From contig CAIQWJ010000026.1 of assembly GCA_903875575.1 (NCBI GenBank), forward strand, positions 1 through 64,000: a DNA stretch of 64,000 nt, in the 5' to 3' direction. The stretch is from an uncultured Acidobacteriia bacterium. Its GTDB lineage: Bacteria; Acidobacteriota; Terriglobia; Bryobacterales; Bryobacteraceae. The first letter of the stretch is position 1. Every line of letters starts with the position of its first letter. The notes under the pieces were generated by a model. It was not told the DNA's origin and searched no databases. It was given only the letters and a program-made list of their open reading frames with translations. This document shows, piece by piece, positions 1 to 64,000 of the stretch. The position numbers were made by a program, and so were the translations under genes.

Positions 1-195
1 CGGCTTTGACGGTCAATTCTGCCCGGGGCGCAACGGTTTCGTTCACCCGGCGGTTGCATCACCTGTCGGGCCGCAGAGTGTCCCGCATGCAGTGAATCGT
101 GCCCCGCCAGCCGAAGCAACCTTCTGATTCACAAGCATTTTACCAAATAAATTCAACAACATACACATTTCCCCAAATCCCCCCATGTTAGAACC
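1..195. other. left-edge stretch, no assignable gene
   Basis: No complete gene is visible. Two plus-strand frames stay open from the window edge: one from base 2 to a TGA at 125-127 (41 codons) and one from base 3 to a TGA about 30 codons in. Either could be the last part of a gene lying outside the window, but neither shows a motif I recognise. Bases 128-195 are AT-rich compared with the rest and probably carry the promoter of the next gene. Confidence 0.3.
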
Positions 196-201
196 TTGCA
201 T

Positions 202-711
202 ATGATCATCTCCGAAAAAAGACTAGCGGCCAACCGGCGCAACGCCCTCAAATCCCTCGGCCCCACCTCCCCCGCAGGCAAGGCCGCCTGCTCCAAAAAC
301 AGCCTCCGACACGGCATGCTCGCCAAATCCATCGTCCTCGAGGGCGAATCCCGCAGCGAATTCACCGCCCTCGTCAACTCCCTCCACGGCGAGTTCCAGC
401 CCGCTACCCCCGCCGAACTCCTCCTCGTCGAGAACATGGCCGCCTACCGTTGGCGTCTCATGCGCCTCTGGTCCATCGAAACCGCCGAAATCGAATACGA
501 AATCCGCCGCCAGACCGGCGAAGCCCTCACAGCCGACCCGCCCACCCGCGCCATGCTCGCCCTCCGCACCATCTCCAGCGAATCCCGCCGGCCCGACCTC
601 GCCTCCCGCTACGAGCACCGTCACCGCCAGAGCTACCACAAAGCCCTCGACGACCTCCTCCGCCTCCAGGAAATACGTAATTCCGCCACACGGTCCCACC
701 TAAACCCATGA
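202..711 (+). CDS. small hypothetical protein, RRNA-K-S/RHG type
   Basis: A 169-residue soluble protein without signal peptide or membrane segment. The N-terminus is basic and contains the pattern K-R-x-A-A-N-R-R-N-A-x-K-S-x-G-P followed by G-K-x-x-x-x-x-N-S-L-R-H-G. I remember this pattern from a set of uncharacterised proteins common in Acidobacteria and Planctomycetes, with no known function. The rest is rich in Arg, Glu and Leu and is probably helical. The ATG at 202 is chosen over a TTG at 196 because the conserved block begins just after it. It lies 242 bp upstream of terminase-like genes on the same strand, so a DNA-binding small-terminase role is possible but only inferred from position. 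Codon third positions are strongly C-biased, as in the next gene. Confidence 0.6.
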   Translation: MIISEKRLAANRRNALKSLGPTSPAGKAACSKNSLRHGMLAKSIVLEGESRSEFTALVNSLHGEFQPATPAELLLVENMAAYRWRLMRLWSIETAEIEYEIRRQTGEALTADPPTRAMLALRTISSESRRPDLASRYEHRHRQSYHKALDDLLRLQEIRNSATRSHLNP

Positions 712-734
712 AACCAAACGATCTCCACAAAAAG

Positions 735-790
735 GTGAACCCATTTTTAGGCCCTGCAAACCCATTTTAAGGGCCTGCAAACCCATTTTC
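735..790. repeat. short tandem repeat, unit with CCTGCAAACCCATTTT
   Basis: The block AACCCATTTT occurs three times, with GGCCCTGC or GGGCCTGC between the copies, at about 20-bp spacing. It lies directly before the first CTCTGTG-rich repeat, in the gap between the small hypothetical gene and the terminase ATPase gene. No coding function is visible. It may be a remnant of a mobile or slipped-strand repeat. Confidence 0.6.
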
Positions 791-834
791 TCTGTGCTCT
801 CTGTGGACCCTCTGTGGCCTCTGTGTGAAATCCG
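788..834. repeat. CTCTGTG-rich dispersed repeat, copy 1
   Basis: About 47 bp built from repeated TCTCTGTG/CTCTGTGG blocks and ending in GTGTGAAATCCG. A very similar element lies at 2373-2420, after the terminase nuclease gene, in the same orientation. The two copies bracket the terminase pair as imperfect direct repeats. I remember CTCTGTG-rich intergenic elements in several soil bacteria; their role is not known to me. Confidence 0.65.
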
Positions 835-953
835 GTCACACGAATCCCCAAAATATTTCTAATCCAACAAGCGCCGCATTATCTGCAACTTACGCCCATA
901 CCCCCAACCCAACACCCCACGTTTCTTACCACCCCGCATGTTATCCGTAAGTC

Positions 954-1769
954 ATGCCAGCCGATCTGACATTCACCGCAAAAGGCTGGCCGCACCACCA
1001 CACCCAGGCCACCCCCACGCCAGACCACTCCGACCCCGTAGCCTTCTCCCGCACCCGCCTCCACTTCCAGCCCGACCCCAAACAGACCACCGTCCTCCAG
1101 TCCACCGCCAACCGCGGCATCCTCAATTGCTCCCGCCAATGGGGCAAATCCACCGTCACCGCCGCCAAAGCCGTCCACCGCGCCTTCACCCAACCGGAAT
1201 CTCTCATCCTCGTCGCCACCCCCGGCGAACGCCAAAGCGCCGAATTCCTCCGCAAAGCCGCCGCCATGGTCCGCAAACTCAAACTCCCCGTCCGCGGCGA
1301 TGGCGATAACAGCCTCTCCCTCCAGTTCCCCAATGGCTCCCGCATCGTGGGCCTCCCCGGTACCGAGGCCACCGTCCGCGGCTTCTCCGCCGTCTCGCTC
1401 CTCATCATCGACGAAGCCTCCCGCGTGAAGGATGAGATGTACCAAAGCCTCCGCCCCATGCTCGCCGTCGGCGAAGGCGACCTCTGGCTCATGAGCACCC
1501 CCAACGGACAGCGCGGTTTCTTCTACGACGTCTGGCACTCTGCCGACCCCGATTGGTTCCGCGTCACCGTCCCCGCCACCGAGTGTTCCCGCATTTCCGC
1601 AAAATTCCTCGCAAGCGAGCGCCGCCAAATGCGCCCCGAAACCTTCGAACAGGAGTACATGTGCGCCTTCACCGTCTCCGATAGCGCCTTCTTCGATCCG
1701 CAACTGATTGACGACGCCATCGATCTCTCCATTCCGCAACTCCGTGTCCCGGGGTACAGGGGCCTCTGA
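954..1769 (+). CDS. phage terminase large-subunit-like ATPase
   Basis: A 271-residue protein with the ATPase half of a terminase large subunit, the motor that packs DNA into phage heads. A Walker A-like motif (CSRQWGKST, residues 59-67), a Walker B (LLIIDEAS, 149-156), a coupling motif (LMSTPNG, 179-185) and the F-x-Q-E-Y element near 231-235 are all present and in the usual order. The protein ends in the linker that normally leads into the nuclease domain, which here is the next gene, starting 2 nt after the TGA. The start is the ATG at 954; no strong ribosome site is visible. No portal, capsid or integrase genes are nearby, so this is not an ordinary prophage. Codon use is heavily C-ending, unlike the next gene. 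Confidence 0.8.
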   Translation: MPADLTFTAKGWPHHHTQATPTPDHSDPVAFSRTRLHFQPDPKQTTVLQSTANRGILNCSRQWGKSTVTAAKAVHRAFTQPESLILVATPGERQSAEFLRKAAAMVRKLKLPVRGDGDNSLSLQFPNGSRIVGLPGTEATVRGFSAVSLLIIDEASRVKDEMYQSLRPMLAVGEGDLWLMSTPNGQRGFFYDVWHSADPDWFRVTVPATECSRISAKFLASERRQMRPETFEQEYMCAFTVSDSAFFDPQLIDDAIDLSIPQLRVPGYRGL

Positions 1770-1770
1770 A

Positions 1771-2361
1771 ATGTTTTTCCTAGGACTGGACCTCGGCCAG
1801 AAACGCGATCCCTCGGCGCTGGCCATGGTGGAAAGAGTGGAAAAAATGCCTGCTTGGTTAGCCGTGCGTCACGTGGAACGGATGCCGCTGGGCCTGCCCT
1901 ATCCGGCGGTGGTCGCGCGCATCCGCGAAATCGTGCTGAGCAACGAGTTTCACGGCCAATGCACCCTCGCCGTGGATGCGACAGGAGTCGGTGCCCCGGT
2001 GGTCGACATGCTGCGCGCCGCCCGTCTGGGCTGCCCCATGACCGCTGTGACCATCACCGGTGGCGAAAAAGCCTCAGGCGACCAGTGGTCGGCCAACGCG
2101 TCAGTCCCGAAGCGCGACCTGATGGCGGAAATGCTGGTACTTCTGGAGCACCGCAAGCTGCGAATCGGCCAGATGCCGGAAGGAGCCCAACTGATCCGGG
2201 AACTAAAGGATATGCGAGCAAAACTAACCAGCCAGGGCACCGTCCGCATAGGAGCCGAAGGCACCGGAGAACACGACGATCTGGCCATGGCCCTGGCCTT
2301 AGCCTGCTGGCGGGCAAAAAGCCGTCCGCCCTGCGGAGAAATGACCCGAAGACTAATCTAA
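1771..2361 (+). CDS. terminase large-subunit-like nuclease domain
   Basis: A 196-residue protein with the RNase H-like nuclease half of a terminase large subunit. It begins GLDLG-x-x-x-D-P-S (Asp7), continues with AVDATGVG (Asp69) and ends with EHDDLAMALALA (Asp169/170), which match the acidic metal-binding positions of terminase nucleases. The ATG at 1771 follows the TGA of the ATPase gene with one base between (TGAAATG), consistent with translational coupling. The frame is open upstream to 1708 without a homologous sequence, so the later start is preferred. Most phage terminases carry both domains in one chain; this pair is either a natural split or an old frameshift at the domain border. 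Codon use changes at the junction from C-rich to mixed. Confidence 0.75.
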   Translation: MFFLGLDLGQKRDPSALAMVERVEKMPAWLAVRHVERMPLGLPYPAVVARIREIVLSNEFHGQCTLAVDATGVGAPVVDMLRAARLGCPMTAVTITGGEKASGDQWSANASVPKRDLMAEMLVLLEHRKLRIGQMPEGAQLIRELKDMRAKLTSQGTVRIGAEGTGEHDDLAMALALACWRAKSRPPCGEMTRRLI

Positions 2362-2372
2362 GCCCAAAAGTC

Positions 2373-2420
2373 TTCTCTGTGCTCTCTGTGGGCCTCCGTG
2401 ATCTCTGTGTTAAAATTCCG
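2373..2420. repeat. CTCTGTG-rich dispersed repeat, copy 2
   Basis: About 48 bp closely matching 788-834 (TTCTCTGTGCTCTCTGTGG, then CTCTGTGT and a terminal TTCCG). It lies between the terminase nuclease gene and lon, in the lon leader region, so it could be part of the lon 5-prime untranslated region. Same orientation as copy 1. Confidence 0.65.
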
Positions 2421-2468
2421 AAACCTTTAGCGAAACACACTCATCTTTTCTAACAGGAACACCATAAC

Positions 2469-4817
2469 ATGCCGACCACTCAAACTCTCCCGGTTGTCCC
2501 CATCAAGAACTCTGTCCTCTTCCCGGACCTCCTGATGCCCCTCTCCGTCGGCCGCCCCAGGTCCGTCGCCGCCATCCAGGCCGCTCTGGCGTCCGAAGCG
2601 AAGGAAATCCTCGTCGTCACCCAGCGCGATTCCTCCGTTGAGGCCCCCGGCGAGGCCGACCTCTTCCCCATGGCCACCAGGGCCGTCATCAAACGCCACA
2701 ACCGCAGCGGCGACAAGGTCGAAATCCTCGTCCTCGGCACCGAACGCGTTGCCATCACAGGCTTTACCGGCGAAGACTACCTCAGCGCCACCTACACCGT
2801 GGTCCCGGTCCCCGAAGATGAAATCGAAATAGACCCGGAACAGGAAGCCCTCCATCAGGAGGTCGTCGAACTCGCCACCAGCCTCCTCAAACAGGTCAAC
2901 GCTGCCCTGCCCGCCGAGTTCACCCGCGCCATCACCGGCCAGGAGGACCCCCTCCAGATGGTCTGGATGCTCGCCAGCGTCCTGAGCATGGATATCAACC
3001 TCGAATACTCGCTCCTGGCGGCCGAATCCCGCCTCGAAGCGCTTCGGCTGATCCACGGCCACATCTCCCATGAGCTCCAGATCCGCGAACTCCGGGGCAA
3101 AATCGCCTCCAAAGCCCAGAATGAGATCGGCAAGGAGCAAAAGGAGTACGTCCTCCGCCAGCAACTCCGCGCCATCCAGCAGGAACTCGGCGGCAAAGAG
3201 GGCGAATCCGAGCTCGATCTGCTCCGCGAACGCCTCAAAGCAGCCGACCTGCCCGACGAAGTCCGCAAAGAGGCCGATCGCGAACTCTCGCGCCTCGAAC
3301 GCCTCTCCACCCAGGCTCCCGACTACAACGTCGGCCGCACGTGGCTAGAACTGATCCTGGAATTACCATGGAAAACCGGCAGCGAGTCGGTCATCGACAT
3401 CCCGGCCGCCCGCCAAACCCTGGCCGACGACCATTACGGCCTGAAAGACGTCAAAGAGCGCATTCTCGAACACCTCGGCGTCCTGAAGCTGAACCCGGCC
3501 GCGAAAGCCCCGATCCTCTGCTTCGTCGGCCCTCCCGGCGTAGGCAAAACCTCGCTCGGTCAGTCCATCGCCCGCGCCCTCGGCCGCAAATTCGAGCGCC
3601 TGAGCCTCGGCGGCATGCACGATGAGGCCGAACTCCGCGGCCATCGCCGTACCTATATAGGTGCCATGGCCGGCCGCATCATCCAGGCTATCCGACGCGC
3701 CGGCGTCAATAACCCGGTCCTCATGCTGGACGAAATGGACAAGCTCGGTCGCGATTTTCGCGGCGACCCGGCCGCCGCCCTGCTCGAAGTTCTCGATCCC
3801 GAACAGAACAAGACGTTCCGCGACAACTATCTCGATCTCCCGTTCGATATCTCGAAGGTCTTCTTCGTGATGACGGCCAACACGCTCGACACTATCCCGC
3901 AGCCGCTGCTCGACCGCATGGAAATCGTGCGCCTGGCCGGCTACAGCGAAGAGGAGAAGGTAGAAATCGCCCGCCGCTACCAGCTTCCCAAGCAATTGAA
4001 GGAATCCGGTCTGCCGGAAGGCTCCTGCGTCCTGAGTGACGAGGCCCTGCGCCTGGTCATTTCGCGCTATACCCGCGAAGCGGGCGTTCGGCAACTCGAA
4101 CGCGCGATTGGCCGCATCATGCGGAAACTCGCCCTCAAAGTAGCCGAAGGCACCAACGGTCCCGTGGAAATCGGCAAGCAGGAACTGACAGATCTGCTGG
4201 GGCCGGAACGCTTCTCACCGGAAGAAGCCCGCAAGGACGTGCCCGCAGGTGTCGCGACAGGTCTGGCCTGGACCGAGGCCGGCGGCGACGTTCTCTATAT
4301 CGAAGGTGCCCTGCTGAAAGATGGCAAGGGCCTGCAGCTCACCGGCCAGCTCGGCGAGGTGATGCAGGAATCGGTCCGCATCGCGCAAAGCTATATCTGG
4401 TCGCACGCCAGCGAGTTTGGCATCGACCAGTCGCTGTTCCGTCGCTACGGCATCCACGTGCACGTCCCGGCGGGAGCGATCCCCAAGGATGGCCCCTCAG
4501 CAGGCGTCACCATGACGACGGCGCTGACCTCGCTCTACACCGGCCTGCCGGTGCGCAGCGATACCGCGATGACAGGTGAAGTAACCCTTTCGGGTCTGGT
4601 CCTCCCGGTAGGCGGGATCAAAGAGAAGATGCTGGCCGCGCGCCGACTCGGCATCCGGCGGGTAATCATCCCGAAGCAGAACGAAAAGGACCTGCGCGAT
4701 CTCCCCGAGGATGCCCGAGCCGACATGGAATTCATCCTGGCCGGACACGTGCATGAAGTATTACGTGCAGCAATCCCGGGCATCACCGAGCAGCACTTGT
4801 TACGAGTAGCCGCCTAA
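2469..4817 (+). CDS. lon: ATP-dependent Lon protease
   Basis: A 782-residue LonA-type cytoplasmic protease that unfolds and degrades damaged and regulatory proteins. The N-terminal substrate domain begins [18 protein letters not shown]. The AAA+ module has a Walker A GPPGVGKT (residues 354-361) and a Walker B around [10 protein letters not shown]. The protease domain has the catalytic Ser in DGPSAGVTM (Ser677) and the catalytic Lys in GGIKEKML (Lys718), close to the E. coli positions 679 and 722. Length is normal. An AGGAAC ribosome site precedes the ATG. The gene is followed by clpB 95 bp downstream on the same strand, so the pair may be co-expressed as a stress unit. No heat-shock operator such as CIRCE is visible upstream. 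Confidence 0.97.
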
Positions 4818-4859
4818 GCGCCGGGATCGCCGTTTTCGCCCGCGAAAGGTGCCTTTGGA

Positions 4860-4881
4860 GAGCCGCGACCGCAAGGGAGCG
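4860..4881. repeat. dispersed intergenic element, GAGCCGCGACCG core
   Basis: A 22-bp core reading GAGCCG-C-GACCG-C-AAGGGAGCG. It recurs in reverse orientation at 63334-63355 with two C/T differences. I remember this element as abundant between genes in Solibacter-type genomes. Here it sits in the lon-clpB gap, just upstream of the clpB ribosome site. Confidence 0.65.
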
Positions 4882-4912
4882 AACGATTTTCAACCGCGAG
4901 AGGAATGACCAA

Positions 4913-7513
4913 ATGGATATCAACCGTCTAACCGAAAAAACCCAGGAAGCCCTGCAAACCGCCCAAAGCGACGCCCTACGACACGGCAACCAACAGGTGG
5001 ACGTCGAACATCTCCTCGCCGCACTCCTCGCCCAGGAAGGAGGCCTCGCCGCCTCCATCCTGAAACGCGCCGGAGCCAACGTCGAAACCCTGGCCGCCAC
5101 CCTCGAGCAAGACCTGGAGCGACTGCCCAAGGTCACCGGCCCCACTGGCCCCCCGAGCCAGATCTACGTAACCGCCCGCCTCAACAAGCTCTTCACCCGA
5201 GCCGAAGACGAGGCCAAAAAGCTCAAAGACGACTTCATCTCCGTAGAGCACTTCCTCCTCGCCGCCGTCGAAGACTCGAAAGCCTTCAAAGACTTCGGTA
5301 TCACCCGGGACCGCCTCATGCAGGCCCTCCGCGAAGTCCGCGGCAGCCAGCGCGTCACCAGCAAAAACCCGGAAGGCACCTACGAAGCGCTAGAAAAGTA
5401 CGGTCGCGATCTCACGAAAGCCGCGGAAGCCGGCAAACTCGACCCCGTCATCGGCCGCGACGAAGAGATCCGCCGCGTCATCCAGGTCCTGTCCCGCCGC
5501 ACCAAAAACAATCCGGTGCTGATCGGCGAACCCGGCGTCGGCAAAACCGCCATCGTGGAAGGTCTCGCCCAGCGCATCGTGCGCGGCGACGTCACCGAAG
5601 GCCTCAAGGAAAAGAAGATCGTCTCCCTCGATATGGGCGCGCTGATCGCCGGCGCGAAGTTCCGCGGCGAATTCGAAGAGCGCCTGAAAGCCGTCCTCAA
5701 GGAAGTTCTCGATTCCAACGGCGAGATCATTCTCTTCATCGACGAACTCCACACCGTAGTTGGCGCAGGCAAAGCCGAAGGCTCCATGGATGCGGGCAAT
5801 CTGCTGAAGCCGATGCTGGCCCGTGGCGAACTGCACTGCATCGGTGCCACCACCCTCGATGAATACCGCAAGTACATCGAGAAAGACGCCGCCCTGGAGC
5901 GCCGCTTCCAGCCCGTCATGGTGGATCAACCCACGGTGGAAGACACCATCTCCATCCTGCGCGGCCTGAAGGATCGCTACGAACTGCACCATGGCGTGCG
6001 CATCAAAGACGCCGCACTGGTGAGCGCCGCGATACTCTCTGACCGCTACATCTCAGACCGTTTCCTGCCGGACAAGGCCATCGATCTGGTGGACGAATCC
6101 GCCGCCAAGCTGCGCGTGGAGATCGACTCCATGCCGGCCGAACTCGACGAAATCCTCCGCCGCACCATGCAGCTCGAAATCGAGCGCCAGGCGCTGAAGA
6201 AAGAGAAAGACGCCGCTTCAAAGGAGCGTCTGCACAAAATTGAAGTCGAGGTCGGCAACCTCCGCGCCGAAGGCGACGCACTCAAGGCTCGCTGGCAACT
6301 GGAGAAGGAATCCGTCCAGGGCCTGCGCACCCTCCGCGAGCAGATCGATCAAGTGAAAACCGAGATCGATCAGGCCGAGCGCGCCTATGATCTGAACCGC
6401 GCCGCCGAACTGAAATACGGTAAGATGCGCGAGCTCACCAGTAAACTGGCGGCAGCCGAATCCGTCGCGGCAAGCCCGAAGAAGCTGCTGAAAGAAGAAG
6501 TCGGCGAGGAAGATATCGCCGCCGTAGTCAGCCGCTGGACCGGCGTTCCGGTCTCTCGCCTCCTCGAAGGAGAGATGCAGAAGCTCATGCACCTCGAAGA
6601 AGAACTGCACAAGCGGGTGATCGGCCAGGACGAAGCAGTGACCGCTGTTTCTGAGGCGGTGATCCGGGCCCGCGCGGGCTTAAAAGATCCGAACCGCCCG
6701 ATCGGCAGCTTCATCTTCCTCGGGCCGACAGGCGTCGGCAAGACGGAACTTGCCCGCGCGCTGGCGCAGTACCTTTTCGATGACGAGCACAACATGGTGC
6801 GCATCGACATGTCCGAGTATCAGGAAAAGCACACCGTGGCGCGTCTGCTCGGAGCGCCTCCCGGCTACGTGGGCTTCGAAGAAGGCGGCCAGTTGACTGA
6901 GGCTGTGCGCCGCAAGCCCTACTCGGTGATCCTGTTCGACGAAATCGAAAAGGCCCACCCGGACATCTTCAACGTCATGCTCCAGATTCTGGACGACGGG
7001 CGTCTGACCGATGGCCAGGGCCGCACCGTGAACTTCAAGAACACGATCCTGATCATGACTTCCAACGTCGGCAGTCATCGGATTCTCGATTACAGGGGTG
7101 CCTTCGCCGGGCAGGCTTACGACAACATGAAGAATGCGGTGCTCGATGAACTGCGTGGCGGTTTCCGTCCCGAGTTCCTGAACCGCATCGACGAGATCAT
7201 CGTCTTCCACGCGCTCAACGAGAAGCACCTCAAGCAGATCGTCGAGATCCAGTTGGAAGGCCTCCGTGTTCGTCTGGCCGACCGCCACATTCTTCTCACG
7301 CTGACCGATGCGGCCCGTACGCATCTGGTGAAGACGGGTTACGACCCGGTCTACGGCGCGCGCCCGCTCAAACGGGCCATCCAGAAGCAGGTGGAAACCA
7401 GACTGGGCCGGATGATCATCGCCGGCAAGGTTCACGATGGCGAAGAGCTCGTCGTGGACTACGACAAAACGAAGGACGAACTGGTCTTCGAGCCAGCCCT
7501 GGTAGCCGCGTAA
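4913..7513 (+). CDS. clpB: ATP-dependent chaperone ClpB
   Basis: An 866-residue Hsp100 disaggregase that works with DnaK to dissolve protein aggregates in the cytoplasm. The order is typical: N-terminal Clp_N repeats (1-150), first AAA+ module with GEPGVGKT (205-212), a long charged coiled-coil middle domain (about 400-530, rich in E-x-x-x-L-K repeats) that separates ClpB from ClpA, and a second AAA+ module with GPTGVGKT (about 604-611) and a C-terminal small domain with [17 protein letters not shown] lies 9 nt before the ATG. It follows lon at 95 bp and the leader holds a dispersed GAGCCG element. No sign of truncation. Confidence 0.97.
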
Positions 7514-7558
7514 CTGGTTACTCGATTGCACGAGTAGCACCGCAAGAAGGAGGCTTCT

Positions 7559-7834
7559 ATGCCAGCATCTGTGATGTTACTCGTTGGCCTGACAGTAGTC
7601 ATGGCGGTCCTCGGCGTGTATCGGTGGATTGTGGCTCACCGCGAGGATGACTGTATTCACATTGACGACGATCCGAGCGGCGAACTGCTCAGGAATCAAC
7701 AGGAAACGACGCAGTCACTGCGGAAGATCGATCGCGCCGGTATCGCGCTGACCGTGGTCACTGCTATCTACGGCGTGGCTCTCATGGTGTTCTACCTCTA
7801 CTCGGGGCTGAACTCCTACCATCCGCCCGCATAA
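7559..7834 (+). CDS. small two-span membrane protein
   Basis: A 91-residue protein of unknown function. Residues about 5-25 and 63-83 are hydrophobic and should form two membrane helices, joined by an acidic loop (DDCIHIDDDPSGE) and a Gln/Arg-rich stretch. A strong GAAGGAGG ribosome site precedes the ATG. It lies 45 bp after clpB on the same strand and may be read from the clpB transcript. No family is recognised. Confidence 0.6.
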   Translation: MPASVMLLVGLTVVMAVLGVYRWIVAHREDDCIHIDDDPSGELLRNQQETTQSLRKIDRAGIALTVVTAIYGVALMVFYLYSGLNSYHPPA

Positions 7835-7894
7835 GCGCCAGTTCGCGCAGCGTTGGGCGCTCTATGGCGTAGGCGTCCGATACAATCGGACGCT

Positions 7895-9430
7895 ATGAGA
7901 GCCTTTTGGTCTGTCGTTCTGACGCTGCTGTGTTGTAGCCTGGGGGCGGAGGCGCAGCTTCGGGTGGAGGTCTCGTTTCCGGCGTCATTGCACGCTGGGG
8001 CGATCACCGGTCGCGTGCTGGTTTCGCTGAACCCCGGCGGCCAGTTGTTCGGGGCCGATGTCAGCGGTTTGCGCCCCGATGCGGTCGCAGTGGTGGATGG
8101 CAGCGCCAACGGCTTCCCGCTGGCAGCGTTGAAGGATCTGCCAGCCGGGGACTATACGGTGAAGGCGGTGATTTGCCCGTACACGGAGTTTCACCGTGCC
8201 GATGGGCATGTGATCTGGGCGCATAACGATCAGTGGGAAGGGCAGAATCCCACAGGGTCGCCGGGCAACCTGTTGAGCGAGGCGCAAACGGTCCACGTGG
8301 ATCCGTCGCGGCCTTCCACTCTGCGGATGACGATGACGCAGGTGCAACCGCCGGTGGTTATGCCGGCGGACACGGCGTTTGTGAAGCACGTGAAGATACA
8401 GAGCCCGATGCTCTCGAAGTTCTGGGGGCAGCCGATCTACATCGGTGCGACCGTATTGCTGCCCAGGGATTACGAGCAGCACCCGGAGCAGAAGTACCCG
8501 GCTGTTTACCAGCAGAACCACTTCAGCCTGGGGGCTCCGTTCGGGTTTAACGGCAACACCGCAGTGGCCGGGTTTGCGAAGGACTGGACGGCGGATGATT
8601 TTCCGCGTGCGATTGGAGTGACGTTTCAGCATCCGACGGTTTACTACGACGATTCGTACGCGGCGAATTCGGCGAACAACGGCCCATACGGCGACGCTCT
8701 GACGCAGGAGCTGATCCCGTATCTGGAGAGTCATTTCCGGATGATTCCGGAGGCGAAGTCGCGACTGGTGACGGGCGGTTCGACCGGCGGATGGGAAGCG
8801 CTGGCGCTTCAGGTTTACTATCCGGACGTGTTCGGTGGGACGTGGGTGTTTTGTCCGGATTCGATCGACTTCAGTCGGTATCTGATTCTGGATATCTACA
8901 ACGACGAGAACGCCTTCGTCCGGCCAGGTGTGAAGGCGGGCGCAGGGATGGGTTTAGCAAGCGATGAAAGGCCGATGCTGCGGAATCCGGAAGGCCAGAC
9001 GACACGGACGTTGCGGGAGCAGAGTCAGCAGGAAGATGCAGTGGGCGGTAAGAGCCGCTCGGGCGGCCAGTTGGCGGGGTGGGATGCGGTGTTCGACCCG
9101 GTTGGGGACGACGGGTTTCCGAAGCCCCTGTGGGATCACAAGACCGGGAAGATCGATAAGGAAGTCGTGCAGTATATGAAAGACCACGGGTACGATCTGG
9201 CGAAGTACCTGGAGGCTCACTGGACGGAACTGGCACCGAAGCTGACGGGGAAGCTGCATTTCTACGTGGGCGACATGGATAACTGGTTTGCAAATCTGGC
9301 CGTCTACCGGATGGAGACGCTGCTGGGGAAACTCGGGGCGCAGGCGACGTTTACTTACGGGGCGAGGCAAGGACACATGTGGTATCCGATGAGCCAGTCG
9401 GAACTGGTACGGATGATGGTGGCGAAGTAG
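7895..9430 (+). CDS. secreted esterase-like alpha/beta hydrolase
   Basis: A 511-residue exported protein. The ATG at 7895 gives a clean signal peptide (MRAFWSVVLTLLCCSLGAEA); the TTG at 7853 would add a charged leader. The N-terminal part is an Ig-like accessory region; the C-terminal part resembles putative esterases (esterase D type). The nucleophile elbow is GGSTGGW near residue 293, and a late His in GARQGHMWYP fits the catalytic triad. The likely substrate is an ester on plant or microbial polymers, but this is not fixed by sequence. The 3-prime end overlaps the convergent pyroglutamyl peptidase gene by 80 bp. Confidence 0.8.
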   Translation: MRAFWSVVLTLLCCSLGAEAQLRVEVSFPASLHAGAITGRVLVSLNPGGQLFGADVSGLRPDAVAVVDGSANGFPLAALKDLPAGDYTVKAVICPYTEFHRADGHVIWAHNDQWEGQNPTGSPGNLLSEAQTVHVDPSRPSTLRMTMTQVQPPVVMPADTAFVKHVKIQSPMLSKFWGQPIYIGATVLLPRDYEQHPEQKYPAVYQQNHFSLGAPFGFNGNTAVAGFAKDWTADDFPRAIGVTFQHPTVYYDDSYAANSANNGPYGDALTQELIPYLESHFRMIPEAKSRLVTGGSTGGWEALALQVYYPDVFGGTWVFCPDSIDFSRYLILDIYNDENAFVRPGVKAGAGMGLASDERPMLRNPEGQTTRTLREQSQQEDAVGGKSRSGGQLAGWDAVFDPVGDDGFPKPLWDHKTGKIDKEVVQYMKDHGYDLAKYLEAHWTELAPKLTGKLHFYVGDMDNWFANLAVYRMETLLGKLGAQATFTYGARQGHMWYPMSQSELVRMMVAK

Positions 9431-9980
9431 CCGCAATGCAAAGCGCTGCGGCTTCCAGGAGACTGGCGAATTGTTCCGGCCCCTGAATGGGCGGGACGTG
9501 GATGAACCCGCAGAGAGTGTCGTTGCCGGATTCTTCGATTTCGTGACGGGCGCAGTAGAAGGTGTGGTTGCAGACGTAACCACCGGCGTCGTCAGAGAAG
9601 GTGTGGGGGATTCCGCGCTCCGTCAGCGCGGCGGAGATCGCGTCCAACGGCAGGGTCGCCGGGTATAGCTCGGGCGCACCTGGCTTGATCGGTTGCCCTT
9701 CGCGAATTGTTCCAACGTTATCGGGAGCCGGGGATTCCGCGCGGTTTCGGGCAACGCGTTCGAGGCGCAAAGTGTCCGAGCGCGCGGCGAGGCCGAAGCA
9801 GATAACGGCCGTCGGACGCAGTTCGCGGATTAGCCGCACGATTTCGCGGGAAGCTGCCTCGTACTCAACGGGGAGAATGACGCGGGTCACGTTGGGATCG
9901 TCCGGGAGCGCGCGCAGCAGGTCGGCCGATGGGTTCGTTTCGGCGCCGCCGAAGGGCGTGAAGGCCGTTACCAGGATCAT
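9351..9980 (-). CDS. pcp: pyroglutamyl-peptidase I
   Basis: A 209-residue peptidase of family C15, which removes N-terminal pyroglutamate from peptides in the cytoplasm. The N-terminus LVTAFTPFGGAETNPS is typical. The catalytic residues are Glu74 (LRLERVARN), Cys137 (GGYVCNHTFY) and His161 (GFIHVP). The start ATGA overlaps the stop of the upstream GH127 gene by 4 bp, so it is probably the last gene of that operon. The final 30 residues (Ser/Pro/Thr-rich) go beyond the usual family end and lie in the 80-bp overlap with the facing esterase gene. Confidence 0.93.
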   Translation of the reverse strand: MILVTAFTPFGGAETNPSADLLRALPDDPNVTRVILPVEYEAASREIVRLIRELRPTAVICFGLAARSDTLRLERVARNRAESPAPDNVGTIREGQPIKPGAPELYPATLPLDAISAALTERGIPHTFSDDAGGYVCNHTFYCARHEIEESGNDTLCGFIHVPPIQGPEQFASLLEAAALCIAATSPPSSVPVPTGSSDTTCVLASPRK

Positions 9981-11641
9981 CCGGCCGCTCTCATGTAGGT
10001 GGTGTAGGTCTCGCGCTGCACCTGATAAAACGGTCGCAGATCCGGTGAATCCACCTCCACCATCATCAGCGGGCCGTTCATCAGCGCGAACAGGTCCGGC
10101 TGGCTCTTGTCAATCGGTTCGCGCCGCAACGTGAACGGCAGGGTGAGTTCGATGCGGTCGCCCTTCTTCCATTGCCTTCGAATGGTGGCCCAGCCGCCGG
10201 GCAACGCGCCGACAACGGTCTTCCGCCCGTTGACCAGAACTTCCGGCTGTTTCTCCAGCCATGAAGGGATGCGCAGGTGCACCCCGAATGACTGCGCCTT
10301 CTCCGGCTCCACCCGCAGCACGATGCGCTCAGAAGCTGGATAGTCCGTCTCCTGCACCAGGCGGACGCCATTGGCATTGAGTTCACTGCCAGCGTAGAGA
10401 TTGACGCAGATGTCGCGCCCGTCTCCGAAGTAGACGCCGAGCGGATAGTCCGCTACGGATTGCAGCAACGTCCCCGCGCAGCAGGGCCATTTCTGTTTGT
10501 AGTAGCCCTTGTGCGCGCGGGCCTGGTAGTCGGAATAGTAGAAGTAGCCGCCGTCATCGTCAGGGTCGAGCGCTCCCAGAATCGTGTTGAACAGGAGCCG
10601 TTCGAGGCCATCGCCGTACTTTGACTCGCCGCTGAAGCTGGTGAGATAGCGGGCCAGCTTCTGGTGCGCGTAGAAACAGCATGGGGTTTCGAAGTGATCC
10701 CGTGTTGCAGTGAGACTCGCCGCGAGTTCGCCGGAATGGGGCTTCACAAACATCTCCTGCGGCGCCCAGGCACCGGAGGCGAACTGCTGTCCATCGGCCA
10801 GCATGTCCCAGGCATTGCGAATGGCGCGCAGATACTTCGGGTCGCCGAGCACTTCATACGCCTTCGCAGCGGAACTCAGCGCGATGATGTGGCTGTAGCC
10901 GTGCTTGCTTGGCAGGACGTTTTCGCCGCGGGCCAGCGGATCGAAGTACTCATCGAGCAGGTAGCGTTTTGCGAGATCGAGGTACCGGCTGTCGCCGGTC
11001 AGTGCGTAGGTATTGAAGAGGTTTTCAGGCAGTACGAAGGGCTCGTCATACGGTGGATTCTTCACGCCGATTCGGTCGAAGGTGTGGTCGGGGATGGTGC
11101 GAGTGGCCGCTTCGATGACTCTCGGCAGGAGTCCGCGGGCCGAATCCACTCCGGCTAGATTTGCGGCATCGAGCAGGCCGATCTCGTACTTATCGAGGAT
11201 GTAGCAGGCCCACGTGGAAGCCTTCGCGCTGGCATATGGTTTGCCATCGCGTTCGAAGGTTTCTCCGTAACCGGCAACGAGCCGCCGTACTTTGGCCGCG
11301 GCTTCCGTATCACCAGTGCACGCGTGGAGGCGCGACAACCCGGAGATGAATTGCCCCAGGAGATGCCCAGGCACGAAACCTTCGCCGTCATACCAGCCGC
11401 CCATATCGAGACCCGGCGCGACCATGCCTGCGCGCTGCCGGTAGACCTTCAGCAGGCGGTCCTCATCCAGTTTGAGAAAGTGGGCCTGAGTGCGCCGGTA
11501 CATCTCCGCCATGGGGCCCGTGGTCAGCCGGACTTGCGAGTAGTCGAACTCACGAAGGACGCGCCGGCCAGCAGTTGTCGCGGCATTGGCGGTGACCGCG
11601 CAAGCCGCCGCTGTGCCGAGAAAAGTACGACGCGTGAGCAT
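9977..11641 (-). CDS. GH127-type beta-L-arabinofuranosidase (DUF1680)
   Basis: A 554-residue exported glycosidase-like protein. The N-terminus LTRRTFLGTAAACAVTANA is a twin-arginine signal. The body matches the DUF1680/GH127 alpha-alpha barrel: GWYDGEGFVPGHLLGQFISG, HGYSHIIALS, and the cysteine motifs TPCCFYAHQKL and WPCCAGTL, which correspond to the zinc/nucleophile Cys region of arabinofuranosidases. It would release L-arabinose units from plant cell-wall glycans or glycoproteins. The upstream gene ends 33 bp away and pcp overlaps its stop by 4 bp, so it lies in the middle of a four-gene operon. Substrate is inferred from family only. Confidence 0.85.
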   Translation of the reverse strand: MLTRRTFLGTAAACAVTANAATTAGRRVLREFDYSQVRLTTGPMAEMYRRTQAHFLKLDEDRLLKVYRQRAGMVAPGLDMGGWYDGEGFVPGHLLGQFISGLSRLHACTGDTEAAAKVRRLVAGYGETFERDGKPYASAKASTWACYILDKYEIGLLDAANLAGVDSARGLLPRVIEAATRTIPDHTFDRIGVKNPPYDEPFVLPENLFNTYALTGDSRYLDLAKRYLLDEYFDPLARGENVLPSKHGYSHIIALSSAAKAYEVLGDPKYLRAIRNAWDMLADGQQFASGAWAPQEMFVKPHSGELAASLTATRDHFETPCCFYAHQKLARYLTSFSGESKYGDGLERLLFNTILGALDPDDDGGYFYYSDYQARAHKGYYKQKWPCCAGTLLQSVADYPLGVYFGDGRDICVNLYAGSELNANGVRLVQETDYPASERIVLRVEPEKAQSFGVHLRIPSWLEKQPEVLVNGRKTVVGALPGGWATIRRQWKKGDRIELTLPFTLRREPIDKSQPDLFALMNGPLMMVEVDSPDLRPFYQVQRETYTTYMRAAG

Positions 11642-11674
11642 GTATTACATTATCCGCGCTTATCGCGGCCGAGG

Positions 11675-13903
11675 CTATTCGATGACGAGCACTTCGTGAT
11701 CGAGCACAGAAGGAATCGTTACCCGCGCCCAGCCGTTGGCGATGACTGGCGTCAGGACTTTGCCCGACACCAACAGCCTGGCGCTGCGGCCGTGAACACC
11801 CGCAGGCAGACGAACGCCGAACCTCAGGGGCCCGGAAGGAACCATGTCGTCATCTGTGACCGGCATCCGTCCAGTCGCGGTGAGATTGACAACATGGGCT
11901 ATCACGCGGCCGGGCTGCGTGTACAGATTGCAATCGAACAAGCCCCTGCCATCCAGTTGCAGTGGGATGGCACCATTTGCAGCCCAGCGTACAAGGTTCG
12001 CGAGCAGAGTCGCATGATCGGGCAGGTTGTTGGTGGAGTAGAGGCGATCGATCTCAGCCGGCAAAAATGCCACGCGATCTTTCAGTATGAGACCAGGAAT
12101 GTCCGTCTTGGGTTGACGCATCCAGGACGTTTCCGGCGGCAGCACAGGGAAAGGCCGGATGAAAGTCAGCGGGACCGCCACGCCGCTATCGAGCTTCAGA
12201 GGCAATAGCGTGCCGCCAAATGGCAGGATATCGGTTTCCGCGAAACCCTTGAGCACGGGATGGCGCTGGCCGGTTTCATGAGGCTCGTCACCGACTTCCG
12301 GTCCCCATACATCTGCTCGCAGTTCCGGTGTAAGGCGCAGATAGGAATGGAGCGTCTGAGTGGTGCTGGGGCGTTCGTTTCCTGCGGTGCCCATGAAGTG
12401 AGCGCCGAAAAGATCCGCCAGGCCATAGTCGCTGCGGGCATCGCCGAACTCGCTAAAGAGACTGGTAACGCCGGTCGCGATGAGCGCGCCACCCTTGCTC
12501 ACGAAGTTCCGCACGGCGGCGCATTGCTCGTCCGACATGGCACCGATCGCGGGGAGGATCAGGACTTTGAGGTTCGCGCCGTCACGCTCGATGTGGTCGA
12601 TATGAATCGGGACGTAAGGGATGCGCGCGCGAACCAGGCTGGCGGCAAAACCGCGATAGGGCGCGTCCACTAATTCGGCGGCGCGGTCCTGACCGTAGAA
12701 ATCCGTGTTGCGTTGCGACCAAACGAGCCCTACCGTTGCCAGCGGCCGACGATTCAGCAGATACCTCTGGTTCGTCTCATGCCACTTCATGACCGGCTCA
12801 GCGGTGTGGTACATGCGGCGATCCTCATGATAGGCACCGATGTGGTGCCACCAGGGCGTGATGCCACCTGCCAGACCTTCAAGCATCCACATGCGGGCTT
12901 CCGCAACCGGCTTGCTGGCTACACGGAAGGTGCCGCGGCCCGCCTGATACATGGCCATGCTTTCCGGCGCGAGCTTGTCCCAGCCCAGAACGCCGTGCAC
13001 CAGCTTGCCGGTATCGGCGTTTTCTTCAAAGCCTGCCGTGCCTCGCGACTGATGATCCAGGAAGACCATCTCGGCGCGGCCGAAGATCGCTTTGCAATCC
13101 CGGAATGAACTGCTCTGAGAAGTGACGGAACCGCTGTTCATGCCAAACCACAGGCAGTCCGGACCGCCAGCCGACCTGGTCGCGCGATTGTTCAGATCCC
13201 AGATTTCGATGCGCCGCGCATAATTCCAGTCGATCCAGCGCCGGTAGACGGGATCTTTCCAGTCAGGCTTTGCGGGCAGCGCCGAGCCAGCTTTGTCGCG
13301 GAACTTACGAGCGCAGTTCTCGCAGCAGCAAATGCTGTCGCGCCCCAGACCGCTCCAGCTGTTGTCGGCGAACCCATCGGGGTGGCTTCGGTCGATGATC
13401 TCGGTCAGGACGGCGGGAAGGTATTCGTCGTAATAAGGACTGTTGACGCAGGTGACGTATTTGTCCGCGGCGCGATACGGAGTGCCGTTGCTGGTGCGCG
13501 CAAACCAATCGGGATGCGCGGCGAAGAAGTCTTCCCCCGCCCTGTTGGAGTCCATACGGGCGATCACGGTCAGGCCATCGTCATGCGCGGCTTTCGCGAG
13601 TTCGCCGTATAAATCGCGGTCGCCCAGAAATTCAGCGCGGTGCTGGAGGGGAAATTTACTGGGGTAATACGCGACGATGCCGCCGGCGTTGATGATGACT
13701 CCCTGAACGCGGGTGCGTTTCCAGAAGCCGCGCCACCAAGCGACGTCGTAGCGCACGGGGTCCATCTCTGTGATGTTGGTCTGGCCCCAGCGGTAAGTGC
13801 GGCGGTACCACGGTTGGGTGGTGGCCGCGATGAGCGGACGAGGCGTGGCCGCGAGGCTGGCCGCGGTAACGGCTATAAAGTCGCGTCTGGAAGTCAGAGG
13901 CAT
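11675..13903 (-). CDS. exported GHL6/GH42M-type glycoside hydrolase-like protein
   Basis: A 742-residue protein with a Tat-type leader (PLTSRRDFIAVTAASLAA). The N-terminal half resembles the hypothetical glycosyl hydrolase 6 (GHL6) TIM-barrel family: GVIINAGGIVAYYPSKFP, HDDGLTVIARMD and a Cys cluster ICCCENCARKF. The central part (NRRPLATVGLVWSQRN to GGALIATG) resembles the beta-galactosidase trimerisation domain, and a beta-rich tail follows. It may act on fucose- or galactose-type glycans. The ATG at 13903 is preferred to the TTG at 13915 since it starts the Tat leader directly; both lie at the very end of the preceding amidohydrolase gene. Part of the operon with GH127 and pcp. Confidence 0.72.
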   Translation of the reverse strand: MPLTSRRDFIAVTAASLAATPRPLIAATTQPWYRRTYRWGQTNITEMDPVRYDVAWWRGFWKRTRVQGVIINAGGIVAYYPSKFPLQHRAEFLGDRDLYGELAKAAHDDGLTVIARMDSNRAGEDFFAAHPDWFARTSNGTPYRAADKYVTCVNSPYYDEYLPAVLTEIIDRSHPDGFADNSWSGLGRDSICCCENCARKFRDKAGSALPAKPDWKDPVYRRWIDWNYARRIEIWDLNNRATRSAGGPDCLWFGMNSGSVTSQSSSFRDCKAIFGRAEMVFLDHQSRGTAGFEENADTGKLVHGVLGWDKLAPESMAMYQAGRGTFRVASKPVAEARMWMLEGLAGGITPWWHHIGAYHEDRRMYHTAEPVMKWHETNQRYLLNRRPLATVGLVWSQRNTDFYGQDRAAELVDAPYRGFAASLVRARIPYVPIHIDHIERDGANLKVLILPAIGAMSDEQCAAVRNFVSKGGALIATGVTSLFSEFGDARSDYGLADLFGAHFMGTAGNERPSTTQTLHSYLRLTPELRADVWGPEVGDEPHETGQRHPVLKGFAETDILPFGGTLLPLKLDSGVAVPLTFIRPFPVLPPETSWMRQPKTDIPGLILKDRVAFLPAEIDRLYSTNNLPDHATLLANLVRWAANGAIPLQLDGRGLFDCNLYTQPGRVIAHVVNLTATGRMPVTDDDMVPSGPLRFGVRLPAGVHGRSARLLVSGKVLTPVIANGWARVTIPSVLDHEVLVIE

Positions 13904-13915
13904 CGTGTTCGCCAA

Positions 13916-14860
13916 CTACGCGGGCTGAGTTTTGTCGCGACGTACCCACTTGTAGGCCTTGACGGAGTTCTTCCAGAAATACTTTTCGGCAGCGGCCTGG
14001 CCTTTTGACATGAAGTATTCGCGGACTATGGCCAGTTCCACTGGATACTCCGCCCACTGATCACTATTAGGCCAGTCGCTGCCGTAGAGCAAACGGTTCT
14101 CGCCGAAGATATCCCATAGCTCGTCGATGTGGGACTTATAGAAGGCGGGGTCTCGCGGGACATTCCCGTTGACGCGCTGGACCACGCCGGAGACTTTGAC
14201 GAAGATCTGCGGGCGTTTGCCCAGTTCCCTGAGGTCGTTCTGGTAAGCGCGGAGTGCGGCGGGATCGGTGGGCTTTTCAAGTCTCGGCAGGTGATCCAGC
14301 ACGACGCGGAGCGACGGTACTTTGTCGGTGAGGCGAACAATGTCCGCGATTAGTCGGGGATCGGGATTCGCGGTATCCATCACGAGGTCGGCATCTGCCA
14401 GTCGTTTGATGCCTGCGATGAAGACCGGGTTATCGATTGCCGACGTGAAATTCCGATTCCACAGATTTCCGTAACGAATGCCGCGGAACAAGGGATTCTT
14501 ATGCAGTTTTTCCAGTTGTGACGGGAACTCAGGTTTCTCGGGTTCCATATTGCCGATGGTGCCGACGAGAATCTTGTCTTTCGCGGCGACGTCCAGCACC
14601 CACTGGTTATCGTCGAACCAGGGACTGGCCTCCACTTCGATGGCTCCCACAACACCGAGCGGTACGGCGATCTTTCGAAAGCGATCCGGGAGCGCGGTTT
14701 TATAGAGAACTGGATCGGCCTTGTCCGGCCAGGGCACACCTTGCGGCCGCGTGGGATCGAAAAGATGGATATGGCAGTCGATGATCGGGATGGCAGAGGC
14801 TGCATCCAGGTGTCCAATTGCTATAGCGCTGGTTCCTGCGAGAAATGTCCGTCGATTCAC
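13916..14860 (-). CDS. Tat-exported amidohydrolase (lactonase-like)
   Basis: A 314-residue Amidohydro_2 family protein with a twin-arginine leader (MNRRTFLAGTSAIAIG). The metal-binding start motif is IDCHIHLFDP; other family marks are LDHLPRLEKP and LYGSDWPNSD near the end. Close relatives hydrolyse sugar lactones such as L-fuconolactone or L-rhamnonolactone, which would fit the following glycosidase genes. It is the first gene of the minus-strand operon amidohydrolase-GHL6-GH127-pcp, and faces the M16 peptidase gene divergently across about 96 bp. The exact substrate cannot be read from sequence. Confidence 0.82.
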   Translation of the reverse strand: MNRRTFLAGTSAIAIGHLDAASAIPIIDCHIHLFDPTRPQGVPWPDKADPVLYKTALPDRFRKIAVPLGVVGAIEVEASPWFDDNQWVLDVAAKDKILVGTIGNMEPEKPEFPSQLEKLHKNPLFRGIRYGNLWNRNFTSAIDNPVFIAGIKRLADADLVMDTANPDPRLIADIVRLTDKVPSLRVVLDHLPRLEKPTDPAALRAYQNDLRELGKRPQIFVKVSGVVQRVNGNVPRDPAFYKSHIDELWDIFGENRLLYGSDWPNSDQWAEYPVELAIVREYFMSKGQAAAEKYFWKNSVKAYKWVRRDKTQPA

Positions 14861-14956
14861 AGCAGCTATTTATATCACCAATGGATCGCAGCCTGTGTCC
14901 GGCGGTGCTAGATTGAAGGGTATTACGCGATGGAACCATCGCGCCGGAGGTGCTCT

Positions 14957-17665
14957 TTGAAACGTCACTTACTCCTGTTCGGGTTGGCTGCCATCACTGC
15001 GTTACCAGGGCTCTCCCAGCTTCCTCAGGGAGTTACGCGGGTGACCTGCGTGGAAGGCCTCACGGAATATCGGCTTGCCAACGGCCTTCGCGCCGTAGTT
15101 TTCTCCGACACCTCGAAGACCACTATCACGGTCAACATCACCTATCTGGCCGGTTCGCGTCAGGAAAACTACGGTGAATCCGGCATGGCGCACCTGATTG
15201 AACACTTGATGTCCTTCGGTTCTCCGAAATACCCCGATGCCAAGCGCGAGCAGAATGAGCACGGCGCGACGCGCAATGCCAGCACGAGCTTTGACCGCAC
15301 CAACTACTACGAGACGTTTCCGGCGAGCGATGCCAATCTGGACTGGGCGCTGGATCTGGAAGCCGACCGCATGCTGAACGCGCTGGTCACGAAGGAAAGC
15401 CTGGCAAGTCAGATGTCGGTTGTGCGCAACGAATATGAATCCGGCGAAAACAGCCCGGCGCGGGTCCTGCAGGAGCGCGTTTATTCCACCGCTTTCCTCT
15501 GGCACAACTACGGCCGCAGCACGATTGGCTCCCGCTCGGATATTGAGAATGTGCCGATCGAACGGCTTCAGGAGTTCTATAAGCGTTACTACCGGCCGGA
15601 CAACGCCGTCATCGTGATTGCCGGCAAACTGGATGAGGCTGCAACCGTGCGACTGCTCGCGGCGAAGTTCAGTGCCGTCCGTGCTCCTTCTGCACTAATC
15701 CCTGCGACCTACACGGCGGAACCCGTGCAGGATGGCGAACGCTTTGTCGCACTGCGACGCGCGGGAGATGTTCAACTCGCCGTGGCTGGTTATCATGTCC
15801 CGGCTACGTCGCATCCCGACAATGCACTCATGGAAGTTCTCAACGCGGTGCTGACTTCCGGCCCTTCGAGCCGCCTGCAAAAGGCACTGGTGGAAACGAA
15901 AAAGGCCTCCAGCGTGGGTGGAAATGTATCGCAACTGCGTGAGCCCGGGCTTGCGACCTTCAGCGCAACTGTGCGCAAAGATGCGTCGCTCGATGTTGCT
16001 AAGGACGCTATGCTCGCTGTTCTCGATGGTCTGGCCGCCAACCCGGTCACCCCCGCCGAGGTGGAACGGGCCAAAGCGCAACTTCTCTCTGCCACCGATC
16101 TGCAACTGGCTAATTCCACGTCGCTGGCCATGTCTCTCACCGAGTGGTCCGCCGCCGGCGACTGGCGGCTGGTCTTCCTGTTCCGGGATCGTATCCGGCA
16201 GGCCACCGCCGCCGAGGTACAGCGCGTTGCGCTTCTCTATCTGAAGCCATCCAATCGGACTCTGGGAATCTTCCAGCCCGAAGATAATCTGCAGCGCTCT
16301 GAGATTCCCGCGGCTCCCGATCCGGCTGCGATTCTTCACGACTACAAGGGAGATCCCGCGCTCGCGGCCGGGGAGGTATTCGAACTCTCCACAGCCAACA
16401 TCGAAAGCCGGCTGGTTCGCTCGCGTCTGCCAAACGGCATGAGAGTCGCACTGCTGCCGAAGAAGAATCGCGGCGGCGCGGTGAGCGCGGTGATTCGCCT
16501 CAACTACGGGGACACTGCTTCGCTGAAAGACACTTTCGCTGCGTCCACTCTGGCGCGCGGGATTCTGATGCGCGGCACGAGCGCACACACCAAACAGCAG
16601 CTTCAGGATGAGATGACACGTTTGAAGCTGCAGATGACGGTAGCGGGCGGTGCAGGCATAACGACCGTCACGCTGCAGACCGTGGGCGCGAACCTGGAGC
16701 CGGCACTGCGACTGGCTGCGGAAGTTCTGCGGCAACCCGCTTTCCCTGCAGACGAGTTTGAGCAGTTACGTCTGGCGCAACTCGCTTCGCTCGAAGCATC
16801 GCGCACCGAGCCTACCACTGTTGCACCGAATGAACTGGCACGTCTGCTGAATCCGTACCCGGCGACGGACCCGCGCTATGTGCCTACAGCCGATGAAGCG
16901 GCGGCAGCGCTGAAGGCGGCCACCCTCGACGCGGCTAAACAGTTTTACAACGACTTCTATGGAGCTTCCAACGGTGAAGTGGTCATCGCAGGAGACATGG
17001 ATAAGGACTCCATCGGCAAGCTGGCGCTGGAACTGTTCGGCAACTGGCGCAGTCCGCGGTCTTATGCGGAGTCGCGGCGTGCGTATCGAAAGACGCCGGT
17101 AGTGCAGCCCGTGATTACGCTGAAAGACAAGGCGAATGCTTCCGTTGTGGCCGGGGAATTGTGGCCGGTAGGCGAAACGCACCCGGACTTCCCTGCCCTG
17201 GTGCTGGCGAATTACATGCTGGGTGGGCACTCGACGTCGCGACTGTACCTGCGTATCCGCACGCAGGACGGGTACAGTTACGGGGTGTCATCCACACTGG
17301 CGGCCGATTCTCAGGAGAATTGGGCGCAGTGGAGCATGGCGGCGATCACTAATCCGTTGAATGCGCCGAAGGTGGTGCAGGATCTGCGCGAGGAAATCGC
17401 ACGCGTGCTGAAAGATGGTTTTGCCGCAGGTGAAGTGGCTGCCGCCCGCAAGGGCTGGGCGGATGCGCGGCAGGTGCAGCGGGCGCAGGATTCGGCGTTA
17501 GCGGCACGAATTGTGCTGGATGAACATAACGGGCGCACGATGCAGTTCGATGCCGACCTGGAAGCTAAAGTGGCGGCGCTGACACCGGAGGCTGTCAACG
17601 CTGCATTCCGGCGCTATATGGATCCGGCCAATCTCACGGTCATCCAGGCCGGCGATTTGAAGTAG
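14957..17665 (+). CDS. secreted M16 family zinc peptidase
   Basis: A 902-residue pitrilysin/insulinase-type peptidase made of two M16 modules. The active site is in the first: HLIEHLMSFG carries the inverted HxxEH zinc motif and the third ligand is the Glu in NEYESGENSP. The second module (from about residue 480) lacks the HxxEH motif, as is normal. The TTG at 14957 is chosen because GGAGG lies 6 nt upstream and it begins a proper signal peptide (MKRHLLLFGLAAITALPGLS); the ATG at 14930 would add nine residues, several of them charged, ahead of it. It likely degrades peptides in the periplasm or outside the cell. A type B carboxylesterase gene follows 37 bp later. Confidence 0.9.
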   Translation: MKRHLLLFGLAAITALPGLSQLPQGVTRVTCVEGLTEYRLANGLRAVVFSDTSKTTITVNITYLAGSRQENYGESGMAHLIEHLMSFGSPKYPDAKREQNEHGATRNASTSFDRTNYYETFPASDANLDWALDLEADRMLNALVTKESLASQMSVVRNEYESGENSPARVLQERVYSTAFLWHNYGRSTIGSRSDIENVPIERLQEFYKRYYRPDNAVIVIAGKLDEAATVRLLAAKFSAVRAPSALIPATYTAEPVQDGERFVALRRAGDVQLAVAGYHVPATSHPDNALMEVLNAVLTSGPSSRLQKALVETKKASSVGGNVSQLREPGLATFSATVRKDASLDVAKDAMLAVLDGLAANPVTPAEVERAKAQLLSATDLQLANSTSLAMSLTEWSAAGDWRLVFLFRDRIRQATAAEVQRVALLYLKPSNRTLGIFQPEDNLQRSEIPAAPDPAAILHDYKGDPALAAGEVFELSTANIESRLVRSRLPNGMRVALLPKKNRGGAVSAVIRLNYGDTASLKDTFAASTLARGILMRGTSAHTKQQLQDEMTRLKLQMTVAGGAGITTVTLQTVGANLEPALRLAAEVLRQPAFPADEFEQLRLAQLASLEASRTEPTTVAPNELARLLNPYPATDPRYVPTADEAAAALKAATLDAAKQFYNDFYGASNGEVVIAGDMDKDSIGKLALELFGNWRSPRSYAESRRAYRKTPVVQPVITLKDKANASVVAGELWPVGETHPDFPALVLANYMLGGHSTSRLYLRIRTQDGYSYGVSSTLAADSQENWAQWSMAAITNPLNAPKVVQDLREEIARVLKDGFAAGEVAAARKGWADARQVQRAQDSALAARIVLDEHNGRTMQFDADLEAKVAALTPEAVNAAFRRYMDPANLTVIQAGDLK

Positions 17666-17702
17666 CCTGCGGGATTCGATACACTCTTCATCGAGTCCCT
17701 TT

Positions 17703-19250
17703 ATGCAAAAGAACTTCCTGCTGTTTCTGTTGGCGACTGTTTCCGCCCATGCCGCGATTTCACAGCCCGTCTCCGTGACGGGAGGAAAGGTATCGGGCGT
17801 GCCAGCGCGTGATGCATCGATCACGGCGTTCAAGGGAATCCCCTTCGCCGCGCCGCCGGTTGGAGATCTGCGTTGGCATGCACCACAGCCGGTGATTCCG
17901 TGGACCGGCGTGAAGGTTGCGGACAAGCTGGGGACGAGCTGCATCCAGACGATCGTCACCGAGAAGAAGCCGTGGACTTACGAATTCATGGCGCACAACG
18001 ACGTGAGCGAAGACTGCCTGCATCTGAACGTCTGGACCGCGGCGAAGAGTGCGAGCGAGAAGCGCCCCGTCCTTGTTTACATCTATGGCGGCGCGTTTGC
18101 GGAAGGCTCCACCGCCGTGCCGTCATATGACGGCGAGGGTCTGGCGAAGAAGGGTTTGGTCATGGTTACCATCAATTACCGGGTTGGCGTTTTCGGATTT
18201 TTTGCACATCCGGAATTGACGAAGGAAGCGGAGACGAAGACTTCCGGGAACTATGGACTGCTGGATCAGGTGGCGGCGCTGCGCTGGGTGCGGGATAACA
18301 TCGCGAAGTTCGGGGGCGATCCGGCGAAGGTCACGATCGCGGGGCAATCGGCGGGTGCGAGTTCCGTGAATGCACTGGTGGCGTCGCCGTTGGCGAAAGG
18401 GCTGTTCGTGCGGGCGATTGCGGAAAGCGGCGCGACGCTGGCGGGTGGGCTGGGAGCAGCGGGGACGAAGTTAGAGCAGGCGGAACAAAGCGGCGTGACA
18501 TTTGCGACGGCGAAAGGCGCGAAGTCGATTGCTGAATTGCGGGCGATGACGTGGCAGAAGATTACGGAGCCGCTGCCGGCTGGTGGGCGCGGCGGACGGG
18601 GCGGATTGATTGTGGATGGGTCTTTCCTGCCTTTGTCTGTGGCGGAAACGATGGCGCAGGGCAAGCAGAATGACGTGCCGACACTGACGGGCTGGAACAA
18701 GGGTGAGGGCGGTGCGACGCCGAATCCGACCGTGACGGCTGCTGCGTTTCAGGCTCAGGCGAAGCAGCGGTATGGCGACCGGGCAGATGAGTTTCTGAAG
18801 TTGTATGCGGCGGCTACCGATGAACAGGCTCGGGTGGCGGTGAATGAGAGTTCGTGGGATCAGCAGAGGACAGGGGCGTATTTGTGGGCGCGGAATCGGG
18901 CGAAAACTGCGAAGACGAACGCGTATACCTATTTCTGGGATCACGCGTTGCCGGGCCCGGACGCGGCGACTTACGGCGCGTTTCATACTTCGGAAGTTCC
19001 GTTTGCGCTGAATACGTTGTATATGTCGGAGCGGCCGTTTACGGAAGCGGATCACAAGATTGCGGATCAGGTGTCGTCGTACTGGGTGAATTTTGCGACC
19101 ACCGGCGATCCGAATGGGAAAGGTTTAGTGACATGGCCGGCGGTGGGGGAGAAGGCCGAGACGATGGAGATTGGGGATAAACCGGGGGCGATTCCGGTGG
19201 CGGGGAGCGCGGAGAAGCTGGCGTTTTGGGAGAAGTTTTTGACGCGATAG
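17703..19250 (+). CDS. secreted type B carboxylesterase
   Basis: A 515-residue alpha/beta hydrolase of the carboxylesterase type B family, with signal peptide MQKNFLLFLLATVSAHA. Family marks: FKGIPFAAPPVGDLRW, SEDCLHLNVWTA, the oxyanion loop YIYGGAFAEGS, and the nucleophile elbow AGQSAGA (Ser about 216). A Glu and a late His (FHTSEVPF) complete the triad. It hydrolyses carboxylic esters, probably plant or microbial metabolites. It lies 37 bp after the M16 peptidase gene on the same strand and is probably co-transcribed. Confidence 0.92.
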   Translation: MQKNFLLFLLATVSAHAAISQPVSVTGGKVSGVPARDASITAFKGIPFAAPPVGDLRWHAPQPVIPWTGVKVADKLGTSCIQTIVTEKKPWTYEFMAHNDVSEDCLHLNVWTAAKSASEKRPVLVYIYGGAFAEGSTAVPSYDGEGLAKKGLVMVTINYRVGVFGFFAHPELTKEAETKTSGNYGLLDQVAALRWVRDNIAKFGGDPAKVTIAGQSAGASSVNALVASPLAKGLFVRAIAESGATLAGGLGAAGTKLEQAEQSGVTFATAKGAKSIAELRAMTWQKITEPLPAGGRGGRGGLIVDGSFLPLSVAETMAQGKQNDVPTLTGWNKGEGGATPNPTVTAAAFQAQAKQRYGDRADEFLKLYAAATDEQARVAVNESSWDQQRTGAYLWARNRAKTAKTNAYTYFWDHALPGPDAATYGAFHTSEVPFALNTLYMSERPFTEADHKIADQVSSYWVNFATTGDPNGKGLVTWPAVGEKAETMEIGDKPGAIPVAGSAEKLAFWEKFLTR

Positions 19251-19261
19251 AATCGTGCCAA

Positions 19262-19600
19262 CTACGAACGATCAAGCCACTGCTTCAGTTCAGTGCGTAC
19301 GAGCGGCAGGTGCAGTTGCACAGTTTCCCAGATGATCTCAAAATCGATTTGCCCATAATCGTGGACGACCCGATTGCGCATGCCGATGATTTTACGGAAC
19401 GGCAACTCGGCGAATAGCGCCTTTGTCTCCGGATTGAGTTGGGCGGCGGCCTCACCAATGACGAGCAATCGCCGAAGCACAGCATCCTGAGTTTTGGCAT
19501 CGCCCAGGAATTGCTCCAAAGTGTGACCCGAGACGTATTCGGCAATAACTTCTGCGGAGTTCAGAATATCGAGCAGATACGCGCGCTGCCTATTCTGCAT
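19262..19600 (-). CDS. hepT: HepT-like HEPN ribonuclease toxin
   Basis: A 112-residue DUF86/HEPN protein, the toxin of the HepT/MntA type VII system. The RNase and AMP-acceptor motif R-x4-H-x-Y is present as RNRVVHDY. In studied systems the paired nucleotidyltransferase adds AMP to the Tyr and silences the RNase. Its start overlaps the end of the mntA-like gene by 11 bp, as usual for these pairs. It ends 11 bp from the facing carboxylesterase gene. The key motif is intact, so the system may be active. Confidence 0.88.
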   Translation of the reverse strand: MQNRQRAYLLDILNSAEVIAEYVSGHTLEQFLGDAKTQDAVLRRLLVIGEAAAQLNPETKALFAELPFRKIIGMRNRVVHDYGQIDFEIIWETVQLHLPLVRTELKQWLDRS

Positions 19601-19910
19601 AGAGATCCACGGCGGATTCCAGAATAGACTGTCGGCGTATCGGGTTATCGCCTCTTTCCACGGATCGCCTGGTCAGGAGATCGATTCGGATACCGAGGAG
19701 TTCCTGGAGCTCGTCCTGCATGGAGAAGAAATCGAGTCCCGGATGAACGTCAGGGCGAAAGGTAACCATCAAATCGACATCGCTGCCCGCGCGCGCTTCC
19801 CGTCTGGCGATGGAGCCAAACACTTCAAGGCGAGAAATGCCGTGCGCACGACAAAACTCCGGTACGAGCGACCGGAGTTCGTCGATTGTGGGAATGGCTG
19901 CAACCGGCAT
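19590..19910 (-). CDS. mntA: MntA-like nucleotidyltransferase antitoxin
   Basis: A 106-residue minimal nucleotidyltransferase. The signature GS-x10-D-x-D is seen as FGSIARREARAGSDVDLMV, giving the two Asp metal ligands. Paired proteins of this kind AMPylate the HEPN toxin HepT encoded directly downstream. The first gene of the two-gene unit; the promoter must lie in the 139-bp gap to 20049. An ACCAG-N13-CTGGT inverted repeat lies 7 to 29 nt before the start codon and could be an operator. Confidence 0.88.
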   Translation of the reverse strand: MPVAAIPTIDELRSLVPEFCRAHGISRLEVFGSIARREARAGSDVDLMVTFRPDVHPGLDFFSMQDELQELLGIRIDLLTRRSVERGDNPIRRQSILESAVDLYAE

Positions 19911-19916
19911 ATGGCT

Positions 19917-19939
19917 ACCAGATATTAAGATAACCTGGT
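19917..19939. promoter_or_regulatory. candidate operator, ACCAG-N13-CTGGT
   Basis: Five-base arms ACCAG (19917-19921) and CTGGT (19935-19939) flank an AT-rich core (ATATTAAGATAAC) directly upstream of the mntA-like start. The AT-rich core could hold the -10 region. Toxin-antitoxin pairs often control their own promoter, so an operator role is plausible, but the arms are short and no repeat of the site is seen. Confidence 0.25.
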
Positions 19940-20049
19940 TGGCGTGCAGGGCGTTCCTTATTCGATGAGCGCAAGGCGTACGAGCCGCATGTTACGAATC
20001 ACCCGGACCGATGATGCAGAACGCAGAATACGCCAAGAGCAGGGCACTA

Positions 20050-20865
20050 TCAGTTTGGAGTGGGCTTTTCGATGTGGTCGATGACCAGGATCGGCCTGTT
20101 CTCGGTGCCGCGTCGAAACTCCAGTCCGAGATCGGCGACGGAATAGGAGAAACCCCGGTCCTCGCCCGGCGTCTCAATTCGCGGCACGTAGAAGTCGTAG
20201 CGACCGGTTAAGCCAGTCCGGTCCCGCACGGGGCCGTCAAAGAATATGTAGTGAAGCGCATCTGCGAGGTCCTGCATCGTGGCTCCACGCATGTCCATGT
20301 CGGTGGGTTTGCCGCCGAGCGCACGCACACCTCCGCTCTCCAACGGAAGCCCCGTGGGGAGACTCGCGGCGGGTGTCGCTGGTTTCAAGCGGGGGCCACG
20401 CTTCGAGACAACAAGTTCAATGATCGTTCGCTTGGCTGGTTCCTCATGGAGGGCGAGCTTGAAACGCTCTTTGAGCGCGGCGCGCAGGGCGGAGTGGAGC
20501 AGATCCTGGTTCCTGGTTTGGCTTTGCCACGCTTTCAGGTCGTTTTGCGACACTCGCGCATCGATGGAGTAAAGGTCCTGGTGGACCCAACCTGGTTCGT
20601 TTTTCATTTCGGTGTCCTGCCACAGCTCTGTCCTCAGGGCTGGGGCTGACGGTCCAAAGGCAAACTCCAGCCACTGCCACATACCGGCCGTTGCAGTAAA
20701 CCCGTTCGGCGTGGGATTCCCGACTCCGAGTTGCACGCCTGGCCCACGACTGACGGGTTTGATGGAGACCACTTCGAACCTGAATCCGCTAACAGAGCCT
20801 GAGCCAGAGGGAGCGTTCTGAGCCAGAGCGGAGATTGCGATGAACGCGAAAAGGCCTATCTTCAT
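20050..20865 (-). CDS. TIGR03435 family secreted protein
   Basis: A 271-residue exported protein of the soil-associated TIGR03435 family, which is strongly expanded in Solibacter-type acidobacteria and has no known function. The signal peptide is MKIGLFAFIAISALAQ. Family marks are FEVVSIKPV after the leader, the ALKERFKLALHEE block, VSKRGPRLKP, DRTGLTGRYDF and a C-terminal VIDHIEKPTPN. The ATG at 20865 follows GGAG at 7 nt and lies 1 bp after the stop of a second TIGR03435 gene, so the two are translated together. Last gene of a five-gene unit with a two-component system. Confidence 0.87.
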   Translation of the reverse strand: MKIGLFAFIAISALAQNAPSGSGSVSGFRFEVVSIKPVSRGPGVQLGVGNPTPNGFTATAGMWQWLEFAFGPSAPALRTELWQDTEMKNEPGWVHQDLYSIDARVSQNDLKAWQSQTRNQDLLHSALRAALKERFKLALHEEPAKRTIIELVVSKRGPRLKPATPAASLPTGLPLESGGVRALGGKPTDMDMRGATMQDLADALHYIFFDGPVRDRTGLTGRYDFYVPRIETPGEDRGFSYSVADLGLEFRRGTENRPILVIDHIEKPTPN

Positions 20866-20866
20866 A

Positions 20867-21631
20867 TCAATTCTCCGTTGGAATTCTTTCCACGTGGTCA
20901 ACGATCAGATAATCCACCGGGATTTTCTCCGGCACCAGCTTGAGGCCGAGTTGCTTCTCGATGGCGACGAAGATCGAACCGTAGTCGGGGTGCGGGACGT
21001 CGGTCGGGTGATCGTCGCGGGTGAAAATCAGGTCGAAGTCATACTTGCCCGTCAGCCCGGTTTTGTCGACCGCCGGCTGTTTGAGTTCGGATCCGACTAA
21101 GATCGCAATCTGCTCCATGGGTGCGTTCTGGAATTTGAACTCGAAGCCCATGGACATGCCACTAAAAGGCGCACCCGTGTTTGGCTTCAGCCGGGAGCCT
21201 CCTTTTGCGAGGGTGAGGGCATAGCCCGGGACAATTCGGCGCTCGTTATGCGTTTCCAGGTGGACGCGTTCCTTCAGCAGGTTCTGGAGCATCGGCCGCA
21301 TCTCCGCTTTGGTGAGACGCGCATCGCCTTCCACTTTTGCGCTGACATCGTAGTGCTGGGTACCCAGCCAGTCCGGCCCTCCGAGGATGTTCTGGTAAGG
21401 AACCCCGTAGGCGTCCGAGATCAGGCTCTTGAGCATTGTGTGGTACATGGTGAACCGGTTCGTCGGGTATGTGTGGTTCTGATTGGGGGCGTCGGGCCGG
21501 TTGTAATCGACGGTGGAGTGCGGGTCTTCGAGCCGGAACATGGCGGCTTCGAAGGACTGCGCTGCGGCCGAAGCCAGGATCGATAAACCTGCCAGCGTGG
21601 CCAGGCCGGTTGCGAGGAAGAGTTTTTTCAT
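20867..21631 (-). CDS. TIGR03435 family secreted protein
   Basis: A 254-residue paralogue of the downstream gene, with signal peptide MKKLFLATGLATLAGLSILASAAAQ. It carries LLKERVHLETHNERR, LAKGGSRLKP, DKTGLTGKYDFDLIF and the closing IVDHVERIPTEN. Its stop and the next start are 1 bp apart. It follows a TPR-like exported protein by 7 bp. Function unknown; export and association with a sensor kinase suggest an envelope or extracellular task. Confidence 0.87.
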   Translation of the reverse strand: MKKLFLATGLATLAGLSILASAAAQSFEAAMFRLEDPHSTVDYNRPDAPNQNHTYPTNRFTMYHTMLKSLISDAYGVPYQNILGGPDWLGTQHYDVSAKVEGDARLTKAEMRPMLQNLLKERVHLETHNERRIVPGYALTLAKGGSRLKPNTGAPFSGMSMGFEFKFQNAPMEQIAILVGSELKQPAVDKTGLTGKYDFDLIFTRDDHPTDVPHPDYGSIFVAIEKQLGLKLVPEKIPVDYLIVDHVERIPTEN

Positions 21632-21638
21632 GTTAGGC

Positions 21639-22265
21639 CTACTTTGCGGGAGGTGTCATGCCGGCATCGAAGGCGGCGAGGTCGCGCTTCAGGTGAAGAA
21701 CTTTTTCTTGCAAAGCGACGATGGCGGGATTGGTATCGATATCTACTCCCGCTTTTTCTCTAAGACCGTTCAGTTGACTTTCGTCGAGCATCATCTCTTC
21801 TACGATGGTGTTTCTGTAGCGTCCCCGCGCATTGTCCACTAAGGCCTGCTGTTGCTTTTGCGACTCCCTCCCGTTCTCGACATTCGTCTGAACGTTTAGA
21901 TTTACGGCTGCCTGTGATTCAGCCGGAGCCACGCTGTAGGCCGTCGCCAGCAAAGAGCGGCTTTGTGCAGCCAGTTTGGTCTGATCCGGAAAGTCTTTCA
22001 ACAATCGCTGGTACGCGGCAATTGCCGGCTGCTTTTTCGCTTGCTTGCGATAGCATTCGGCCATGCGGAAGAGCGCCGTCGCCGCAGTCTGACGGGCCGT
22101 GTCAAATTGTGTCATCACCGCCTGATATTGCTGGATTGCGGCCCCCGGATTCTGCTTGCCATCCTCCTCCAGGATGCCGTTGCGCAGCGTGTCCGCCAGA
22201 TGCTCCTGCGCAAAACCGGCAGCTGTACATGTCAGCAGGATCGCGATCAATGTTTTGAATTTCAT
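21639..22265 (-). CDS. exported TPR-like protein
   Basis: A 208-residue protein with signal peptide MKFKTLIAILLTCTAAGFAQ. Residues about 25-110 form helix pairs of tetratricopeptide type (AIQQYQAVMTQFDTARQTAATALFRMAECYRK, with a second AIAAYQRLLKDFPDQTKLAAQSR), followed by a Gln/Asn-rich stretch and a final charged coil. It resembles YbgF/CpoB-type repeat proteins but no specific partner is evident. GGGAG precedes the ATG at 22265. It lies between a response regulator gene (50 bp) and the TIGR03435 genes (7 bp). Confidence 0.75.
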   Translation of the reverse strand: MKFKTLIAILLTCTAAGFAQEHLADTLRNGILEEDGKQNPGAAIQQYQAVMTQFDTARQTAATALFRMAECYRKQAKKQPAIAAYQRLLKDFPDQTKLAAQSRSLLATAYSVAPAESQAAVNLNVQTNVENGRESQKQQQALVDNARGRYRNTIVEEMMLDESQLNGLREKAGVDIDTNPAIVALQEKVLHLKRDLAAFDAGMTPPAK

Positions 22266-22315
22266 TCCAATAAGTCTCCCTGTTCGCAGTTTGTCGCACT
22301 TCGTCTTCGCAAATG

Positions 22316-23044
22316 TCACACTTCTGCAAAATCACAAACAGCATTTTCCAGGCGGTAGCCCACGCCGTGCACCGTCACGATCCAGCGCGGGTTTTTCGCG
22401 TCATCTTCCACCTTCGCCCGAAGCCCAACCATCTGGTTGTCCACTGTCCGCGTGGTGGGGAAAGCAGTCGCGCCCCATACCAGATCCAGGAAACGCTGGC
22501 GGGATACCGGCTCGCCTTCCGCCTCGGCGAGCAGACGCAGCATGGCAAATTCTTTGGCGGCCAGATGCAGAGGTTCATTACCCTTATGTGCCGTCAGCTT
22601 CACCAGATCGATTCGCATGTCGCCCATCGTAATGGCACGCGGTACCCGGCGAAGTGACTGGGACCGTCGCAGCAGCGCCCGCACCCGCGCCAGCAGTTCT
22701 TCCGTGCTGAAGGGTTTCACCAGATAATCGTCCGCACCGCTGTCGAGGCCGGTGACCCGATCAGGAATCTGACCTTTGGCCGTAACCATGAGGACGGGAG
22801 TTCGAATCGCGAGCCGTCGCAGTTCCGCGCAGACCGCGTAGCCGTCGAGCTTCGGCATCATCACATCGAGCAGGATCAGGTCGGGTTTCTCCGTCACCGC
22901 CAGTTCCAGGCCCGCCGCGCCATCGGCGGCAGTTTGCGCCCGGTAACCTTCGGACTCCAGAATGTCGCGCAGGACGACCCGCATAGCGTGCTCGTCTTCC
23001 ACAATGAGGATGCGCGCTCCCGGATTTGGCGTTGCTGTGGTCAT
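22316..23044 (-). CDS. OmpR-family response regulator
   Basis: A 242-residue DNA-binding regulator. The receiver domain has the acidic pocket (VEDE), the phosphorylated Asp60 (LILLDVMMPK) and Lys110 (YLVKPFS). The C-terminal winged helix contains LAAKEFAMLRLLAEAEGEPVSR and the closing IVTVHGVGYRLE of the OmpR/PhoB class. Its start overlaps the end of the sensor kinase gene by 4 bp (ATGA), so they form a cognate pair. The likely target is its own operon, which contains the TIGR03435 genes; this is inference. Confidence 0.95.
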   Translation of the reverse strand: MTTATPNPGARILIVEDEHAMRVVLRDILESEGYRAQTAADGAAGLELAVTEKPDLILLDVMMPKLDGYAVCAELRRLAIRTPVLMVTAKGQIPDRVTGLDSGADDYLVKPFSTEELLARVRALLRRSQSLRRVPRAITMGDMRIDLVKLTAHKGNEPLHLAAKEFAMLRLLAEAEGEPVSRQRFLDLVWGATAFPTTRTVDNQMVGLRAKVEDDAKNPRWIVTVHGVGYRLENAVCDFAEV

Positions 23045-25020
23045 TTAGGTAGCTCCAGGCCAAAGCGGCTGCCCTTCCCCGGACTGCTTTCCACAATCAC
23101 GCGGCCACAGTGCGCTTCGGCGACGTGCTTCACGATGCTCAACCCGATGCCGACACCTTCCGTCTCGCGGCGAAGCTCAGAACCATAGCGATAGAAGAGA
23201 TCGAAAATCTTCTTCTGCTCTTCCGCAGGGATTCCGGGACCGTTGTCCACCACCCAGAACCGGACGACCGTGGGCAGGAGTTCCACTTCGACGTGCACCT
23301 CCGCATCGCTGTTGTCCACTCCCGTAGGGGAATGTTTGATGGCGTTGTCGAGCAGGTTCACCAGGCTTTGTTCCACGGCTTCACTGTCCCACGAAGGTTG
23401 CAGGCTGGCAAACTCCGGCGGCGGCTCGATCAGGCGGAGCCGCACGCCGCGTTCGGCCGCGCCTGGCTCCATCAGCATCACCGTGTGACGCAGGAGCGCC
23501 AGTGCATCGAGCGGCTCACGATGGTACTCCTTGCGGCCCTGATCGATCCGCGAGAAATCGAGGACGTTTTCCACCAGCGAGGAAAGTCGGCGGCACTCGC
23601 GCACGATCAGCCGGTAATAGTCTTTTTGTTTTTCCGCGCCATCGACACGTCCGCTTTCCAGGCTCTCCGCCATTAAACGGACCGCGGCGAGCGGGGCGCG
23701 CAATTCGTGCGACACGCTGGAGACGAGGTTGGATTTCATTTCGTTGAGGCGGGTCTGGACCCGGTAGGTGTGCCATAGACGCCAGAGGCCCAGCAGCGCG
23801 GCGGCTACGGCGGCGATGATGAGCCATTGCGTCATGAGTAGGCGGCGGCGATAGGGGGCGTAGAGAAGGTCGGGTCTGGTGAGATCGATGGCGATGTAGA
23901 ACGGGTCATACTTCGCCTCCGGGTGCTTCGCATCGGATGAGAAGCTGCTCTTGCCGTAGGCGAGCACGGCGGTTGATTTCTGTTTCCCCCATTGGCCGAC
24001 ATTCAGCCGCTCTCCCGCCACATTGACCCACACTCCGAGATAATCGGGCAGATTCGCGTGAAGCGCTCGCCGCAGGGGCTCTATCGGGACAAGCGAGATT
24101 CGCCAGCCGCCGTCCTGCGGAATACACAAAGCCATGTTCTGCGTGGGCGTCTGCCGTTCGTACCAGTAAGGATAGAGGATTGTAGGCGTGCGCCGGTTTT
24201 GCAAAAGCCAAGCAAACTGCTGCATCGTGTCGCGTGTATGCTGGCGAGCGCTTTCCTGTTGCTGCCAGTTATCGCGGAGCCGGGCGACCGTGGTTCTGGC
24301 GGATTCGGTCGTGGCAATGGCGGCAACCTCATCCAAAAGTGTTGGGGAAAGGAAGGATGGGGCTGCGGCGAGGTTGTGCTCAATCGCAGCTGCGAGGTTC
24401 TGGGGCAGATCGCCTTTTGCGGTATGTCGCAGGGCGAGAAGCAGCGCCAGATCCGCAACGGGGGTGCCTGATTCGGTAACCTCGCCGGGGTACTGTTGCG
24501 CGATTGCGATGGCCTGTCGAGCCAACGTATCGCGATCACTATGCGGTTCGGCGGCAATCAGCAAACCCAGTTGCGCATTGGCGCGCGCGGGTGTCGCGTT
24601 GCCAGGCTCGCTCAGGGTCGTGAGCGCTTTGTTCGCAGCTTCCGCATTCGGATGTTGGAATCTGGCAGCCTGCGCGGTCCGCCACAGGTCTGTCTCGCGC
24701 GTATGCAGCTTTCCAGCCCAGTCGGGGGGCGTCGGAAGGCGGGGGTAGTCGGGGACCGCCCTCGCCTGGCCATCGACGATCTCTCCCTGCACAAGGTGCC
24801 CATCCTTCAGGCTCGCGGCAAGCAATACGCCGATCTGATCCCCAAGCTGCCGCGCCACATCAGGGGCAATCGAATTGGCCAGTTTCCTCGCATCCTGGTC
24901 GATCGCGGCCCGGTCTTCATGAAGAAAATGGAAAGCAACACCAGACAGCACGGCCACCGGCAGCACGATCAGTGCAGCCTGTCCGATCCATGCGAGTTGT
25001 GCGGGCCGCAGCTTCTTCAT
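23041..25020 (-). CDS. membrane sensor histidine kinase
   Basis: A 659-residue sensor kinase. Two membrane helices (about 10-30 and 390-412) enclose a long extracytoplasmic region of about 350 residues with no family I recognise, probably helical. The cytoplasmic part has the HisKA motif SVSHELRAPLAAV (His about 438), the N box NLLDNAIKHS, the G1 box VVDNGPGIP and G2 GVGIGLSIVKHV. It passes phosphate to the regulator encoded next, whose start overlaps by 4 bp. The large sensor domain suggests an envelope signal. It is the first gene of a unit that ends with two TIGR03435 genes. Confidence 0.95.
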   Translation of the reverse strand: MKKLRPAQLAWIGQAALIVLPVAVLSGVAFHFLHEDRAAIDQDARKLANSIAPDVARQLGDQIGVLLAASLKDGHLVQGEIVDGQARAVPDYPRLPTPPDWAGKLHTRETDLWRTAQAARFQHPNAEAANKALTTLSEPGNATPARANAQLGLLIAAEPHSDRDTLARQAIAIAQQYPGEVTESGTPVADLALLLALRHTAKGDLPQNLAAAIEHNLAAAPSFLSPTLLDEVAAIATTESARTTVARLRDNWQQQESARQHTRDTMQQFAWLLQNRRTPTILYPYWYERQTPTQNMALCIPQDGGWRISLVPIEPLRRALHANLPDYLGVWVNVAGERLNVGQWGKQKSTAVLAYGKSSFSSDAKHPEAKYDPFYIAIDLTRPDLLYAPYRRRLLMTQWLIIAAVAAALLGLWRLWHTYRVQTRLNEMKSNLVSSVSHELRAPLAAVRLMAESLESGRVDGAEKQKDYYRLIVRECRRLSSLVENVLDFSRIDQGRKEYHREPLDALALLRHTVMLMEPGAAERGVRLRLIEPPPEFASLQPSWDSEAVEQSLVNLLDNAIKHSPTGVDNSDAEVHVEVELLPTVVRFWVVDNGPGIPAEEQKKIFDLFYRYGSELRRETEGVGIGLSIVKHVAEAHCGRVIVESSPGKGSRFGLELPK

Positions 25021-25089
25021 GCAAGGCTATCGTAACGTGGATGCCCGGCGCTGAATGTCACGGTTTTGTATGAATGTTCAGGCGGATAA

Positions 25090-25542
25090 CTACGGGCAAA
25101 CCTTAAGCTTCATTACCATCTCAACGCGATCAAGACCGGTGGCGTACCCATCTTTCACCGTCTCTGTCAACCGGAAGCCCTGCTTCTGAAAGAACGGTGC
25201 CGTATGTTGCGAAGTGGAGAGCCGCGCACGTTCCACTCCGGGCACCTTCGCCGCCTCCCGCAACCGATACAGTAACAGAAACCGCCCCAGCCCGCTGCCG
25301 TGCAGGTCCCGTCGCACCATGCCCCACGTCAGGCTCACCAGCGCGTCACCCTCTTCCGGTGCCCAACCGCCGCAGCCGACGATCCCGCCCTCGTGCTCCA
25401 TCACGACATAAGGCCATCCGTTCCCTGCGAGAAACGCCGCAAAGCCCGCACGCTCGGAGGCGTGGAAGAAATCCGGGACGTTCGAATCGAAGAGAGCGAG
25501 ACAAGCTGCCAGATCGCCCTCGGAGTATGGCCGTACTTCCAT
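25090..25542 (-). CDS. GNAT family N-acetyltransferase
   Basis: A 150-residue acetyl-CoA-dependent transferase. The acetyl-CoA loop is seen as VRRDLHGSGLGRFLLL, and motif B as ARLSTSQHTAPFFQKQGFRLTE, both typical of GNAT proteins. The ATG at 25542 (MEVRPYSEGDLAACLALFDSN) is chosen over an upstream in-frame start since it begins the fold. Substrate unknown. It stands alone on the minus strand, divergent from the DUF1549/DUF1553 gene at 75 bp. Confidence 0.85.
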   Translation of the reverse strand: MEVRPYSEGDLAACLALFDSNVPDFFHASERAGFAAFLAGNGWPYVVMEHEGGIVGCGGWAPEEGDALVSLTWGMVRRDLHGSGLGRFLLLYRLREAAKVPGVERARLSTSQHTAPFFQKQGFRLTETVKDGYATGLDRVEMVMKLKVCP

Positions 25543-25617
25543 CGTTCCAGTGTCGCCTGGTCGTAGACACCCGCGCACGATGGGCGAGTTGGAGTAAACT
25601 GCCAGATAGCGATTCCG

Positions 25618-28600
25618 ATGCCCCGCACCGGCCTTCTTTTATCTGCGCCGCTTTTCCTGGTCACCGCACTGTGCGGCCAAACCGCGCCCGGTCAGGTCGT
25701 CGAATTCAACAAAGACATCCGCCCTATCCTTTCCGACCACTGCTTCATGTGCCACGGCCCTGATGCCACGCATCGGCAGGCCGGATTGCGTTTCGATACT
25801 CCAGACGGGCCGGCTGCCGTCATCGTGCCCGGTCACCCGGAGCAAAGCGAAATCATCCGCCGCATCACCGCGACCGACGGCGATCAGATGCCGCCAACAA
25901 CTTCAGGCAAGAAACCGATCACACCGCATGAGGCTGAACTGATCCGGCAATGGATTGCGCAGGGTGCGAAGTATCAGCCGTTCTGGTCTTTCATTCCACC
26001 CACGCGACCGGCCTTACCCACTGTGAAGAACGACGCATGGGTGCGGAATCCAATCGACAAATTCATTCTGTCGCGCCTCGAACGCGACGGCCTGCACCCT
26101 TCGCCCGAAGCCGATAAGCGAATTCTGATCCGACGCGTGACGCTGGATCTGACCGGTCTGCCTCCCACGCCCGCTGAGGTGGATGCTTTCATCGCCGACC
26201 AGTCGCCGAACGCCTGGGAGAAACTGGTGGATCGGCTACTCGCCTCGCCCCGCTACGGCGAGCGCATGGCCTTCCGCTGGATGGAAGCCGCGCGCTACGG
26301 CGACAGCAACGGTTACCAGACCGACGGGCCGCGCGACATGTGGCGCTGGCGCGATTGGGTGATCAACGCTTTCAACGGCAACATGCCGTGGGACCGCTTC
26401 ACGGTGGAGCAACTGGCGGGTGATCTGCTGCCGAATGCCACGCTCGACCAGAAGATCGCTTCCGGCTTTAACCGCAATCACCGCACTACAGGTGAGGGCG
26501 GCATCATCGATGAGGAGTATCGCGTCGAGTACGTTGTCGACCGCGCGCAGACCACGTCCACCGTCTTCCTGGGGCTGACTCTGGGGTGTGCGCGATGCCA
26601 CGATCATAAATTCGATCCGCTCACGCAGAAAGATTTCTACCGGTTTTACGCGTACTTCAATCAGATCCCCGGCGAACGCGGTTTCACCTGGAACTACGGT
26701 CCGGAAGAACCATTTGTGAAAGCTCCGCTGCCGGAACAGCAGAAGAAGCTGGAGGCCATGGACGCTCAGCTTGCGACGGCGCGCCAGACATTCAGCGCCT
26801 TCCAGCCTTTGATTGAGGCGGCACAAGCCAAATGGGAACGTAATGCCGCGCATCTGCCGGATTGGACTCCAACCGACGGATTGATTTTCCGTTCCGACTG
26901 GGCAGCCTCAACGCTTCCCGCAGATGAAGGCCCGGCAGGGAAAGCGCGGCAGTACGATGGCAAACAGTTTCTGGAAACGAACGGGGATGCGGCCGATTTT
27001 TCGTATCTGGATCCGTTTACGTTTTCTGCGTGGATCAAGCCGGAAACGACCGACGGCTCGATTCTCACGCGGCTCGACGATTTCATTGAGAGCCAGGGAC
27101 ATGGGCTGTATCTGATCGGCGGGAAGCTGCGACTGCATCTGACGCAGCGTTTCACGGATCTCGGGCTGCGTGTGGAAACCACCGATGCCGTGAAGATCAA
27201 CGAGTGGCAGCATGTGGTGGTGACTTATGACGGCAAGCGCCTGGCGCGCGGCGTGAAATTCTATGTGAACGGCGAGTCGCAACCGGTCAACATTCTGTTC
27301 GATCAGAATACGGAACCGTTCCACAAGAAGAACACTCCCATCCGCATCGGCGCAGGCGGCGGTCTGCGGTTCACGGGCTCGATCGGCGACGCGCGCGTCT
27401 ACAATCGTGCTCTGACTTCCGATGAAGTGGCGGCCCTTTCCGTTGCGGAACCCATCAGCCGTATTCCGGCCACAGGCCGCACGAAGGCGCAGCAGGTAAA
27501 GCTCAATCTGGCGTTTCTCGCCACAGACGCCCCAAAGAACATTCGCGAGGCGCGCGCGCAAACGGCCAGCTACCAGGCGGAACGCGATAAGTTCTACGAT
27601 TCCATTCCAACCGTGATGGTGATGGCCGATGGGGCGAACCGCGATACGTTCCTGCTCAAGCGGGGCGCTTACGATGCACCCGGCGAGAAGGTCACCGCGT
27701 CCGTGCCGCAGATCCTGCTGCAGGGGTCGCTGCCGAAATTGCCCGACGGTACCGCGAACAACCGATTAGCCCTGGCGAACTGGATCATTGATCGCGGCAA
27801 TCCGCTGCTGGCACGCGTCACCGTGAATCGCTTCTGGCAATCGTACTTTGGGACCGGCATTGTCAAGACCGTGGACGATTTCGGTTCACAAGGCGAATGG
27901 CCGGTGAACCCCGAATTGCTGGACTGGCTGGCGGTGGAATTCATGGACAGCGGCTGGAACGTGAAGGCCATGCAGAAGCTGATCGTGATGAGCGCCGCGT
28001 ACCGGCAAGCCTCCGCCGTATCGCCGGCGCTGCTCGAAACCGATCCTGACAACCGTCTGCTCACGCGCGGCCCCAGGCTGCGTTTAGGGCCGGAAGCGAT
28101 TCGCGATCAGGCGCTGGCGGTTTCAGGCCTGCTGGTGGATCAGCAGGGTGGTCCGTCGGTGAAACCCTACCAGCCGGCCGGCTTGTGGCAGGAACTCTCC
28201 AGCAACAACGGCTACGTGCAGGAAACTGGCGAAGGCCTCTGGCGTCGCAGCCTCTACACTTATTGGAAGCGCACCATCCCTCACCCGTACATGATGAATT
28301 TCGATTCTCCCAACCGCGAGCAGTGCGCGGTGTATGAGAACCGGACAAACTCGCCGCTCCAGGCGCTGGATCTCATGAACGAGGTGACGTTCGTTGAGGC
28401 TTCGCGCAAACTGGCCGAGCGCATGATGACCGAAGGCGGCACGGCGCCGGAAGCACGTCTCGCTTACGGCTACTCCCTGGCACTGGCGAGGAAACCTTCG
28501 GCACGCCAAAGCCAGGTGATGCTGCGGTTGCTCGGCGATCTGGAAACCAACTACACGGCTGACCCGAAAGCTGCGACGGCGTTTATTCATCAGGGTGCGT

Positions 28601-28698
28601 CACCGGTGCCCGCCAGCCTCAACGAGGCGCAGTTGGCGGCATATACCGGGGTTGCCAGTCTGATTCTGAATCTGGATGAGACGATTACGAAAGAGTAG
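25618..28698 (+). CDS. PSCyt1/DUF1549/DUF1553 secreted protein with LamG insert
   Basis: A 1026-residue exported protein of the planctomycete-cytochrome type. After the signal peptide (RTGLLLSAPLFLVTALCG) comes a cytochrome-like PSCyt1 part with CFMCH (Cys42, Cys45, His46), then DUF1549 with a second CxxCH (CARCHDHKFDPL, about 323), a LamG/concanavalin-like beta domain (about 420-600, containing TFSAWIKPE and RIGAGGGLRFTGSIGDARVY), and DUF1553 (NRLALANWIIDRGNPLLARV). The function is not known; the heme motifs suggest electron transfer linked to polymer breakdown at the cell surface. It is 3 bp from the DUF1501 gene, a standard partner. Confidence 0.9.
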   Translation: MPRTGLLLSAPLFLVTALCGQTAPGQVVEFNKDIRPILSDHCFMCHGPDATHRQAGLRFDTPDGPAAVIVPGHPEQSEIIRRITATDGDQMPPTTSGKKPITPHEAELIRQWIAQGAKYQPFWSFIPPTRPALPTVKNDAWVRNPIDKFILSRLERDGLHPSPEADKRILIRRVTLDLTGLPPTPAEVDAFIADQSPNAWEKLVDRLLASPRYGERMAFRWMEAARYGDSNGYQTDGPRDMWRWRDWVINAFNGNMPWDRFTVEQLAGDLLPNATLDQKIASGFNRNHRTTGEGGIIDEEYRVEYVVDRAQTTSTVFLGLTLGCARCHDHKFDPLTQKDFYRFYAYFNQIPGERGFTWNYGPEEPFVKAPLPEQQKKLEAMDAQLATARQTFSAFQPLIEAAQAKWERNAAHLPDWTPTDGLIFRSDWAASTLPADEGPAGKARQYDGKQFLETNGDAADFSYLDPFTFSAWIKPETTDGSILTRLDDFIESQGHGLYLIGGKLRLHLTQRFTDLGLRVETTDAVKINEWQHVVVTYDGKRLARGVKFYVNGESQPVNILFDQNTEPFHKKNTPIRIGAGGGLRFTGSIGDARVYNRALTSDEVAALSVAEPISRIPATGRTKAQQVKLNLAFLATDAPKNIREARAQTASYQAERDKFYDSIPTVMVMADGANRDTFLLKRGAYDAPGEKVTASVPQILLQGSLPKLPDGTANNRLALANWIIDRGNPLLARVTVNRFWQSYFGTGIVKTVDDFGSQGEWPVNPELLDWLAVEFMDSGWNVKAMQKLIVMSAAYRQASAVSPALLETDPDNRLLTRGPRLRLGPEAIRDQALAVSGLLVDQQGGPSVKPYQPAGLWQELSSNNGYVQETGEGLWRRSLYTYWKRTIPHPYMMNFDSPNREQCAVYENRTNSPLQALDLMNEVTFVEASRKLAERMMTEGGTAPEARLAYGYSLALARKPSARQSQVMLRLLGDLETNYTADPKAATAFIHQGASPVPASLNEAQLAAYTGVASLILNLDETITKE

Positions 28699-28701
28699 AC
28701 C

Positions 28702-30114
28702 ATGACCAGGCGACACTTCTTTGGCATCAATTCGACTGGCGTAGGGCTGGCGGCGCTCAACTCCCTGCTGGGCCGTAAGCTGACGGCGGCGGAACGCATG
28801 CAGGCCGGTCTACCGGGACTGCCGCACTTTGCGCCCAAAGCCAAACGCATTATTTACCTGTTCCAATCGGGCGGGCCGTCGCAGATGGAGCTATTCGATT
28901 ACAAGCCGAAGCTGGTCGATTACCAGGGGCAGGATCTGCCGGACTCGATTCGCAACGGCCAGCGGCTCACCGGTATGTCCGCCTCGCAGGCGACTTTCCC
29001 TGTGGTGCCGTCGAAGTTCTCGTTCGAGCGCCGCGGGCAATCTGGCGCGTGGGTCAGCGAGTTACTGCCGTTCACAGCAAAGATTGCGGATCAACTGACT
29101 TTCGTGAAAGCAGTTCACACCGAAGAGATCAATCACGATCCCGCGGTCACCATGTTCCAGACCGGCTTTCGTCTGGGCGGCAGGCCGAGTATGGGGGCTT
29201 GGGTTTCCTACGGTCTTGGCAGCGAGACGGAAGATCTGCCCGCCTTCTGCGTCATGATCTCCACCAATGGCGGCGGCCAGCCTCTCTATGACCGGTTGTG
29301 GGGGAGCGCCTTCCTGCCGAGCCGCTATCAGGGTGTAAAGTTTCGCTCGGGCGGCGATCCGGTGCTGTATCTATCCAACCCGCCAGGTTTCTCCGAGAAG
29401 AACCGTCGCACCTATCTGGATGCGCTGGGCGAGATGAATCAGGCGACAGAAGAGGAGTTCGGCGATCCCGAAACCAGCGCCCGCGTTTCGCAGTACGAAA
29501 TGGCGTTCCGGATGCAATCGTCTGTTCCCGAACTGACGGACATTTCGAAGGAGCCCGCGAGCACGTTCGACCTTTACGGGCAGGATGCGAAGAAGCCCGG
29601 AACGTTCGCGGCGAATTGTCTGCTGGCCCGCAGACTGGCGGAGCGCGGCGTGCGATTCATCCAGCTTTACCATCGCGATTGGGATCACCACGGCGGGTTG
29701 CCCGCTAATCTGCCCAAGCGGTGCAAGGATGTGGACCAGGCTTCAGCAGCGCTGGTGACGGACCTGAAACAGCGAGGCATGCTCGACGACACGCTGGTGG
29801 TCTGGGGCGGCGAATTCGGGCGCACGGTTTATTGCCAGGGTCGTCTGACTGCGACCGATTATGGCCGCGACCATCATGGACGTTGCTTTACGGTGTGGAT
29901 GGCGGGCGGCGGCATGCGGCCGGGCCTGAGTTACGGGGAGACGGACGATTACGGTTATAACGTGGTCAAAGATCCCGTGCACGTGCATGATCTGCAGGCG
30001 ACGATTCTGCATTGTCTGGGGATCGACCACAAGCGACTAACATATCGATTCCAGGGGCGGGATTTCCGGCTGACGGATGTCGCGGGCGAAGTGGTCAACC
30101 CAATACTGGCGTAA
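28702..30114 (+). CDS. DUF1501 secreted protein (sulfatase-like fold)
   Basis: A 470-residue Tat-exported protein ([19 protein letters not shown]). DUF1501 proteins share the alkaline phosphatase/sulfatase fold; typical parts are [18 protein letters not shown], the [17 protein letters not shown] metal-site block and GEFGRT. It is nearly always found with a DUF1549/DUF1553 gene, as here (3 bp spacing). Substrate unknown. The stop lies 20 bp inside the convergent sulfatase gene. Confidence 0.9.
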
Positions 30115-32263
30115 GTACAGCAGGCCGGAAGACTTCCGGCGACAGCTTGTATTCGCCTTTTCCGTCAAGCTGGCAAGTCAATTCCAGACGGGGGTTCGCG
30201 ATGCCCGCGTGCCGGTAGTAAAGGCGGAATGGATGCCACCCAGCCTCCAACCGCACGCTGCCGGTGTGCAGAGCGGCGGCATTCTTCAGCGGCTCGCCAA
30301 TCACCCGAATGTCATGGAGAAACAGCATCGCGCCGGTATCGCTCTCCAGGGCGAACGTGTATTCGCCGGGCTGCGCCGCATAGAAATAACCTTCGAAGGC
30401 GACACCAAACCGCCCGCTGCCCTGGCCCAGATCGAGAGTTTTCGTCTCTCCGCGGCGGGCTGGCTTGAGAGTTCGGAAATCAGGCAACCAGGGCCAATCG
30501 CCCTTGAAGATCGAACGAGTCAGCCCCGGCTTACCGCCAGGTGTTCTCGTCGCAGGCGGCACCAGCGCATTGTCGTAGGGGCGCGGTGTAGTCGCATTCG
30601 GAACGCGCAACTGCAGCACGCGCGCTTTCATCGCCGTCTGGAGGCGCGCAAACTTCGGATCTTTTCCAAGGTCGTGGGCTTCCTGAATATCTTTATCCAG
30701 ATCATAGATCTCAAAATCGTCATCCACCGATTTCACGTCGTAACGGACACCCATATAACCGTTCAGATAAACGTTCTGCATCTGCCCGCGTTTGCGGCCC
30801 CGGTGCGCTGGCGAAAAATCGGAAAATTTTGGTGTGGTGCCGCCCTCGAAATACTCCAGATAGATCGTGCTCTGACGTCGCTGGCCGCGCCCCGTGAGAG
30901 ACGGCAGCAACGATACGCCATCCGACGCCGCCGGCACCGGCAAACCCGCCGCTTCGGCGAACGTGGCGAGCCAATCCCATTGGCCGGAAGGCTGGCTGTC
31001 CACGCGACCGGCCGGTATCATCGCGGGCCACCTCACCAGCGTTGGTTCGCGCATCCCGCCTTCCCACGTGTCGCGCTTGATGCCATCGAACGGCCCGTAG
31101 CCGCGAAAGAAAGTAGGGGCGTAGGGTTCGCCATCCAGATACGATTCGATGGAAGGCCCATTGTCGGAAGTAAAAACAACCATCGTATTGTTATCGATTT
31201 TCAGATCCTTCAGAAGCTGAAGAATATCGCCCACACCGGAATCAATGCGGCGCACATCGTTGGCATAACGCTGCTGCACGTCCGGCCACGGTACTTCCGG
31301 CGTCGCAGGATTATGGTCGTCATCCCAGGTGCTCTGCGCGTACTCCGGAAACATGTAGCTGTCCAGCGAACCCTCGGCGGTATTGAGCATCGCGTGGGGT
31401 TTGCCGGTCCATTGCACGCCGCCCTTGAGACCGCCGCCCGCCGGGTACGGACACGGCGGATTCTGTAGTTTCGCGTGCGGCGTGTCATACGCCAGATACA
31501 CGAAAAACGGCTTCGCGGGATTCGCGGCAGTCTTGTCTGTGATCCACTTTTTCGCCTGTGCCGTCCACAGGTCGGTGGTGTAGCACTTATCCAGATCGGC
31601 GGCAATCTCGCGGTCATTCTGCCAGACTTCGCGCCCGTCTTCTTTGGGGTAGTGGAAGTGGCCGTCAATGTGACGGACGTAGCCGAAGAAGTAATCAAAG
31701 CCGCGCCGGGTCGGATAGGCGTCCCATGTGGCGTATTCTGCGGCCTTTTCGGAAGCCGGGGCGTTGATGGAGGGGTTCTTGTTCTGCTGGCTTTCCCAGT
31801 CGCCGCCCTGGAGACCCCATTTCCCGATCGCGGCCGTGGCGTAGCCCGCCTGTTGCAGCACTGTTCCCAGCGTATGTGAATCGGCCAGCGCCTTGTCGAA
31901 CTGGTTGTCCCGGACATTGGCGTTGCCCTGCGTCAGACCGGAGAGCAAAGACGCCCGCGACGGCGCGCAGACGGGTGCGGCGCTGTAATGCTGTACTACT
32001 TTCACGCCATCGCGGGCCAGGGAATCGATATTGGGTGTGCTGAAGGCTGGCACAGCGCGATCATGGAGCGCGGCGCGCTGGTTTTGATAAAAAGCGCCGA
32101 TATCACCGAAGCCGAGGTCATCGCAAAGGATGAAGACGATGTTGGGGCGCTGCGCGGGCCGCCCAACGGTTCGTGCGCCCAGGCTCCCGGGTGGAACCGC
32201 AGCCAGGCTGGCAACTGCGGCACCGGACAATTTGACGAACTCGCGTCTGGCTATCTTGCTCAT
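30095..32263 (-). CDS. Tat-exported sulfatase with C-terminal PA14-like domain
   Basis: A 722-residue sulfatase of the type I (formylglycine) class. Residues 1-30 contain a Tat-like leader ([17 protein letters not shown]). The metal site begins [14 protein letters not shown] (Asp48, Asp49), and the formylglycine motif is [11 protein letters not shown] (Cys99-x-Pro-Ser-Arg), so an FGE or other maturase is needed. [14 protein letters not shown] and FTSDNGPS are also typical. The last 130 residues ([19 protein letters not shown]) form a PA14-like carbohydrate-binding domain, an unusual addition. It would remove sulfate from sulfated glycans. The 3-prime end overlaps the DUF1501 gene by 20 bp. 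Confidence 0.9.
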
Positions 32264-32377
32264 CTACAGTCCCCGCTCTCCTCGTTGCAATATACTACCC
32301 GAACCCGATGCCGGGCGACACCTGATTTGTGCCGGTTTGGCGGACGTCCGGGAACGCACCCCCGGAAAACGACCTTC

Positions 32378-32403
32378 GGAACAATTCTGCGGCATCCGGC
32401 GTC
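32378..32403 (+). promoter_or_regulatory. candidate ECF-type promoter
   Basis: GGAAC at 32378-32382 and GTC at 32401-32403 with 18 nt between. This matches the GGAAC ... GTC layout common for ECF sigma promoters, and lies 31 nt before the sigma gene start. ECF sigma genes often transcribe themselves. No experimental support; the -10 is short and could be chance. Confidence 0.35.
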
Positions 32404-32433
32404 ATATATTATGTAGGAATGTTCGAGGTACCG

Positions 32434-33105
32434 ATGTCAGCCTCCTGTTCGCTCAACATAAACGCGAGTCTCAACTCCGAGCAGCAGGCCTCGCTCGAAG
32501 ACCAGATCCTTCTTTCGGCCCTCCAGCGGGCCGAGCCCAATGCCTACGAAACTCTGATCAGCCGCTTCCAGGCGCCGGTGTACAACCTCGCATGGCGATT
32601 GCTGGACGATCCGGGTGACGCGGGCGATGTGGTGCAGGAAGTGTTCCTCAAGGTATTCCGTAATGTGGATAGTTTTCGGGGCGATTCGACACTTCGCACC
32701 TGGATCTACCGCATTACCGTCAATGAGTCTCACAATCGCAGGCGCTGGCTGTTCCGGCATCGGAAGGGCGAGACAGGGATTGAAGAAGTCTACGCGGGCG
32801 AAGACTGCCGGGAAGTTCCGCTGGTGGATTCCGGGGAGACGCCGTTCGATTTTACGATGAACCGCGAGGCGCAGGTGCTGCTGGAAGAGGGTTTGGCGGC
32901 GATCAGTCCGTCGTTTCGCGCGGCACTGGTGCTCCGTGAAATGGAAGAGATGAGTTACGAAGAGATTGCGGCGGTACTGGACATTTCCATTGGTACTGTG
33001 AAGTCGCGGATTGTCCGCGGTCGCGAGGCATTGCGCGGGTATCTGGCGGATCGGCTAAAGCCGGTCGGGGCGCTGCAACTGGTGCCGGGGCAGGTGAAGG
33101 GATGA
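32434..33105 (+). CDS. ECF RNA polymerase sigma factor
   Basis: A 223-residue sigma-70 family factor of ECF type with regions 2 and 4. Region 2: YNLAWRLLDDPGDAGDVVQEVFLKVFRN and RTWIYRITVNESHNRRRW. Region 4: EEMSYEEIAAVLDISIGTVKSRIVRGREALR, the -35 recognising helix-turn-helix. The ATG at 32434 has GAGGT close upstream; the ATG at 32419 lacks a spaced ribosome site. Its stop overlaps the start of the anti-sigma gene (ATGA, 33102-33105). A possible self-promoter lies just upstream. Confidence 0.9.
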   Translation: MSASCSLNINASLNSEQQASLEDQILLSALQRAEPNAYETLISRFQAPVYNLAWRLLDDPGDAGDVVQEVFLKVFRNVDSFRGDSTLRTWIYRITVNESHNRRRWLFRHRKGETGIEEVYAGEDCREVPLVDSGETPFDFTMNREAQVLLEEGLAAISPSFRAALVLREMEEMSYEEIAAVLDISIGTVKSRIVRGREALRGYLADRLKPVGALQLVPGQVKG

Positions 33106-33797
33106 CGGAACTACGCTGCAAAAACGTTCGTTCCAGCCTGTGGGACTACGCTGCCCGGGCGCTGCCGGAGTCTGAGCGCGCCGCGGTGGATTCCCATCTG
33201 GATGTTTGCCGGAATTGCGACCGCTGCCTTTCCGACGTCTCATCACTGCGCAACGGTTTCCGTCATCTGCCCGCGCAACCTGTACCGCCGCTACTGGCGA
33301 CGAAACTGCGCGTGATTGCTTCACGGGAGCGTTCTCGCCAGATGATGCGGCTGAACCCGGCGCTGTGGCTCCGCGATAAGATCAGCAGCGCGGTAATGCG
33401 GTTCGACAACTTCCTGCGACCGCTGGCGGTGCCTGCCACCGGTGGGTTGCTGGCCTCCTGCTTCTGTTTTTCGCTGATTGCACACACCCTCCAGTTGCGG
33501 CCGTATGTTCCCGGGGACGACATGCCAATCGGGCTCTATACGGAGATGACGATCAACGACGTTTCGCCTTTCAGTCTCTCGCGTCAGGATGTGACGATGG
33601 AAGTTGCCGTAGACGCCACAGGCGCGGTGACGAACGTCACGCCGATGCCGCAAAGCGGCAACAAGCCCACCGCCGAAGAGCTGAATCAGATCGCCAATCT
33701 GGTCCTTTACAGCACGTTCACGCCGGCTACCAGGGCGGGCCAGAAGGTTGCGAGCAAGCGACTCCTGGCGATTCGTCATTTCGAAGTGCGCGATTGA
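33102..33797 (+). CDS. zinc-finger anti-sigma factor with TonB-C-like periplasmic domain
   Basis: A 231-residue membrane protein, the partner of the preceding sigma factor. The N-terminus has the ZAS zinc motif H-x3-C-x2-C (HLDVCRNCDRC) that binds the sigma factor. One membrane helix follows around LAVPATGGLLASCFCFSLIAH. The outside part (VTMEVAVDATGAVTNVTPMP ... STFTPATRAGQKV) has the rhythm of a TonB C-terminal domain, which is unusual for an anti-sigma factor and may sense an envelope partner. The start overlaps the sigma stop by 4 bp. Confidence 0.82.
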   Translation: MTELRCKNVRSSLWDYAARALPESERAAVDSHLDVCRNCDRCLSDVSSLRNGFRHLPAQPVPPLLATKLRVIASRERSRQMMRLNPALWLRDKISSAVMRFDNFLRPLAVPATGGLLASCFCFSLIAHTLQLRPYVPGDDMPIGLYTEMTINDVSPFSLSRQDVTMEVAVDATGAVTNVTPMPQSGNKPTAEELNQIANLVLYSTFTPATRAGQKVASKRLLAIRHFEVRD

Positions 33798-33856
33798 GCC
33801 CGGCGCGACTGCAACCGGCGGGTGCCACTGCAAAAACAATGCGGGATCGCGCTTAG

Positions 33857-34621
33857 ATGGCACGGCAAAAGCTGGGGCAACATTTCCTTGCGAGCGAACG
33901 CGTTCTGGAGCGTATTGCGACCGCCGCCTGCCCGGAAAACACGAAACAAGTCATTGAAATCGGCCCCGGCCAGGGTGCGCTGACAGAGCGACTGCTGGCG
34001 CACGCGCCGCGCGTGGTGGCGATTGAGATGGACCAGGAACTGGCCGCGCATCTGCGGGAACGCTGGCCGGATTCGCCGCAGTTTCAACTGGCGGAAGGCA
34101 ATGCGCTCAACTACGACTGGACGCAGTGGGGCCCCGGCGTGCTCGCGGGGAACCTGCCTTACTACGTTTCGACCGCAATCATTTCAAAATATCTGGCAAA
34201 GCCTGGGGAGTTGAGCCAGGCGGTCTTCCTGATTCAGAAAGAAGTCGCCGAGCGAATCACGGCAAAGCCGGGTACGCGGGACTTTGGCTATCTCTCAGTA
34301 GAGTGCCAGTATCTGGCGGATGCGGAGTATCTGTTCAGCGTGCCCCCGGGGGCTTTCCGACCGCCGCCCAAAGTGGATTCGGCCGTGATTCGCCTGACGC
34401 CGCGCGCGGCGGAATTCACCCGTGAAGCAGAAGGCTTTCTGCATTTCGCCTCGGCCTGTTTCCGCCAGAAGCGAAAGACCCTGCGGAATAACCTGAACGG
34501 GCTTTACGCCAAAGAACGACTGGAAGCGCCGGCACTGGGAAAACGCGCCGAACAACTCAGCGTGGCGGAACTGCTGGAGTTGTTCCGCAGCGTTACGGAC
34601 CTACCGGCAACACCACAGTGA
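33857..34621 (+). CDS. rsmA: 16S rRNA dimethyladenosine transferase
   Basis: A 254-residue SAM-dependent enzyme that dimethylates two adjacent adenines near the 3-prime end of 16S rRNA during 30S assembly (KsgA/RsmA). Signature parts: KLGQHFLASERVL, SAM motif EIGPGQGALTERLL, DQELAAHL, and the catalytic NLPYYVS (NLPY). The C-terminal helical part with ACFRQKRKTLRNNL is intact. It lies 59 bp after the anti-sigma gene. The last 29 bp overlap the convergent surface-protein pseudogene. Confidence 0.95.
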   Translation: MARQKLGQHFLASERVLERIATAACPENTKQVIEIGPGQGALTERLLAHAPRVVAIEMDQELAAHLRERWPDSPQFQLAEGNALNYDWTQWGPGVLAGNLPYYVSTAIISKYLAKPGELSQAVFLIQKEVAERITAKPGTRDFGYLSVECQYLADAEYLFSVPPGAFRPPPKVDSAVIRLTPRAAEFTREAEGFLHFASACFRQKRKTLRNNLNGLYAKERLEAPALGKRAEQLSVAELLELFRSVTDLPATPQ

Positions 34622-37473
34622 CGCCTGACGTGGAACTGGAGCCGTTGGGCAACGTCAGCGTCAGGTTGTAATTGCCCGGCTGAATATCCGGCGGCAGTTG
34701 AACGTTGATCTGGAATTCGCCGGCGGAAACCAGTGCTGCGCCCAGAACCTTCAGAGTGTAGGTACCAGCGGACATGGTAATCGCAGGCGTGAAGGTGGCC
34801 CCCGTCACAATAACCCCGGCTTGCGAAGCCGCGAGTCCGCTGGCGTACATCACGATGGTTTCATTCGGATGCGCTTTTTCCACGGACGCACCGGAGATGG
34901 CGGGGTCACCGATGAGCTTCGCGCTCAGGTGCACGGCAGAGGGAAAGAGCGTGCCACCAGCGCCATAGGAGAAGAATTCCGGGGCCGAGTCGACAATCGT
35001 CACCGGGATGGCGGCACTAAGGCTCGTTCCGTTCTTCACGATCACATCGGCATTGCCGTTCTTCACATTGGCAGGAATCTGGATGTCAATCTGACTTGGG
35101 CTGATGTACAGTATGGGCGCGGACAGGCCGCCGACGGTCACCTGCACGCCATCGAGAGTGGTGGGGAGCGGACTACCCGGTGAAATGCCGGAGGGAAAAT
35201 CGGCATTGGTCCAGATGCGGGATGAGTTGGCGAGACCGAGGCCGTAAATGGCGGTCCATTGCCCCGCCACCACCGATTTGCGGGCGCTTTCGGCACCCTG
35301 CACGCTGCGGACTGTGGGCAGGACCGTTATTTTCGTGAGTCCGGCACCGACGTTTACCGCAACAGGGGTGGACGCAATACCCGCCGCGCTGACAGTGATG
35401 GAATAGGTGCCTGAGGGCATGCCGGCAGGCAGCGCAAAATCGACCGTTTGCGGCGTGGTGCCGCCGCCAACACCGATGTAACTCCAGTTGGTGGTGCGGG
35501 CGTAGTAGACGGAACCGGCGGCGTTGGCGAGGCTGACGATGGGATAGTTCTCATCCATCTCCGCGTCGTCACCGTAAGTGGCCCCGGCGGATTGGCCAGA
35601 CAGGCCGGTGCCGCCAAGCGTGAACAGGCCGTTGGTGTTGGCGGTGATTGTGGAGACGACGGGCTGGAGCGAGGGGTCAGCTTCGCCGTCGGGAGTATAG
35701 ACCCAGAGTTTATTGGAACCATCGGCGAACAATAGCTGGCCGACGGGCAGCATGAGCATACGGGTGACGTAAGCGGAACCGGTCGCGATACGGGTGTTCG
35801 GAATAGCGGGTGCGACCGGCGAGATCTGGTTCGTGGAGGGGTCGAAGTCGAACAACTGAGTGGGAAAGGAAAAAGTGGCGCCGAATTTAAGGGCGACCAA
35901 TGCGCCGGTCGCGGTTGCGTTGGCGTTCAGGGTCACCTGGGTGGCGGAGTCGACGGTTTTGATGGCTGCACTGGAAGCTATGCCAGTTCCGCTGACGGCC
36001 CAATTCGCCAGCAACTGCGCGGTAGAGGGAATATCGGTCACGATGGGAGAGCCTGTAGTTGTTGTGCCTGTGGTCGAGACACCCAGGCCGGCATCGGCGG
36101 CGAGGATCACGTGACCATTGGGAAGCACGGCTGCGGGTGCATCGTCAGCTGCGAAGAGGAACGGGGTGCCGCCGATGGTGCCCATAATGTCGGGTCCTGC
36201 GGCCCAGGTGTTCGTGGAAGGCGTGTAGAGGGCGGTGTGGCCGGATGCGCCGATGATGAAAATGCGCCCATCCGCAAGGCGCAGGGCCGGGCCGAGTTCG
36301 GAGCCCACCGCGGAACTGCTAAGCAACGGAAGCGTCCCGTTGGCCGTGCCATCCGCCGGGGAGATGCCGGACCACAAATTTGCGACCGGATCATAACGCT
36401 CTGCATAGCCTTTGCCCGCGCTGTTGCTCTTGAAAATATCGTACGTCAGCACGGTGCCGTCATCGAGCAGCACCCAGCCTGTCTCACCCGAAGAACCGTA
36501 CTTCCTTGCGGCCGTGACGGCCCAGGTGTCAGCAAGGTAGTTGTAAAAATAGCTATTCCCCGCGCCGCTGTTGCTGCCGGCCAGAATCTTACCGCCAGGC
36601 AGGAGCATGGAGGGCTGATCGCCGAAGCAGGTGGGGGCCGTCGATCTTACGGTAAAAGTGAGGGCAACTGCGGTGGCGTCGGCGGTGGCGCTGGCAGCTA
36701 CATGAACGCCCGCGGAGTCAATGCTGGAAATGGTGGTGCCGGCGAGACCCGTACCAGCAACAAGCCAGCCCGACTGGAACCCCGTGGTGGAGGGAATCCC
36801 TGTGATGATATTCGAACCTTTGGCGAGATTTCCCGTGGTTACCACGGTGACGGTCAGTACGCTGCCGACGGTAATGGTGGCATTGGCGGAAAGATGAATC
36901 TGAGTAGGCGAATCGACACTCAGAATGGTCGCCCCGGTTGGAACGCCGGAACCCGCCACGTTCCAGCCCACTTGCCAGTTCACGCTCGCGGGGAGAGATG
37001 TCACCACGGGCGAACCGTTGGTGAGGCTGCCGGCAAAAGTGGTGGCACCGCAGGATTGATTCGGAAAGGGCGCAACCGGGGTCCAGACGTTGGCAACGGG
37101 GTCCCAGATTTCACCGGTGCCGGTTTCGTTGAGGACGTTCGCGGGACCCGAGTGACTCACCGCCGAACACCCACACGCGCCCGTCAGGCAGAACATTGGA
37201 AGCAAAATAAAGGCGACCGGTGTTCATCGGATTGATGGCGTTCTGGGTCCATGTGCCATTGACATAGCTGCCCTGAGCATCGGGAGTCAGGCGCATCCAG
37301 TGGGTGTGATCCGAGTGCTCAATCATGACGGTGCCGTCTGTCAGCAGAATCATAGTGCCCGCGCCGGAGGGTGCGGAATTAGCGAGCGAAGTCCAGGTGG
37401 CGGCCGGACTGAGAAGTTGGCTGGAAAGCAGGATCGCCGAAAGGGCGAAGCAGCGTTTGAGACTCGGCATCAT
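34593..37473 (-). pseudogene. frameshifted Kelch/galactose-oxidase-like surface protein
   Basis: A single ancestral gene now lies in two frames. The first part (from the ATG at 37473) has signal peptide MMPSLKRCFALSAILLSSQLL and Kelch-type beta blades (MILLTDGTVMIE, MNTGRLYFASNVLPDGRVWVFGGE) and breaks off at GGE. The next frame takes over exactly there (SGPANVLNETGTGEIWDP), needing removal of one base near 37152-37156 to read through. The long part (to 34593, about 850 residues) continues the propeller, holds repeated NITxG-type loops and ends with IPT/Ig-like and BACON-like beta domains (VQIxVGGLSAPILYISPSQIDIQIP), common in Solibacter secreted proteins. It may be an assembly error or a true mutation. 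The last 29 bp overlap rsmA. Confidence 0.7.
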
Positions 37474-37574
37474 GGTTTTATCGGGCGCGGTATTGGATAT
37501 CAGTGTAGCCCGTTTCGGGTGTCAGGTGTCGCGGGACATTATGATGGAATAGCTCCGGGTTTCCGGTCGCGCGC

Positions 37575-38999
37575 ATGGCCAACACCACTCTATCGATTCT
37601 CATTCCCCTCTACAACGAGGAGGAGTTCATTGTGGAACTCCTCAGCCGCGTGGTGGCTGCGCCCCTGCCCGAGGGTCTGGACCGCGAGATCGTGATTGTG
37701 GACGATTCCTCGAAGGACGATTCGCCCGAACTGGCGGAGGCATTCATCGCGGCCCATCCCGAGGTGCGGATGCGGTTGCTGCGGCAGACGCCGAACCAGG
37801 GGAAGGGCGCGGCCATCCGCAGGGCGCTGGAAGCCTCCGTGGGAGAATTCGCGGTGGTGCAGGACGCGGATCTGGAATACAATCCGGCCGAAATCGGCAA
37901 GCTTATGGGGCCGCTGCTGCGGGGCGACGCAGATGCGGTCTTCGGTTCGCGCTTTTTGGTGGCACACGAAACGCGTGTGCTCTATTTTTGGCATTCCGTG
38001 GCGAATGGCTGGCTGACGCTGCTGGCGAATATTGCGTCGGATCTGAATCTGACCGATATGGAGACCTGCTATAAGGCGTTTCGGACGTCGCTGGTGAAGA
38101 CGATCCCCTTGACCAGCGAGCGCTTTGGGATGGAGCCGGAACTCACTATCAAGCTGGCGCGACGCAAGGCCAGAATCTATGAGACCGCGATCAGCTATCA
38201 TGGCCGGACTTACGAGGAAGGCAAGAAGATCGGGCTGAAAGACGCTTTTGAAGCGCTTTGGGTGATTCTGAAATCGACCTTCACCAGCCAGATCTATAAG
38301 GACGCCACACCGCACGTGCTGGAGACGCTGTCTGAAGCGCCACGCTTCAATCGCTGGACGGCGGAGACGATCGCGCCTTACGTGGGTCTGCGAGTCCTGG
38401 AAATCGGCGCGGGCATGGGGAATCTGACCAGGTTGCTATGTCGGCGGCGGAAACGCTACGTGGCGACGGACTCCGTGCCGTATTTCCTGGAGCACCTGGG
38501 GATGGCGTTCCGGCACCGGCCGCTGATCCAGGTGGCAAGTCTCGATTGCCAGCAGGCGGGGGATTTTCAGCCGTTTGCAGGATCCGTGGATACCGTAGTG
38601 TGTCTGAATAAGCTGGAGCATGTGGCCGACGATGCGGAAGTCCTGCGGGATATCAGAACACTGCTGGAGCCTGCGGGACGCCTGATCCTGCTGGTGCCCA
38701 ATGATCCGCGAGCCTTCGGGAGTCTGGATAACGCGCTGGGCCATTTGCGGCGCTACACGCGCGCGCAGGTGACCGGTCTGGTCACGGATGCTGGTTTCGA
38801 AGTGGAAAGAGTACTGGAGTACAACCGCATTTCCATGCCGGGCTGGCGGATCACGGGGAAGATACTGGGTGCGAAAACGGTTTCGGCGATCGGCTTGAAA
38901 TTGTTTGACCGGCTGGTCTGGCTCTGGCGGAAGATCGACGGTGCCCTGCCCTGGCAGCCCATGTCATTGATCGTGATCGCGAAGCGGCGGGACTCTTAA
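37575..38999 (+). CDS. GT2 glycosyltransferase fused to SAM methyltransferase
   Basis: A 474-residue fusion. Residues 1-240 are a dolichyl-phosphate-mannose-synthase-like GT2: LSILIPLYNEEEFIVELL, VDDSSKDDS (nucleotide site) and DADLEYNP (DxD metal site), GSRFLVAHETR. Residues about 260-474 are a class I methyltransferase with VLEIGAGMGNLT, LNKLEHVADDAEVLRDI and GRLILLVPNDPRAFGSLDNALGH. The second half probably modifies the same lipid-linked sugar or polyprenyl product. Such fusions occur in a few bacteria, but the reaction is unknown. The gene stands alone, divergent from the frameshifted surface gene at 101 bp. Confidence 0.88.
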   Translation: MANTTLSILIPLYNEEEFIVELLSRVVAAPLPEGLDREIVIVDDSSKDDSPELAEAFIAAHPEVRMRLLRQTPNQGKGAAIRRALEASVGEFAVVQDADLEYNPAEIGKLMGPLLRGDADAVFGSRFLVAHETRVLYFWHSVANGWLTLLANIASDLNLTDMETCYKAFRTSLVKTIPLTSERFGMEPELTIKLARRKARIYETAISYHGRTYEEGKKIGLKDAFEALWVILKSTFTSQIYKDATPHVLETLSEAPRFNRWTAETIAPYVGLRVLEIGAGMGNLTRLLCRRRKRYVATDSVPYFLEHLGMAFRHRPLIQVASLDCQQAGDFQPFAGSVDTVVCLNKLEHVADDAEVLRDIRTLLEPAGRLILLVPNDPRAFGSLDNALGHLRRYTRAQVTGLVTDAGFEVERVLEYNRISMPGWRITGKILGAKTVSAIGLKLFDRLVWLWRKIDGALPWQPMSLIVIAKRRDS

Positions 39000-39008
39000 G
39001 AACCGCTT

Positions 39009-39860
39009 TCAACGCGTGGTGCCGATCTTCTCCGCCATGCCGATATCGAATCTCTTAAAATCCAGATCCTGGATGTGGACGTTCATCCGAAGATTCTTCA
39101 CCACGATCCGCGCGGCCAGATGATCTTCGCTGGAAACCTGCATCCAGAGGCCTTCACCCAGCGGCGACTGGTCCACGATCATGCTGGTGCCTTTCTGGAC
39201 GCTGGCTAACAAGCCACCACCGATGCGGAAGTTGTCGTAGAAATGCACTTCGAGACGCGCCACCTGACGCTCGGCTTCATCAATCCAGACCGTCCCGGCG
39301 AGCTTCTTTGCCGCGCTTTGGTCCATGCCGCTGGCTTTCGCTTTGGGGTCGCCTTCGAAATCGAAGACCAGCGTTGCTCTGTCCCGGAGTACTTCCCGCC
39401 GCGGGTTGGAAGTCTTCGCGACGGCGAGGATCTGACTGATGATCCTGGCGCGACCGCCACCGCGACCCCGATCCGTGCCATGGGCGGCTTTCGTGTAGCC
39501 TTCGATCTCTTTGCGGACGCGTTCGAGTTCCTTCTCCTGATCGTGCGCGCTGAGTTCCACGCCGTCCTTTTTCAGAAGCCGGATGATGCGGTGTCCGTTC
39601 ACAAAGAAGATCTCAGATTCCTGGGTTTTCGTTTCGGTTACCTTACCGTTACTGTCCAGACTGTCGGTGCGAATGATTTCATGGAAAGTATAGTTTTCCC
39701 GAATAGCATCGGTCTTGTGCTGGTGCTCCTGTACCTCTTTCAGCAAGGCGGTGGCGTCGGGAAGCGGGGCCTGAGCCTGCGCGAGTGCTGCGGCACACAA
39801 TGCCAGCAGCGCCCCGGCGCGCGTGCCACGTTGATATAGACTCTTACGGTGGGGAATCAC
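39009..39860 (-). CDS. secreted protein, LolA/outer-membrane-sorting-like
   Basis: A 283-residue protein with an N-terminal export signal (GTRAGALLALCAAALAQAQA). The middle shows a Glu/Arg-rich stretch (DQEKELERVRKEIEGYTK), and the second half (TVWIDEAERQVARLEVHF, then WMQVSSEDHLAARIVVKN) has the beta-strand rhythm of lipoprotein-sorting LolA-like proteins. No clear family, so function is not assigned. The start is a GTG at 39860 with GGAAGG 6 nt upstream; this ribosome site lies inside the start of the divergent neighbour, whose ATG begins 3 nt later. Confidence 0.6.
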   Translation of the reverse strand: MIPHRKSLYQRGTRAGALLALCAAALAQAQAPLPDATALLKEVQEHQHKTDAIRENYTFHEIIRTDSLDSNGKVTETKTQESEIFFVNGHRIIRLLKKDGVELSAHDQEKELERVRKEIEGYTKAAHGTDRGRGGGRARIISQILAVAKTSNPRREVLRDRATLVFDFEGDPKAKASGMDQSAAKKLAGTVWIDEAERQVARLEVHFYDNFRIGGGLLASVQKGTSMIVDQSPLGEGLWMQVSSEDHLAARIVVKNLRMNVHIQDLDFKRFDIGMAEKIGTTR

Positions 39861-39862
39861 TT

Positions 39863-40765
39863 ATGCCTTCCAGCTTGACACAATTCACGCGCCGCGACCT
39901 GATGATGCTTGCCGCCGCCGCACCCTTTGCCTTCGCGAAAGCCAATGGCGGTCGAATCGCGTGCCAGACCTATGTCTTCGAGCAACAGTATGGGGAGAGG
40001 AAAGAGAAGACCATCGATCATGTGGAAGACATTCTGACGGATGTGGTGGCCGCCGGGTTCCACGCGGTGGAACTCACAACTACGTTTTTTCCACCAGAGA
40101 AGACGAATGATTCGCTGGCGCTGCTCGATAAGCACAAACTCGCGCTGCCTATCGCGTACATCGGTGGCCCGATGCATGACGACCGCTGGCACAAGACTCA
40201 CGAAAACGCGCTGGCTTATGCTGACCGCCTGAAGCCGCACAAGGGACTGGAAGCGATCAGTTTCAATTGCGATCCGAAGCCGAAGAGCGAGGCGAAGACG
40301 GAGGCCGAACTGGTGACGGAGGCGCTTGCGCTGGAGCAACTGGGCACAGACCTGAAGTCACGCGGACTGAAACTGCTGGTGCACGCGCACGCGCCGGAGA
40401 TGGCCGATCATGCCCGCGAGTGGCGATATTTCTTCCACCACACGACACCGGCGCATGTGGGAATCTGCCTGGACACGCACTGGGTTTTCCGGGGCGGCGA
40501 AAACGTGATGGACATTCTGAAAGAAGCGGGCACACGGATCGGCGATGTCCACCTGCGAAACTCCGCGGATAAGATCTGGCTGGAAGAACTCGCCGATGGG
40601 GATGTGGACTACAAGGCCGCAGCGGCGGAACTGAAGAAGCTTCATTACAAGGGCTGGCTGACGGTGGAACTGGCCTGGGACCCGACGACGAAGCGCACGC
40701 GCACGCTGGTGGAGAACCTGAAGCGCAGCCGGGAGTATGCGGAGAGAGTCTTCGCCGCCCTGTAA
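39863..40765 (+). CDS. Tat-exported sugar phosphate isomerase/epimerase-like TIM barrel
   Basis: A 300-residue protein of the xylose-isomerase-like TIM-barrel family, with a Tat-type leader (FTRRDLMMLAAAAPFAFA). Family marks: GFHAVELTT, GLEAISFNCD, LLVHAHAPEM, HVGICLDTHWVFRGG and GWLTVELAWDP. The family includes sugar and inositol epimerases/isomerases that need a divalent metal. The ATG at 39863 has GGGGA 7 nt upstream. It is divergent from, and separated by 2 nt from, the gene at 39009-39860. Its stop lies 1 bp from the stop of the next, convergent gene. Confidence 0.8.
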   Translation: MPSSLTQFTRRDLMMLAAAAPFAFAKANGGRIACQTYVFEQQYGERKEKTIDHVEDILTDVVAAGFHAVELTTTFFPPEKTNDSLALLDKHKLALPIAYIGGPMHDDRWHKTHENALAYADRLKPHKGLEAISFNCDPKPKSEAKTEAELVTEALALEQLGTDLKSRGLKLLVHAHAPEMADHAREWRYFFHHTTPAHVGICLDTHWVFRGGENVMDILKEAGTRIGDVHLRNSADKIWLEELADGDVDYKAAAAELKKLHYKGWLTVELAWDPTTKRTRTLVENLKRSREYAERVFAAL

Positions 40766-40766
40766 C

Positions 40767-41711
40767 TCAGAACCCGTATAACCGCGCCGGATTATCCACG
40801 AGTATTTTCCTGCGCACGGCCGCGTCCGGGGCCCAGACCGGGAGTTGATTCAGTAAACGTCCATCGTCGACCTGCAGCAGCGGCGTGACTGTGTTGACGG
40901 ATCCGGTGTTGTCCGTGTGCGGCCAATCGGTACCCCAAAGAACGCGGTCGGGGTTCGCGGCGATCAGTGCACGCGCGAGTGGCGCGGCATCGGCATAGTC
41001 CGGCCCCTGTATCGAGGCGCGGTACGCGCCGGAAATCTTGACGTAAGCCTTCCCTGCCCGAAGTAATTCGACGAGGCTGCTGAAACCGGACTGGTCGAAA
41101 CCCTGGGCCGTCTTCAGGCCGCCGAAATGATCGAAGACGACTGGAACGTCGGAGGCGAGCACCAGGTCTTTCATGCCGTTAAGTACAACGCTGTTGATAA
41201 ACATCTGGACGTGCCAACCGATGCTCTTCGCCTGCCCGAGAGCGGCCTGCAGTCGCACGCGGGCTGCCGCCGGATCGTTCTGCCCTGCCGTGGCCAGATT
41301 GAGCCGAAGCCCGCGGAATCCGGCATTTCTCAGGCGTATTAACTCCAATCGGGGTGCGTTCTCGTCGACCACGGCAATGCCGCGGGCGTCGGCACCGCGG
41401 GCTTTCATGCCGTAAAGGGCGCATGAATTGTCGGTGCCATAGACACTGGGCGTTACGATCACCACGCGTCGAATATGAAGTGCCCGATGCAGGCGCGCCA
41501 TCTCGGCAGGCAGCGCGCGCTCCGGCGTGTAGGTACGGCCGGAATAGAAAGGAAACGTGGCGGGATCGCCGAAGATGTGCGTGTGACAATCGCAGGCGTC
41601 CGGAGGCACAGTGAAGTTCACGGGCGTAGCCGGCTGCGAAGCGTGCGCCGATATCATGGCGGCGGCACCGGTACCCAGCAGAAATGTCCGGCGAGTCAGC
41701 GATGAGTTCAC
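40767..41711 (-). CDS. Tat-exported amidohydrolase (lactonase-like)
   Basis: A 314-residue Amidohydro_2 protein with a twin-arginine leader (LTRRTFLLGTGAAAMISAHA). The metal site begins DACDCHTHIFGDP; VVFDHFGGLK and VLWGTDWPHTD are also typical. Relatives act on muconolactone or sugar-acid lactones. The protein resembles the product at 13916-14860 in fold but is a distant paralogue. It ends 1 bp from the stop of the isomerase-like gene. Upstream lies a TIGR03435 gene on the same strand (17 bp). Confidence 0.83.
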   Translation of the reverse strand: MNSSLTRRTFLLGTGAAAMISAHASQPATPVNFTVPPDACDCHTHIFGDPATFPFYSGRTYTPERALPAEMARLHRALHIRRVVIVTPSVYGTDNSCALYGMKARGADARGIAVVDENAPRLELIRLRNAGFRGLRLNLATAGQNDPAAARVRLQAALGQAKSIGWHVQMFINSVVLNGMKDLVLASDVPVVFDHFGGLKTAQGFDQSGFSSLVELLRAGKAYVKISGAYRASIQGPDYADAAPLARALIAANPDRVLWGTDWPHTDNTGSVNTVTPLLQVDDGRLLNQLPVWAPDAAVRRKILVDNPARLYGF

Positions 41712-41728
41712 TGGTACAGCATACAGGA

Positions 41729-42454
41729 TTAATTCGCTGTGGGCGGCTCCACGTAGTCAATCACCAGCATCTCCACGGGCATCTTTCTGGCCTCCAGCCG
41801 CAGGCCCAGTTGCTCGGGCAGAGCGCTCAGCACCATGGACGCCACATCCGGTTCACGGCCCGGCGCGAGATCAGTTGGCAGGAACGACGTGAGATCGAGT
41901 TTGAAATCATACACTCCCTCCAGCCCCGTCATGTCCGTCACGGGCTTGCCCATGGGGCCGGATAGAAACTGCGCGAACATCGGCATGGGAATCCGCTGGG
42001 CAATCACCGTTTGCTTACCCATGAGGTTGCTCTTCCCTTCTCCGACGGACTTCTGAAACTTCGGCCCGCCCTTCGTGACCACCAGCGCGAATACGGTCTG
42101 ATCCCGCGTTTCGCGATGGATCGTCATGTGGAAGCGCTCCGTGAGCAGCATCTGGAGCATGGCCTTCACCTGGCCCTGATCCGTAAAGGGAGTGGCTGCT
42201 TTCGCCACGATGTCGAAGCGGTCGAGGCGAAGCGACTCGGGCCCAACGATTTGCCCGTCCTGCAGGTCATAGGCGAATTTGATGCAGATGGAGAGCGTCA
42301 CGTTGTTCATGGTCAGCGTGTCCGCGGTCATGCCGACCTGATTGCCACCGCCCGGCGCCTGGCTCGGCTTGATAGTTGCCACATCGAACGCGGCGGCCTG
42401 GCAAATGGCGGAGAACAGGAGGGTGGCACCGAAGAGCGCAGCACATGGCTTCAT
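41729..42454 (-). CDS. TIGR03435 family secreted protein
   Basis: A 241-residue third member of the TIGR03435 family in this window, with signal peptide MKPCAALFGATLLFSAICQA. It shows FDVATIKPS, the LLTERFHMTIHRETR block, VVTKGGPKFQK, DMTGLEGVYDFKLDL and the closing VIDYVEPPTAN. The ATG at 42454 is preferred over an upstream start. Unlike the tandem pair near 21 kb, it has no kinase gene beside it and is followed by an amidohydrolase gene on the same strand. Confidence 0.87.
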   Translation of the reverse strand: MKPCAALFGATLLFSAICQAAAFDVATIKPSQAPGGGNQVGMTADTLTMNNVTLSICIKFAYDLQDGQIVGPESLRLDRFDIVAKAATPFTDQGQVKAMLQMLLTERFHMTIHRETRDQTVFALVVTKGGPKFQKSVGEGKSNLMGKQTVIAQRIPMPMFAQFLSGPMGKPVTDMTGLEGVYDFKLDLTSFLPTDLAPGREPDVASMVLSALPEQLGLRLEARKMPVEMLVIDYVEPPTAN

Positions 42455-42525
42455 TACCGTGAATACGATACTTAAGCCGGCAAGGTTCGCACAAATCACG
42501 AACTGCGGTGCGGTAATGTACCCTT

Positions 42526-43341
42526 ATGTCCGAATACGCCATGGGCCGCACCCCCAGAGAATATGCACGCCTTACCCGTCAGGCCGCGTTGTTTGAACCA
42601 CTGACACGACGTCTGTATTCGGATGCCGGCATCGGCCCCGGGAAGCGTGTGGTCGAATTCGGCTGCGGCGCGGGCGATATCACTGCATTGCTTTCGGAAA
42701 TGGTGGGGCCGCAGGGTTCCGTAGTGGGCGTTGACTTGGATGGGGAGGTAATCGAGCACGCCCGCGAACGCATGGCTGCCGCCGGTCGCACCAATGTGGA
42801 ATTCCTCCGGGCTAATTTGTCTGACCTCTCCGGAGTCTTCCCGGCGAACTCGATTGACGCGATTGTTGGCCGCCTGGTTCTGATGTATATACCCGATCCC
42901 GCGGCGGCTCTGGCAGGTGTTGTGCCGAGCCTGCGCCCGGGTGGCGCGGTGGCGTTTCAGGAGCCGTGGTTCCAGATGCCGGGCGGCCCGGAAAGCCACA
43001 TCAAACGGGCGAGTACCTGCATCATTGAGACCTTACGCAAAACCGGCGCGCATATCGATCTGGGGCCGCGGCTGCATCGGATTTACATGAAGGCCGGGCT
43101 GCCGATGCCGAAAATGCGATGGGAGGCGATGATGGATGGCGGCCCCGATTCGCCGCTATATCAGTATGTGGCAGATACCGTGGAAAGTACATTGCCGAAG
43201 GCCATCGAACACGGGGTGGTGAAGGACGGCGATTTCGATCTGGCGACACTGGCCGGAAAGATCCGCGATGAGATGGAATTCGTCGGCTACGCGATGCCGA
43301 TCGCGCCGCTGGTAGCGGCGTGGTGCCGGCTTCCGGGGTAA
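42526..43341 (+). CDS. class I SAM-dependent methyltransferase
   Basis: A 271-residue methyltransferase. The SAM motif is VVEFGCGAGDITALLSEM, followed by VVGVDLDGEVIEHAR and VVPSLRPGGAVAFQEPW. Substrate unknown; the layout resembles UbiE/menaquinone-type small-molecule methyltransferases. The ATG at 42526 fits the fold start. It is followed after 5 bp by a short CopG-type antitoxin gene. The upstream TIGR03435 gene is divergent. Confidence 0.87.
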   Translation: MSEYAMGRTPREYARLTRQAALFEPLTRRLYSDAGIGPGKRVVEFGCGAGDITALLSEMVGPQGSVVGVDLDGEVIEHARERMAAAGRTNVEFLRANLSDLSGVFPANSIDAIVGRLVLMYIPDPAAALAGVVPSLRPGGAVAFQEPWFQMPGGPESHIKRASTCIIETLRKTGAHIDLGPRLHRIYMKAGLPMPKMRWEAMMDGGPDSPLYQYVADTVESTLPKAIEHGVVKDGDFDLATLAGKIRDEMEFVGYAMPIAPLVAAWCRLPG

Positions 43342-43346
43342 ACGGG

Positions 43347-43571
43347 ATGAACCTAATGAAGAAGGCTGAGCGGACAACGCCGAAATTTGACACCGAAGCC
43401 GAAGAGGCCGAGTGGTGGTACCGGAATCGCCACAAACACGGAAGGGAACTTCTGGCTGCCGTACGGAGCGGCGATGCTCAGGTGTTGACGAAGGCGAAAC
43501 TGCTGGCGCGGTTGACTTCGCCGAGCGAGGCTTCAGCACAAGCAGACCCACATCAGGTCCACTCTGAATGA
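43347..43571 (+). CDS. CopG/BrnA-like antitoxin
   Basis: A 74-residue protein. The stretch TPKFDTEAEEAEWWYRNR is the N-terminal hallmark of CopG-type antitoxins of type II systems (the BrnA group), which bind DNA with a ribbon-helix-helix and hold a toxin. The second half (LLAAVRSGDAQVLTKAKLLARL) is helical. No BrnT-like or RelE-like toxin follows; a 49-residue open frame at 43568 overlaps the stop by 4 bp but shows no toxin features. It may be a single antitoxin or the toxin has been lost. Confidence 0.6.
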   Translation: MNLMKKAERTTPKFDTEAEEAEWWYRNRHKHGRELLAAVRSGDAQVLTKAKLLARLTSPSEASAQADPHQVHSE

Positions 43572-43645
43572 AGGTCTGGATTCACACGGGAGGCATCCGG
43601 AGGAACTGGCCGAAGCACCTTGTTGCCTCCGGAGAAACTGTCATT

Positions 43646-44017
43646 TCATTGACCGCTGTCCCGCAGCATGACATCCAGGCGTGTATCCGATCCAGCATGA
43701 ATATCAACGCATCTTAGCTGGTTTTGCGCTAACCGCAATTGTTTTCCCGCTCGGGTGAGAGCCGTAAGGCAATAGCGGCCGGGTTCAAGCAGGGCGACAT
43801 AGTCCCCGTTGTCCCGAGAGAGTTGCAAGTGCCGGCGCCCACTCCCTGCACTGAAGATGAGTACAGTATTCGGCGCGTCAATCATATCCCCGTTGACTGC
43901 CGAACTCAGAAAACCGACAGAACCGTAGACCTGCCCAAATGCGAGGTGTTTGGTATTCGGTTGTGCCGCCCCATACCCGGCCAGCACAAAGATGAGGCAG
44001 AGCAGTCGTGACTTCAA
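43646..44017 (-). CDS. small secreted protein, carboxypeptidase-regulatory-like
   Basis: A 123-residue exported protein (MKSRLLCLIFVLAGYGAAQ) with beta-strand content typical of a carboxypeptidase regulatory-like or CarboxypepD_reg fold (GRYCLTALTRAGKQLRLAQNQLRCVDIHAG). A TTG start at 44017 is preferred: GGAGG lies 4 nt upstream and the signal peptide begins there; a GTG at 44038 would add seven residues. It lies 25 bp after the end of the double-hydrolase gene and is probably co-transcribed with it. Confidence 0.6.
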   Translation of the reverse strand: MKSRLLCLIFVLAGYGAAQPNTKHLAFGQVYGSVGFLSSAVNGDMIDAPNTVLIFSAGSGRRHLQLSRDNGDYVALLEPGRYCLTALTRAGKQLRLAQNQLRCVDIHAGSDTRLDVMLRDSGQ

Positions 44018-44042
44018 AGCACCCTCCAAAAGGCGCACGCGC

Positions 44043-46433
44043 CTACTTCAGCGACTTCGCCATCCACTGCACAATCCAGTCCTGTGTCGCCGCCGGCAGG
44101 CGCGTGAAGTCCCAGGGTTCATACAACCCGAGCTTCTCTTCTGCCCCGTGCAGCGCGTAGATTTTCTTCGCCTGTTCCACCGCCGAGCGAACATCCGCGG
44201 GGGTGCCGTCGCGGTCCAGTTGTGGCTCCACAATTAACGCCGGACGCGGCGCGATGGTCGCAATCAATTCGTTGTAGTCGTACGGCAACTGCTGCTCGTG
44301 ACCGATGAAGAAACCAAGCCGAGGCATCAGACCGCGCTCCACACTGTAACGCGCAATCCCGCCGGTGCCTTTCGCCGCCGTATCCGTGCGCATCGGGGTA
44401 AAGCCGGAGATAGAAACCACGCCATTCACGCGTGAATCCAGCGCCGCCGTGTAGAGGCCGACCGCACCACCCATGGAATACCCGAAGATCGAAATGTGCT
44501 GCGCGTCGACCATTGGATCTTTCTCCAGCACGTCAATCGCGGCACGCGCGTCTTCCACCATGCGCCCCATCTGCGACCAGTGCGGGTAGCGGTCATAGAA
44601 AGGACCAGTCTCCGCCATGCGACTGCCGAAACCGCTCTGGTCAAATGCCAGTACCGCGTATCCGGCCTGCGCCAGCGCGAGAATCGGATGCAGGTCCGCG
44701 CGATAGACCCACATGTAACCCAGCGGATAACTGTAGCCATGCAGCCAGATCACCGTGGGAAGCTTCTTGCCGGGAGGTGTATTGGCCGGATAGTAGAGAT
44801 CACCGCGCACGTTGTAGCCGAAGCTCACGCTGCGCGAAGTGGTTTGGCTCGCCTGCGGCTGCAACCAGCCGAACGACGTTCCGCCGCGCTGAATCACCCA
44901 CTGGACAAGATCAGGCACCAGTTGCCCGGGATTCGAATTCGTGACCGCGCCGCGTCCGGGGGCTGCGGGAGTTGCGGCCCGACCAGGCCCTCCTGATCCG
45001 CCACGCCCCGCTGCGAGCGGCGTGCCAGAAACTCCGCGTCCGCCCACTGCGAACCCGCCACGACCGGCAGGCGACATCATGGCCGGCTCATTGCCCAACA
45101 TCCAGGTGATCGATTTCCGAATGCCTTCCGCCTTCCCTGCCCAATCCGTCACCGACGCCATGGTAGAGAGAATCGCGTTCGCCGCCTGACGGGGATACTT
45201 CGTCAGATCCAGCGTCTCTTTACTGTTGACACGCCACTTATCGAGATCCCAGGGGAACAGCAAATGGTTATCCCAAACACGCGTGGAGCGCCCGAACTGA
45301 ATATCGAGCCAGTCGAGACAGGCTTCCTGATCGTTCGAACCGTGGAAACCCGGCACACGCAGCAGGCCCAGACGTTCCGGATGCCCCAGCAGCTTATAAA
45401 CCTTTAGCGCCGAATAATAAGCCTGCTCGTCTCCCCAGGTGTTGGAAACTTCGTCGTTGAGTCCGTATTCAATGAGCACGGAACGCGGCGCGATCCATGC
45501 GATCAGCAGATTGCCATCCACCGGCAGCCTGTCTTCACGTCCTGAGAAAAAACGCAGACGCGGGATGAACCAGGTGGGGAAAGATCGCGTGGTTGTCTCG
45601 ACGCTTTCTCCCGCATTGCGCTCGCCGGCCTGCCGCCACGGCACCACGCCGCCAACGCCAGTGCTCGCCGGGATCACGGCGGAGATGCGATCATCCAGTG
45701 CCGCGCCGAAGGCCGCCATCTTGCCATCGCGCGAATAACCGAAGAGCCCGATGTGTTTCATGTCGGTTTCCGGGAGGGTGGCCAGGTAGTCCACTACCAT
45801 GCCGGCGGCCCAGCCACGGCGCGGCAACAGCGCGAAATCGTAATCGGGATACAGCTGCGCGAGCGCGGCGGCGTCATCCATGAAGTCGCTGGCGGCGAAA
45901 CCGGCAGAGATGTAGCCGCGCCGCAGCAGCGACGGGCCCCAGCCGGCCAGACCCGGGGCCAACAGCGCGGGGAATGGTCCTTTGCCATCGGGGATCATGA
46001 CCTGGACCCTCATGGTGCCTTTGCCGCCGGGGCCGAATTCGAGCCGGACGTTGCGGATGAGATAACCCTTGCCGCGAGTCTCATCCAATAGAACAGCGCG
46101 GTCCAGTTTCGGCCGCTGCGGGAAAGTGCCGGTCTGGTATTTCTCAAACAATTTGCGGATCTCGGCGCGGCGCGAGGTCCATTCCTGCGGCGTCGTGACC
46201 GCCTTGCCATTTAGAAATTTCAGCGGATCCGGAAGGCCGTTGACTCGAGGCAGCGCATCGAAATCCGGCGGAAGTTCACCGGTCTTTTCCTGCCATTGTT
46301 TGAAAGACGGCACATCGGGAATAATCGCCTGGAGTTTGGTGAGGTATTCACGGCGTTCCGCCTCCGTCATGGCATGCAACTGTGGAAGAGCGGCTAAGAT
46401 GAAGGTGATGACAATGACGGTGCGGCGCAACAT
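44043..46433 (-). CDS. secreted tandem alpha/beta hydrolase (CE15-like plus second esterase domain)
   Basis: A 796-residue exported protein with two esterase modules. The ATG at 46433 starts the signal peptide MLRRTVIVITFILAALPQLHA; the upstream open frame runs antisense to the next gene. The first module (about 30-420) resembles glucuronoyl esterases of CE15: FGYSRDGKMAAF carries the G-x-S-R-x-G-K nucleophile motif, with WGDEQAYY and GFHGSNDQE near the acid and His. A long Gly/Arg/Ala-rich linker follows (about 470-510). The second module has the elbow FGYSMGGA and a late His region. The pairing suggests attack on ester-linked lignin-xylan or acylated sugars. Confidence 0.85.
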   Translation of the reverse strand: MLRRTVIVITFILAALPQLHAMTEAERREYLTKLQAIIPDVPSFKQWQEKTGELPPDFDALPRVNGLPDPLKFLNGKAVTTPQEWTSRRAEIRKLFEKYQTGTFPQRPKLDRAVLLDETRGKGYLIRNVRLEFGPGGKGTMRVQVMIPDGKGPFPALLAPGLAGWGPSLLRRGYISAGFAASDFMDDAAALAQLYPDYDFALLPRRGWAAGMVVDYLATLPETDMKHIGLFGYSRDGKMAAFGAALDDRISAVIPASTGVGGVVPWRQAGERNAGESVETTTRSFPTWFIPRLRFFSGREDRLPVDGNLLIAWIAPRSVLIEYGLNDEVSNTWGDEQAYYSALKVYKLLGHPERLGLLRVPGFHGSNDQEACLDWLDIQFGRSTRVWDNHLLFPWDLDKWRVNSKETLDLTKYPRQAANAILSTMASVTDWAGKAEGIRKSITWMLGNEPAMMSPAGRGGFAVGGRGVSGTPLAAGRGGSGGPGRAATPAAPGRGAVTNSNPGQLVPDLVQWVIQRGGTSFGWLQPQASQTTSRSVSFGYNVRGDLYYPANTPPGKKLPTVIWLHGYSYPLGYMWVYRADLHPILALAQAGYAVLAFDQSGFGSRMAETGPFYDRYPHWSQMGRMVEDARAAIDVLEKDPMVDAQHISIFGYSMGGAVGLYTAALDSRVNGVVSISGFTPMRTDTAAKGTGGIARYSVERGLMPRLGFFIGHEQQLPYDYNELIATIAPRPALIVEPQLDRDGTPADVRSAVEQAKKIYALHGAEEKLGLYEPWDFTRLPAATQDWIVQWMAKSLK

Positions 46434-46527
46434 AACAGACCTCGGAGATAGTGAATCGACTGGAATGATATCAAACCAGGCTCGAATACCTTCGGGTCTT
46501 CGGGCAACGAAAAGACAATGCCCTGTT

Positions 46528-47796
46528 ATGTTCGGATATCTGGTGCCGCTGGCCATTAGTCTCGGTCTGGCTACCGCAGCTTTCGCCGCGGAACCGGTAA
46601 CCGCCGATAAGATACTCTCCGGCATCGGTGCGGACGTGGCGGCTTCCAGAGGCATCGCCGCCTCTGAAGTGGTGGAGCGCACGAATTTCGATAAAAAGAA
46701 GAAGAACCAGACCTGCGCAGCGCTGCTATCCGCCGGCATCGAAGCGTCGAAAGGTCTTGTCACGTGGCATGACAGGCTACGGCTCAATGTGGCTTCCGAC
46801 CTCAACGGCCAGACATTTTCACTGATCTCGCCGGGCCGCTTCGAACCTGCCGACCCATCCGGCCTCCTGCGCCCGGGGGCCACCTCGAGCGGCGAATACA
46901 GCGTGTTCCTGCAAAACCTGATGAGCGGCGATGCCAACGATTTCCAGCCCGTGGCCATGCAGCAGACTTCGCTCGGGCAACTGGCTGCGGTCGGTTTCAG
47001 CGTGCCCGCATCGAAGAGCCACTGGATGTACGCCGCCGAGGGCAAAGGTGCCGCGCCAATTGCATATAAGGGTTCCTTTCTGGCCAGCCCGGATTCGGGC
47101 GAACTGAAGCGCCTGATCATGGTGGCGGAGAACACTGGCGATGCCTGTCTGCTGCAATACACGCTCGATTACGCACCCGTGAAGGTCGGCGACCGCAATC
47201 TGATACTCCCGCAAAGTTCCGTCATGGAAGGGATCTACACCGACGGCACAGAATCGCGCAGCGAGACTCACTACTCGGGCTGGAACCTGCCGGAAGCGAA
47301 GAAGCCCGCGCCACCGGCACCGAAGACCACGCCCCCGCCCGCCGGATTACGCATCAACGCGAAACTACAGACCGTGATTGACGGCAACACATCTGCAATA
47401 GGCGACGCGGTCACTGCCGTAGTGAAGAGCGACGTCAAAGACAAAACCAGCAGCACGGTTTTGGTGCATGCAGGAGACCGACTGCATGGCCGTATCGCGA
47501 GATTCGAGGAGTATACGCTGCCCTATGAAAAAGTAGGCGCGGTGCGCGAAGGCATTGACCCGAAGTGGCAGGTCGGCATCGTTTTTGAAACTCTGGAGAG
47601 CGGCACGGGTACGCAGGCCATGGAACAAGCCATCTCGCTGACCCCGATTGACGATGGCGATCAGACCGCGCACGATAACCCCACCACTCCCGGCGAACTG
47701 GCGAAACTGCGCCCTGCCGGCGGCGCGTTTTACATCGTTTATAAGAAGACTCTGACGCTCGATCAGAAGTTCGAAACCGACTGGGAAACGCGTTAG
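46528..47796 (+). CDS. secreted hypothetical protein
   Basis: A 422-residue protein with signal peptide MFGYLVPLAISLGLATAAFA. The next part (GIAASEVVERTNFDKKKKNQTC) has a Lys-rich patch; the C-terminal third, after a Pro-rich linker (KPAPPAPKTTPPPAG), is beta-rich (TVLVHAGDRLHGRIARFEEY). I do not recognise a family; such proteins occur in Solibacter-type genomes. The start at 46528 fits the signal peptide; longer frames run over the divergent esterase gene. It precedes thrC by 39 bp on the same strand. Confidence 0.6.
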   Translation: MFGYLVPLAISLGLATAAFAAEPVTADKILSGIGADVAASRGIAASEVVERTNFDKKKKNQTCAALLSAGIEASKGLVTWHDRLRLNVASDLNGQTFSLISPGRFEPADPSGLLRPGATSSGEYSVFLQNLMSGDANDFQPVAMQQTSLGQLAAVGFSVPASKSHWMYAAEGKGAAPIAYKGSFLASPDSGELKRLIMVAENTGDACLLQYTLDYAPVKVGDRNLILPQSSVMEGIYTDGTESRSETHYSGWNLPEAKKPAPPAPKTTPPPAGLRINAKLQTVIDGNTSAIGDAVTAVVKSDVKDKTSSTVLVHAGDRLHGRIARFEEYTLPYEKVGAVREGIDPKWQVGIVFETLESGTGTQAMEQAISLTPIDDGDQTAHDNPTTPGELAKLRPAGGAFYIVYKKTLTLDQKFETDWETR

Positions 47797-47811
47797 GCCG
47801 GCATTGCAGGG

Positions 47812-47830
47812 CTACCAGTTAAACTGGTAG
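47812..47830. promoter_or_regulatory. perfect inverted repeat before thrC
   Basis: CTACCAGTTAAACTGGTAG, two 9-bp arms around one base, 5 nt before the thrC start. As RNA it would fold to an 8-bp stem with a 3-nt loop and would cover the only possible ribosome site (GGTAG). It could be an operator or a hairpin that limits translation. No U-run follows, so it is not a normal terminator. Confidence 0.5.
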
Positions 47831-47835
47831 TTCCC

Positions 47836-49128
47836 ATGCAATCCTGCCTCACCTGCTTTGAGCCCGCTTGTCGTGCGCAATTCGACATCAACGAAGTCAT
47901 CTACAACTGCCCGAAATGCGGCGGCCTCCTGGAAGCGCAGTACGATACTTCCGGCATCGACGCCCCGGCGCTGAAGCGCACATGGCGCGAACGCCGCATG
48001 TCTAACGCCCCGCTGGAACAGAGCGGCGTCTGGCGCTATCGCGAACTGTTCCCGTTCCTCGACGACTATTCCCACGTGGTGACTCTGCGTGAAGGCAATA
48101 CGCCGCTGCTGCAATCCACGCGCGCAGCAGCATACGGCGGCCTCGCCAATATCACTTTCAAGCACCAGGGCTTCAACCCCACCGGCTCGTTCAAGGACAA
48201 CGGCATGACGGCCGGCGTGGCCCAGGCGCGGCGGCTCGGCATGAAACGCGTGGCCTGCGTTTCCACCGGTAACACTTCGGCATCCATGGCGGCCTATGCC
48301 AGCGCCGGCGGTCTGGATCCGCTCATCTTCATCCCGAACGGCAACATCTCTTACGGCAAGCTCGCGCAGGCGCTGGAATACGGCGCGAAGACCTTTCAGG
48401 TGGACGCCAACTTCGACCAGATCCTCGCGCTGGTGCGCGTGCTCACCGAACGGCTTGGCATTTACCTGCTGAATTCCATCAACCCATTCCGCATCGAAGG
48501 CCAGAAATCCATAGTCATCGAAATGATGGACCAGCGCGATTGGAAAGTGCCGGACTGGATCGTGCTGCCGGGTGGCAATCTCGGCAACGTCTCGGCGTTC
48601 GGCAAAGGCCTGCGCGAATTGCACTCGCTGGGTTTCATCGATAAACTGCCGCGTCTCGCCGTGATTCAGGCCGCGGGCGCGTCGCCGTTTTACGAATACA
48701 TGCGCGACAAGGGACAGAAACCTTTTGCTGCGCAGGGGCATCCGGAGACTCTCGCCACCGCCATCAAGATTGGCGACCCTGTCAGCTGGCCCAAGGCGCA
48801 ACTGGAAATCGAAACCTCGAATGGCGTGGTGGAAAGCGTCACCGAGCAGGAAATTGCCGATGCGAAGGCCGTCATCGGACACAGCGGCATCGGCTGCGAA
48901 CCGGCTTCAGCCGCGACGCTCGCGGGTATCCGCAAACTCAAACTGGATCGCGATGCCGACGTAGTCGCCGTACTCACAGGCAACGTGCTCAAGGACCCGG
49001 ATTACATCTATCGCTATCACACGGGCGAACTGAAGGCGCCAGATGGCTCAACCATCACACCGACGTTTGGCAATGCGCCCATCGTGGTTCCGAACGACGC
49101 AGAGAAAATTACCGCGCTGCTGGCGTAA
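47836..49128 (+). CDS. thrC: threonine synthase
   Basis: A 430-residue PLP enzyme that turns O-phosphohomoserine into threonine. The N-terminus has two CxxC pairs (SCLTC; YNCPKCGG) that look like a zinc-ribbon part seen in many bacterial threonine synthases. PLP Lys120 is in NPTGSFKDNGMT, and the phosphate-binding STGNTSASMAAYAS follows. The C-terminal half (DPVSWPKAQLEIETSNG, GHSGIGCEPASAATLAG) is complete. Start at ATG 47836, directly after a perfect inverted repeat that may control translation. No other threonine genes are in the window. Confidence 0.95.
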   Translation: MQSCLTCFEPACRAQFDINEVIYNCPKCGGLLEAQYDTSGIDAPALKRTWRERRMSNAPLEQSGVWRYRELFPFLDDYSHVVTLREGNTPLLQSTRAAAYGGLANITFKHQGFNPTGSFKDNGMTAGVAQARRLGMKRVACVSTGNTSASMAAYASAGGLDPLIFIPNGNISYGKLAQALEYGAKTFQVDANFDQILALVRVLTERLGIYLLNSINPFRIEGQKSIVIEMMDQRDWKVPDWIVLPGGNLGNVSAFGKGLRELHSLGFIDKLPRLAVIQAAGASPFYEYMRDKGQKPFAAQGHPETLATAIKIGDPVSWPKAQLEIETSNGVVESVTEQEIADAKAVIGHSGIGCEPASAATLAGIRKLKLDRDADVVAVLTGNVLKDPDYIYRYHTGELKAPDGSTITPTFGNAPIVVPNDAEKITALLA

Positions 49129-49299
49129 CCGGCACGTAGTCGACGCGCTCATGTCGCTGACGGTTATCGTCGGTTCCGTCCCTGCATCTGCATGTTTAGG
49201 CGTACTCGGCTCGCAGGCCGCCGCTGGGGCGCGGCATCTGCTGTTTGAAGGCAAGCTGTTGCTCGGAACGGCGGGCTTCGTCGGCGCCGGCTGGCTGGT

Positions 49300-50217
49300 C
49301 TACCGTCGCAACGCGGCGGTCAGCTCTTCAAACGTCATCAGCCCGGGGTGATAAACCGTGACGTTGCCTGCGGCGTTGAGCAACACCATCGTTGGCGTGG
49401 TGCTCACGCCATAGCGCAGGAAGTTTGCCTCGCTGAGCGGAGTCTCCACTTTGCCCAGACCGGAATAATACTGCGCAAAAATCCTGGCGATATACGGAGT
49501 CTCCAGCGCGAGTGGCGCGTCCTCCCCGCCACCGATATAACCATAATGCTGCGTGGGCGCGATCACTTCCAGGTCTTTGTGAGCAGCCTGAATTTTCTGA
49601 ACGATGGCGATTTCCTGCTTACAATCCGAGCACCAGTGCGCCCAGAAAAACAGCAGCACCGGATGCCCCGTATGGGCGCTCAGCGGCCGGGGGTGCGGCC
49701 CCGCAATACCCTGCGTGACTTCGAGTGGCGGCGCGGGCTTACCCTCCAGCGACAGCAGGTTGATGTTCTTCTCAATGCGCATCCCGATGGACGTGGCACG
49801 ATATTTTGCCAGTTCCGCGCGCAGGAAACCAACCGCCTGATCGAGTTGCCCCTGCGCCGCCAGCGCCTGCCCGGTAACTTCAATCGACGCGCCCAGCGCG
49901 AGCGGTAGACTGGGCTCCACATCGAGCTTCCGTTTCGCCAGTTGCTTCAGGCAAAGCTCGCGCACCTCGGCCGCATTCTCCAGCGCCGCTTTGTAGTTCT
50001 TCGCAGCGAGTTGGCCGCGGCCAAGCCAGGAATCGGCCTCAATATAGGGGGCGTCGGTGCCGTGCTGCGCGCGGTATTGAGCCAGAATTTTTCCCGCCGT
50101 GACAAAGTCGCCCGCCTTCGCAGGTGCGGCAACTTCCGCGGCAATTACCGAGGCGGCGCGCGCCGGACTGAGTCCGAGCGCGGCCAACCCCGCCACAACT
50201 AAAAACAACTTACGCAT
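49300..50217 (-). CDS. secreted thioredoxin/TlpA-like protein
   Basis: A 305-residue protein with signal peptide [21 protein letters not shown]. The first half is helical, with a TPR-like flavour ([39 protein letters not shown]). The second half is a thioredoxin fold with redox motif [11 protein letters not shown] (CxxC) and the cis-Pro loop [10 protein letters not shown]. It likely acts in periplasmic thiol exchange. The ATG at 50217 overlaps the tkt stop by 8 bp, so it is read after transketolase. The ORF could be longer upstream but the signal peptide supports this start. Confidence 0.85.
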
Positions 50218-52330
50218 GGTGCATGGGTGCGACAACAGCGAACTCCAGATCCGCGTTCGCTTCCTTCTCCGCTTCCTCATTACGGCCCAGCACGCGCAGC
50301 GCCGCCGCCGTCACGTTCTCCGCGCGGAAGCCAAGTCGCTTCATGATCTCGTCACCCGGCGCCGAAGCACCGTAACGGTTCAGCCCGATCATCGCGCCAT
50401 CCGTACCGGCCCAGCGATCCCAACCAAACGTGGTGCCGGCTTCCACCGTGACCCGCGCGCGAATCGCTTTCGGCAGCACGCTCTCGCGATAAGCCGTGTC
50501 CTGCGCTTCAAACAGATTCATCGAGGCCATGCTGACCACGCGCGCCTTCACGCCGTACGTCTTCAGCTTCGCCTGTGCCGCAACGCAAAGCTGAACTTCA
50601 GAACCCGTACCGATCAGGATCACATCGGGCGAACCCTCAGAATCCGCCAGCACATAAGCGCCATTCGCAACCCCGCCCGCCTTCGCACTGCTTCGGTCGA
50701 GATGCGGCAGATTCTGTCGGCTTAGCGCAAAGAGCGTGGGTCCGTTGTGCTGCACCGCGAAAGACCACGCCTCGGCGGTTTCCGTGGCATCCGCCGGACG
50801 AATCACCGTCAGGCCGGGAATCGACCGCAGCCCCGCCAGTTGCTCCACCGGCTCATGCGTAGGGCCGTCTTCGCCCACCCCGATACTGTCATGCGTAAAC
50901 ACCCAGAAGGTCTTCAACTGACTCAGCGCGGCCAGCCGAATGGACGGCTTCACGTAGTCGGAAAACACCATGAAGGTCGCGGCAAATGGCAGAATGCCGC
51001 CGTGCGCCGCCATACCGTTGACCGCCGCGCCCATGGCGTGTTCGCGCACGCCGAAGGCAACATTGCGTCCGCCATACCCCCACACACCACCCACTGCGCC
51101 CATGTTCGAGGCACCTTCCACAACCGGCTGGAAATCGCCTTCGCCCTTGAGCGCAGTGTTCGTGGAGGGGTTCAGATCGGCCGAGCCGCCCATGATGTTA
51201 TGGATGCGCTTCGCCAGCGCGTTGAGCACTTCCCCGCCCGCCACGCGTGTTGCCATGGCTTTGTCCGCCGGAGTCCACTTCGGCAGATCGGCCGCCCAGT
51301 CTTCGGGCAACTTACCGGAGAAGAAGAGTTCGAATTCCGCCGCTTCAGCCGGAAACGCCGCGCGATAAGCTTCAAACCGCGTCTTCCACTCTGCCTCTGC
51401 CGCAGCACCCGCGGGAACCGCCTCACGGAAGTGCGCCACGGATTCCTCCGGCAGGAAGAACTTCTCTGTCGACGGCCAGCCGAGATTCTTCTTCGTCGCC
51501 AGCAATTCATCTTCACCGAGCGGACTGCCGTGCGAAGAGAAATTGTCGTGTTTCCTGGGACTGCCGAAACCGATGTGCGTTTTCACCAGAATGAGCGAAG
51601 GACGCGACGTCTCCGCTTTGGCCTGTTCAATCGCCGCGGCGACCGCCGCTGTGTCATTGCCATCTTCCACGGCGATCGTCTGCCAGCCGTAGCCTTCGAA
51701 CCGCTTCGCCACATCTTCGGTAAAACAAAGATCGGTGCCACCGGCGAGCGTAATGCGATTGTGGTCGTACAGATAAATCAGCTTTCCCAACTGCAGATGC
51801 CCGGCGAGCGACGCCGCTTCCTGCGTGATGCCTTCCATCAGATCGCCATCGCCGCAGATTGCATATGTATGGTGATCCACAACGGTGTGGCCCGGCTTGT
51901 TGAACTTCGCCGCCAGCCAGGCTTCGGCAATCGCCATGCCCACGCCGTTGCTGAAACCCTGGCCCAGCGGACCGGTCGCCACTTCCACGCCAGCGGTGTG
52001 CCCGCGCTCCGGATGCCCGGGCGTCTTGCTGCCCCACTGCCGAAAGCGCTTGATTTCATCGAGCGAAAGATCGTAGCCCGTCAGGTGCAGCAGGCTGTAA
52101 AGGAGCATGGAGCCGTGTCCGGCGGAGAGCACGAAGCGGTCGCGGTCCACCCAGGCGGGGTCCTGCGGATTGTGCTTCAGGTACTTCGTCCAGAGCGTGT
52201 AGGCCATGGCGGCCGCGCCCATGGGCATGCCGGGGTGGCCGGAATTCGCCTGCTGGATGGCGTCGGCCGACAGAATTCTGATCGTGTTGATACACAGGTT
52301 TTCGAGCGCTTGGGGGTCAGTGGTTGACAT
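50210..52330 (-). CDS. tkt: transketolase
   Basis: A 706-residue thiamine-diphosphate enzyme of the pentose phosphate pathway that moves two-carbon units between sugar phosphates. Key parts: [19 protein letters not shown] (N-terminal donor site), TTGPLGQG-like [33 protein letters not shown] (ThDP-metal GDG), the pyrimidine part with [20 protein letters not shown] and [12 protein letters not shown], and a C-terminal [14 protein letters not shown]. Length and order are normal. A thioredoxin-like gene overlaps the stop by 8 bp. Confidence 0.97.
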
Positions 52331-52343
52331 TTGGGGTGCAGTT

Positions 52344-52820
52344 CTAGTTTACATTTCCGGTTACCACGGTTGGCTCGTGATGCACCGGGAAATTGACGCT
52401 TCGGGCGATGAAGCAGAGTTTCGCCGCTTCTTCGTGTAGCTCCATGGCACGCCTGGCGTCGGATTCCGGCGTGATCGTCACGCGTGGACGCAGCGTGACT
52501 TCGGTAAAGCGGGCCGAGATTTCGTCTTCGGGCATAGTGCCGGTCGCGTCATCTTCATAAGCCGTCACTACGATCTGATTCACAGCGCAGAGGTGCAGAT
52601 AACTCAGCAGATGACACGACGAAAGGCTCGCAACAAGCAGATCTTCCGGGTTGTAGCGCGAGGCGTCGCCGCGGAAGTGCGGATCGGAGGAAAGCGCCAG
52701 GCCTACTGCTTTGAGTGGCGAGGAGACATCGTGATCGCGACCGTAGGCACGGTAATCGGACGTCCCCGTGCCGTGGTTTCCCGTCCAGTTCAGATGGATT
52801 GTATATTCGTGCTTCTTCAT
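52344..52820 (-). CDS. OsmC/Ohr-family peroxide-detoxifying protein
   Basis: A 158-residue cytoplasmic protein of the OsmC family, thiol-dependent reductases of organic peroxides. Two conserved Cys are present: Cys69 ([16 protein letters not shown]) and Cys136 ([16 protein letters not shown]). The ATG at 52820 ([15 protein letters not shown]) starts the fold; longer upstream reading is not needed. It is the first gene before tkt on the minus strand (13-bp gap) and divergent from the Mrp gene. Confidence 0.9.
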
Positions 52821-52852
52821 TATTAAGGCCGATCCCCACTGAGAGAAAAGAG

Positions 52853-52880
52853 AGCTGAAAGCTGATAGCTGACAGCTGAA
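52853..52880. repeat. AGCTGAN heptamer tandem repeat, four copies
   Basis: Four consecutive 7-bp units AGCTGAA, AGCTGAT, AGCTGAC, AGCTGAA in the gap between the divergent OsmC and Mrp genes. The phase is exact, and the array may affect promoter spacing on both sides. Confidence 0.65.
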
Positions 52881-52897
52881 CGCTAATATGAGAGTAC

Positions 52898-53728
52898 ATG
52901 AGTCCCGGACAACAGGCGCAGCCGAAGCTGCCCATCGCAGGCGTGAAGAATCTGATTGCAGTCGGTAGTGGAAAGGGCGGAGTCGGTAAGACCACCGTTT
53001 CGGTGAATCTGGCGATCGCGCTGGCTCACCTCGGTTACAAGACCGGCTTGCTTGATGCCGACGTTTACGGTCCCAACGTTCCGCTGATGATGGGCACCAA
53101 CTCAACGCCGACTGCGGCGGGCGAGCGCATCCAGCCGCTGGAGAATTACGGCGTGAAGCTGATGTCGATGGGCTTTCTGAACCCCGGCGACAAGCCGCTG
53201 GTCTGGCGCGGACCCATGCTGCACAGCGTGATCCAGCAATTCCTGCGCGGCGTCGATTGGGGCGATCTCGATTACCTCATCATCGATCTGCCTCCCGGCA
53301 CGGGCGACGTGCAGTTGTCGCTGATCCAGACTGCGCCGGTGACCGGAGCCATTGTGGTGACCACGCCTTCGGCGGTGTCGCTCGAGGACGCGCGCAAAGC
53401 GATCCTCATGTTCCAGCAGGTGAAGGTGCCGGTCCTGGGCATTGTGGAGAACATGAGTTATCTGCAATGCCCGCATTGCGATGAGCGGATCGACGTGTTC
53501 AGCAACGGCGGCGGCAAGCGGACGGCCGATGCGATGAGCGTGGATTTCCTGGGCGCATTACCACTGGATCCAAAGGTGCGGATCGGCGGCGATACCGGGC
53601 ACCCGGTGGCCACGGCGGGGCCGGAAGACAAGGTCGGCGGAATTTATTACGAGTTGGCGAAGACCGTGATGGAGCGCGCGAAAGTGGCAGCTGCGGTGAC
53701 CGGGCCGACGATGACCGTTAGCGATTAA
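52898..53728 (+). CDS. apbC: Mrp/NBP35-type iron-sulfur carrier ATPase
   Basis: A 276-residue P-loop ATPase that carries or inserts Fe-S clusters. The deviant Walker A is GSGKGGVGKTT (about 23-33), followed by LLDADVYGPNVPLMMG, a Walker B-like DYLIIDLPPGTGD, and the cluster-binding CxxC motif QCPHC near residue 190. The N-terminal MIP18-like domain of many bacterial Mrp proteins is missing, so it is the short form. The upstream gap holds a four-copy heptamer repeat. Confidence 0.93.
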   Translation: MSPGQQAQPKLPIAGVKNLIAVGSGKGGVGKTTVSVNLAIALAHLGYKTGLLDADVYGPNVPLMMGTNSTPTAAGERIQPLENYGVKLMSMGFLNPGDKPLVWRGPMLHSVIQQFLRGVDWGDLDYLIIDLPPGTGDVQLSLIQTAPVTGAIVVTTPSAVSLEDARKAILMFQQVKVPVLGIVENMSYLQCPHCDERIDVFSNGGGKRTADAMSVDFLGALPLDPKVRIGGDTGHPVATAGPEDKVGGIYYELAKTVMERAKVAAAVTGPTMTVSD

Positions 53729-53774
53729 GAATACCTGATATACGCGGTAAACTGTCCTTCGGAGCATCCTGTTT

Positions 53775-54005
53775 ATGCGTCCGGATCGACTCAGTCGCAT
53801 TACTTTCGACCCAGGCCAATGCGGCGGACGCCCCTGCATCCGCGGGATGCGCATCCGCGTAACTGATGTTGTGCAGCTTCTGAGTTCTGGCGCAGGCTTT
53901 GAGGAAATCCTCGAAGACTATCCGTGTCTGGAACGCGAGGATATTCTGGCAGCGATTGACTACGCTGCCCATCATGCGGATCACTCCGTCCTGCAGTCTG
54001 CGTGA
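53775..54005 (+). CDS. DUF433 antitoxin-like protein
   Basis: A 76-residue DUF433 protein (ITFDPGQCGGRPCIRGMRIRVTDVVQLL, then SGAGFEEILEDYPCLEREDILAAIDYAAHH). DUF433 proteins carry a winged-helix-like fold and usually are antitoxins with a DUF5615 PIN-like toxin gene directly after. Here the next bases read GTGA over the stop and encode only 12 residues resembling the toxin start, so the toxin seems lost. The Mrp gene lies 46 bp upstream on the same strand. Confidence 0.8.
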   Translation: MRPDRLSRITFDPGQCGGRPCIRGMRIRVTDVVQLLSSGAGFEEILEDYPCLEREDILAAIDYAAHHADHSVLQSA

Positions 54006-54099
54006 GGTTTCTTAGCGGCCCAGGCGTTTCTCCGCGCTAATTCCAGGGCTCGCCGCGACAAATCGGGATTCGTGGCGAAATCCGCTGTATCCTGAGTAC

Positions 54100-54330
54100 A
54101 TGGATTGGCGGGATCGCATCGAGATTGACCTGGTCGTACTGGTCGGGAAGCCGGTTGCGCGGGGAACACGACTGGCCGTGGAACTGATCCTCGAACTCCT
54201 GGCCGCCGGACAGACCGAAAGTGAACTGCTATACAGCTATCCTCGCCTGACGCGTGATGATTTGCTCGCATGCCTCGCGTATGCCAGTCACCTTGCACAC
54301 GAGTTCCGGTTTTCTCCGCTCCCGGCCTGA
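54100..54330 (+). CDS. DUF433 antitoxin-like protein
   Basis: A second 76-residue DUF433 member (LVVLVGKPVARGTRLAVELILELLAAG, then ESELLYSYPRLTRDDLLACLAYASHLA). It lies 94 bp after the first DUF433 gene but is only distantly similar, so this is not a recent duplication. No toxin gene follows; instead a hairpin that looks like a terminator lies directly after the stop. Start at the ATG at 54100. Confidence 0.78.
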   Translation: MDWRDRIEIDLVVLVGKPVARGTRLAVELILELLAAGQTESELLYSYPRLTRDDLLACLAYASHLAHEFRFSPLPA

Positions 54331-54331
54331 C

Positions 54332-54354
54332 ACCCCGCATACATGCTGCGGGGT
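54332..54354 (+). terminator. candidate intrinsic terminator
   Basis: An 8-bp perfect stem ACCCCGCA / TGCGGGGT (54332-54339 and 54347-54354) with a 7-nt loop, followed by a T-containing run (TTATCCTT). It lies 2 bp after the second DUF433 gene and probably ends its transcript. A possible start for the next gene (54343) lies in the loop, which supports the later start at 54370. Confidence 0.55.
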
Positions 54355-54369
54355 TTATCCTTGATACAG

Positions 54370-55548
54370 ATGAAGTTTTCTCTGCTCACTCTGGTCGCCG
54401 CCGCCATTTGCTGCCTCGGAAGCACTCCACCTGCTGCGCACCAAATCGTCACCACGATTCGCGTGCCCAACGGTGGAATTCAGCCCCAAGTCGTCGAGCA
54501 AGACGGCATCCTCCACATGGTCTACTTCTCCGGCACCCCGGAAAATGGCAATCTTTTTTACGTGCGTTCGAAGGACTACGGCAAAACCTTCACCAAACCG
54601 ATTTCCGTAAGCAACCACGAAAACAGCGCCATCGCGGTCGGCAACATTCGCGGCGCGCAACTGGCCATCGGACGCAACGGCCGGGTCCACGTGGCGTGGA
54701 ACGGCACCTACGAAATCGAACGGGCCGACGTCCCCGAACATTTCATGAAGCTGCCGATGCTGTACGCGCGACTCAATGACGCGGGTACGGCATTCGAGAC
54801 GGAAAAGAACGTCATCCACTCCGCCTATGGCATTGATGGCGGCGGTTCCCTGGCGGCCGATGGTCAGGGCAATGTCTATGTCTTCTGGCACGCACCGATT
54901 CCTGGCAAACGCGGCGAAGAGAACCGTCGCGTCTGGATGGCGAAATCCACCGACAATGGCAAGACCTTCGCGGCGGAAACCATGGCGTACACGCCGCCAG
55001 TCGGCACCTGCGGCTGTTGCGGCCTGCGAGCCTTCGCGGACCGCGCGGGCAATGTATACGCGATCTTCCGCTCGGCTACCGAGATGGTCCATCGTGACAT
55101 GTATCTGATGACCTCCACGGACCACGGGCGCACGTTCTCCGGCGAAAGCATCTCGAAGTGGAATATCGGTATCTGCGTCATGAGTTCCGAAGCCATGGCA
55201 CAAACCACGGATGGCATCGTAACTGCATGGGAAACCGAGAAGCAGGTTTGGTTTGGCCGTGTGAAAGCCGGCACGGGCCAGATCACAACACCGGTAGCAG
55301 TTCCGGGTCCGGCGAATAACCAGAAGTATCCGGCGCTGGCAGTGAACAATCGCAATGAAACTCTTCTCGCATGGACGGAAGGTATGGCATGGAAGAAGGG
55401 CGGCTCTGTCGCCTGGCAGGTTTATGGCGCGGACGGCCGCCCGATCACGGATGCCGGAACCGGCACCAACCACGCGTATGGCGTGCCCGTCTGGAGTCTG
55501 GTCGCAGCTTTCGCCCGTCCCGATGGCGGATTTGTCGTCGTCTACTAA
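54370..55548 (+). CDS. exported sialidase-like beta-propeller protein
   Basis: A 392-residue protein with signal peptide MKFSLLTLVAAAICCLG. Asp-box motifs S-x-D-x-G-x-T-F occur at least three times (SKDYGKTF, STDNGKTF, STDHGRTF), as in sialidase and BNR-repeat propellers. A Cys-rich patch GTCGCCGLR is unusual and may bind metal or form a disulfide. No catalytic sialidase set is clearly visible, so the function could be binding. The start at 54370 begins the signal peptide. A metal-transport ATPase gene starts 15 bp later on the same strand. Confidence 0.75.
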   Translation: MKFSLLTLVAAAICCLGSTPPAAHQIVTTIRVPNGGIQPQVVEQDGILHMVYFSGTPENGNLFYVRSKDYGKTFTKPISVSNHENSAIAVGNIRGAQLAIGRNGRVHVAWNGTYEIERADVPEHFMKLPMLYARLNDAGTAFETEKNVIHSAYGIDGGGSLAADGQGNVYVFWHAPIPGKRGEENRRVWMAKSTDNGKTFAAETMAYTPPVGTCGCCGLRAFADRAGNVYAIFRSATEMVHRDMYLMTSTDHGRTFSGESISKWNIGICVMSSEAMAQTTDGIVTAWETEKQVWFGRVKAGTGQITTPVAVPGPANNQKYPALAVNNRNETLLAWTEGMAWKKGGSVAWQVYGADGRPITDAGTGTNHAYGVPVWSLVAAFARPDGGFVVVY

Positions 55549-55563
55549 CGGAGTTGGAATCCG

Positions 55564-57441
55564 GTGAGCACCGCGCCCGCCGAAAAGCAGTTTTTCTCCC
55601 GCACGAACATCATTCCGATGTTTGCCGTGGCGGGAATCGCCCTGTATCTGATCGCCCGCTATCTGCTCGCCTGGCCGACCACTCAGAGCCGCTGGATCCT
55701 CATCGTGGTGCTTGCCGTTGGCGGCACACCGCTGCTAATCGACCTCGGAAAGAAAGTGCTCGAAGGCAATTTCGGCTCAGATCTTCTGGCCGGAATGTCC
55801 ATCGTGACCTCCGTGGTTCTGGGCGAGTATCTGGCGGGCGCTATTGTCGTTCTGATGCTCTCTGGCGGAGCGGCCTTCGAAGAGTATGCCACGCGTCGCG
55901 CCTCTTCCGCGCTGGATGCACTGGCGAAGCGCATGCCGCGAATCGCGCACCGGAAACAGGGTACGCAACTGGTGGAGGCGGATGTCGCAACCATCAAGGT
56001 AGGTGAGCAACTGGTCATTTTCCCCCATGAGATTTGTCCGGCGGATGGCGTGGTGGAAGAAGGGCGCGGCTCCATGGATGAGTCGTATCTCACAGGCGAG
56101 CCCTTCCAGACCGAAAAGGTACCGGGGTCCACGGTGCTTTCGGGTGCGATCAACGGCGATACCGTCCTGACCATCGCGGTCTCCGTACATCCTTCCGATT
56201 CACGTTACGCGAAGATCATGCGCGTCATGCAGGAGGCAGAAGCCAACCGGCCCCCTATGCGGCGTGTCGCTGACCGGCTCGGCGCGTGGTACACGGTGGT
56301 GGCTTTGGCCGTGGCCGTTACCGGTTGGATATTGGGCGGCGATTCCGGACGTTTTCTCTCGGTACTGGTCATCGCGACGCCCTGCCCGCTGCTCCTGGCC
56401 ATCCCGATTGCGATCGTCGGCGCGATTTCCCTGGCAGCAAGCCGGGGCATCATCATTAAAGACCCTTCCATGCTGGAGCGAATCGATACCTGCCGCAGCG
56501 TGGTTTTCGATAAAACAGGCACGCTCACCTACGGCAGGCCGGCTCTCACTGACGTGGACTGCGCGGTGGATGCCGTCCGCGAAACCGCCCTGCAGATGGC
56601 GGCAAGTCTGGAGCAGTATTCGAAACACCCGCTTGCTGCGACCATCTGCGCAGCAGCGAAGAACGAAGGAATTCCGCTGCTGGCCGTGACCGAGATGGGA
56701 GAGAAACCGGGCCAGGGCCTGAACGGAATCATAGACGGGCGGCGCGTTCAGATCACGGGAAGAAAGAATATCCGCGAATCGAACAGCGACATTTATTCCG
56801 AACTGCCGCCGATCTCCGCCGGTATGGAGTGCCTTCTCCTGGTGGATGGGGCCTACGTGGCGAGGCTGCGTTTCCGCGATGAGCCGCGCCGCGAAAGCCG
56901 GTCATTCATTGCGCACCTGGGACCGAAGCATCAGATGAATCGGGTCCTGCTGCTGTCGGGAGATCGTGACGCCGAAGTCCGTTACCTGGCCGGCGAAGTG
57001 GGCATCACCGACGTTCTCTCCGGTCAGAGTCCGGAAGACAAAGTAGCGGTGGTGGCGGCCGAGGCGAAACTCGCGAAGACCATGTTCATCGGCGATGGCA
57101 TCAACGACGCTCCCGCCATGAAGGCGGCTACCGTAGGTCTGGCGTTCGGGCAGAACAGCGACATCACGGCCGAGGCGGCCGACGCCGTCATTCTGGAGCC
57201 GTCGCTCGGCAAAGTGGATGAGCTGATTCACATCGGACGGCGCATGCGGCGGATCGCGATGCAAAGTGCGATCGGTGGGATGGCCGTCAGCCTGATCGGA
57301 ATGCTCCTGGCGGCGATGGGTTACCTGCCTCCGGTGGCAGGAGCGATTACTCAGGAAGTCATTGACGTTCTGGCCGTGCTGAACGCGTTGCGGATCGTGT
57401 TCCCTGCCGACGAATTGATCAGCGATGGCGGCCAGCATTGA
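55564..57441 (+). CDS. P1B-type metal-transporting ATPase with TPC motif
   Basis: A 625-residue heavy-metal P-type ATPase. The membrane metal site is TPCP (about 272-275) instead of the CPC/CPH/SPC of the best known groups; the TPC form is described for the P1B-5 group, for which nickel or iron transport has been reported. The phosphorylation motif DKTGTLT (Asp about 317), the SKHPLA site and GDGINDAPAMK are intact. There is no N-terminal CxxC metal-binding domain. The GTG at 55564 has a GGAG-like site (ACGGAG) upstream. It lies directly after the sialidase-like gene and may be co-transcribed. Confidence 0.9.
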   Translation: MSTAPAEKQFFSRTNIIPMFAVAGIALYLIARYLLAWPTTQSRWILIVVLAVGGTPLLIDLGKKVLEGNFGSDLLAGMSIVTSVVLGEYLAGAIVVLMLSGGAAFEEYATRRASSALDALAKRMPRIAHRKQGTQLVEADVATIKVGEQLVIFPHEICPADGVVEEGRGSMDESYLTGEPFQTEKVPGSTVLSGAINGDTVLTIAVSVHPSDSRYAKIMRVMQEAEANRPPMRRVADRLGAWYTVVALAVAVTGWILGGDSGRFLSVLVIATPCPLLLAIPIAIVGAISLAASRGIIIKDPSMLERIDTCRSVVFDKTGTLTYGRPALTDVDCAVDAVRETALQMAASLEQYSKHPLAATICAAAKNEGIPLLAVTEMGEKPGQGLNGIIDGRRVQITGRKNIRESNSDIYSELPPISAGMECLLLVDGAYVARLRFRDEPRRESRSFIAHLGPKHQMNRVLLLSGDRDAEVRYLAGEVGITDVLSGQSPEDKVAVVAAEAKLAKTMFIGDGINDAPAMKAATVGLAFGQNSDITAEAADAVILEPSLGKVDELIHIGRRMRRIAMQSAIGGMAVSLIGMLLAAMGYLPPVAGAITQEVIDVLAVLNALRIVFPADELISDGGQH

Positions 57442-57462
57442 CGGCTGCGTGATGAGACGCAA

Positions 57463-58704
57463 TCAGGCGCAGTTCACTGACGGATCGGGCGCAGTTCCGG
57501 AGCGTCCGACAAATGCCACAATCAGCAGCAGGAGAATCGCGAAGCCGCCGTTTGATAGTGCGTCAGTTCCCATCAGCCCGTGCAGGCCCCAGTGTTTGTA
57601 TCCCACGCCATCGAGCCAGGTCATATAGGAAACCGGAAAGTTGCCGGATGAATTGAGCACCGCATAGGCCGTGCAAACTCCGCCTCTGCGATGCCCGATG
57701 ACGTCCAGCACTAATGCTGTGAACACAGCATAGGCAACGCCGGCCGCCACGCAGTAGAGGGAGTAGCCCGCTGCGAACGTGGTGGGCGTTGGGTGCGCCA
57801 GACCAAGATACAGCGCGCACGCGGCGAGGGGAATGCCGGAAAGCGCGTAGGCGACCATGCGGTTCATTCGGTCCGCCAGTAGTCCACCGGCGAAGCAACC
57901 GACCGCAGTGAGTAAACCACCCCCAATGCCGGTCACCCACAGGACCTGGTTATTCGAGGCATGATACTCGGGTGCCAGGCCGGAAATCAGGTACAGCAAG
58001 GCTGCGGCCCCCACAGGAGAGAGGAAGAACAGCAGGGCCAGCCATGTGCGCGCGGAGCGAAATAGATCGCGAATATCGTGGAACATGACGGCGAATTGCC
58101 TGCCGATCGCAGTTCTCACAGGTAGTGGCTCGTCAATCAGAACGACAGCCAGCGCGGGCAGAGTAATCGCAACGCTGATGGCCGCGCCCACTATGGGGAG
58201 CGATGCGTGGTCCGCCAGCCAGATCACCATTCCCCCACCCACTGCGCCGCCGCCAATGTTGCCGGCCTGATACCAGCCCGCCGCCCGACCGCGGCGCGAT
58301 ACCGGCATCCCTGTGAGCAAACCGCCCACTGCGGCGGTGAAGAGTCCTCTGAAAACGCAGGCAAGGAAGACCAGTGTCGTGAGCATGAATTGCGAGCCAT
58401 GGATCCCGAGGATCGCGATACCGAGCGAAAGGCCGCCACCCAGCGCGGAAGACAATGCCCAATCGCGCCGGCGGAAGCCCATGTCGGCGAGCGGCGACCA
58501 GAGAAAGAACCATACCGCCGGACTCATTCCTATAGCGACAATGCTGGCGATCCGGTCCACCGGGACACCTGTCTTCCGCAAAAGGTAGGGCAGCAGAAGA
58601 CTCGTCACGCCGCCTACCAGGCCTTTGGAAAGAGCAAGCACACCGAAAAGCCACGGCGGATTTTGAAGCGTAGCGGGCTGGTGTATTTCCGGGTCGGCGG
58701 ACAT
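57463..58704 (-). CDS. MFS transporter (AmpG-like)
   Basis: A 413-residue membrane carrier with about 12 hydrophobic helices (for example WLFGVLALSKGLVGGVTSLLLPYLL, MLTTLVFLACVFRGLFTAAVGG, LALLFFLSPVGAAALLYLI). The loop MNRMVAYALSGIPLAACALYLG and WSPLADMGFRRRDW are typical of MFS helices 2-3. It resembles AmpG-type muropeptide or sugar carriers, but substrate is not certain. The ATG at 58704 is chosen over a TTG at 58722. The multicopper oxidase gene lies 34 bp upstream on the same strand; the metal ATPase gene is convergent. Confidence 0.85.
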   Translation of the reverse strand: MSADPEIHQPATLQNPPWLFGVLALSKGLVGGVTSLLLPYLLRKTGVPVDRIASIVAIGMSPAVWFFLWSPLADMGFRRRDWALSSALGGGLSLGIAILGIHGSQFMLTTLVFLACVFRGLFTAAVGGLLTGMPVSRRGRAAGWYQAGNIGGGAVGGGMVIWLADHASLPIVGAAISVAITLPALAVVLIDEPLPVRTAIGRQFAVMFHDIRDLFRSARTWLALLFFLSPVGAAALLYLISGLAPEYHASNNQVLWVTGIGGGLLTAVGCFAGGLLADRMNRMVAYALSGIPLAACALYLGLAHPTPTTFAAGYSLYCVAAGVAYAVFTALVLDVIGHRRGGVCTAYAVLNSSGNFPVSYMTWLDGVGYKHWGLHGLMGTDALSNGGFAILLLLIVAFVGRSGTAPDPSVNCA

Positions 58705-58738
58705 AGCAGCCAATTCTAGCAACCATGCCGATCCGGGT

Positions 58739-60025
58739 TCACGTGTACTGGAGCAACGTCATGAAACCCATGTCCATGTGGAACTGGTGGTGACAATGGA
58801 AGAGGCTCGGACCCGGATGATCGGCGATCAGTTCGACTTCGACAGCCTTCCAGCCAGGCACCATCACGACATCTTTAAAGACTCCGCCCGTCGGTTTACC
58901 AACGACCTTTGTTAGTTCGAAGTTGTGGCGATGGAGGTGTACCGGGTGGTCCATCGAGCTCTGGTTGTCGAAGATCAGCCGATAGCGGCCGCCAGCTTTC
59001 ACCATGATCGGGTCCGTGTTTGGCCAGGACTTGCCGTTGATGCTCCAGCCGTGTTCGCCGACGGATTTGAATTCGAGCCGGACGGTGGCGTCTGGCTGCG
59101 CTACTGTTCTGACAGCGCCGAACTCCGTGTAGTCCCATGGGTGCACAGCGGGGCGCACCCATCGGGCGGGGCCTGTCGCACCAGCATATTCGATCACGAT
59201 ACCCATGCCGGCGAGGCGCTGAGCATCACGTGTTTCACCCATGATCCAGACGCCGGGGGCTTTCATATCGACGATGCAATCAGCGCGCTCGCCGGGGCCG
59301 AGTTCTACCATGAGGACGGCGCGCGGAGTCGCGACGGCGTTGCCATCGAGAGTGATGACGGTCAGAGTATGGCCCGCGAGTGCGATTCGGTGCGTCAGCG
59401 TGGCGGAGGCGTTCAGTATGCGGAACAGCACTTTCTGGCCGGTCTTCACCTTCACCGGTTCGCCCGCACCAAGCATCTTGCTGTTGATGGTTTGCAGCTT
59501 GTAGGCCGGCTCTTCGCCCACGAGCGACGGCTCCCATTCGTGGAGCACGATGGGGATGTCCTGATCGTAGGCACCGGGTTCGTACTTTCCTTTGACGATG
59601 GCCATGCCGAACTGACCCGTGTAGGTGCCGCGCCTGAAGTTATGGCCATCGCCCATGTGGGAGTGATACCAGCGGGTCCCGGACGGAGTCACGGTGAACT
59701 GATATCGCTGCGTGGCGTGGGCTTCCACCATGGGAGTACCTTCTTCCATGGCACCATCCACTTCAGGCGGGATGTGAAAGCCGTGCCAGTGGACCAGGTC
59801 GGCTTCGTCGGAGTCATTGGTGACTTCGATCGTGACGTTTTGGCCTTCCTTCCAGCGGAACAGCGGCCCCGGAACCTGGCCGTTGTAGGCGATCGTGCGG
59901 ACGGTGTGTTTCAGGCCGATATCGAGCGTGACCGGTGCGATGCGAAGTTTGATAACATCCTGTGCCGCTGCGACTGAAGGGAGTGTCAGGGCAGTTGCGG
60001 AAGCGAGGAAGTCGCGTCGGGTCAT
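58739..60025 (-). CDS. Tat-exported multicopper oxidase
   Basis: A 428-residue laccase-like oxidase with a Tat leader (MTRRDFLASATALTLPSVAA). Copper motifs: HWHGFH, WYHSH, HPVHLHRH and HCHHQFH near the end. In the usual layout the residue five after the last type-1 His is the axial Met of the type-1 copper; here it is Phe (FHMDMGFM), as in high-potential laccases. It would oxidise phenols or metal ions in the periplasm. It is upstream of an MFS gene and lies 28 bp after a ChrR-like regulator gene, all on the minus strand. Confidence 0.92.
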   Translation of the reverse strand: MTRRDFLASATALTLPSVAAAQDVIKLRIAPVTLDIGLKHTVRTIAYNGQVPGPLFRWKEGQNVTIEVTNDSDEADLVHWHGFHIPPEVDGAMEEGTPMVEAHATQRYQFTVTPSGTRWYHSHMGDGHNFRRGTYTGQFGMAIVKGKYEPGAYDQDIPIVLHEWEPSLVGEEPAYKLQTINSKMLGAGEPVKVKTGQKVLFRILNASATLTHRIALAGHTLTVITLDGNAVATPRAVLMVELGPGERADCIVDMKAPGVWIMGETRDAQRLAGMGIVIEYAGATGPARWVRPAVHPWDYTEFGAVRTVAQPDATVRLEFKSVGEHGWSINGKSWPNTDPIMVKAGGRYRLIFDNQSSMDHPVHLHRHNFELTKVVGKPTGGVFKDVVMVPGWKAVEVELIADHPGPSLFHCHHQFHMDMGFMTLLQYT

Positions 60026-60053
60026 CCGATTCAGACTAGCAAGCGACGGGCCA

Positions 60054-60632
60054 TCACTCCGCGTAGGCGATCAGAAGGGTGCAACCGGTATCGGTATGGA
60101 TGGGATCGTGAACAATGCCGCCCGACATCACGACAAAGTCGCCGGCGCGAAGAGTAATCCCATCGGAATCCGTGATCGTCCCCTCCAGCACATAGCACTG
60201 TTCGGCGACCGGATGCGGATGCTGCGGGAAAACCGCGCCTGGCTGCATGCGCAGCATCAGAGTCTTAGCACCGGTCTTGTCGCGAATGAGCGACCGCACC
60301 TCCACGCCGGGGAACGGGAGCTTGACCCAGGGGGAGTCGGAACCGCGCACGATGGTCATATGCGGGGAGGGCACGGGAACTGTCTTCGGCTGGATGCGAT
60401 CCATCAGGCGGGTCTTCAGCGCTGCGGCGGGCTGCACCGGATCGACGGACACTGACAGTTGCTCCGTGACGACTGCATACTGCTCCGCCTGTGCGAGGCA
60501 GAACGGACAGCCGCTCCGAAGCCGCTGTTCGAAGGCGTGCGCCTCTTCCTGTGTCAATGTGCCCAGCGCGTAATTGGCGGCATCCGCCGCGCAGCCTTCC
60601 ATCTCGTTTCGCAGATCTTTGGCTTTGTTCAT
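60054..60632 (-). CDS. ChrR-like cupin anti-sigma factor
   Basis: A 192-residue cytoplasmic protein of the ChrR type. The N-terminal part contains a zinc-binding anti-sigma segment (AHAFEQRLRSGCPFCLAQ), the C-terminal part a cupin barrel with metal ligands in PQHPHPVAEQCYVLEG and VMSGGIVHD. In ChrR the cupin senses singlet oxygen or peroxide and releases the sigma factor. The start overlaps the sigma gene stop by 4 bp (ATGA), a typical pair. The signal here is inferred from family. Confidence 0.87.
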   Translation of the reverse strand: MNKAKDLRNEMEGCAADAANYALGTLTQEEAHAFEQRLRSGCPFCLAQAEQYAVVTEQLSVSVDPVQPAAALKTRLMDRIQPKTVPVPSPHMTIVRGSDSPWVKLPFPGVEVRSLIRDKTGAKTLMLRMQPGAVFPQHPHPVAEQCYVLEGTITDSDGITLRAGDFVVMSGGIVHDPIHTDTGCTLLIAYAE

Positions 60633-61279
60633 CGGATGGACCCCGCTGGGACGAAATCGTCCTGGGTAAAAGAGTTGCGCAACTTATCCATTGCCGAGCG
60701 AATACGGGTCTTCACGGTGCCGAGCGGCAGGCTGAGGCTCACGGCAACTTCGGCATGGGTGAGGCCTGAAAAGAAGGCCAGTTCCAGGGCCTGCCTCTGC
60801 TCGGGCGGTAGTTTCTGCATCGCGCTTCGGAGCCGAAGGCGTTCTTCCTGGAAGAGGGTTGCGCTATCGGGCGACGGGTCCGCGCTGGCGAGATCCCAGT
60901 CTTCCGCGATGGAAAAGTGCTGGCGGTCGCGTCGCGAGGCCGCGGAGCGGAGGCGATCCAGCGCCTTGCTTCGGGTCAGCAGCGTGAGCCAGCGCGAGGC
61001 GCTGCCGCGTACCGGGTCGAAAGTCGACGCCGTCCGCCAGACCTTTTCATATACTTCGAGAATCACTTCCTCGGCATCCGCATCGTTCTTCATGATTCTC
61101 AAGGCCAGTCCGTAGAGTGTGGACGATGAATCGTCGTAGAGCCGGGCGAGTGCCTGTGAATCGCCCGAGGCCACCTCAGAAATCCAGTTGCGCCAGCGCA
61201 AGTCACGCTCGGAGACTGTCACAAGATCTGGTTCTGCCGACACTTCCCGCATCTCCCCGCTCTTTTGTAAAGCTACCAT
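60629..61279 (-). CDS. ECF sigma factor (RpoE-like)
   Basis: A 216-residue sigma factor with region 2 (LYGLALRIMKNDADAEEVILEVYEKVWRT and RWLTLLTRSKALDRLR) and region 4 (GLTHAEVAVSLSLPLGTVKTRIRSAMDKLR). It works with the overlapping ChrR-like cupin anti-sigma gene. The ATG at 61279 has a weak AGGG upstream; a later Met at 61252 is possible. It is divergent from a small secreted gene (139 bp). Likely targets include the multicopper oxidase and MFS genes just downstream, but this is inferred from order only. Confidence 0.9.
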   Translation of the reverse strand: MVALQKSGEMREVSAEPDLVTVSERDLRWRNWISEVASGDSQALARLYDDSSSTLYGLALRIMKNDADAEEVILEVYEKVWRTASTFDPVRGSASRWLTLLTRSKALDRLRSAASRRDRQHFSIAEDWDLASADPSPDSATLFQEERLRLRSAMQKLPPEQRQALELAFFSGLTHAEVAVSLSLPLGTVKTRIRSAMDKLRNSFTQDDFVPAGSIR

Positions 61280-61418
61280 GCGCGCCCTGTCCCGGGCCTC
61301 CCTGATTGAGGTACGCGGCGTCGGCGCGGATGGATTGGGTGGTGGCGAAAAAAAGATGGCATCGCCGCCAATCCGGGACAGCGGCCGGTCCGTAGATAGG
61401 GGAGGAAGGAGAGGAATT

Positions 61419-61865
61419 GTGAAGAAGACAATTGTCGTGGTGGCACTCTCGCTCAGCACGGGCGCCCTGATGATGTGGAGCCAGGCCGCCGCCTCGGTGG
61501 AGAGCAAGGTGACCCGGATGGAGAAGGAGTGGTGGCGTTCGCCTGTGATTGGCGACGCCACAATCATCGAGCGGATGGAAGCGGATGGCATCTTTAACAC
61601 CCTGCCCGATGGATCGGTCGCTACGAAGAGCCAGGATATGGAGGACGTGCGCAGCCGCAAGCTGACGGCGAAGGCGATCGACCTGAGCGACTTCAAAGTG
61701 CAGTCGTTTGGCAGCATAGCGGTAGTGGCATACAAGGTTTCGATCACCAAAGGGAAGTACGGCCCGAGCGACGTCTCGGGTGACTTCCGGTTCACTGATA
61801 CGTGGCGCAACGTGGCCGGCAAGTGGCAGGTGGTGGCCTCTCAGGGCACCCCGATCCAGCACTGA
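61419..61865 (+). CDS. secreted SnoaL/DUF4440-like protein
   Basis: A 148-residue exported protein with signal peptide MKKTIVVVALSLSTGALMMWSQAAA. The pattern ESKVTRMEKEWWRSPVIGD ... FTDTWRNVAGKWQVVASQ is the DUF4440/NTF2-like cone fold. Such proteins bind small molecules or act as small lyases. A GTG start at 61419 is used, with AGGAGAGG upstream. The stop shares one base with the start of the next gene (TGATG), so the two are coupled. Confidence 0.8.
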   Translation: MKKTIVVVALSLSTGALMMWSQAAASVESKVTRMEKEWWRSPVIGDATIIERMEADGIFNTLPDGSVATKSQDMEDVRSRKLTAKAIDLSDFKVQSFGSIAVVAYKVSITKGKYGPSDVSGDFRFTDTWRNVAGKWQVVASQGTPIQH

Positions 61866-62515
61866 TGGCCAACGTCTTTATCACCGGCGCGACCGGTTAC
61901 ATGGGTAGCCGATTGATCCCGCGGCTGCTGAGTGGCGGACACCGGGTCACCGCGCTGGCCCGCGAGGCATCGCGGTCACGAGTGCCGACGGGGTGCTCGG
62001 TCGCCATCGGTAACGCGCTGGACGGTGACTCCTACGGGCACCTGATCGGGGATTCTGACACCTTCGTGCAACTGGTCGGGGTGGCGCATCCGGGCCCTGC
62101 GAAGGCGCAGGAGTTTGTCGAGGTCGACATGAAGTCGGGTCTCGAAGCCGTGCGGGTGGCGCGGGCGACCGGAGTTCGGCAGTTCGTATATGTCAGCGTC
62201 GCGCATCCGGCACCGATGATGCAGGCTTATATCGATGCGCGACGGCGGGTGGAGTTCGCGATCCAGGAGAGCGGCATGGATGCCACCATCCTGCGACCCT
62301 GGTACGTCACGGGACCGGACCATCGATGGCCTTATCTGCTTCTGCCCTTCTACAAGTTGGCGGAAGCACTGCCTGCAACCCGCGAGGGTGCGCGGCGACT
62401 GGGGCTGGTCACCCTGCCCCAGATGGTGGGGACGCTGGCGCATTCGGTGGAGATACCGGCAACGGGGATACGGGTATTAGGGGTGTCGGAGATCCGGACG
62501 CTTGGAGCGTTGTAA
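61865..62515 (+). CDS. NAD(P)-binding SDR/NmrA-like protein
   Basis: A 216-residue Rossmann protein. The nucleotide motif is VFITGATGYMGSRLIPRLL (GxxGxxG), followed by ALAREASRS for NADP binding; FVYVSVAHPAP and ILRPWYVTGPD fit atypical SDR/NmrA members. The catalytic Tyr is not obvious, so it may be a redox sensor rather than an enzyme. The start overlaps the stop of the DUF4440-like gene by one base. Its 3-prime end overlaps larE by 107 bp. Confidence 0.8.
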   Translation: MANVFITGATGYMGSRLIPRLLSGGHRVTALAREASRSRVPTGCSVAIGNALDGDSYGHLIGDSDTFVQLVGVAHPGPAKAQEFVEVDMKSGLEAVRVARATGVRQFVYVSVAHPAPMMQAYIDARRRVEFAIQESGMDATILRPWYVTGPDHRWPYLLLPFYKLAEALPATREGARRLGLVTLPQMVGTLAHSVEIPATGIRVLGVSEIRTLGAL

Positions 62516-63323
62516 GGACTTCGTTCAGCGAGCCCTGGCGGTAGCCTTCCAGATCGAGCGCCACATACTTGTAGCCGAGGCGCTTGAAGATGGCTGTCAT
62601 CTTGTCCGCCATCTCGATGGTCATGGCACGGGGGAGTTCTTCGCGGGCGACTTCGATGCGGACCATTTCGCCGTGGAAGCGGGTGCGGAACTGGCGGAAG
62701 CCAAGGGCCTTCAGTTCTTCTTCGCCGACTTCGACCTGCTTCACGTTCTGGATGGTGACCGGGGTGCCGTAGGGGATTCGGGAACTCAGGCAGGCGGCAG
62801 CGGGTCGGTCCCAGGTGGGGAGGCCGGCGGTGCGGGAGAGTTCGCGGATCTCGGCTTTCGTGAGGTCGGCATCGACGAGGGGGGCTTCGACGTCGTGTAG
62901 TTTGGCGGCGCGTTGGCCGGGGCGGTAGTCGCCGAGGTCGTCTTTGTTGACGCCGTAGACGATGTGGGAGATGCCTCTTGTTTGGGCGTATTGCGAGAGG
63001 ACTGAGAAGAGTTCGTCTTTGCAGTGGAAGCAGCGGTCCGGGCCGTTCTTGGCGTAGTCGGGGTTTTCGAATTCGTTGGTGGCGATGTATTCGTGGCGGA
63101 TGTTGAACTGGCGAGCGAAGGCTTCGGCGTCACGCTTGTGGGATTCCGGGATGGAAGCGGAATCGGCGGTTACGGCGATGGCGTTGTCGCCGAGGGCTTG
63201 TGCGGCGGCCCAGGCGAGATAGGCGGAGTCGGTGCCTCCGGAGTAGGCTACGATTACGCGGCCCATTTGGCGGAGGGTGGTGAGGAGATGAGTTTGCTTG
63301 GAGGGCATCGCGCTAGGTTGCAT
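62409..63323 (-). CDS. larE: LarE-like ATP-dependent sulfur transferase
   Basis: A 304-residue PP-loop protein. LarE uses its own Cys as sulfur donor to build the nickel-pincer cofactor of lactate racemase. The PP-loop is SGGTDSA (28-34); CFHCKDELF and RPAAACLSSRIPYG are conserved Cys parts. Usual members end near GSLNEVL; here 34 more Ser/Pro-rich residues follow, in the 107-bp overlap with the facing SDR gene. No larA, larB or larC is in the window. The ATG at 63323 is used; one at 63308 is possible. Confidence 0.9.
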   Translation of the reverse strand: MQPSAMPSKQTHLLTTLRQMGRVIVAYSGGTDSAYLAWAAAQALGDNAIAVTADSASIPESHKRDAEAFARQFNIRHEYIATNEFENPDYAKNGPDRCFHCKDELFSVLSQYAQTRGISHIVYGVNKDDLGDYRPGQRAAKLHDVEAPLVDADLTKAEIRELSRTAGLPTWDRPAAACLSSRIPYGTPVTIQNVKQVEVGEEELKALGFRQFRTRFHGEMVRIEVAREELPRAMTIEMADKMTAIFKRLGYKYVALDLEGYRQGSLNEVLTTLQASGSPTPLIPVSPLPVSPPNAPASPPSGAG

Positions 63324-63333
63324 ATTGTGCTAC

Positions 63334-63355
63334 CGCTCCCTTACGGTCACGGCTC
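63334..63355. repeat. dispersed intergenic element, second copy (reverse)
   Basis: Reverse orientation of the 22-bp core at 4860-4881, with C/T changes at two sites. It lies between larE and the 18-bp repeat array, within the larE upstream region. Confidence 0.65.
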
Positions 63356-63366
63356 AGAAAGGCGGG

Positions 63367-63942
63367 GCGAGTCGAACGGGCGGATTGGGGCGAGAAGACG
63401 ACGCGAGTCGAACGGGCGACGCGGGTCGTGAGAGCGACACGAGTCGGGAGGGCGACGCGAGTCGAACGGGCGACGCGGCTCGTGAGAGCGACACGAGTCG
63501 GGAGGGCGACGCGGGTCGGGAGGGCGACGCGGGTCGGGAGGGCGACGCGAATCGAGAAGGCGGGGCGCGGCGAACGGGCGGTTCGAGTCGAGAGGGCGAC
63601 GCGGGTCGGGAGGGCGACGCGAGTCGAGAAGGCGGGGCGCGGCGAACGGGCGGCGCGAGTCGAGCGGGCGGCTCGGGTCGAACGGGCGGGGCGAGTCGAA
63701 CGGGCGGATTGGGGCGAGAAGACGACGCGAGTCGGGAGGGTGGATCGAGTCGAGCGGGCGACGCAGGTCGGGAGGGTGGCGCGGGTCGGGAGGGCGACGC
63801 TGGTCGAATGGGCGGCGCGGGTCGAACGTGTGGATCGAGTCGAAAGGGCGACGCGAGTCGAGAAGGCGGGGCGCGGCGAACGGGCGGGGCAAGTCGAGAG
63901 GGCGGCGCGAGTCGAGAAGACGGAGCGCGGCGAACGGGGATC
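63367..63942. repeat. 18-bp tandem repeat array, 32 units
   Basis: Exactly 32 units of 18 bp in perfect phase without any insertion or deletion, consensus GCGAGTCGGGAGGGCGAC. Higher-order copies occur: units 1-2 equal units 19-20, units 3-5 and 6-8 differ by one base, and a pair like units 15-16 recurs several times. All frames stay open on both strands for long distances. In the plus frame each unit gives A/S/T-S/G-R-E/T-G-D/G, where Arg is encoded by CGA, CGG or CGT and Gly by all four GGN codons, so variation is often silent there. No convincing start exists: the plus-strand frame begins only with a TTG at 63298. It could be a minisatellite or a low-complexity protein. The remaining bases 63943-64000 hold nothing I can assign. 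Confidence 0.85.
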
Positions 63943-64000
63943 GTCGAGTAGTGGATGGGCGAATTTAGCTGGCACGGCCGCGCTTGCCGGGGGGACGTCG

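Follow-up and report, generated by a model that had tools for sequence, protein, structure and literature searches.

A conserved split terminase, related to terminases of satellite-type elements and small plasmids, forms a dispersed cassette in Bryobacteraceae

Terminases are generally taken to be virion-packaging machines and are used as phage markers. Their large subunit (TerL), of the type represented by T4 gp17 and phage G20c, carries a motor ATPase and a nuclease in a single chain. Among phage satellites, excerpts of PMC10690885 describe TerS genes in some SaPIs and, in cf-PICIs, genes for both terminase subunits as well as for the capsid. Terminases also occur on small Salinibacter plasmids, with no mention of a split in the excerpts of PMC6060240. 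Across excerpts from the literature on split, orphan, domesticated and derived terminases (PMC5900883, PMC10690885, PMC11921389, PMC13376191, PMC6060240), we did not find the arrangement described below, which may still be published. The safest statement of our results is that this arrangement is a conserved split terminase, kin to the terminases of satellites and plasmids, that now exists as a dispersed cassette.

The locus lies near the start of the window, by which we mean the whole 64,000-nucleotide stretch of DNA analysed, from an uncultured member of the Bryobacteraceae (GCA_903875575.1, contig CAIQWJ010000026.1, hereafter C26). Two separate, intact genes, joined as TGA-A-ATG, encode an ATPase of 271 aa and a nuclease of 196 aa (Table 1). 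The ATPase matched Pfam Terminase_6N (E 1.6e-12), PHROG 7579 (E 6e-55) and T4 gp17 structures (E 5e-8). The nuclease matched PHROG 27743 (E 2.7e-34) and, by sequence, the TerL nuclease of phage G20c (E 3e-4), which was also the best PDB match of its AlphaFold2 model (pLDDT 83; E 1.3e-9); its match to Pfam Terminase_6C reached only E 9.5e-4, weaker than the family cut-off. The two PHROGs, families of 239 and 233 positions, respectively, match the halves separately, such that the split is already implicit in a database, in which PHROG 27743 is listed as being of unknown function. In alignments of 18 rows per half, ATPase residues S60-S66 (SRQWGKS), D153-E154-A155 and S181-T182-P183 and nuclease residues D7, D69 and D169/D170 were invariant. 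The first gene thus has the Walker A and B and coupling motifs of a TerL ATPase, and the second is predicted, from its sequence and model, to be an RNase H-like nuclease with the catalytic acidic residues in place. These results bear out a preliminary description of the locus as an orphan split terminase that keeps its key motifs. The pair shares with TerL of the T4 gp17 and G20c type the Walker A, DEA and STP motifs, the RNase-H fold and the catalytic Asp, but differs in that it consists of two genes, is multicopy and has no portal, capsid or TerS gene recognised alongside.

Table 1 Features at the 5' end of the window, in window coordinates.
Feature	Position	Strand	Basis
Insertion-sequence end (rve-type transposase) at the contig start, directly adjoining leader LE1	1..127	+	Repeat copies in own genome
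Leader LE1 of small gene: TTCAC, AT-rich block, CATGTTA, -10-like by eye	128..201	+	Model R1
Gene (SML) for a small, all-helical protein with motif NRRNAxKSxGPxTPxGK; member of a multicopy family	202..711	+	Genome matches, AF2
Tail segment common to other leader units	657..790	+	Comparison of units
CTCTGTG repeat tract, between small gene and ATPase leader	790..828	+	Sequence
Leader LE2 of ATPase gene: GTCAC, AAATATTT, GCATGTTA	835..953	+	Model R2 match 832-950, this copy in model
Terminase large subunit, ATPase half	954..1769	+	Pfam, PHROG, T4 gp17 structure matches, alignment
Nuclease half of TerL, with RNase H fold and conserved catalytic Asp	1771..2361	+	PHROG, structure match, alignment
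Second CTCTGTG tract, same orientation, 3' of nuclease	2375..2412	+	Sequence
lon gene preceded by its promoter region (the latter by eye)	2419..4817	+	Homology with relatives resumes here

At E ≤ 1e-5, ten large neighbour ORFs at 2.4-25 kb matched no PHROG of the structural, packaging or integration classes, in agreement with the earlier impression, and by the same PHROG searches of these neighbours the pair lacks the adjacent capsid, portal, tail or integrase gene of a prophage; the window beyond them was inspected as an ORF list only. The integrase, replication and packaging genes of a PICI-like satellite were likewise not recognised at the window, nor was a TerS beside the pair. The preliminary description had allowed for a full prophage elsewhere in the genome, and here our genome-wide search covered a single capsid family, HK97 (PF05065), which had no match in the own genome (98% complete) and was found in 4 of 14 control genomes. 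Rfam gave no match within window positions 1-8000, and no tRNA was found in the window or in seven loci. Upstream of lon, two relatives (G005 and G009) carry different sequence. We also observed that CTCTGTG tracts in the same orientation bracket the terminase pair; as general element ends they were rejected, the exact heptamer being rare at other loci.

We assessed the split state in related genomes, as had been proposed, using 113 loci (the window, L035, L036, L070-L120 and L129-L187, with 26 short loci, L041-L066, left out). These gave 100 distinct ATPase matches, fragments included and halves of one copy on two contigs counted separately, of which 27 lacked the ATPase end or the DNA downstream and were therefore left unscored. 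Among the 73 scorable matches, 51 were split, 10 were fused (no stop between the halves, with internal restart possible) and 12 had no nuclease match of 100 aa within 1 kb downstream. Two of these 12 (L166 and L167, genome G003) have a nuclease upstream, and in L173 the match is too short to count. The possibility that relatives carry one fused chain, broken only here, is contradicted by these counts, and a frameshift or assembly error was rejected since the split state is common to 51 of the 73. Comparison of dN/dS between halves, also suggested at the outset, gave values of 0.044 (ATPase) and 0.054 (nuclease) in the closest orthologue pair, from G014 and G017, and of 0.141 and 0.162 between G017 and G018. 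Both halves are therefore under alike, strong purifying selection in two orthologue pairs, and the cassette of leader, ATPase and nuclease is kept by purifying selection. Single copies are damaged: some terminase matches are truncated or have internal stops, the nuclease of the C97 copy is shortened, with ~30 residues missing, and that of L139 is interrupted by ~80 bp.

The own genome holds three terminase copies, on C26 (the window), C64 and C97, the latter two being ~70% identical and both split. At E ≤ 0.001, 39 of 101 relatives matched, fragments at contig ends included, and the weakest of these matches are probably ordinary phage terminases. Matches within the window's genus range from 0 to 19 per genome, again including fragments, with the maximum in G018, where one match is a distant fused terminase at 30% identity. 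Two possibilities that had been considered, a gene-transfer agent and a motor domesticated as a single copy, do not fit such a range within one genus; the single structural cluster with terminase expected of a gene-transfer agent was not found, the terminase being multicopy and the HK97 capsid absent. With up to nineteen scattered copies or fragments in one relative and no virus recognised around the window pair, the motor genes are suggestive of a pared-down selfish element of an unfamiliar kind.

Leader, ATPase and nuclease behave together as one unit of ~1.5-1.7 kb. Contig breaks are frequent within the ATPase gene, where the two contigs of four pairs have exactly 141 bp in common, which we read as the assembler's overlap between near-identical copies. 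Because the contigs of each pair share exactly these 141 bp, we treat the left halves L145/L146 and the right halves L138/L139 of G018 as two copies, each at a locus of its own, although left and right remain unjoined in the assembly. In this clearest case, the left halves, at 95% identity, cease to resemble each other upstream of GTCAC, which lies ~100 bp ahead of a likely ATPase start, and the right halves, also 95% identical, are unlike from ~20 bp past the nuclease stop. Between G017 (listed with 7% contamination) and G014, the pair L251/L172 is 99.0% identical over 1039 bp, with right flanks that differ directly past the stop, and pieces of an orthologous locus in the same genomes are 91-94% identical. 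Leaders differ between L185 and L186 of G015 at 94% ATPase identity, which indicates an edge inside the unit, such that exchange within the unit occurs. With respect to an insertion sequence or transposon, ends are visible in some pairs, but neither terminal inverted repeats nor target-site duplications were seen by eye, and there was no clean empty site at lon or at the C44 copy of G018, with one homologous flank each time. At C44, the sequence of relatives departs from that of G018 near the nuclease side and the other flank is unmatched. Sharp edges and high identity could also be explained by gene conversion between old copies, and gene conversion plus a putative mobiliser would give these patterns as well. 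REP-like palindromes were noted by eye near the G018 copies.

In a phylum-wide draw of 396 genomes, seven matched at E ≤ 1e-15, own genome included; the six others, at 45-50% identity, come from outside the family. There, too, ATPase and nuclease are separate genes, and the ATPase is accompanied by one to four nucleases, up to three of them downstream and, in L332 and L336, one also upstream. The L331 nuclease is on the opposite strand at a distance of 2.5 kb, and the ATPase of L336 is itself divided between two frames. Multiple nucleases beside one ATPase might form mixed assemblies. Several nucleases per ATPase were seen in L326, L328-L330 and L332-L336, some with a first catalytic motif that appears degenerate by eye. 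Neighbouring genes vary by member and include DUF3631/DUF3987 primase-type genes, Mom or a DNA methylase, and TerS-like genes (phrog_4102, E 6.6e-37 and 6.3e-10); in G335 and G482 a tyrosine integrase is found near the pair, together with a primase-type gene. We term these relatives satellite-like; no capsid gene was recognised among the genes searched. As in PICIs and cf-PICIs, TerS, TerL and primase-type genes are combined, with an integrase in two genomes; unlike in those satellites, TerL is split, no capsid is recognised and the unit in the window has no integrase or primase alongside. The Bryobacteraceae pair as a whole stands without integrase, primase or recognisable TerS.

The same organisation was found on plasmids. 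ATPase and nuclease are overlapping separate genes on pSR11 (11.2 kb) and pSR14 (14.9 kb) of Salinibacter ruber and on a 16.3 kb plasmid of Streptomyces virginiae, all circular, in the range of 11-16 kb and with no capsid annotated; on a Rhodococcus plasmid the pair is fused. pSR11 and pSR14 thus carry the same split pair, but differ from the chromosomal unit in being plasmids with primase, ParA and several unannotated genes. Among phage proteins, the ATPase matched best, at ~40% identity, the fused terminases of the Thermus/Meiothermus phages Riverbug and MMP17, in which TerL is annotated at 1248-1254 bp with a portal or head-morphogenesis gene next door, and eight relatives of the ATPase in IMG/VR viral contigs reached at most 35% identity. 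On a tree of 55 chosen rows, the Bryobacteraceae rows form one clade (SH-aLRT 99.4) and the fused Thermus/Meiothermus phage terminases fall among the split outside rows. The split or fused state requires six changes on this tree, on which either state could have come first; two long-branched plasmid rows are unsurely placed. Another tree had 93 rows, a simpler model and four long viral rows.

The best reading of these comparisons is that the pair represents a two-gene TerL, with motor ATPase and RNase-H nuclease predicted to be separate chains, of a lineage that elsewhere resides in satellite-type elements and small plasmids. We regard it as an even call whether this satellite-type split terminase has been reduced in Bryobacteraceae to a dispersed cassette with a packaging-related action involving a co-resident phage. 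The cassette would then descend from a satellite-type element by reduction, and the two chains would assemble in trans into a working motor-nuclease that may act on the capsids or DNA of a co-resident helper phage. The outcome could be that cassette-bearing DNA is packaged, or that the phage's own packaging is disturbed; the neighbouring small protein might also have a part. By analogy, a packaging-related role with a helper phage appears most likely, since relatives without recognised capsids keep the same pair. The arrangement shows that motor and nuclease can exist as separate genes in records of three phyla (Acidobacteriota, Rhodothermota and Actinomycetota), and it draws attention to satellites and plasmids equipped with a complete terminase yet with no recognised capsid. 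It makes testable both the action of motor and nuclease in trans and the terminase as a driver of mobility. Prophage counts could be inflated by a split terminase that is conserved and multicopy but comes without recognised capsid genes.

A leader similar to that of the ATPase heads many small-protein genes, including the gene directly upstream in the window. The leader motif, GTCAC or ATCAC followed by an AT block, was chosen after copies had been seen and sought within 300 bp upstream; it was present at 38 of 84 terminase copies, thus not at all of them, compared to 5 of 199 control windows. It was also seen by eye at the C64 copy. At E ≤ 1, model R1 found 34 places in the own genome and model R2 33, training sequences included, with all ten sequences used to train R1 counted among its 34. 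By eye, 31 of 56 leader places precede a small-protein ORF (some partial) and two precede a terminase ATPase (C26 and C97), the remainder lying before no recognised complete gene or at a contig end. In some units of the own genome without a complete small gene (e.g., L269, L272 and L278), the leader is combined with a shared segment of ~145 bp, and these repeats are apparently remnants of small-protein units. The small-protein family has 28 matches in the own genome and is present in 57 of 101 relatives. In family f1, whose genomes are non-independent, the terminase (E ≤ 1e-15) occurs in 27 of 61 genomes and the small protein in all 27, and in 51 of the 61. AlphaFold2 predicts an all-helical protein (pLDDT 88) that matched no PDB or viral fold at E < 0.001. 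Of 18 aligned members, 4 carry a SEC-C motif, and the window protein had no Pfam match. The small protein was considered as a TerS and rejected, being without sequence or fold support.

The insertion-sequence end at the start of the window occurs at ten places in the own genome, and at six of them (on C26, C85, C37, C40, C67 and C41) it abuts a leader also found by R1, a model built partly from those same leaders. One copy (L197) continues into an rve_3 ORF (E 1e-13), and we take the element to be IS3/IS481-like. The leader seems to be a preferred site of insertion. REP/RAYT-type repeats are likewise many short dispersed units with a conserved head and insertion sequences at them; in contrast to those repeats, the proteins associated here are a terminase or the small protein.

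Several other explanations were weighed. In the one that survives best, though we consider it unlikely, the nuclease, aided by the ATPase, would cut leader sites and the cassette would be copied into or beside them as a mobile or homing unit; equally unlikely in our view is the corresponding picture of the terminase as a transposon-like machine that would recognise the GTCAC-headed leader, of which there are dozens of copies, and multiply its own and the small-protein cassettes in the chromosome. A nuclease plus a separate ATPase is also the equipment of Mu, Tn7 and IS21, and a mobile cassette would be consistent with a similar leader heading ATPase units, those of the small protein and those that have no complete gene. 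Left edges are sharp in L145/L146, at GTCAC, and at five G018 loci, where the edge is the TCAC ahead of the small gene; 3' content varies, with the ATPase alone or with the nuclease. The lack of visible inverted repeats and target duplications argues against this, as do small-protein genes that are numerous in genomes without a terminase match (at least 17 in G002, 15 in G013 and 6 in G004).

Ranking just below it, and rather improbable, is a phage-interference gene, a stand-alone terminase that poisons or diverts the packaging of invading phages, its copies forming a defence repertoire. Purifying selection and the multiplicity of copies agree with this, and the C97 copy adjoins genes (L036, ~10700-16000) that resemble a BREX-type defence region. 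However, no PADLOC model for known anti-phage defence matched the three window proteins at E ≤ 1, and the window copy adjoins lon and clpB. More doubtful again is a separate mobile system whose putative recombinase, acting in trans, would recognise the leader, with the terminase as cargo. The leader is found before other ORFs and before no complete gene, and the rve-type insertion sequence that abuts it at 6 of 10 places indicates that it attracts other enzymes, but invariant catalytic residues together with dN/dS of ~0.05 mean that such cargo must itself have a function. A decayed phage relic split by mutation, as also raised in the preliminary description, is very improbable: truncated or interrupted copies such as the L139 and C97 nucleases would fit, but for the family as a whole it is contradicted by the strong and similar constraint on both halves, by the split state in 51 of 73 scorable matches and by the lack of recognised phage genes nearby.

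The codon bias had been reported to change at the junction of the two genes, and we confirmed that third-position C drops from 0.68 in the ATPase to 0.38 in the nuclease, while third-position G rises from 0.14 to 0.33. Third-position G+T of the two halves was strongly correlated across 71 pairs (r = 0.95), and the window pair, at 0.21 for the ATPase and 0.41 for the nuclease, is by eye among the larger mismatches; values for other large ORFs in the window were mostly 0.34-0.72. The shift in the window is part of a wider composition oddity of the dispersed genes. Copies of the terminase ATPase fall into a group with strongly C/A-rich third positions and one in which G and T prevail there, with 4 of 93 within 0.4-0.6 G+T; the small gene is C/A-rich at third positions in 18 of 18. 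Where the small gene is codirectional with the terminase, 22 terminases were low and none high in G+T, compared to 1 low and 11 high where it is opposite, related copies being non-independent in both counts. Third positions in the dispersed terminase and small-protein genes are thus strand-polar, falling into two opposite classes that track the orientation of the small gene, as seen in the window pair and in copies L035-L187.
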